This document shows positions 1 through 25,868 of a stretch of DNA of 25,868 nucleotides, in pieces; the stretch's first letter is position 1; the number at the start of each line of letters is the position of its first letter. The notes below the pieces were generated by a model. The model saw only the letters and a program-made list of their open reading frames with translations. It was not told where the DNA came from and ran no database searches. A program made the position numbers and the translations under genes. This stretch comes from a virus. The stretch covers positions 1 through 25,868 of the IMG/VR virus record IMGVR_UViG_3300025816_000066; one strand, written 5' to 3'.

Positions 1-27
1 GCATTAAACTAACTTTTACTCATATAT

Positions 28-59
28 AAGGCCAAATAAGGCTAAATAATGTATAATCA
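28..59 (+). promoter_or_regulatory. Promoter-like segment: 10-bp tandem repeat plus TATAAT box
   Basis: Two near-identical 10-base units lie in tandem (AAGGCCAAAT at 28-37, AAGGCTAAAT at 38-47). They are followed by a perfect -10 box, TATAAT at 52-57, inside the string TGTATAATCA. No recognisable -35 box sits at the right distance; the tandem repeat occupies that place, as an activator site would. The same TGTATAATCA string recurs ahead of the capsid gene. It would drive the terminase operon. Function is inferred from position and sequence only. Confidence 0.45.
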
Positions 60-140
60 GGGGAATCATTGAATATTTTAATTAAGAAAATCAAAGCGAT
101 AGTATTTATTTATATAGCTACTCACATTATAGGAGCAATC

Positions 141-449
141 ATGGGCAGACCAAAGGGCAGTGGAAATCGACCATTTAAGCGTGTATTAGCTGATCACATG
201 GCTAAGAAGTTCGGGGCGCAGTGGAATCCAGTAGTTGAGATGGCAAATGGTGCAATCAAGCTACAGGAGATAGCAGAGCAATCAGGAGAGACAGCGGACT
301 ATAAGGCAAGTGTCGAAGCAATGGAGAAGGTAAGTAATTTCTTGGTGCCAAAACTCCGCGCCATAGAGCATAGCACTGGCGATCAAGATGGTCTCGTTAT
401 CTCAGTCAATAGAAAGCGCTTCGATGGGGGAACAAACGATAAGGACTAG
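141..449 (+). CDS. Putative terminase small subunit
   Basis: A 102-residue protein, probably the small terminase that recognises phage DNA for packaging. The N-terminus is a basic GRPKGSGNR segment, and the second half contains VPKLRAIEHS. I recall this combination from small-terminase-like proteins of other phages, where a similar basic start is followed by a helical region ending in a K/R-rich AIEHS motif. The start at 141 is chosen because TAGGAG lies 6 bases upstream. An in-frame TTG at 69 would add a hydrophobic leader and has no ribosome binding site. It is the first gene of the late operon, upstream of the large terminase but separated by about 650 bases of small genes. The family call rests on short motifs and context. 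Confidence 0.55.
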   Translation: MGRPKGSGNRPFKRVLADHMAKKFGAQWNPVVEMANGAIKLQEIAEQSGETADYKASVEAMEKVSNFLVPKLRAIEHSTGDQDGLVISVNRKRFDGGTNDKD

Positions 450-453
450 GGCT

Positions 454-483
454 GGATAAATATACAGTGGATGGATATACAGT
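454..483 (+). repeat. Tandem 15-bp direct repeat downstream of the small terminase gene
   Basis: Two abutting 15-base units, GGATAAATATACAGT (454-468) and GGATGGATATACAGT (469-483), match at 13 of 15 positions. A run of eight C residues (485-492) follows directly, and a run of nine A residues lies at 532-540. No gene covers this stretch. Between the terminase genes, such a repeat could be a packaging-enzyme recognition site, a regulator or polymerase binding site, or chance expansion. The sequence shows the repeat but not its role. Confidence 0.6.
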
Positions 484-554
484 ACCCCCCCCTCCGAAGG
501 CGAGCGTTATGTGTATATATATGTCCCTCCCAAAAAAAAATTATGACTGCTTAA

Positions 555-753
555 ATGACTATTCATAAGATCAGACCTGACGTAGAAGACCTCATAGAAG
601 CTCATATAAGGGCATTCTAAGGACTTTATTGTCATTTCTATAGGTGACCTAGGGGTTGAGGTAGGAAGTACGCTTAGAAGTGAATCTGAGGTGTTTTATC
701 TTGAGTTAGCAAAAACACTTGTAATGAAGGATTGGTTAAGGGATGATGAATGA
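555..753 (+). pseudogene. Small ORF apparently interrupted by a +1 frameshift
   Basis: An ATG at 555 opens a frame reading MTIHKIRPDVEDLIEAHIRAF that stops at 618-620. Skipping one base there (TTC-T-AAG) joins it to an open +1 frame that continues KDFIVISIGDLGV and ends LVMKDWLRDDE at a TGA at 751-753. The joined product would be about 65 residues, with the helical, charged character of a real protein. That TGA abuts the ATG of the next gene (754), as expected for coupled translation, so the second half is probably translated. Explanations are a broken gene, an indel error in the assembly, programmed +1 shifting, or a separate start: AAGGA at 619-623 precedes an ATT codon at 628 but no canonical start. 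I do not recognise the product. Confidence 0.35.
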
Positions 754-936
754 ATGATAAGTCTTAATACGGATGAACCTGTGAGTGATGCTGATTACGA
801 ATTGATTGAAGCTTTTTGTACGGCTTTAATTGATAAAGACTTATACGCGATGAAAGAAGTTCTGTATGTGTTAGATGATAAGATGTTTAGTGAGTGTGTT
901 TGTTTAGAAGAAACGTGTATATGCGGGAAATGGTGA
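754..936 (+). CDS. Small unknown protein with a Cys-rich C-terminus
   Basis: A 60-residue acidic protein of unknown function. The body is predicted helical (DADYELIEAFCTALI). The last 13 residues hold CVC and CIC separated by four residues and end CGKW, a CxC-x4-CxC arrangement that could bind a metal ion. Its ATG follows directly on the stop of the preceding frame (TGA-ATG), and AAGGGA lies about 10 bases upstream. It is part of the small-gene cluster ahead of the large terminase. I do not recognise the family. The clean spacing to both neighbours supports a real gene. Confidence 0.6.
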   Translation: MISLNTDEPVSDADYELIEAFCTALIDKDLYAMKEVLYVLDDKMFSECVCLEETCICGKW

Positions 937-937
937 C

Positions 938-1102
938 ATGGCGAAGAAAGGCACAAACATAATCCATAAGTTAGACAAAGAAACAAGAGATAGGCACTTC
1001 CCTGAATACAATGGTGGTAAGGGTAGTCATGCTCGTAAGTCTACAGCGAGTAGTCGAGAAGTATTTAAATCTAATTACGATAAGATAGACTGGTCAAGAT
1101 GA
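938..1102 (+). CDS. Small basic unknown protein preceding the large terminase
   Basis: A 54-residue protein starting MAKKGTNIIHKLDKETRDRH and ending YDKIDWSR. It is basic and hydrophilic, with no cysteine pairs or membrane segment. It begins 1 base after the stop of the previous gene, and its TGA (1100-1102) overlaps the ATG of the large terminase (1099-1101) in an ATGA junction. Terminase translation is therefore probably coupled to it, as the terminase start has no Shine-Dalgarno sequence of its own. The function is unknown; the position would suit a packaging accessory protein, but that is inference. Confidence 0.65.
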   Translation: MAKKGTNIIHKLDKETRDRHFPEYNGGKGSHARKSTASSREVFKSNYDKIDWSR

Positions 1103-2556
1103 GAATTGAATACAACTTGATGCCACAAGGCCAAGTCCTGCAAGATTTCAATGATTGCCGTGCAAGAAACTCCTTTATCATGGGGCCGTTAGGTTCTGGT
1201 AAGACCGTCCAGTGTATTCTTAAACTGTTTGACCTTATGTGTGAACAAGAGCCTGTTAAAGATAAGAAACATAAGAACTATGGTGTACGCTTATCTAGGG
1301 TTATTGCCGCACGTAACACGTATTCTGAACTATTTTCTACTACGATTAAAGACTGGTTAGAGATACATGGAGAGTTAGGTGACTTCAAACAAGGCAACAA
1401 AGAACCCCCTACACATTTTATAAGATTTAAACTAGAAGATGGCACAAGGGTAGAGTGTGATGTTGTCTTTATTGCGTTCGACCGTCCTGAACACGTTAAG
1501 AAGGCTAGGGGTATACAGACTACATGGGTGTGGTTAAACGAGACTAAGGAACACGCTAAGGCTGTTTTAGACATGTTAGACCTTAGACATGGTAGATATC
1601 CCTCTAACAAGGAAGGTGCGCGTCCTACACATCATGGAATCATAGGAGATAGTAACGCCCCTGATGAAGACCATTGGTATTTTAAACTAGCAGAGATAGA
1701 ACGACCTGATGATTGGGCATTCTACAGACAACAAGGAGGGGTATTGAAAGATGGTGAGAACTGGAAAATTAATAAAAACGCTGAGAACCTTACTAACCTT
1801 CCTGACGGCTATTATAAAAGAGGACTTCAAGGGAAGACAGATGATTGGATCAAGGTTAATCTAGCCAATGAATACGGCTTTGTATCTAACGGTAAACCTG
1901 TACATCCTATGTATACTGATTCAGTCCACTGTCAACACATGGAATTTAAGCCTGATAAGTCTATACCTATTGTCCTTGGCTTTGACTTTGGTCGTACTCC
2001 AGCGTGTGCTTTTCTGCAAAGAACCTCTATAGGCCGTTGGGTCTGCTTTGATGAAGTTGTATTAACTGACTCTGGTGCTGTTGACTTTGCTCCTAGTCTT
2101 AAAAGATACATCGAAGAAGTCTATCCTGATCACACGTTTAAAGGATGGGGCGATCCCTCTGGTAACAATAAGAACCAGTCTAACTCTGAAACACCTTTCC
2201 AAATCATGCGAGCCGCAGGCATACCCTGTCAACCTACTGCGTCTAATGATCCTATGAAGCGTAGAGCCGCCCTAGAAGTCCCTATGAAAGAAATGTGCAT
2301 GGATGGTAAGCCTAGATTCATTGTCCTACCCAAAGCATCTATGATCCGTAAGGGTCTACAAGGTGGTTTCTGCTACCGTAGAGTGCAGACTACAGGGGAA
2401 AGGTACACTGATGAGCCTGATAAGAACGAATATTCTCACCCTGTTGAAGCCTTGGAGTACGCATTGCAAGGTGAGGGCGAGGGTCGTGCCGCACTAAGAC
2501 GTACTGATACCTTTTCTAAGACTCATACAGCAAAAGTTAAAGTAAATGTCTTCTAA
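1099..2556 (+). CDS. terL: Terminase large subunit (packaging ATPase/nuclease)
   Basis: A 485-residue terminase motor that pumps DNA into the prohead through the portal and cuts the concatemer. The ATPase domain has Walker A GPLGSGKT (residues 29-36) and a Walker B-like WVWLNE (143-148), with Asn where Asp is usual before the catalytic Glu. The C-terminal RNase H-like nuclease domain shows GFDFG (Asp296), a second Asp in GWGDPSG (Asp352) and the closing SHPVEALEYA region (His447). The length is typical of the family. Its start overlaps the stop of the small gene before it, and its 3' end overlaps the start of the next gene (2546). The motif order leaves little doubt about function; the subtype (T7-like or other) is less certain. 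Confidence 0.95.
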   Translation: MRIEYNLMPQGQVLQDFNDCRARNSFIMGPLGSGKTVQCILKLFDLMCEQEPVKDKKHKNYGVRLSRVIAARNTYSELFSTTIKDWLEIHGELGDFKQGNKEPPTHFIRFKLEDGTRVECDVVFIAFDRPEHVKKARGIQTTWVWLNETKEHAKAVLDMLDLRHGRYPSNKEGARPTHHGIIGDSNAPDEDHWYFKLAEIERPDDWAFYRQQGGVLKDGENWKINKNAENLTNLPDGYYKRGLQGKTDDWIKVNLANEYGFVSNGKPVHPMYTDSVHCQHMEFKPDKSIPIVLGFDFGRTPACAFLQRTSIGRWVCFDEVVLTDSGAVDFAPSLKRYIEEVYPDHTFKGWGDPSGNNKNQSNSETPFQIMRAAGIPCQPTASNDPMKRRAALEVPMKEMCMDGKPRFIVLPKASMIRKGLQGGFCYRRVQTTGERYTDEPDKNEYSHPVEALEYALQGEGEGRAALRRTDTFSKTHTAKVKVNVF

Positions 2557-2896
2557 GGTTTATATCGTTTTTGAGGATGATTCTAAACATTGGTGGTCAA
2601 AATTCTTAAAAAAAGGCATTCGACACTGCTTTTTAATCAAACCTATACCAAATTCTTACATTATTTACGGAAAATCAGCCAAAAGTTTTGATTTATTTAC
2701 TGTTTCCGACCAAAAGAGTATAATCGAAGGTAACTATATAATGGAAAGTTACGTACCGAAAGAATGTAAAAGATCGTTATTTATGTTGAATACTTGTGTC
2801 GGGCATACTAAACAAATATTAGGTATCAACAATCCTTTCATTCTAACCCCTTATCAACTGCTAAAACATCTGAGGAAGAATAATGAAAAGTCCTAA
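2546..2896 (+). CDS. Small conserved phage protein, possible permuted papain-like (NlpC/P60-type) fold
   Basis: A 116-residue protein encoded between the large terminase and portal. It has an N-terminal strand-rich part containing RHCFLI (His27, Cys28) and a C-terminal part with NTCVGHTKQILGI (Cys84, His87) followed by TPYQLLKHLRK. I recall a phage family at this locus with an early His and a later Cys leading into a helix and a TP.QL.K.L ending. The His-before-Cys order resembles circularly permuted NlpC/P60 or LRAT-like folds, so it could be a cysteine hydrolase or an inactive relative. This is inference from two motifs. The coding sequence is visibly more AT-rich than the flanking genes and overlaps both of them. 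Confidence 0.55.
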   Translation: MSSKVYIVFEDDSKHWWSKFLKKGIRHCFLIKPIPNSYIIYGKSAKSFDLFTVSDQKSIIEGNYIMESYVPKECKRSLFMLNTCVGHTKQILGINNPFILTPYQLLKHLRKNNEKS

Positions 2897-3188
2897 AGCC
2901 CCAAAACCTACCGCACAAGAACTAGCTGTAGTAGAAAGACAAAGTAGAATGCTTGATGAACAAATGGAAGAAGATGAAAAAAGACTAAAGGCTTTGGCTC
3001 GTGGGAAGCTAGGATCTAAGTCTTTGTTAGCAAAAGGTGCTAGTGCTAGTGGGCAGCCTGGTGCATCAAGAGGATATTCATTTGGCGGTAATGTTGGTGG
3101 CTCTAGAGGAGCAGGAAGTGCTGGCCTACGCTCTGGGTCAGGATATACTGCAACTAACCCTACGATAGATAAAAAGGCGGCAAGATAA
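2883..3188 (+). CDS. Small Gly/Ser-rich protein upstream of the portal
   Basis: A 101-residue protein with a two-part layout. A charged predicted coiled coil (about residues 12-45, RMLDEQMEEDEKRLKALARG) precedes a flexible Gly/Ser/Ala-rich tail (about 50-95). I recall short proteins of this design between terminase and portal genes in many podoviruses; their function is unknown. GAGGAAG lies just upstream of the ATG, the start overlaps the previous gene by 14 bases, and its stop is one base before the portal start. It is probably a head-assembly accessory or minor structural protein, judging only from context. Confidence 0.65.
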   Translation: MKSPKAPKPTAQELAVVERQSRMLDEQMEEDEKRLKALARGKLGSKSLLAKGASASGQPGASRGYSFGGNVGGSRGAGSAGLRSGSGYTATNPTIDKKAAR

Positions 3189-3189
3189 G

Positions 3190-4761
3190 ATGAAGTTGCC
3201 AAAAGAGCTAGGGTCTTTACAAGACTTAAAAACAAGAGAGTCGCAAGCGTTTTCTAAAATGGCGCAATGGCATGACTTGCTTGATGACTGCTATGAGTAT
3301 TTTCTACCTAACAGAAATCTATTTGATACTGTTGTTTCTGGCTCTAAAAAGATGGATCGTATCTTTGACTCCACTGCAATCGAAGCTATCCAACAGGGAG
3401 CAAGTAAGCTACAAGAAAACATTGCTCCTATCTGGGGTAACTGGGCAACCTTTGCTCCTTCTCTCAGTGTTATAAAGGCATTAGAATCAGGCGAGTTTGA
3501 TGTATCTGAAGAACAAGTTAGACAAAACCTAGAAGATCAGGCTGATATTGTCTTTGATTACATTAACCGTTCTAACTTTGCTACACAGTTCTTTGAACAC
3601 GCTCTTGATCTTTTAGTAGGTACAGGTACTTTACGGATTGATGAGACTGACAACAATGATATGCCATTAGTGTTTAATGCTATTCCACAAAAAGGCATTG
3701 CGTTTGAGGAAGGCCCATACGGTTCTATTGAAACACACTGGCGTAGATTCAATGTTAAAGCAAGAAATCTAAAAAGACAGTGGAGAGGGTTTAAGCCTTC
3801 TCAAAGTGTTATTGCCCTAATAGAAACTCAACCAGATGCAGAAGTAGAAATTAGTGAAGGCGTTGTATTTATGCCTAAAGCTAAAAAATATTACGGTTGT
3901 GTATGGGTTAAAGGCGAAGATCGTATTAGTTGGATGGAAGACTTTGGGGAATCTAGCCCTTGGGTAACTGGTCGTTACTCTAAAGTAGCAGGAGAGATAC
4001 GTGGTCGTGGCCCTGCTGTACAGGCTTTACCTGATGTGCGCTCTCTAAACAAAGTGAAAGAGTTTGTCCTGCAAAAAGCTGCTATCGACCTATCAGGTAT
4101 GTACACCGCTACTGATGATGGTGTGACTAACCCCTACAATATAGTTATAAGTCCAGGGGTTGTTATTCCAGTTGGTTCTAACAACTCCTCTAATCCGTCT
4201 ATCCAGAGATTAGACACAGGGGCTAACCTTGCATTGGCGCAATTTGAAATGCAGGACTTACAAGTCTCTATTAAACGCGCTTTGTTTAACGATCTGCGTG
4301 ATCCTACTGGTGCCGTGCGTTCTGCGACAGAGGTAGCTATTGAGTCAAGAGAATTAGCTAAGAGAATCGGTAGTGCGTTTGGTCGATTACAGACAGAAGT
4401 GCTTGTTCCTATCCTCAAGCGTGTTGTTTACATCCTAACTCGTAGAGGTATCTTACAGCCATTACAGTTAGATGGTCGTGATATCGAGATTAAGTTCCTA
4501 TCGCCCTTAGCTAGAGCGCAAGACGCTGAAGATATTATCAATGTTCAACAAGCTGTACAGTTCGTTTTACAGAATGCTGGCCCAGATCAGGCTAAGATTG
4601 GCTTTAAGCAGGAAGACTTTGGAACGTGGGTAGCGTCTAAGACAGGAATGCCTGCTGAGTTAGTAAGAACACCTACTGAGAAAGCACAGGTTATTCAGGC
4701 TGGCGCACAAGCGGCTCAAGCTGGCATGAAGACATCACAACCACCGATGCCTGTTCAATGA
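3190..4761 (+). CDS. Portal protein (head-tail connector)
   Basis: A 523-residue portal, the dodecameric ring at one capsid vertex through which DNA enters and leaves and to which the tail adaptor binds. The N-terminal ESQAFSKMAQWHDLLDDCYE and YFLPNR stretch, the QGASKLQENIAP and SPWVTGRYSK segments, and the Q/A-rich C-terminus match the podovirus head-tail connector family as I know it. Length is in the usual range (500-560). It lies between the terminase genes and scaffold, the standard place. The start follows the previous stop by one base, and its stop overlaps the next ATG (ATGA at 4758). Confidence 0.92.
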   Translation: MKLPKELGSLQDLKTRESQAFSKMAQWHDLLDDCYEYFLPNRNLFDTVVSGSKKMDRIFDSTAIEAIQQGASKLQENIAPIWGNWATFAPSLSVIKALESGEFDVSEEQVRQNLEDQADIVFDYINRSNFATQFFEHALDLLVGTGTLRIDETDNNDMPLVFNAIPQKGIAFEEGPYGSIETHWRRFNVKARNLKRQWRGFKPSQSVIALIETQPDAEVEISEGVVFMPKAKKYYGCVWVKGEDRISWMEDFGESSPWVTGRYSKVAGEIRGRGPAVQALPDVRSLNKVKEFVLQKAAIDLSGMYTATDDGVTNPYNIVISPGVVIPVGSNNSSNPSIQRLDTGANLALAQFEMQDLQVSIKRALFNDLRDPTGAVRSATEVAIESRELAKRIGSAFGRLQTEVLVPILKRVVYILTRRGILQPLQLDGRDIEIKFLSPLARAQDAEDIINVQQAVQFVLQNAGPDQAKIGFKQEDFGTWVASKTGMPAELVRTPTEKAQVIQAGAQAAQAGMKTSQPPMPVQ

Positions 4762-5039
4762 GTTGGTCAAATATTGATCAACTTGCTGATCCAGAAGTTG
4801 CTAAAAAACAAGCAGGAATACGTAGACAGAATGCGGCTGATCTTGCCAAGGCATATCATAGGGTCTTTACAACTGACGATGGAGCGCGTATCTTAGCAGA
4901 CCTGACCAGAAGGTTTGTCTATGATAATGATACTCCTTTTGGCTCAGAAAACATTAATTACGAATCTGCTTACCATAACGGTGAGGCTGGTGTAGTTAAG
5001 TTTTTAATCAATCAAATGAAGCAAGCCGAAATAATTTAA
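4758..5039 (+). CDS. Bbp19-like small structural protein
   Basis: A 93-residue protein with the core AKAYHRVFTTDDGARILADL, then RRFVYDN and AYHNGEAGVV. This matches the short phage domain named after Bbp19 of Bordetella phage BPP-1 (F.T.DG..vLadL... then a Y..G...vv segment). Such genes commonly sit between portal and scaffold in podoviruses. The role is unclear, probably head assembly or a minor virion component. The ATG overlaps the portal stop, and no separate Shine-Dalgarno is visible, so translation is likely coupled to the portal. Confidence 0.7.
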   Translation: MSWSNIDQLADPEVAKKQAGIRRQNAADLAKAYHRVFTTDDGARILADLTRRFVYDNDTPFGSENINYESAYHNGEAGVVKFLINQMKQAEII

Positions 5040-5049
5040 GGATTACATT

Positions 5050-5754
5050 ATGTCAGAAGAACAAGCCGCTGAACAAAGCGATACCTTGCTAGATAGTTCT
5101 GAACCCACCCTTGCAGAAGGGGAATATTATTTAACTGAAGGTATCAAAGGAACGGGAGAAGTCCCTGAATGGTTAGACACAAAGTATAAATCTGTAGCAG
5201 ATCAAGCTAAAGGGTATGCTGAACTGTCTAAAAAGTTTGGAGGATTCAAGGGTGCGCCTAAAGATGGTTACACACCCCCAGAAGGAATTGAGAGTGATGA
5301 TGCCTTGTATCAAGAGTTAGAGGCATTTGCTACTAAGACTAATATGAGTGCTGATGCATTCGGAGAAGCATGGGAATTGTTATCTGCCCAAGACTATGCC
5401 GCACAAGCTGTAGATCAAGAAGAAGAGCTGTCTAAGCTAGGCGATAACGCTCAGGAAAGAATTAAGACTGTTGAAGGGTTTATGAAAAACAACCTAGATG
5501 CAGAGACTTATGAAGAAGCCAGAGGTCTAGTGACTACTGCTGATACCATTGCATTAGTAGAGATGTTAGTACAAGCAACTGCTCCTGCTAAACTTCCAAT
5601 GGAGGGAGGCAACAACCCAGAAGGTCTGTCTTGGGACGCTATTGAAACAGAAATGTTTAAGAAAGATGAGCAAGGAAATCTCCTTAGAAGTACCAATATT
5701 GACCATGAGCGCAAGATTCAGAGAATGATGGAAGCGTGGGGTGGTTCTCAATAA
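5050..5754 (+). CDS. Scaffolding protein
   Basis: A 234-residue, strongly acidic, mostly helical protein directly upstream of the major capsid gene, the usual site of the scaffold that guides prohead assembly and is later removed. Features include a Glu/Asp-rich N-terminus (EEQAAEQSD), a DTKYKSVADQAKGYAELSKK segment (a V.dQAk.Y.elekk.G pattern common in podovirus scaffolds), a central PEGI linker, and a C-terminal region with RSTNIDHERKIQRMMEAW. AAGGA precedes the ATG. No prohead protease domain is seen here or nearby, so the scaffold may exit uncleaved as in T7 and P22. The call rests on composition, the N-terminal motif and position. Confidence 0.85.
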   Translation: MSEEQAAEQSDTLLDSSEPTLAEGEYYLTEGIKGTGEVPEWLDTKYKSVADQAKGYAELSKKFGGFKGAPKDGYTPPEGIESDDALYQELEAFATKTNMSADAFGEAWELLSAQDYAAQAVDQEEELSKLGDNAQERIKTVEGFMKNNLDAETYEEARGLVTTADTIALVEMLVQATAPAKLPMEGGNNPEGLSWDAIETEMFKKDEQGNLLRSTNIDHERKIQRMMEAWGGSQ

Positions 5755-5784
5755 TTGATTAATACAGGGTAAAAGGTGTATAAT
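5755..5784 (+). promoter_or_regulatory. Sigma-70-like promoter for the capsid unit
   Basis: TTGATT (5755-5760) and a perfect TATAAT (5779-5784) are separated by 18 bases, immediately after the scaffold stop. This is the best host-type promoter in the window. The TGTATAATCA string around the -10 is shared with the site at 50-59. It lies about 125 bases upstream of the capsid ATG, the gene expected to need most product, and an intrinsic terminator follows the next gene. Not experimentally supported. Confidence 0.6.
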
Positions 5785-5813
5785 CAAGACACTGGATACC
5801 CTTTTCACCAAGG

Positions 5814-5853
5814 CCCAGTAATTTTAGGTTGAATGCTGACCAATTTTACTGGG
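5814..5853 (+). promoter_or_regulatory. Stem-loop in the capsid mRNA leader
   Basis: CCCAGTAA (5814-5821) can pair with TTACTGGG (5846-5853), an 8-bp stem closing a 24-base loop that itself contains GGT and ACC able to pair weakly. It sits in the roughly 125-base untranslated leader between the candidate promoter and the capsid Shine-Dalgarno (GAGGAA). It lacks a following T-run, so it is more likely an mRNA-stabilising or processing structure than a terminator. Confidence 0.4.
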
Positions 5854-5909
5854 TACTCAGCTTAAACCTTGAAAAACTTTTTTAATTACTCTTTTTCGAG
5901 GAAACTATT

Positions 5910-6737
5910 ATGAGTAAGAATCTATCTGCCGTAGCGTCGATTGAATTCGATAGCATGGTAAAACACGCTTATGCAACAAAAGGGCTTCTCAAGCCTTTCG
6001 TAACTGTTCGTAACAATGTAGTTGGTGACACTTATAAATTCCGTAACATGGGTAAAGGTCTAGCTAACCAGAAGTCTACTTCTGATCTAGTCACTCCTAT
6101 GGACGTAACTTATGATTTCGCTATTGCTACTTTGCAAAACTGGAATGCTCCAGAGTACACTGATATTTTTGACGCAACTGAAGTAAACTTTGACGAGAAG
6201 CAAGAACTAGCAAGCACTATCGCTGGCGCTCTTGGTCGTCGTTCTGACCAACTAGTAATTGACGCAATGAATGCAAGCAGTGGTTCTACTGTTGCTCACG
6301 GTTCTGCGGCTTTAACTATGGCTAAGCTGACTGAAGCTCACGTAAACCTACGTGCCGCTGGTGTACCAAACGAAGGTCTTACTGGTGCAATCAATGCCGC
6401 TGGACTTGGTGGACTTCTCAAAGATGAGAAAGCTACTTCTTCTGATTATCAAACAGTTAAGGCTCTTGTAAGTGGTGACATTAACACTTTGCAAGGTTTC
6501 AACATTGTTGTTCTTGATGATCGTTCTGAAGGTGGTTTGACTGTTGCTAGTAACACTGTTGACTCATTCTTCTTCGCGCGCGACGCTGTTGGTCTTGCTA
6601 TTGGCATGGACATGAAGACTTCTGTTGATTGGATTGCAGATCGTACTTCATGGTTGAGCAACGGCTGTTTGAAAGCTGGCTCTGTTGTCCGTGACTCAAG
6701 CGGTGTCGTTAAAGTTGAATACAAAGATAACGTATAA
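5910..6737 (+). CDS. Major capsid protein
   Basis: A 275-residue protein placed directly after the scaffold, with its own promoter-like sequence and leader. The body contains GDTYKFRNMGKGL, NWNAPEYTDIFDA and an AGALGRRSDQLVIDAMNA helix. I recall that last pattern (G.R.Dq.vi.Al) from podovirus coat proteins of HK97-type fold. It is short but within range for such coats. Codon choice is distinctive: arginine codons appear to be all CGT/CGC with no AGA or AGG, whereas neighbouring genes use AGA freely, which fits very high expression. The Shine-Dalgarno GAGGAAA lies 7 bases before the ATG. It should be the most abundant virion protein. Confidence 0.9.
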   Translation: MSKNLSAVASIEFDSMVKHAYATKGLLKPFVTVRNNVVGDTYKFRNMGKGLANQKSTSDLVTPMDVTYDFAIATLQNWNAPEYTDIFDATEVNFDEKQELASTIAGALGRRSDQLVIDAMNASSGSTVAHGSAALTMAKLTEAHVNLRAAGVPNEGLTGAINAAGLGGLLKDEKATSSDYQTVKALVSGDINTLQGFNIVVLDDRSEGGLTVASNTVDSFFFARDAVGLAIGMDMKTSVDWIADRTSWLSNGCLKAGSVVRDSSGVVKVEYKDNV

Positions 6738-6748
6738 GGGGAAATATC

Positions 6749-7012
6749 ATGGCTTTTGCAAGATCAGGTTTATGCCGCATTGGCGGTTCAGGAACAGGTG
6801 GAAGCACTTGGCAGTATACTTCTACTGATGCTAAAACAGTTGTTGATAACGCAGATTACTTCCTTGACGCTATCAATGAGTTTAACATTGGTGATTTAAT
6901 CATCTGTAAAGATACTACCACTGCAACTGCTCCAGTAGTAACTATTACTTACATTAAGACCCAAACCGCTACAAGCATTACTGCGGCTGGTGGTACTACA
7001 GTAACAGCGTAA
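6749..7012 (+). CDS. Small capsid-associated protein (possible head decoration)
   Basis: An 87-residue protein, rich in Thr, Ala and Gly, starting MAFARSGLCRIGGSG and containing WQYTSTDAKTVVDNADYF and INEFNIGDLIIC. I recall similar small proteins (RSGL.kIGg...W.Y.t.D....V...gYF.d....l..GD.I) next to coat genes in many phages, where they are thought to be head decoration or fibre-anchor proteins. AGGGGA precedes the ATG. It shares the capsid transcript and is followed by an intrinsic terminator, so it should be made in quantities close to the coat protein. The exact function is inferred. Confidence 0.65.
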   Translation: MAFARSGLCRIGGSGTGGSTWQYTSTDAKTVVDNADYFLDAINEFNIGDLIICKDTTTATAPVVTITYIKTQTATSITAAGGTTVTA

Positions 7013-7031
7013 GTAACAAAGTAAAACGTCT

Positions 7032-7053
7032 GGGGGGTTCGTCCCCCCTTTCT
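7032..7053 (+). terminator. Intrinsic terminator after the capsid unit
   Basis: GGGGGG (7032-7037) and CCCCCC (7043-7048) form a perfect 6-bp GC stem around TTCGT, followed by TTTCTT. It lies 20 bases after the stop of the capsid-associated gene and just before the Shine-Dalgarno of the tail adaptor gene. It would end or thin transcripts from the capsid promoter, lowering tail-gene expression relative to coat. Confidence 0.8.
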
Positions 7054-7069
7054 TACATAAAGGTTTATT

Positions 7070-7627
7070 ATGGCAAGCAAAATCCAGCTAATATCTAATG
7101 CGTTAATTTTAATTGGGGATTTGCCTATTACAACTTTAGTCGGCAACTCACGCGCTCAAACTGTTGCTAACAATCTGTATGACAACATCGTACAAAACGA
7201 ATTAACTAAATACCGTTGGGGCTTTGCTAAAAAGAAAGCACAGCTAGATTTAACAACAGAAACTCCAGTAGGCACTGAGTGGCAGTCTATCTACCAACTT
7301 CCTGCTGACCTCTTGTTTCTTATCAAAATTAATCCTCAAGTTAATTACACTATCTATGGCGACAAGCTATACTCAAATTCAACTGGCGCAATATACGCTG
7401 ATTACATTTACAACGCTCCAGAATCAGCATGGCCTGTATACTTTAGTAAGATGATTGAGTACAGACTTGCTATGGACTTTGCTCCTTCTATCAGGGACAG
7501 TGCCGCATCTATGGAAGCCAATGCTGGTCAATATGTAAACGCTTCTCGAATGGCAAGATTTACTGATTCGCAACAATACCCAATAACCCCTATTACAGAT
7601 CGTCCGTTTATTGATGTAAGGTTTTAG
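7070..7627 (+). CDS. Tail tubular protein A / tail adaptor (T7 gp11-like)
   Basis: A 185-residue protein of the gp11/tail-tubular-A type, which binds the portal and forms the ring to which nozzle and fibres attach. Typical features are the N-terminal ISNALILIGDLPIT, the ANNLYDNIVQNELTKYRWGFAKKK region (an L.d...q..L....W.FA+k pattern), WQSIYQLPADLL, and a C-terminal helical stretch. Length is close to that of T7 gp11 (196). AAAGG precedes the ATG. It is followed within 2 bases by the nozzle gene, the canonical order. Confidence 0.88.
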   Translation: MASKIQLISNALILIGDLPITTLVGNSRAQTVANNLYDNIVQNELTKYRWGFAKKKAQLDLTTETPVGTEWQSIYQLPADLLFLIKINPQVNYTIYGDKLYSNSTGAIYADYIYNAPESAWPVYFSKMIEYRLAMDFAPSIRDSAASMEANAGQYVNASRMARFTDSQQYPITPITDRPFIDVRF

Positions 7628-7629
7628 TT

Positions 7630-10491
7630 ATGGCGAAGTCGAAGTTTCTACAAAGTTCTTTTGTAAGCGGAGAGTTGTCACCATTACTTAAAGGCCGCGT
7701 TGATCTTGAGCAATACTATCAGGGAATGCAAACTGCTGAAAACGTCCTTATCGTCCCACAGGGAGGGTTAAAGCGTAGAGCAGGCACACAACACGTAGAT
7801 ACCGCAGAAAACATTGTAGCTCCTTTTATTTTTAGTGGATTAGGGCAATTATTTTCGTTTAATGTTACTTCTGGCTTGCCTGTTGTTGGCGCTACATATA
7901 CAAATAATTCCTCTACTTTTACGGTGCTTTCTTTTACTGGAGCAAGTCTTCCATATACTGTCTACGCAGAAAGGACGGTTGGGACTAATAATCCTAGTGC
8001 TAGTGGTACTCTTACTAAAACAGTTAGTACACCTAACCTTGCATATTCTGCATTTACAACATTTACTTCAAGTATGCCTAGAGGCGGTACTGTTGCTAAT
8101 ATTAATGACTTTGATCGGACAACGGTAGGACTAACAACAACTAATATTGGTGTATTCGGAACAACAGGACAATCTGCGCCAGATGATGAATATATAGTAG
8201 CTTTATATAATGTTCTTGGGACAACTGATAGAGGTGTGTTTATAGATGTTAAAGACATTAAACTAAGCGGAACTGGCTCTGGTCAATTTAAAATTCAAGT
8301 TTCTAGCAACGGTTCTTCTTGGACTACCGAAGAGACTTTAACTGTTACAGCAGAAGCGCAATCTATTCGTATTCGTTTAGATTCTGATTTTGTTGGTCAA
8401 TACTACAGAATAGTAAGAACTGGTGATACAGGCGACTTAGGAACTTTAAAAATACAACTTAGTGAGTTTAATGTTCTTTACTCAACAGGCAATGTTTCTG
8501 ACGTCAAGACGTTTGACTTTAGCATTGAGACAGACAGGCATTACTTATGTGTTGTTACTGGAGGTGCTGATACGTCACCCTCTTTTGGTAATATGTCTAT
8601 TTACAGAGTAACAGATCAAACATTTAACTTTGTTCCTGTAGCTTATTTGCCGTTACCTTTTAAGTCTACTGAAGTTGCAAACGTACGTGATGTGCAAACA
8701 GAAAATGTTATGTTAATGTTCCATGAGAATCATCATCCTAAAAGAATAATACACACAGGTTTATCTGCGTTTAGTGTTGACGACATTCCTTTTCTTAACG
8801 TGCCTCAGTACGATTATGATGATGCTTCTAGCCCTACACCTACAAGTTATGTAACAACGATGACATTAGGTCATTTTGAAACAGGCGATAGGTTTCAGAT
8901 AGATGTCGAGGGCGTGTTAAGTAAAAACATTACTTTTGCTGGAGATGCTAATGCTAATGAACAATCATCTTCTGCATTTAACATAGAGAAAAATTTACAA
9001 GAAATGCCTGTTTTTGGTGATACAGGTGTGTCTGTAAGCAGAACAGGAACAGCCGCATACACTATTACTATTTCTGGTGAGTCTACAAAAGAATTTGAAT
9101 TGTTTTCTGGTTTTGCAACTTCAGACAGTGGCGGTACTGCTAACCAAATAGCTTTTGCTTTAGTTACGCAAGGAGTGGCTAGAAAAGAAGACGTATGGTC
9201 TTCAACTAGAGGATACCCTAAGACAGCCGCATTCTATGCAGGAAGGTTATGGTTAGGTGGTACAAAGTCTAAGCTACAGAGTTTGTTTGCATCTAGGTCT
9301 GGATCGTTCTTTGATTTCTACACAGAAGAAGGTGATGATGACGAGGGTATCTTTACAACAATATCCTCAAGACAGCTAACAGAGATTATCGACATTAACC
9401 CTGATCGTGGCCTACAGGTGTTTACAGCAGGGGCAGAGTTTATTGTTAAGGGTAATACTCCGTCTGACATTACTATTGAAGCGCAAACACAGCATGGAGC
9501 ATCTTTCTTAGAGGTTAAGTCAGTAGATGGTGCAACATTATTTGTAGACCAAAACGGTAGAACACTACGATCTTATCTGTATAACTACAATGAAGATGCT
9601 TATAACAGTACAGACATCTCTGTGTTGTCCTCACAGCTTATTGATAATCCAGTAGACTTAGGATCTTTAACAGGATCATTGTCTGAAGATGCTAACTGGG
9701 TATTTATTGTAAACCAAGATGGCACTTCTAGTATTTTAAATACGCTTAGATCACAAGACATTAATGGTTTTACTAAGTGGATTAATGGAGATACTAACTC
9801 TGCATACCCTCTCAAGACTGTATCGGTATCTGTTGTTAACAATGATTTATTCTTAGTAAACAAAAGAACAACTGACACTACTACTACTTACACAATAGAA
9901 AAGTGGGACTTTGACTACCTAATGGACTCATCTGTTAGACTTGAAACCAGTTTAAGTATAAGTGGAAATAATTTATCTTTAGCTTCACATCATTTAGATG
10001 GAGAGACAGTTAGTGTTGTAGCAAGAGGAACAACATTAGATAACCGCGTAGTACAGGTTGACCCTGCTTCTGGATACATTATTTTAACTGATGAAGAAAA
10101 GTCATTTATCCTTGAGCAAGACCCTTCTACTGGTGTTATTGACGTAGAGGTAGGTTACAACTTTACGCCTAAGATTGTGGGTATGCCTTTGAATACTAAT
10201 TCAAATAGGATTGCAGGACAAAACCAAATGCGTGAAAAGAAGATTAATCGCATGAATCTAAGAGTGTATGAAAGCTCAGGTGTGTATATTGATGGTAATC
10301 CTGTACCTATTAGACAGTTTGGTGATGCGGCTAACTCGCCATTAGATTCCAATCTTCCTAAACAAACTGGTATTATACAAGATAACAATGGCGGTAATGG
10401 ATGGGGAATAGAGGTACAGCCAGAGATTACTATTCCTGAGCCTACACCGTTCCACATACAGGCTATAGAATACGAGGTAGAATCATCTTAA
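7630..10491 (+). CDS. Tail nozzle / tail tubular protein B-like (T7 gp12-like) with inserted modules
   Basis: A 953-residue tail tube (nozzle) protein. The N-terminus SSFVSGELSPLLKGRVDLEQ and QGGLKRRAGT is the family signature. The later RGYPKTAAFYAGRLWLGGTK (from residue 527) and SGSFFDF stretch is also diagnostic. The core strand VAPFIF (63-68) and its usual continuation VKTFDFSIETDRHY (from 292) are separated by about 220 residues: a short VGATYTNNSSTFTVL...SGTLTK module, then a region with DVKDIKLSGTGSGQFKIQVS and QYYRIVRTG that looks like a discoidin/F5-8C-type beta-sandwich. A further beta-rich part lies around 405-515. The inserts may bind glycans or other tail proteins (inference). 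The protein is longer than T7 gp12 (794). Confidence 0.88.
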   Translation: MAKSKFLQSSFVSGELSPLLKGRVDLEQYYQGMQTAENVLIVPQGGLKRRAGTQHVDTAENIVAPFIFSGLGQLFSFNVTSGLPVVGATYTNNSSTFTVLSFTGASLPYTVYAERTVGTNNPSASGTLTKTVSTPNLAYSAFTTFTSSMPRGGTVANINDFDRTTVGLTTTNIGVFGTTGQSAPDDEYIVALYNVLGTTDRGVFIDVKDIKLSGTGSGQFKIQVSSNGSSWTTEETLTVTAEAQSIRIRLDSDFVGQYYRIVRTGDTGDLGTLKIQLSEFNVLYSTGNVSDVKTFDFSIETDRHYLCVVTGGADTSPSFGNMSIYRVTDQTFNFVPVAYLPLPFKSTEVANVRDVQTENVMLMFHENHHPKRIIHTGLSAFSVDDIPFLNVPQYDYDDASSPTPTSYVTTMTLGHFETGDRFQIDVEGVLSKNITFAGDANANEQSSSAFNIEKNLQEMPVFGDTGVSVSRTGTAAYTITISGESTKEFELFSGFATSDSGGTANQIAFALVTQGVARKEDVWSSTRGYPKTAAFYAGRLWLGGTKSKLQSLFASRSGSFFDFYTEEGDDDEGIFTTISSRQLTEIIDINPDRGLQVFTAGAEFIVKGNTPSDITIEAQTQHGASFLEVKSVDGATLFVDQNGRTLRSYLYNYNEDAYNSTDISVLSSQLIDNPVDLGSLTGSLSEDANWVFIVNQDGTSSILNTLRSQDINGFTKWINGDTNSAYPLKTVSVSVVNNDLFLVNKRTTDTTTTYTIEKWDFDYLMDSSVRLETSLSISGNNLSLASHHLDGETVSVVARGTTLDNRVVQVDPASGYIILTDEEKSFILEQDPSTGVIDVEVGYNFTPKIVGMPLNTNSNRIAGQNQMREKKINRMNLRVYESSGVYIDGNPVPIRQFGDAANSPLDSNLPKQTGIIQDNNGGNGWGIEVQPEITIPEPTPFHIQAIEYEVESS

Positions 10492-10535
10492 ATCAAGTAG
10501 CAAAGCAAGATGAGATATTAAAACTACAGTCATTG

Positions 10536-10865
10536 ATGTTACAAGGTGATACTGTAGAGTTAGAAACCAAGCATCATTTTAGTGATGGCTTATATGCAAG
10601 AGAGTTGTTTATACCTGCTGGCGTATGTTTGGTCGGAGCGTTACACAAGACGACTCACTTGTACATGGTGGTAAAGGGTAGATGTAAGGTGTCTAGCCAA
10701 TTTGGTAACTTGGATATAGAGGCTCCGTTTATGGGAGAGACTATTCCGCAAACTAAGCGTGTTATATACGCTGAAACAGACTGTGTATGGATTACATATC
10801 ACCCTACACATTTAACTGATATAGACGAGATAGAAAAGGCTTTGTTAGAGCCAGAGGATATTTAG
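10536..10865 (+). CDS. Small cupin-like phage protein
   Basis: A 109-residue protein with a cupin-like pattern: HHFSDGLYARELFIPAGV, then LHKTTHLYMVVKGR (His37, His41, with a Gly after the strand), and a C-terminal AETDCVWITYHPTHLTDIDE. I know this family as a frequent small gene in phage tail regions; the role is unknown. The full metal-binding cupin set is not evident, so it may be a structural beta-barrel. The start is uncertain: ATG 10536 (or TTG 10533) has no Shine-Dalgarno, while the frame stays open upstream through LNQVAKQDEILKLQS into the end of the nozzle gene without any ATG, GTG or TTG. The stop abuts the next ATG (TAG-ATG). Confidence 0.7.
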   Translation: MLQGDTVELETKHHFSDGLYARELFIPAGVCLVGALHKTTHLYMVVKGRCKVSSQFGNLDIEAPFMGETIPQTKRVIYAETDCVWITYHPTHLTDIDEIEKALLEPEDI

Positions 10866-11324
10866 ATGACTTTTGGAATAGTGGCGGCATTAACCGCAAT
10901 AGGTGGTGGAAGTGCCGCTGTAGGTGCGGCAGTAGCCGCGACAGCCGTAGGAACAGGGCTTAATGTTTACGGTCAAGTTGAATCTGGCAAAGCGCAACAA
11001 GATGCTTTAGAAGAGCAAGCTAGGCAAGAAAAGATTGCGGCTGAAGGGCGTGAACTAAAAAGACGACAAGAGTTAAGCAAAGTCCTTGCATCTAACATTG
11101 TTAGTGCGTCTATGTCTGGAGAAACAGGTGAAGGATCTACTGCTAGTCTTTCTTTAGAAACTGCTAAACAAATAGGCACAAGTGAAGCAATGATAGGATT
11201 AACTGAAAGGTTAGCCGAAGCACAAACATTAAGAAAAGCTAGAATGGCTAGAGGAACTGCTAATATTGGCGCGGCATCTACTTTGCTTAAAGGTACGGCA
11301 AAAGTTGCAAACGCGTTTGCATAA
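10866..11324 (+). CDS. Internal virion protein, T7 gp14-like
   Basis: A 152-residue protein with a long Ala/Gly-rich hydrophobic N-terminus (about residues 3-35) followed by a charged helix (EEQARQEKIAAEGRELKRRQ) and a C-terminal Ala-rich segment. This is the layout of gp14-like ejection proteins, which leave the capsid first and form a pore in the outer membrane during DNA entry. T7 gp14 is 196 residues. Its start directly follows the cupin-like gene and it heads the three-part internal-protein cluster, which supports the call more than sequence identity does. Confidence 0.75.
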   Translation: MTFGIVAALTAIGGGSAAVGAAVAATAVGTGLNVYGQVESGKAQQDALEEQARQEKIAAEGRELKRRQELSKVLASNIVSASMSGETGEGSTASLSLETAKQIGTSEAMIGLTERLAEAQTLRKARMARGTANIGAASTLLKGTAKVANAFA

Positions 11325-11344
11325 CTGATACATAGGAAACAATA

Positions 11345-13495
11345 ATGGCTAAACGACCTAGACAACAACGTATTCTATCTTACGGAGAGTTCCGCCCTAC
11401 TGGTGTAGATGACTCTGCGGCTAGGCGTATGCAGGCTCTAGCAGGCTTAGGAGAGACTGTAGCAGGCGTTGCTGAACAGTTTGGCATTGCTAAAGCTGAG
11501 GAATTAGCTCCAGCAGAAGCGTTACAAGCTGTAGAAGAGGCTCGCATAGTCGATCCAGAAACAGGTAAAGTATCTTACGGAGAAATAGCACAGCGCAAAG
11601 GCTGGGGCGCTAATGTTTATGAAAATACAGTAATTAATGCGCAATATGCCCAACGTAAAACTGATACAACAATAAGATTAAATGAGATTGCAGTAGACTT
11701 TGCAGATGATCCTGTAGGTTATGAGAATGCGGCTAAAGCGTTTTATGATGCAACAGTGGATGCGGCACCTATAGAAATAAAGCAAGACCTTAGATCAGCA
11801 ATGGGGCCAAGAATTTCATCTAACTTTCAAACGATTAATGCTAATTTTATAGCAAATTCTGAAAAACAAGGCCAAGCAATTTTACAAGATTCTATTAATA
11901 CAGCTCTTATTGATCTTGAAAACTTAACAGCCAATGGCGAAGACCAGCTTGTTGCTGAAGAACTTCCATTGTTGTACTTAACAATAGATGCAATGGGAGA
12001 AGCTGATCCGCTATATGATGTTGAGGGTGCAAAAAATAAAGTAAATAATGCTCTTTATGAGCAAAGAACCTTAAAGAATCTTGATGACATAGCTGACAAA
12101 GATGGTGTTGGCGCGGCTATGACAGCATTAGAAGAATTTCAAGATAAGCCATTGCCTAAAGGATATTCGCAAGATGACCTCAGAGCATTTACTGTATCTG
12201 CCCAGGAAGATTTAAACAGGAAAAACTCTCGTATAAATGCTTCTGCAAAAGTAGCAACAAAAGAAGCTACTGCAAAAGTGCAAGATTATATAACTGCTAG
12301 AAGTCTTGGACAGCCTATTAAAGAGCAAGAAAGAGCAAGTGTATATGAAATTGCTAAAGGAACTCCGCTAGAGGAGAAGTTATTTTTAGCTGATGAAATA
12401 GGAATCTTTGCTACTGCCTCATTACAGGCTAGAAATGAAATGCTTGATGCGGCTAGAACAGGTGGCTTGGATCGTGCTGATGCTTACAAAGCTATGTTAG
12501 TAGCTAATGCAGATATTAACAGGCAAGCTACAAAAGATGGATATTCTTTAGGAGTTAGCCAAGGTTTAATTAAAGAAATTGAATTCGACATTAATGATCC
12601 AAATTCATATTTAAAAAGAGAACAACAGGCAAAAGTTTTGTCTGCTCATTATGGTGTTCCAGTGTCACCATTAAATGATAATGAAGCTACAACTTTAGCT
12701 CTTGCAGTAAATGAAATGTCTGCTCAACAAAAAACAGATTTAGCTAATTCTTTTAATCCAAGCTCAAACATATTCGCGCAACTTGACGAAAAAGGTCAGG
12801 GTTTATTTGCAATGGCTTCTTCTATTGGAGATGAAACCATTATGAAAGAAATCTTTTTAGGACAAGATATTATTAATGAAGGAACGCAAGGGAAACTACC
12901 TGTAAATTATAAAGACATTTTTAATAATTTAATTGGTAATTCATTACCTGCAAACGCTTCTCGTCAGATTTTAGATGGAGCATTAGCTCTTGAGGCTTAC
13001 AATAAAAAAATATCTACACAAAGTTCTTTTGAAGATTCTATACAACGAGTTTCTGGAGGAATTAAAAAAATAAATAATCATAAAGTATTGTTACCTAGAG
13101 GAATTAATCAAAATACTTTTCAAGATTATATAGATGATTTTACTCCACAAAATGTTGAAAGTTTTGGAGGCATTCAAGGGCATACTCCTGAGCAAGCGGC
13201 AAGGGCTGTAAGCAACGGACGTATTATTTCTTTAGGCAGTAATAGATACGCGGTAATGATAGGCAAAGACAAAGATGTTACTGCAATGATTGCTAATGAT
13301 AATCCTTTATTAGAGCCTCAACCGTTTATATTTAGTTATGGACAGCCTGAATTGCCAAAAAGGCCCTCTATGAATGATGAAGTGTCTACATATTCTGTAG
13401 AAGAAGAGTCGGCAAAATTTGCAAAAGATAGGTCTGCTACTGGTGCATTAGACAAATTGTTGCGTATGAATCCTGCCGTTCCGAGAGATTTGTAA
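11345..13495 (+). CDS. Internal virion protein, T7 gp15-like
   Basis: A 716-residue, mostly helical, acidic protein with an N-terminal basic patch (MAKRPRQQRI) and a long series of amphipathic helices. It carries no catalytic motif that I recognise. Length (T7 gp15 is 747) and position between the gp14-like and gp16-like genes argue for the gp15-equivalent ejection protein, which with gp16 builds the periplasmic DNA tunnel. AGGAAA precedes the ATG. The stop overlaps the next start (TAATG). The assignment is mainly by context, size and helical character. Confidence 0.7.
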   Translation: MAKRPRQQRILSYGEFRPTGVDDSAARRMQALAGLGETVAGVAEQFGIAKAEELAPAEALQAVEEARIVDPETGKVSYGEIAQRKGWGANVYENTVINAQYAQRKTDTTIRLNEIAVDFADDPVGYENAAKAFYDATVDAAPIEIKQDLRSAMGPRISSNFQTINANFIANSEKQGQAILQDSINTALIDLENLTANGEDQLVAEELPLLYLTIDAMGEADPLYDVEGAKNKVNNALYEQRTLKNLDDIADKDGVGAAMTALEEFQDKPLPKGYSQDDLRAFTVSAQEDLNRKNSRINASAKVATKEATAKVQDYITARSLGQPIKEQERASVYEIAKGTPLEEKLFLADEIGIFATASLQARNEMLDAARTGGLDRADAYKAMLVANADINRQATKDGYSLGVSQGLIKEIEFDINDPNSYLKREQQAKVLSAHYGVPVSPLNDNEATTLALAVNEMSAQQKTDLANSFNPSSNIFAQLDEKGQGLFAMASSIGDETIMKEIFLGQDIINEGTQGKLPVNYKDIFNNLIGNSLPANASRQILDGALALEAYNKKISTQSSFEDSIQRVSGGIKKINNHKVLLPRGINQNTFQDYIDDFTPQNVESFGGIQGHTPEQAARAVSNGRIISLGSNRYAVMIGKDKDVTAMIANDNPLLEPQPFIFSYGQPELPKRPSMNDEVSTYSVEEESAKFAKDRSATGALDKLLRMNPAVPRDL

Positions 13496-15183
13496 TGAGC
13501 TTTATTTCTAACAAAGACAATAAAGAAATGCTAGATCAGTTAATGAGTTTTTCGGAACCTATGGAGCCTGAATCTACCTTTACAGAAATGTATAAAGCCT
13601 CGACTCGTCTTTTTATTAACGAAAACCTTTCTTATTCTGCCTCATTAAACGATCAAAATTACGAAGATCGAAATCAAAAGGTAAGAGATCTTGTAGAAAA
13701 TAACACTATTGATAAATCACAATATCAAAACTATAGAGGTGAATTTGACTACGATAGAATAGCCGCTGACACTGGAGAAATTAAAACTAATCTTGAATTG
13801 TTTATTGAAAGAAATGAATCATTAAAAATTGCGCGAGAAGAAACTCAACGAATTATGGAGGCTGGTTCAGGCGCGTCCAAACTAGCGGCAAGTATTCTTG
13901 GGCCTATGTCAGCTTCTTTTTTAGAACCTGCTGTATTAGCAACTATACCTTATTCTGTATCTGGAACTGCTCTTAAAGGTCTAGGTACTTTAGCAAGCGC
14001 ATTAAAGGTTGCAAAAACTGAGGCGGCTCTTGCGGCTGGAGCCGAGACTTTTATACAGCCATTAGTGTTTGCTCACAAGCATACTATTAATTCTCCGTAT
14101 GAGGTTGAAGATGCTCTTAGCGCAATTGCAACTGTAGCTGTTGGTGCTGGAGTTCTTGGAGGGGGAGTAGGTGGTTTATCTGGATATTTAAGAAATGTTA
14201 GGGAAAAAACAACTCCTATTATAAAAGAATCACAAGGTGCTAAATTTAAAGATCAAAGTGTGCCTTACGATGAATCTATTGATGTTGATGCAAGTGTTGC
14301 ACAAGCTGTGAATACTCCAGAAGATGAGGCATTAGAAATACTAGCAAGAGTAGAAAATGAATTAAATTCTAAAAAAACAGCTAGACCTAATGATATTTTA
14401 ACTGCTGAATACAGTAAATATAAACAAGGTGAATATGACACTCTTATAGAAACAAAAGAAGCAACAATTAAAAGTTTACAAAAAGACATTAATAAAGAAA
14501 TTAAAAACAACGAAACGTGGGTTCGTAGAATTGCCAATGAGGGCGGTTTAAATAAAGCAAGATGGGCTGAAGAAGGATTTGATGTTGCCGATATGAATGC
14601 ATTGGGTAAAGGCACTAGGCCAATGTTTAGGAAGACTGGAGGAATGGCTCCTCAAGATGTGTCTGAAAGATTTAGAGAGCAAGGTATAGACATGGACGAT
14701 AACATGGCTCTTGATTTTATTGACGATATTGTTCGCGACCCTTCAAAAGTTGTTGATGAAATGAAAGATAATTACATAAAAGAATTAAAAGCAAGGCTAT
14801 CAGATTTAGAATTTTCTGATAATGATGTGTTAGAAGATTTGTATCATAAAGCTATTGAGATAGATATTGAAGATGACATTCAGATATTAAGAGAGTCTCA
14901 AGCAGAACTAGATAAATTTAACACTTCTATTTATGAAGATTATATTGATGAATTTCCTGCACCAAAAACACCTAATGCTTCGGTTACAGCACAACAAAAA
15001 AGTATTTTAGATGAAATAGGAATTGCAAAATTCTATGATGATGATATTGCCGCATTTAATGCTCTTGCAGAGCGACAAGTATTAGATGATTTTGATGAAT
15101 TTGTTGATGGTGATATTCTTATGAAACAACTTGATGATGAAATTGAAGGGTTAGAATCAGTGACGAGGTGTGCAATTGGCTAA
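13495..15183 (+). CDS. Internal virion protein, N-terminal part of a gp16-like system
   Basis: A 562-residue protein with a helical N-terminus (NENLSYSASLNDQNYEDRNQ), a hydrophobic stretch (about residues 125-245) containing ASILGPMSASFLEPAVLATI and a glycine-rich VAVGAGVLGGGVGGLSGYL, then a long acidic helical tail. Hydrophobic segments of this kind occur in gp16-like ejection proteins that cross the inner membrane. I see no lytic transglycosylase motif such as T7 gp16 carries at its N-terminus. It overlaps the next gene by several bases in another frame. The two together (about 1,365 residues) are close to T7 gp16 (1,318), so they look like one function split into two polypeptides. Confidence 0.65.
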   Translation: MSFISNKDNKEMLDQLMSFSEPMEPESTFTEMYKASTRLFINENLSYSASLNDQNYEDRNQKVRDLVENNTIDKSQYQNYRGEFDYDRIAADTGEIKTNLELFIERNESLKIAREETQRIMEAGSGASKLAASILGPMSASFLEPAVLATIPYSVSGTALKGLGTLASALKVAKTEAALAAGAETFIQPLVFAHKHTINSPYEVEDALSAIATVAVGAGVLGGGVGGLSGYLRNVREKTTPIIKESQGAKFKDQSVPYDESIDVDASVAQAVNTPEDEALEILARVENELNSKKTARPNDILTAEYSKYKQGEYDTLIETKEATIKSLQKDINKEIKNNETWVRRIANEGGLNKARWAEEGFDVADMNALGKGTRPMFRKTGGMAPQDVSERFREQGIDMDDNMALDFIDDIVRDPSKVVDEMKDNYIKELKARLSDLEFSDNDVLEDLYHKAIEIDIEDDIQILRESQAELDKFNTSIYEDYIDEFPAPKTPNASVTAQQKSILDEIGIAKFYDDDIAAFNALAERQVLDDFDEFVDGDILMKQLDDEIEGLESVTRCAIG

Positions 15184-17590
15184 ATCTCCAAAAGATCAAC
15201 AAAAATTAAATATGGGACTTGAGCCTCTTAACCCAGCGAAAACAAAAAAAGCTACTCAGCCTAAAGTTAAAAATGTTGACGCTGTGCAAACTGCTTACAC
15301 TCGCTGTGTAGATGTTGCTGTACAAGCTGGAAAAATAACTACTCAAATGGGCCAACAGATATTAAGGTCTTCTGAGCCAGATGTAACAATTTCAAATCTT
15401 GTAAGAAATAAAAGCCGCGAACGCAGAAATGCCGCTATTAATGCTGTTAGATTAGCTGGAGCTTGGGATCAAGTTAGCGCTCATGGAGTTTCTAAATACG
15501 ATGGATTGTTATCATTGATGCGTAGAGACCCTACTCGCCAAGCTCAAGGCAGTAGTATAGAGCTTGAAGCGTCAAAGTATAAGGCACAATATCATTCTAA
15601 AATAGCTGAATTTTTAAGTGAGTTTAGAACTAGAGACCTTGGTTTTACTCAAAATAAAAAAGGTTTGCAAGATTTTGTTAGGGCTAGATATGGAAAAAAA
15701 GAAGTTAGTGAGGAAATAAAAGAATTTTCCAAAACGTATGGTGAACTTAGAGATACGATGGTTAATAATTTTAACAAAGTTGGTGGTAGCATTAACAAAA
15801 ATGCAGATGCAATATTACCACAAGTACACGACCAGAAAGCTATGGCAAAAGCCACAAGACCTGATTGGATAGAATTTGTTAAAGGTCTTAAATATGAAAT
15901 TAGAAACAAAGATACGGCAGAACCAATAAATCCTATAATGAATGATACTGCTCTTAATTCAATTTTTGATTCTATTACAACAAACGGATTAAACAAATTA
16001 CAAGATTTTGAAGTACAAAGAAAAGTGTCTCGTCTTGGCAGTAAAGGTTCAGAGCAGAGAGTTTTGTATTTTAAAGACCCTGAATCATGGCTTGCTTATA
16101 ATGATAGGTTTGGAAAGTCTGATGTTTTTACATTAGTTACTGACGATATCGAAAGCATGGCAGGCGACACTGCATTAATGAAAATTTTTGGGACTAATCC
16201 TGAGCGTATGTTTGAGTCACTTTTAACTCAAATTAAAAAAGAAGAACCGTTAAAAAAACTGCAAACTGAAACTCAAGCAAAAGCTATTTTTAATGTTGCA
16301 TCGGGAAAAGTAAACGATGGTGAGTTTACTACTGCGGCTAATCTTATGCAGTCTGCGCGAAACATAATAACTTCGGCTTTTTTGTATAGAGCTTTTTTAG
16401 CTTCATTTTCTGATTTAGGAACAATTAAATTAGCAAGTGAATTAAACGGTTTAGAGTCTTTTAAAATATTTAGTCGGCAACTTAAATTAATGATGCCAAC
16501 TAAAAATAAAGAAGAAATGCGAAAATTTGCTGTTAAAACAGGATTATTAGCAAACCAAATGATAGATAGGGCGGCAGGAGGAAATAGACACGCTGACATT
16601 TATGGAACAGGATTAAGTACAAAACTTGCTAGTGGGGCAATGAGAGCGTCATGGCTTACTCCTTGGACTGAATCTGGAAGGGGAGCTTTTGGTATGGAAT
16701 ACTTTGCTTCTCTTGCCGATGATTTTTCTAAAACATTTGACGAATTAAGCCCTGCAAGAAAAGAGATATTTGCAACATATAATATTACTCCTGAAGATTG
16801 GAACGCATTTAGATTAACTACTCCGTTAGATTACGATGGAGTTAAATTTGCTAATGCTTTAGAGGCTAAAGGAGAAAAGTTTTTAAGAGTTGTGTTGTCA
16901 GAAAGAGATGATGCAATTATTACTCCAGGATTTGGAGTTCAAGCAATTACTACAGGTGGACTGCCGAGAGGAAGCATAGAAGGCCAAGGTGTGCGCGGAA
17001 TGACACAGTTTTCATCCTTTGCTTTAACAACTACTATGTACAATCATAGAAAAGGTTTTGCAAAACAAGGGTTGACTAGGGCTGAATATATTGGCAAATA
17101 TTTAGTTTACACTACAGTTTTAGGCGGCATAGCTTTATTAGCTAAAGATATTGAATCTGGTAGAAATCCAAGAGATATTAATAATATTGAGTTTCTTACA
17201 GCCGCGTTTTTGCAGGGAGGTGGAGGAGGCTTTGTTGCTGATTTGTTATTTAAAGACCAAAACAGATATGGCGGCAGTAGTTCTTTTGGCCCACTAGGAT
17301 CTGCAATTAAAGACATTCAAAAATTAACTCAAGGTAATATCCAAGAGTTGGTGCAAGGAGAAGAGACTAAATTTACTTCTGAACTTTTAGAAAATGCTTT
17401 TAAATATTCTCCTAACGCATGGCAAGTTTCTATAATTAAAAGATCATTTCTTGATGAATTACGATTAATGCTTGATCCTTCTTATGAAAATAATCTTAAC
17501 AAAATTATGAGACAAAAAGAAACTGAGTACGATACAGAATATTTTTGGAAGCGTGGCGAGATGTTACCAGAAGCATTACAAGATAACTAA
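15176..17590 (+). CDS. Internal virion protein, C-terminal part of a gp16-like system
   Basis: A protein of about 804 residues. The start is best placed at TTG 15176 (MAKSPKDQQK), with GAGGTG 5 bases upstream; GTG 15170 is an alternative. Its long helical body includes RSARNIITSAFLYRAFLA, a DRAAGGNRHADIYGTGLSTK region followed by WLTPWTESGR, and FGVQAITTGGLPRGSIEGQG near the C-terminal membrane-like helix (YLVYTTVLGGIALLAKDIE). This matches the C-terminal halves of gp16-like ejection proteins as I know them. It is in the +1 frame relative to the gene before it. It is the last gene of the ejection cluster; a 65-base gap with a TATAAT box follows. Confidence 0.72.
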   Translation: MAKSPKDQQKLNMGLEPLNPAKTKKATQPKVKNVDAVQTAYTRCVDVAVQAGKITTQMGQQILRSSEPDVTISNLVRNKSRERRNAAINAVRLAGAWDQVSAHGVSKYDGLLSLMRRDPTRQAQGSSIELEASKYKAQYHSKIAEFLSEFRTRDLGFTQNKKGLQDFVRARYGKKEVSEEIKEFSKTYGELRDTMVNNFNKVGGSINKNADAILPQVHDQKAMAKATRPDWIEFVKGLKYEIRNKDTAEPINPIMNDTALNSIFDSITTNGLNKLQDFEVQRKVSRLGSKGSEQRVLYFKDPESWLAYNDRFGKSDVFTLVTDDIESMAGDTALMKIFGTNPERMFESLLTQIKKEEPLKKLQTETQAKAIFNVASGKVNDGEFTTAANLMQSARNIITSAFLYRAFLASFSDLGTIKLASELNGLESFKIFSRQLKLMMPTKNKEEMRKFAVKTGLLANQMIDRAAGGNRHADIYGTGLSTKLASGAMRASWLTPWTESGRGAFGMEYFASLADDFSKTFDELSPARKEIFATYNITPEDWNAFRLTTPLDYDGVKFANALEAKGEKFLRVVLSERDDAIITPGFGVQAITTGGLPRGSIEGQGVRGMTQFSSFALTTTMYNHRKGFAKQGLTRAEYIGKYLVYTTVLGGIALLAKDIESGRNPRDINNIEFLTAAFLQGGGGGFVADLLFKDQNRYGGSSSFGPLGSAIKDIQKLTQGNIQELVQGEETKFTSELLENAFKYSPNAWQVSIIKRSFLDELRLMLDPSYENNLNKIMRQKETEYDTEYFWKRGEMLPEALQDN

Positions 17591-17622
17591 AAAGCATCGA
17601 GTGATTTATAACTCATAAAATA

Positions 17623-17631
17623 GTATAATTG
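17623..17631 (+). promoter_or_regulatory. Candidate -10 box ahead of the tailspike gene
   Basis: GTATAAT with TATAAT at 17624-17629 lies in the 65-base gap between the last internal protein gene and the tailspike start at 17656. No convincing -35 box is seen 16-18 bases upstream. It resembles the GTATAATCA sites elsewhere in the window but diverges after the box (TGGC). In AT-rich DNA a chance match is possible. Confidence 0.3.
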
Positions 17632-17655
17632 GCAAATAAAATATAGGACAAGATA

Positions 17656-20034
17656 ATGACCGTAACGGCCTTAGTAACAAGAAATGACATAACGGCTACA
17701 GCCAGCCAGACAAGTTTTACCTATACATTTAGGGTTCTTGCCGCTACTGACATGGACGTATACCAGAATGGTGTCTTATTGTCCTCTGGTTACACTGTAA
17801 ACAATGTTGGTACGGTGACTGGTGGTACTGTTGTTTTAGATAGCGGTGCAAGCGCAGGGCAGATTGTAAGCCTTGTTCTTAATATGCCATTAGATCGTAC
17901 TACCAACTATCAGAACAGTGGTGACTTTCTTGCCGCAGATGTCAACGAAGACTTTGATAAGATTTACATTGGTGCGGTTCAGAACGAAAATTCTCTTGAT
18001 CGCAGTATAAGTTTGCAAGAAGTAGAGCCTACAGTATCAATGTCTCTTCCTCTTAAAGCAGATCGCGTAGGAAAATACTTGTATTTCAATGCTTCTACTG
18101 GCTCCCCTGAAGCTGGCGCAGTAACACCAACAGCGGCTAGTGATATTTCGTATCAACGCAGTGAGACAGGATCAGTTGCAACAACAGTACAAGCAAAACT
18201 TGAAGAAAGCGTTTCTGTTAAAGACTTTGGCGCAACAGGTGACAACGATACAGATGATACTGCCGCTATACAGGCCGCTTTGAATACAGGCAAATCAGTA
18301 TACATTCCTATTGGTGATTATAAAGTATCAGCTACTATATACCTTACAACAGCAGGGCAACGCTTGTATGGTGAGAGTAGAGTAGATAGTAAAATTAAAC
18401 GTACTAACACAACTAGTCCTGTGTTAGAAATGAGATATCCGCGTATTACTATTGATAACTTTACTATTCAGCACACTTCCTTACCTAACAAGTTAGAGAT
18501 AGAATCAGCTAGAACAAGCTCTAATGTTGGACAGGGCGCACTATTGTATTGGCCTGAAACAGATGGTGATAATAATAAAGGAAAAGGATGGCATACCATA
18601 CGTAATATGTCTTTAAGGAATGGTTACTCTGGTATAGAAAATGATTGGAATGCTACAGAAAGTGGCGTTTTTAGTGCGGCATTTGAAAACATATACTGCC
18701 GACAAATTAATGGATCATTTGTATTGCTAAATCCTGGCGGTTCAGCCAACAGTGGATGTCTCTGGAACAACTGTTACTTTGCTAACCAAAGGGGCGATGG
18801 CATATTAATGAATCGAGCGTTTGATTACAGAGAGGGAGCCAACAGTTCCTTCAATCAATTAAACATAGAAGCCTGTAACGTAGTAGCTAACGAAGTTATG
18901 TATATGCAGAATATACGTGGCGCAGTGTTTGATTCTATTCACGTTGAAGATGTCACTATTGCGCCTACTTCAGCTACAGCAGGGTCTTTTTTAAATCTAA
19001 CAACTTCTAGCTCTTTAGTCCTAGGTGGCGTACATATTAACAAGCTAGGTGTAAATACTGGTACAGGGGCAGGACAAGCAAGTCACTTTAGTGTGTTTAA
19101 AATAGCAGGAAATGGAACTCAACAACCTTCATTTGTTGCAACTGAAACTTCTGTTAGGGCTGTGACTGCCGATGCAGAAGGAGTTAATGCGTTAATTGCA
19201 ATATATAATGCAACAGCTACGGCTTCAGAAACAACAACTCTTGTAGTTAGTGACGGTGTAACAACAGTTAGTATACCAAGTGCAACCTACACTTCGCTTG
19301 CTCAACAGGTAACTGCAATACAAGGAGGCACAGGTTACGACGCGTTAAAATTCGATGTCTCTTTAAATGATGCAAAAGATGGGTTTAAGTTTTATTATAC
19401 TACCACTGTTGGATCAACTCCAACCTTAACAGGTTCAGGAAGTAGCCACACAGTTAGCCTTTCTACTGCTGGATTTATTAATGGATTAAACCCAACTAAC
19501 TTCTATCTCGTCAATATGACTGATAGTGACTTAGAGCTTAGCGAGGGAGTATCTGTTGGTTTAAATGGTGTCAGGTCAGAGAAGAACATTACTAAAGCTG
19601 TGTACTCTTCTGATGCGGACTTAGAGAACTATGGAATCAATAAGCTAGAGTTTGCATATTTCGATGGATCTTCTTCTGCTACAAAGATTGAGAACTACAC
19701 TACTCTTAATAACATAGGTAATTTCATACGTCTTGTTGACCAGTCGAGCGTTACAATAGCAAGCGGTGTTATCACTGTCACTGGGGCTAACGCATTTATT
19801 GACACTGAGGGTTCAGCATCTACTGATGATCTGGATACTATTAATGGTGGTAGCTCTGGTGACATACTAATCTGTACAGCTAACAACGGGTCAAGAACTG
19901 TCGTATTAAAGGATGGTAGTGGAAACCTTAAGTTAGCAGGTGATTTTTCTTTAGATACTATAAACGACAAAATTGTGCTGATTAAAAATAGTAGCGGTAA
20001 TTGGTGTGAACTAAGCCGTTCCAACAACGCTTAA
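17656..20034 (+). CDS. Tailspike / tail fibre with beta-helix (pectate-lyase-like) domain
   Basis: A 792-residue receptor-binding protein. Residues 1 to about 150 are a T7 gp17-type virion-anchoring domain (TASQTSFTYTFRVLAATDMD, then NYQNSGDFLAADVNEDFDKI). From residue 186, VSVKDFGATGDNDTDDTAAI is the hallmark start of the pectate lyase superfamily beta-helix, found in spikes that bind or cut surface polysaccharide. Residues 699-792 form a separate C-terminal module (ASGVITV to LSRSNNA) that is duplicated in the following gene. TAGGAC precedes the ATG. Catalytic residues cannot be assigned by eye, so enzymatic activity is likely but unproven. It determines host range. Confidence 0.88.
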   Translation: MTVTALVTRNDITATASQTSFTYTFRVLAATDMDVYQNGVLLSSGYTVNNVGTVTGGTVVLDSGASAGQIVSLVLNMPLDRTTNYQNSGDFLAADVNEDFDKIYIGAVQNENSLDRSISLQEVEPTVSMSLPLKADRVGKYLYFNASTGSPEAGAVTPTAASDISYQRSETGSVATTVQAKLEESVSVKDFGATGDNDTDDTAAIQAALNTGKSVYIPIGDYKVSATIYLTTAGQRLYGESRVDSKIKRTNTTSPVLEMRYPRITIDNFTIQHTSLPNKLEIESARTSSNVGQGALLYWPETDGDNNKGKGWHTIRNMSLRNGYSGIENDWNATESGVFSAAFENIYCRQINGSFVLLNPGGSANSGCLWNNCYFANQRGDGILMNRAFDYREGANSSFNQLNIEACNVVANEVMYMQNIRGAVFDSIHVEDVTIAPTSATAGSFLNLTTSSSLVLGGVHINKLGVNTGTGAGQASHFSVFKIAGNGTQQPSFVATETSVRAVTADAEGVNALIAIYNATATASETTTLVVSDGVTTVSIPSATYTSLAQQVTAIQGGTGYDALKFDVSLNDAKDGFKFYYTTTVGSTPTLTGSGSSHTVSLSTAGFINGLNPTNFYLVNMTDSDLELSEGVSVGLNGVRSEKNITKAVYSSDADLENYGINKLEFAYFDGSSSATKIENYTTLNNIGNFIRLVDQSSVTIASGVITVTGANAFIDTEGSASTDDLDTINGGSSGDILICTANNGSRTVVLKDGSGNLKLAGDFSLDTINDKIVLIKNSSGNWCELSRSNNA

Positions 20035-20424
20035 TAATAGGAAATAGATATGAGCATTAAACAATACGGTGGAGTCTTTGGGCGAAACCCTACATTTAAC
20101 AATGTACAGGCAAACAGCTTAAACTTTGGCGATAACCCTATTGAAGTTGTTGTTGCATCTGGAGTCATTACGGCTGTGGGTTCTTTCTTGTCTGTTGACA
20201 CAGAAGGCGGTGCATCTACTGACGATTTAGATACAGTCAATGGTGGTCGTGCAGGGCAGATGTTAATTTTAAAGCCTAAAAATAATGCAAGAACTATTGT
20301 TGCAAAAGACAACTCTGGCAACTTAAAGCTAGAAGGTGACTTTTCTATGGATAATGCCAATGATGCCTTAGTTCTTATATACACTGGCAGTAATTGGCTT
20401 GAAGTATCTAGGTCTAATAACGCG
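19750..20424 (+). repeat. Duplicated fibre-tip module across two genes
   Basis: Residues 699-792 of the spike (coded from 19750) and residues 33-125 of the next protein (coded from 20146) align end to end with one gap. Shared blocks are ASGVIT, ASTDDLDT, NGG, SGNLKL, GDFS and SRSNNA; counting by eye, about 57 of 94 positions are identical. The two copies lie in the same orientation in adjacent genes. This points to tandem duplication or shared descent of a tip module. Confidence 0.85.
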
Positions 20425-20430
20425 GCCTAA
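20050..20430 (+). CDS. Stand-alone fibre-tip module protein, paralogue of the spike C-terminus
   Basis: A 126-residue protein. The first 32 residues (MSIKQYGGVFGRNPTFNNVQ) look like a short attachment peptide, and residues 33-125 are clearly homologous to the last 94 residues of the preceding tailspike. The module is beta-rich with conserved STDDLDT, NGG, SGNLKL and SRSNNA. It could be a second fibre tip, a trimerisation cap or a soluble decoy; these are inferences. The Shine-Dalgarno AGGAAA lies 6 bases upstream. It starts 15 bases after the spike stop and is probably co-translated with it. Confidence 0.75.
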   Translation: MSIKQYGGVFGRNPTFNNVQANSLNFGDNPIEVVVASGVITAVGSFLSVDTEGGASTDDLDTVNGGRAGQMLILKPKNNARTIVAKDNSGNLKLEGDFSMDNANDALVLIYTGSNWLEVSRSNNAA

Positions 20431-20460
20431 CATTAATTAAACGCAACGAAGGATTTTAAA

Positions 20461-20766
20461 ATGACAACTTATGTTACAGCAACTATTACCGCTGAGAATA
20501 CTTTTACTAGCACAGTATTTTTTGACGGATATTTTAACTTTTCAGCTTCAGGCACGTTTGCTAATGGAAACATAGTTACCGTACAAAGAAGTATAGATGG
20601 ATCTACTTGGCATGATGTGGATACCTTTACTGGTATAGAAGAGGCGGTAGGGTTTGAGCCTGAGCCAGCAATGCGATATAGGGCTGGTGTTAAGACTGGA
20701 GAGTTTGGCTCTGGATCAAGCACGGTTCTACGGTTTGGTGGAATCTGGAGACAGCCTGTTTCTTAA
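20461..20766 (+). CDS. Small beta-rich virion or fibre accessory protein
   Basis: A 101-residue protein, nearly all predicted beta-strand, with VTVQRSIDGSTWHDVDTFTG, EEAVGFEPEPAMRYRAGVKT and a closing VLRFGGIW. I recall this pattern (v.lQRS.D.g.tW.dV.tf... e...yR.gvktG...sG.v..rl) from small proteins near fibre genes of marine phages; they may be surface beta-sandwiches. The role is unknown. AAGGA precedes the ATG. The run of three small or modular beta proteins after the spike suggests a receptor-binding cassette. Confidence 0.6.
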   Translation: MTTYVTATITAENTFTSTVFFDGYFNFSASGTFANGNIVTVQRSIDGSTWHDVDTFTGIEEAVGFEPEPAMRYRAGVKTGEFGSGSSTVLRFGGIWRQPVS

Positions 20767-20782
20767 CTAATTGGATATTATC

Positions 20783-20968
20783 ATGCCTAAAGAGGGACCT
20801 GAAATGATAGACGTAACGAAAGATACACTGGATGTATTAGCTGGCTCGACGGCTGTGTTCAGCCTAGCAGGGATTCTTCCTCCTATCGCGGCATTGTTTA
20901 CAATCGTTTATACAGGTATACGTATTTGGGAAAGTGATACGGTAAAAACATTTACAGGCAGAAAGTAA
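20783..20968 (+). CDS. Holin-like small membrane protein
   Basis: A 61-residue protein (start ATG 20783, with GGA 7 bases upstream; an in-frame TTG at 20771 is less likely). A short acidic N-terminus (IDVTKDTLDVLAG) leads into a hydrophobic stretch with a central Pro pair (STAVFSLAGILPPIAALFTIVYTGIRIW) and a charged end (ESDTVKTFTGRK). This fits small phage proteins I know as holin candidates, comparable in size to T7 gp17.5 (67 residues). Its position after the fibre genes also fits. A second, better holin candidate lies at 23046, so its role may be accessory. Confidence 0.6.
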   Translation: MPKEGPEMIDVTKDTLDVLAGSTAVFSLAGILPPIAALFTIVYTGIRIWESDTVKTFTGRK

Positions 20969-21009
20969 TGCATAGGATTAATCAAGCACAAAACAATAAT
21001 TGATACAAA

Positions 21010-21729
21010 ATGCAAAAAGTTCTTATTTTTATATTCTTTTTAAGCAGATCATTAATTGCACAAGAAGAACCAATGGGCGATACGGACAGTCAGAATACGC
21101 AAGATGGATCGCTCAACACAAACACCGTAGGATCAGTAGTTAGTAGTAACAACAATAGCAAGGATGAGTCAGTAAGCAATACTTACAATGGCGCAGGATC
21201 TAGCTCATCAATGCCAGTAGGGTCAGCTATTGCCCCTTCCTATATGTCTAACGGCATGGAAACGTGTCTGCAAGGATCAGGCCGTAGTATCCAAACAGGA
21301 CTGATTGGTTATACAGATGGCTCTTACGAAAAAGATGTTGATTGTAATCGTCGCAGGGATGCCAAGCTTTTAAATGATTTAGGAATGAAAGTAGCGGCTA
21401 TCAGTCGTCTTTGCCAAGGCAGTGTTGAAACCTTTAGATCAATGATGCTTTCAGCAACCCCCTGTCCTTTAATAGCCAGCGGAAAACTAGTTGTAGGTAA
21501 ACGTGCTTTTCTGTTAATGAAAACACAACCTAATTTGTACATCCCTGATTATGGTGAAGTAGCAGTAAAACGCACTGCAACATGGTCTAAAAAGCCACCA
21601 ACGCCGAAATACAGCGACACGCAAAAATGGTACAACTCAATTTTAGGGATAGGAACAGATGATGAAGAAAATGAAGAAAGCGGTTCTGATGAGCTTGTGT
21701 CTGTTATGTTCAGGCGTTCAATCAAGTGA
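21010..21729 (+). CDS. Secreted Cys-containing protein of unknown function
   Basis: A 239-residue protein with a probable signal peptide (MQKVLIFIFFLSRSLIA, then QEE). A Ser/Asn/Thr-rich low-complexity linker spans about 24-75. The conserved-looking core has four cysteines in the mature part (Cys86, 112, 135, 152) within SGRSIQTGLIG, DCNRRRDAKLLNDLGMKVAA and SATPCP, probably disulphide-bonded in the periplasm. I recall the GMKVAA...C...TPCP core from unnamed proteins of marine podoviruses near lysis genes; no function is known to me. The 3' end overlaps the next secreted-protein gene by 71 bases. There is no clear Shine-Dalgarno. Confidence 0.7.
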   Translation: MQKVLIFIFFLSRSLIAQEEPMGDTDSQNTQDGSLNTNTVGSVVSSNNNSKDESVSNTYNGAGSSSSMPVGSAIAPSYMSNGMETCLQGSGRSIQTGLIGYTDGSYEKDVDCNRRRDAKLLNDLGMKVAAISRLCQGSVETFRSMMLSATPCPLIASGKLVVGKRAFLLMKTQPNLYIPDYGEVAVKRTATWSKKPPTPKYSDTQKWYNSILGIGTDDEENEESGSDELVSVMFRRSIK

Positions 21730-22522
21730 GCTTGACACTCTAATAGAAACGTCTAGCGCAATCGTTGATCAGATAGATAAAGGCATTATGTTTGTTGGAG
21801 GTTCAATCCACGCATCTCAGACAGGCATGGGTATTTCTAGCGGACAGCTTTCAGGAAACTATTACATATCTAGCGAGCAAGTAACTGCTTACAACTCTGC
21901 TTTGTCTGGCATGGTTAATTACCTGCCTTATGGTTCTGCTGAAGATTACCTCAACGAGCAAGCGCAAAGTGAACTCGATGCAATGGAAGATGCTATTGAG
22001 GAATTTACTACTGTAGTGGTTGATATGCTTGAGGTACAGGAAGTAGCAGAACGCGCTGAAACGGCTGAAACCCCCGATGATCAAGCAGAAGTCCAAGACT
22101 ACATAGCGCAGAATGATATGTCAGTTTCTCAAGAGGACGCTGATACTTACAATCAAAGTCTAGATGATATTGAAGAACACGCTAACGCGGCAGGAGCTTT
22201 CTTAGCTGTAGCAGGGAACCCAGAAGCGGTAGCATTTTTAGATCAAGGTGCAATGGACAACAACACTCGCGTCGAAGATAACACGCTTACTTACAGTTCT
22301 ACTAACCAAGCTGTTGAATTAGCTTGGGCATCTAGCGAGACAGTCAGCAGTGTGTATCTTAATGGGCAGGGTAATTACGGCTTAGATATTTACGCCTCCG
22401 AAACTGAAATTCTTAACACTGGTTACGAGAGTTTGTTCTACAACACTGGCCCAACGGCTTTAGGGTTTAATTGCTTCATGTATCAAATTGATTGTGAAGA
22501 TGAAGAAAGTGACAACACATGA
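21659..22522 (+). CDS. Secreted acidic protein of unknown function
   Basis: A 287-residue protein with a probable signal peptide (MMKKMKKAVLMSLCLLCSGV, cut near VQS-SE). The mature part is strongly acidic: a helical Glu/Asp-rich middle (about 95-180), then a beta-rich C-terminus with NQAVELAWASSETVSSVYLN and two late cysteines (NCFMYQIDCED). AGGA lies just upstream of the tandem ATGATG. No enzymatic motif is recognised. It overlaps the previous secreted-protein gene by 71 bases and the next gene by 4, so the three are translated as a block. It may act in the periplasm during lysis or at the cell surface; this is inference. Confidence 0.65.
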   Translation: MMKKMKKAVLMSLCLLCSGVQSSELDTLIETSSAIVDQIDKGIMFVGGSIHASQTGMGISSGQLSGNYYISSEQVTAYNSALSGMVNYLPYGSAEDYLNEQAQSELDAMEDAIEEFTTVVVDMLEVQEVAERAETAETPDDQAEVQDYIAQNDMSVSQEDADTYNQSLDDIEEHANAAGAFLAVAGNPEAVAFLDQGAMDNNTRVEDNTLTYSSTNQAVELAWASSETVSSVYLNGQGNYGLDIYASETEILNTGYESLFYNTGPTALGFNCFMYQIDCEDEESDNT

Positions 22523-23028
22523 GCCTAGAAGAGACTGAGTTAAAAATTGGCGGCACATCCTTTAAAGGTGTGTACATTGCAATTTTGTTTAGTCTTGCAA
22601 CAACCTTGGGTGGCGGTGTATGGACAGCAAGCAGTTTGTATTCACGGCTTGAGTCTGTAGAGTTGAATGAGATACCAAACATTACGCCTCTTCAAGAACA
22701 AGTTGTAACAAACAAACAAGAACTTTTGAGTGAGATTGAGTTAATTAAACAAGAACTAGCAGATAATGATGTGTCGCAGTTACAGGGCAAACTAGCAACA
22801 TTAGGGGCTAATCTACAAACGATAATTGACCAGCAAGATAGGTTGTTATTAATTGATGAAAATGTAAATGACCTTGAAAAAGAAATTGAATCCATGAAAG
22901 CTACAGTAACAAAGGCTGAGTTAGTCACAGAAAAGGTCAGTGGATTTGAAGCAAAGATAACTACAATTAAGCGAGAGGTAGAAGACCTGTGGTCTGCAAT
23001 GGACTACCTTTCTAACCCATTAAAGTAA
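22519..23028 (+). CDS. Membrane-anchored coiled-coil protein (inner-membrane spanin candidate)
   Basis: A 169-residue protein with one transmembrane segment (about residues 16-38, GVYIAILFSLATTLGGGVWT). A long periplasm-facing heptad-rich coiled coil follows (about 55-160, including LEKEIESMKATVTKAELVTE). A single anchor plus coiled coil is the plan of Rz-type inner-membrane spanins, which fuse inner and outer membranes at lysis, and the gene lies just before a holin and an endolysin. No outer-membrane lipoprotein partner (Rz1) is evident in or beside it. The start overlaps the preceding stop (ATGA). An alternative is a structural or membrane protein unrelated to spanins. Confidence 0.55.
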   Translation: MSLEETELKIGGTSFKGVYIAILFSLATTLGGGVWTASSLYSRLESVELNEIPNITPLQEQVVTNKQELLSEIELIKQELADNDVSQLQGKLATLGANLQTIIDQQDRLLLIDENVNDLEKEIESMKATVTKAELVTEKVSGFEAKITTIKREVEDLWSAMDYLSNPLK

Positions 23029-23045
23029 TATAAGAAGATTATATA

Positions 23046-23423
23046 ATGAGCGTATTAACCTCCCTAATTGCGCCTGTCACTGGGCTACTTGATAAATGGA
23101 TACCTGATGCCACCGAAAAGCAGAAGATTGCTTATGAACTCTCAACGCTTTCTGAACGCCACGCGCAGGAACTCGCAGTCGCTCAGATTGAACTCAACAA
23201 AGCAGAAGCCCAAGGAAACTGGTTTCAATCAAGTTGGCGGCCTGCAACAGGATGGGTCTGCGTACTTGGATTCGCAGTCAACTTCCTAATCTCACCACTG
23301 GCGGCAGGGTTTGGTGTAGTTATCCCTCAGGCGGACACATCTGTAATGATGCCTGTATTAATGGGAATGCTGGGCTTAGGTGGAATGCGTACAGCAGAAA
23401 GAATGAAGGGTGTAGGAAAATGA
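23046..23423 (+). CDS. 3TM-type holin
   Basis: A 125-residue protein. The N-terminal hydrophobic/amphipathic segment (LTSLIAPVTGLLDKWIPDA) is followed by a charged helix (EKQKIAYELSTLSERHAQEL). Then comes WRPATGWVCVLGFAVNFLIS, a transmembrane segment, and a final hydrophobic segment VLMGMLGLGGMRTAERMKG. The WRP..GW and GLGG.RT.EK.KGV motifs are those of the phage holin family described as having three membrane segments. It would permeabilise the inner membrane to release the endolysin. It overlaps the endolysin start (ATGA at 23420), the classic holin-endolysin arrangement. Confidence 0.85.
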   Translation: MSVLTSLIAPVTGLLDKWIPDATEKQKIAYELSTLSERHAQELAVAQIELNKAEAQGNWFQSSWRPATGWVCVLGFAVNFLISPLAAGFGVVIPQADTSVMMPVLMGMLGLGGMRTAERMKGVGK

Positions 23424-23761
23424 GATACTTCCAGCTAAAAGACTTCAACTGTCAGGAGACAGGCAACAATGAGATGTGTTCTGATTTTATGGATAAGTTG
23501 GATGAGTTACGCCATGTATGCGGATTTCCGTTTATCATTACCAGTGGGTACAGGGACAAGACCCACAGCATTGAAGCTAGAAAGGCAAAGGTCGGAACCC
23601 ACGGACAAGGGATAGCGGCAGACATTAGAATTAATAACGGAAACGAAGCGTACCAGATTATAAAGAACGCTCAGTCAATGGGCTTCAATGGGATAGGGGT
23701 AGCTAAGACCTTCATCCATGTCGATACTAGAAAGACTATGCCTGTTATCTGGACGTATTAA
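23420..23761 (+). CDS. Endolysin, M15 family peptidase
   Basis: A 113-residue zinc peptidase that cuts peptidoglycan peptide cross-links. SGYRDKTHS (42-50) leads to THGQGIAADI (His61, Asp68), and FIHVDTR supplies His100. These are the His-x6-Asp...His zinc ligands of the M15 (D-Ala-D-Ala carboxypeptidase) fold. The start at 23420 is preferred: it overlaps the holin stop, and the longer open frame from 23234 runs through the holin gene in a shadow frame. There is no signal peptide, so it needs the holin for export. Its TAA (23759-23761) overlaps the stop of the opposite-strand gene. Confidence 0.92.
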   Translation: MRYFQLKDFNCQETGNNEMCSDFMDKLDELRHVCGFPFIITSGYRDKTHSIEARKAKVGTHGQGIAADIRINNGNEAYQIIKNAQSMGFNGIGVAKTFIHVDTRKTMPVIWTY

Positions 23762-23907
23762 CTTAACAGGCTCTTTGCTGTCTTCTTAGACTTCCTGAAT
23801 GCCTTGGCTGTAGGCGCGCCTTTAGACCCAACCTTACGCATCTTCTCACCAGACCCAGCGGCTATTCTCTTTCTCTTAGCGTGTATGTTTGCGTATAAAC
23901 CTTTCAT
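23758..23907 (-). CDS. 49-residue highly basic phage protein
   Basis: MKGLYANIHAKRKRIAAGSG, then EKMRKVGSKGAPTAKAFRKS, with a Lys-rich end: about one third Lys/Arg and no acidic patch. I recall the NIHAKRKRI..GSGEKMRK.GSKGAPT core as a recurrent small phage protein without known function. It begins in a TAATG overlap with the previous minus-strand gene, and its stop overlaps the endolysin stop by 3 bases, so the genes run into one another tail to tail. Composition suggests nucleic-acid or RNA-polymerase binding; this is inference only. Confidence 0.75.
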   Translation of the reverse strand: MKGLYANIHAKRKRIAAGSGEKMRKVGSKGAPTAKAFRKSKKTAKSLLS

Positions 23908-24083
23908 TATTTCTTCAACATTGATTTCTTTTTACGGTACTTCTTTCTGCCTGCCTCATCTCGCAAAGCCTGTATAGCTTTTTCAGCTTGCTCTTTGTCT
24001 AGCGGCATAGAACGTGCGCGTTTAGCTTTTACTTTCTTTGGTCGTCCTACCTTACTTCCGTATGTACCCTTACCTTGCGGCAT
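23907..24083 (-). CDS. 58-residue highly basic phage protein
   Basis: It starts MPQGKGTYGSKVGRPKKVKA and continues through an amphipathic helix (LDKEQAEKAIQALRDEAG) to a basic end (RKKYRKKKSMLKK). GRPKK resembles an AT-hook-type minor-groove-binding tripeptide core (GRP flanked by Lys), so DNA binding is plausible. GGTAGGAG lies 6 bases upstream of the ATG, overlapping the stop of the previous gene. Its stop overlaps the next ATG (TAATG). I recall GKGTYGSKVGRPkK starts from other marine phage proteins, but no function. Confidence 0.75.
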   Translation of the reverse strand: MPQGKGTYGSKVGRPKKVKAKRARSMPLDKEQAEKAIQALRDEAGRKKYRKKKSMLKK

Positions 24084-24092
24084 TGTATTCTC

Positions 24093-24371
24093 CTACCATT
24101 TAGATTTGTTAGCCCAGTATGCCGCAGACATCTTACCCTTAGCGATGTTCTTAGCGTGTCGAGCCTTGAATGATTTACGTCTAGCCTTCTGTTTAGCTGA
24201 CTTAGGATTAGCCCCTGCACCTGATACGCCCTGCTGACCATAGCGAATAGTCTTTACTTGATCGCCAGACTTAGCGACAACAACGTGGGATTTTGTTGGA
24301 TGGTTAGGTGTACGCTTAGGTTTATTGTAACCAGATACGCCAATTCTTTTTAAGAGACTCTTCTTTTCCAT
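24093..24371 (-). CDS. 92-residue basic phage protein
   Basis: MEKKSLLKRIGVSGYNKPKR, a central KSHVVVAKSGDQVKTIRYGQ, then QGVSGAGANPKSAKQKARRK and SFKARHAKNIAKGKMSAAYW. This is a well-populated phage family in my memory (conserved V.A..gd..k.IRFGqQGV.G and FKARHAKNIAKGKMSAAYWA), with no established role. The start at 24371 excludes an unlikely upstream extension read through the terminator. It is the first gene after the UUCG terminator, with a TATAAT box only 7 bases before its ATG, so it would be translated from a very short leader or from read-through message. Confidence 0.82.
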   Translation of the reverse strand: MEKKSLLKRIGVSGYNKPKRTPNHPTKSHVVVAKSGDQVKTIRYGQQGVSGAGANPKSAKQKARRKSFKARHAKNIAKGKMSAAYWANKSKW

Positions 24372-24377
24372 GCTCTG

Positions 24378-24384
24378 ATTATAC
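24378..24384 (-). promoter_or_regulatory. TATAAT box immediately after the terminator (minus strand)
   Basis: On the minus strand, GTATAATCAG reads from 24384, with TATAAT at 24383-24378. It shares the GTATAATCA string found before the small terminase gene (51-59) and before the capsid gene (5778-5786). The ATG of the next gene starts 6 bases after the box, so any transcript from it would be nearly leaderless. No -35 box is seen; that place is occupied by the terminator hairpin. Confidence 0.35.
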
Positions 24385-24385
24385 C

Positions 24386-24406
24386 AAAAAAAGCCCCCGA
24401 AGGGGC
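24386..24406 (-). terminator. Intrinsic terminator with UUCG tetraloop (minus strand)
   Basis: Read on the minus strand, GCCCC-TTCG-GGGGC is a perfect 5-bp GC stem with the extra-stable C(UUCG)G loop, followed by seven T residues (24392-24386). It separates the ninB-ninG transcript from the three basic-protein genes. On the plus strand the stem is followed by AAAACAAC, so it acts only leftwards. Confidence 0.85.
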
Positions 24407-24451
24407 AAAACAACACTAGGTAACACACATGAAATAGAAAATTATATAAGA

Positions 24452-24477
24452 CCCATCAATCTCCACAATTGATAGGG
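24452..24477. other. Imperfect hairpin in the non-coding gap 24407-24521
   Basis: CCCATCAAT (24452-24460) pairs with ATTGATAGGG (24468-24477) apart from one bulged A, around a 7-base loop. On the minus strand it is followed by a short AT-rich stretch rather than a clean T-run. The 115-base gap holds no open frame. It may be a weak terminator or an mRNA 3'-end structure preceding the stronger UUCG terminator. Confidence 0.4.
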
Positions 24478-24521
24478 CCTAATTTGAAATTAATCTGTGC
24501 AGACAATCTCAATCTCAATAT

Positions 24522-24761
24522 CTATTCTACACTAAACGTAGGGTGATGCAACCTTAATTCTTCATCTGTAGGTGGTTCAGCAAGAGCCTCTTGTTCAGCC
24601 TCTACCTCAGACCAGATTAAGTCTATCTCTTCTACTGCATAAGCAGGCAGGGCAGAGCCATACAGCACAGCCTCAAAGATAGAATCCATCTGTACTGGAA
24701 CATGATGCATCTTTAAATCAATAGCCTTGCTCCGTAAATCGTTTAAAAATCCATTAGTCAT
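24522..24761 (-). CDS. 79-residue acidic unknown protein
   Basis: It starts MTNGFLNDLRSKAIDLKMHH, has a central hydrophobic helix (SIFEAVLYGSALPAYAVEEI), and ends with an acidic tail (EVEAEQEALAEPPTDEEL). No family is recognised. Its ATG overlaps the stop of the ninG-like gene (ATGA), so it is translationally coupled to recombination genes. The acidic, elongated composition could suit a DNA-mimic or protein-binding role, but nothing in the sequence proves this. It is the last gene before the terminator. Confidence 0.65.
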   Translation of the reverse strand: MTNGFLNDLRSKAIDLKMHHVPVQMDSIFEAVLYGSALPAYAVEEIDLIWSEVEAEQEALAEPPTDEELRLHHPTFSVE

Positions 24762-25162
24762 AACAATCTTTCCTCATGGTATTTAATCAAATCATTAAAC
24801 TCTTTTAACATATCCCTGTAATCAGCAGTGTACAACTTCTTGATCTTTCTCTTGTCTTGGTGCATCTGCCTAACAAAGTCTTCACCATACATATCTATCA
24901 TCCATAGAGTGTACTGTCCTTCAGCACTACCCTTGGACATACCAAAGGCATTACATCCTTTACACTGGGGGTGAACATTCTCAACCTCTAATGCCCAGTA
25001 CGAACTACTCCCCTTAGCTATGTAGTGACCACCATCACATTCCTTCCAGTGCATTCTCTTATCACAAGATACACACTGAACCATTCCATATTCATCTGCG
25101 GCAGAGATTCTTGCCAATTTCTGGATTGCAGTCAAACACTTAGAACGTAATGTAACAGCCAT
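24758..25162 (-). CDS. ninG: NinG/Rap-like zinc-binding recombination nuclease
   Basis: A 134-residue relative of lambda NinG (Rap), a structure-specific endonuclease acting on recombination intermediates. It has a treble-clef-like zinc core: CVSC (Cys30, Cys33), then CDGGHYIAKGSS (with His46), then ENVHPQCKGCNAF (His64, Cys67, Cys70). The GGHYI.kG and NVH.QC..CN signatures are those of the family. The start at 25162 is chosen because GAGG lies 6 bases upstream; the frame also extends to an ATG at 25201 without a good ribosome site. It is shorter than lambda NinG (about 200), mostly at the N-terminus. A 14-base inverted repeat lies just upstream (25182-25195). Confidence 0.85.
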   Translation of the reverse strand: MAVTLRSKCLTAIQKLARISAADEYGMVQCVSCDKRMHWKECDGGHYIAKGSSSYWALEVENVHPQCKGCNAFGMSKGSAEGQYTLWMIDMYGEDFVRQMHQDKRKIKKLYTADYRDMLKEFNDLIKYHEERLL

Positions 25163-25181
25163 AAATAACCTCATTTTACCA

Positions 25182-25195
25182 TACCCTGTAGGGTA
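25182..25195. promoter_or_regulatory. Operator-like inverted repeat upstream of ninG
   Basis: TACCCT-GT-AGGGTA is a perfect 6-bp inverted repeat with a 2-base centre, 20 bases before the ninG-like start. The tiny centre makes an RNA hairpin unlikely and a dimeric-protein binding site more likely. The related string TATACCCTAG occurs at 25271-25280, near the end of the upstream gene. The 114-base gap between these genes holds only an 18-codon GTG frame that I do not call. Confidence 0.4.
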
Positions 25196-25276
25196 GATCA
25201 TATTTTTACCTAAACGCGCTTAGAAAGCTCTACAAGCCCTTTAAACGCCCTTCCAGAACCCTTCACGGAGTATACC

Positions 25277-25399
25277 CTAGCGTTTGTTCTTCTTCTTTCT
25301 TTCTTCCCACAGTTTTTGTTCATCGCTAACCATATCCCACCAACCTTTCATACATATTCCGATTAGTATAAGCCATGCAATTCCTAGTAAAATTTCCAT
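25277..25399 (-). CDS. 40-residue single-pass membrane peptide
   Basis: It starts MEILLGIAWLILIGICMKGW and ends with a strongly basic tail (EERKKKNKR). One hydrophobic segment (residues 2-17) and a charged C-terminus predict a small inner-membrane protein, N-out and C-in. TAGGAG lies 6 bases before the ATG and overlaps the ninB stop; the start is 8 bases after that stop. Good spacing and a clear ribosome site argue for a real gene despite its size. The function is unknown. Its place between two recombination genes is unexpected. Confidence 0.65.
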   Translation of the reverse strand: MEILLGIAWLILIGICMKGWWDMVSDEQKLWEERKKKNKR

Positions 25400-25407
25400 G
25401 TTAACTC

Positions 25408-25827
25408 CTACTCAGTCATATCTTTTGAAGGGAATGGTATGTGTATACCAGTTCTCTCCACCAAACCCCGATTGATAGCGTCATATACTTTAGCTACTTT
25501 GTCAGAGTGTATCTCGGTAGTAGATTCTATGTCGTACATGGTGTTTTGAATCTGCTTCCAAAATAATTTAAATGATTGTTGTGTCCACGGTATCTCAATG
25601 TCACCCTTCATAAACTTAGCGTTCATCTGATGGTAGATACCTGCATCGTTTAGACGTCTAGCCGCCTCTTTGAAATAGACTTCCAGTGCCGCTTGTTGCT
25701 TTGGTGATCGTGGTTTACCAAACGTGTACCGAAAAGTAATATACTGCTTGTCTTCAAACAACTCATCGACAAACTTTTTAAACAATTCTTTCTTCTGTTC
25801 AGTGTTTACTGTGTACGCTTCACCCAT
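25408..25827 (-). CDS. ninB: NinB/Orf-like recombination protein
   Basis: A 139-residue protein resembling lambda NinB (Orf), a recombination mediator that acts on single-stranded DNA and SSB. The pattern runs ITFRYTFGKPRSPKQQAALE (a strand followed by a Q-rich RT.qQN-like helix), then DIEIPWTQQSFKLFWKQIQ, ESTTEIHSDKVAKVYDAINR and GIHIPFPSKD. The iPWT...K..w+.iQ and STTel....v..vYd..nR..v...GihvPFPS sequence is one I associate with phage NinB-like proteins. The start at 25827 has AAGGA 7 bases upstream; an ATG at 25848 would add seven residues without a ribosome site. It is partnered with the ninG-like gene downstream. Confidence 0.75.
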   Translation of the reverse strand: MGEAYTVNTEQKKELFKKFVDELFEDKQYITFRYTFGKPRSPKQQAALEVYFKEAARRLNDAGIYHQMNAKFMKGDIEIPWTQQSFKLFWKQIQNTMYDIESTTEIHSDKVAKVYDAINRGLVERTGIHIPFPSKDMTE

Positions 25828-25868
25828 TAGAGTTTCCTTCTTAACCATTGTGCACTTATAAATTCAGC

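Follow-up and report, generated by a model that had tools for sequence, protein, structure and literature searches.

Comparison of the locus with described nin regions

The ninR region of phage lambda (ninB-ninC-ninD-ninE-ninF-ninG) has a NinB-slot gene upstream of the gene for NinG, with small open reading frames between the two and replication genes upstream. Section 6 of PMC4118853 words the underlying rule as an orf gene that lies upstream of a gene for a resolvase and close to replication genes, and a statement in PMC10695390 has the nin genes as dispensable for plaques. The pairing of ninB and ninG is textbook, and an earlier note on the DNA analyzed here rightly stated that the two proteins are known together from lambdoid phages. 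The locus that we describe is a gene cluster of this known kind. It occupies positions 24522-25827, on the minus strand, of a viral DNA of 25,868 nucleotides (IMG/VR record IMGVR_UViG_3300025816_000066, positions 1 to 25,868; hereafter the window), and its bounds are the stop of an acidic protein gene and the start of a NinB-like gene at M8. In the order of the minus strand, the region comprises the following features:

25408..25827, minus strand: NinB-like gene of 139 aa, counted from M8; the frame is open to 25848 (ORF; relatives match NinB/Orf PHROGs; weak structure)
25405..25410, minus strand: stop TAG of ninB, which overlaps the peptide gene's Shine-Dalgarno AGGAG to give TAGGAG (junction read)
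25277..25399, minus strand: gene for a 40-aa single-pass membrane microprotein (ORF, homologues, pN/pS, hydropathy, neutral simulation)
25173..25219, minus strand: conserved non-coding element of 47 nt ahead of ninG, containing a TACCC-N4-GGGTA dyad as well as a TATGAT box (alignment of 16 sequences)
24758..25162, minus strand: gene for a NinG/Rap-type endonuclease of 134 aa, counted from M14; the frame is open to 25201 (Pfam NinG, phrog_171, hhalign)
24522..24761, minus strand: gene for an acidic 79-aa helical protein, ATGA-coupled to ninG (junction; AlphaFold)
24452..24476, minus strand: terminator-like hairpin after the operon (terminator scan)
24393..24406, minus strand: second terminator-like hairpin (terminator scan)

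The earlier note had proposed that NinB-like and NinG-like genes flank a 40-aa membrane peptide and are followed by a coupled acidic gene, and the coordinates, the strand and the ATGA overlap bear this out. Its wider claim of a lambda nin-type recombination cluster is supported: NinG is secure, the NinB slot is plausible and relatives have O-like, Sak and YqaJ genes adjoining. The "NinB" of the window has no direct profile match.

What separates the locus from its described counterparts is the interval between ninB and ninG. In lambda this interval contains no hydrophobic gene (17-residue maximum at most 0.92), whereas the window has one membrane peptide there and no ninC, ninD, ninE or ninF. 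Cellulophaga phage Nekkels_2 encodes YqaJ, then a homologue of the NinB-like protein of the window (33%, E 3e-9), two small genes and NinG; unlike in the window, the small genes do not encode membrane proteins. Proteus phage vB_PmiP_Brookers (Lederbergvirus) has a 52-aa single-pass membrane ORF, gp64 (hydropathy 2.78), directly upstream of NinG, but its sequence is unrelated and its helix is C-terminal, whereas that of the window peptide is N-terminal; gp64 has tblastn matches in two records only. It is the one clear membrane protein among 21 annotated genes that lie in the NinB-nuclease interval, immediately before the nuclease gene or immediately behind a NinB relative; the seven phages they come from were picked from hits and not at random. 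Within these 21 genes, membrane peptides at this position are uncommon, but there is a precedent of unrelated sequence. In the literature found, including passages from PMC13059738 and PMC7326022, there was no description of a membrane peptide in nin clusters.

On its plus strand the remaining window carries terminase, head-tail adaptor, major head protein, tail, holin and endolysin genes, a set consistent with a T7-like podovirus. The phage is probably of marine origin, with which DNA matches to phages named for Roseobacter, Prochlorococcus, Synechococcus, Pelagibacter, Puniceispirillum and others are consistent. A near-identical relative (L005) extends the picture upstream: YqaJ exonuclease and Sak annealing protein genes on the opposite strand are followed by genes for a Cro-like HTH protein, a replication initiator, a further HTH-bearing protein, the NinB-like protein, the peptide, NinG and the acidic protein (Sak SSAP, E 7.8e-45; YqaJ, E 2.7e-22; HTH_3, E 8.1e-8; replication initiation, E 2e-30). 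This early-operon layout is lambda-like, and the gene order of the window together with the replication genes upstream in L005 conforms to the lambda nin rule. No integrase was found in any of the 16 records searched, which are mostly fragments. GTDB genomes gave a single match, a contig of 30.9 kb in a Piscirickettsiaceae MAG (DAOUSV010000002.1; L114), whose early operon is of the same kind but contains no peptide gene. This contig, possibly a binned virus, does not identify the host; it hints at a gammaproteobacterial host without showing one.

The nuclease and the NinB-like protein

On sequence grounds, the identity of NinG is secure: The protein scores 42.8 bits with Pfam NinG, for which the cut-off is 25.4 (E 6.5e-11), it also matches phrog_171 (E 5.4e-11) and phrog_5034 (NinG/Rap), and hhalign of 20 relatives against lambda NinG yields 94.1% (E 1.3e-7). 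Residues C30, C33, H46, H64, C67 and C70, which we take to bind metal, are invariant in 20 of 20 aligned relatives, as is N71. The 147-aa frame probably starts at M14, giving 134 aa, whereas lambda NinG/Rap (PF05766, phrog_171) has 204 aa; the two have the C-terminal Cys/His domain in common, above the Pfam cut-off, and the window protein is without the N-terminal part of the lambda protein. The alignment begins at lambda residue 98, so that the window protein is equivalent to the C-terminal portion of lambda NinG. Vibrio phage 1.172 likewise has a short protein annotated as NinG (137 aa).

Two variations on the nuclease gene were seen among the relatives. Three loci (L022, L027 and L034, 3456-4007 in each) have a 183-aa gene of unknown family between the conserved non-coding element and ninG, and same-sized gaps upstream of ninG suggest the same insert in eight more of the 80 loci. 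Elsewhere (L185, L188, L199, L200, L203 and L204), a different, HNH-like nuclease of 129 aa replaces NinG after the ninB relative.

The protein encoded upstream is probably NinB-like, that is, a remote Orf, a reading based on its position, its relatives and weak structural similarity. The stop of the preceding gene overlaps its start as TAATG, and a start from 25848 is less likely than M8 because L027 and L041 have the M8-type start only. The window protein itself matched none of the Pfam and PHROG NinB models; hhalign of its alignment against lambda NinB alone was insignificant (0.4% over 24 columns), Foldseek with the predicted model returned a best E of 1.2 and a list without NinB, and the profile found nothing credible among solved structures. 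The slot might accordingly hold another ssDNA-binding or replication accessory protein that is not NinB/Orf, an alternative that we consider unlikely and that several observations oppose: Five of the 20 members of the alignment match phrog_7283 (NinB/Orf; best E 2.5e-7), and the NinB of L051, which in its N-terminal part is most like those of L001, L002 and L004, all closely related to the window type, matches the same family (E 3.1e-7) over residues 13-67 only. In addition, L037 and L064 carry a phrog_72 NinB in the same slot (E 2.1e-17 and 1.3e-17, respectively). Three of the 20 members match Pfam NinB weakly (best E 0.0042). For the AlphaFold model (mean pLDDT 78.1; the other four models 65.6-50.6), the best-scoring VIA row is NinB, 1pc6 (Z 6.0 at an rmsd of 7.8 with 116 aligned; the next row, which is unrelated, has 5.0), a weak similarity in the range that the tool calls common. 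The 24 columns of the insignificant hhalign match cover the stretch of lambda Orf with Q45, K48 and W50, residues that were mutated in lambda Orf according to a section of PMC4118853; Q45 falls on Q51, which is invariant in the window relatives. Within ninB, the N-terminal half has been exchanged from locus to locus (MGEAYT type in L001, L002 and L022 vs MPEGYT type in the window, L005 and L009) while the C-terminal half stays constant, which makes the gene a mosaic.

A conserved gene for a membrane microprotein

Between these two genes, the 40-codon ORF is preceded by AGGAG five bases ahead of its ATG (TAGGAG-TTAAC-ATG); the earlier note had judged this ribosome site good. Only one stretch of the encoded peptide is hydrophobic (17-residue Kyte-Doolittle maximum 2.39), and its tail is basic; 19 aligned sequences give the consensus MExLLGIAWLILxGxxxxGWWxMVxDEQKEWExxKKKNKR, in which M1, G19, E27 and K39 are invariant. 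Changes within clades are mainly synonymous and indels comprise whole codons. Over 24 distinct sequences, whose pairwise comparisons are non-independent, pN/pS is 0.46, 0.40 and 0.27 within three clades, 0.51 when two related clades are pooled and 0.61 for all sequences. Variable sites at codon positions 1, 2 and 3 number 5, 4 and 13 in the A40 clade, a third-position excess, and 10, 5 and 11 in clade B, where the signal is weaker.

An ORF this short could in principle be spurious. Neutral simulation rejects this reading: Starting from the window sequence on a fitted tree with kappa fixed at 3, all 24 sequences were open in 0 of 2000 runs, and on average 3.0 of 24 stayed intact. The in-frame indels and the third-position excess in one clade likewise count against it, and we assign it a negligible probability. 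With intact homologues and pN/pS below 1, the gene called from the letters in the earlier note is genuine, and we are highly confident both of its reality and of its membrane nature.

As far as Pfam, PHROGs and the searched phage records show, the peptide is a new, uncharacterised family. Pfam gave no match, the best PHROG was phrog_5005 (E 0.11, unknown function), the best solved structure was unrelated (E 0.45), and tblastn against 50,697 phage records at E up to 1, a search for which so short a query is hard, gave no match. A conserved and easily overlooked 40-aa gene is documented in uncultured phages. Among PHROGs, peptide relatives also yielded weak spanin matches (one member each for two PHROGs, best E 0.077). 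Together with the short single-pass architecture, these would suit a lysis accessory such as a small antiholin, a pinholin or a lysis regulator, but the matches are at chance level, the peptide sits in a recombination operon, and holin (phrog_3427, E 3e-31) and endolysin (phrog_894, E 4.2e-28) are encoded together on the plus strand, which leaves a lysis role improbable.

Occurrence of the peptide gene and its bearing on function

The earlier note had suggested searching marine phage genomes for ninB-ninG neighborhoods with short hydrophobic ORFs between the two genes. The counts given here draw on two scans of IMG/VR, one with the NinG protein (144 relatives, best 80 used) and one with the NinB alignment (94 loci, best 80 used), whose lists overlap heavily, so that their counts are not independent. 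The peptide is intact in 35 of the best 80 of 144 NinG loci (34 by tblastn and L058 by gap reading; L025 and L060 begin at or inside ninG and are unjudgeable, and L021 has only 391 bases upstream). The best 80 of 94 NinB loci comprise 39 with an intact peptide, 26 with ninG directly after ninB, 14 with another gene and one, L205, cut by a contig end. Broken copies were found in neither list (best 80 of 144 and best 80 of 94, respectively). All 39 peptide genes of the NinB list start with ATG and encode 37, 39 or 40 aa, and the ATG follows the ninB stop with a spacing of 8 nt (23 of 39) or 12 nt (16 of 39).

Where NinB in this list is 76-100% identical to that of the window (L126-L165), 39 of 40 loci have it and L159 is without it outright; disruption of the ORF in close relatives, which the earlier note had named as the observation that would count against its reading, was thus not seen, one locus missing the gene and 39 having it intact. 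At 61-66% identity (L166-L183), all 18 loci are without the peptide and ninB overlaps ninG by a few bases, and at 37-41% (22 loci, L184-L205, of which L205 is cut) none has it. The peptide is also missing from L026, despite identities of 82% for NinB and 90% for NinG.

A third scan, with the peptide alignment, returned 40 loci (32, L082-L113, plus 8 already in the NinG scan), and a NinB gene precedes the peptide in 40 of 40. In L101, which lies on the contig of L037, this upstream NinB is of the phrog_72 type, and L037, L058 and L064 all have peptide homologues behind phrog_72-type NinB, that of L058 being 80% identical to that of L037. The junctions vary: The peptide start overlaps the ninB stop in L058 (TAATG), lies 11 nt past it in L037 and is separated from ninB by another small gene in L064. 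L064 has three small membrane proteins around its ninB-ninG pair (2745-2906, 3566-3727 and 3806-3997).

The peptide gene is consequently an optional cassette at the boundary between ninB and the nuclease gene, since ninB touches ninG without it in relatives and since it is also paired with a different NinB. The earlier note had raised the possibility that the peptide tethers recombination to the membrane or else has an unrelated host-takeover role, the latter being compatible with the observations. In a tether, its charged cytoplasmic tail would recruit NinB, NinG or replicating phage DNA. Position between ninB and ninG, translational coupling to ninB, near-fixation in one NinB lineage and a conserved tail motif (DEQ.EW) would all fit. 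However, the 18 peptide-free loci with overlapping ninB and ninG, L026, and the retention of the peptide with a different NinB in L037, L058 and L064 argue against an obligatory tether, and the suggestion is not supported. This optionality is the main evidence against a required tether, and we regard the tether as unlikely; an accessory partnership would still fit, since the peptide is nearly fixed in one NinB lineage and its start keeps a constant geometry. Less likely by a little is the more specific version, in which the peptide founds a family of inner-membrane microproteins that are made in step with NinB and dock the Orf/Rap machinery or replicating phage DNA at the host membrane.

Our preferred reading, to which we give a probability of about 0.5, is a lambda nin-type recombination operon with an accessory inner-membrane microprotein that acts independently on a host membrane protein or process. 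The cluster would form the distal part of a lambda-like early operon. Going by their families, the NinB-like protein is likely to bind ssDNA and to assist in loading the annealing protein, and NinG would cleave branched recombination intermediates. The peptide is probably translated by reinitiation directly after ninB. By the positive-inside rule, basic tails are placed in the cytoplasm, and the peptide is predicted to insert in the inner membrane N-out/C-in with its E/K/R-rich tail cytoplasmic. It would most likely act on its own on a host membrane target, in host takeover or superinfection exclusion. Independence from recombination is somewhat favored, and confidence in any particular role is low. 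Near-fixation of the peptide (39 of 40 at NinB identities of at least 76%) and the tie of its start to the ninB stop (39 of 39) are equally expected of a NinB partner and count against independent action; database families that give the peptide no function and the NinB-like protein without a direct NinB profile match also weigh against the preferred reading as a whole. The natural plus and minus alleles of the peptide constitute a ready test set. If the peptide docks recombination at the membrane, this would be a new arrangement; if it serves host takeover, it would be one more small inhibitor candidate.

The acidic protein and non-coding elements

The acidic protein (pI 4.39) has an all-helical AlphaFold model (mean pLDDT 82.7), for which fold search returned nothing informative (best Z 5.2, many tied helical rows). 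An acidic-like protein ending NPTFNVD still follows the HNH-like nuclease in L188, L199, L200, L203 and L204, and because it is kept after this replacement of NinG, the acidic protein could be the partner of either type of nuclease, depending on which one the locus encodes.

The 47-nt element upstream of ninG is retained with or without the peptide gene (window; gaps of L018, L026, L041 and L051), while the loop of its dyad varies. A dyad regulon was rejected within the loci examined, as the dyad occurs once in 40 of 80 loci, is absent from the other 40 and is never found twice. A known RNA gene in the gap was likewise rejected (no Rfam match; fold z-scores -0.56 to -1.29). The element is possibly a promoter, an operator or a recombination boundary. 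Terminator-like sites, among them the two hairpins that lie beyond the acidic protein gene, number four in the region, compared with 0.9 expected.
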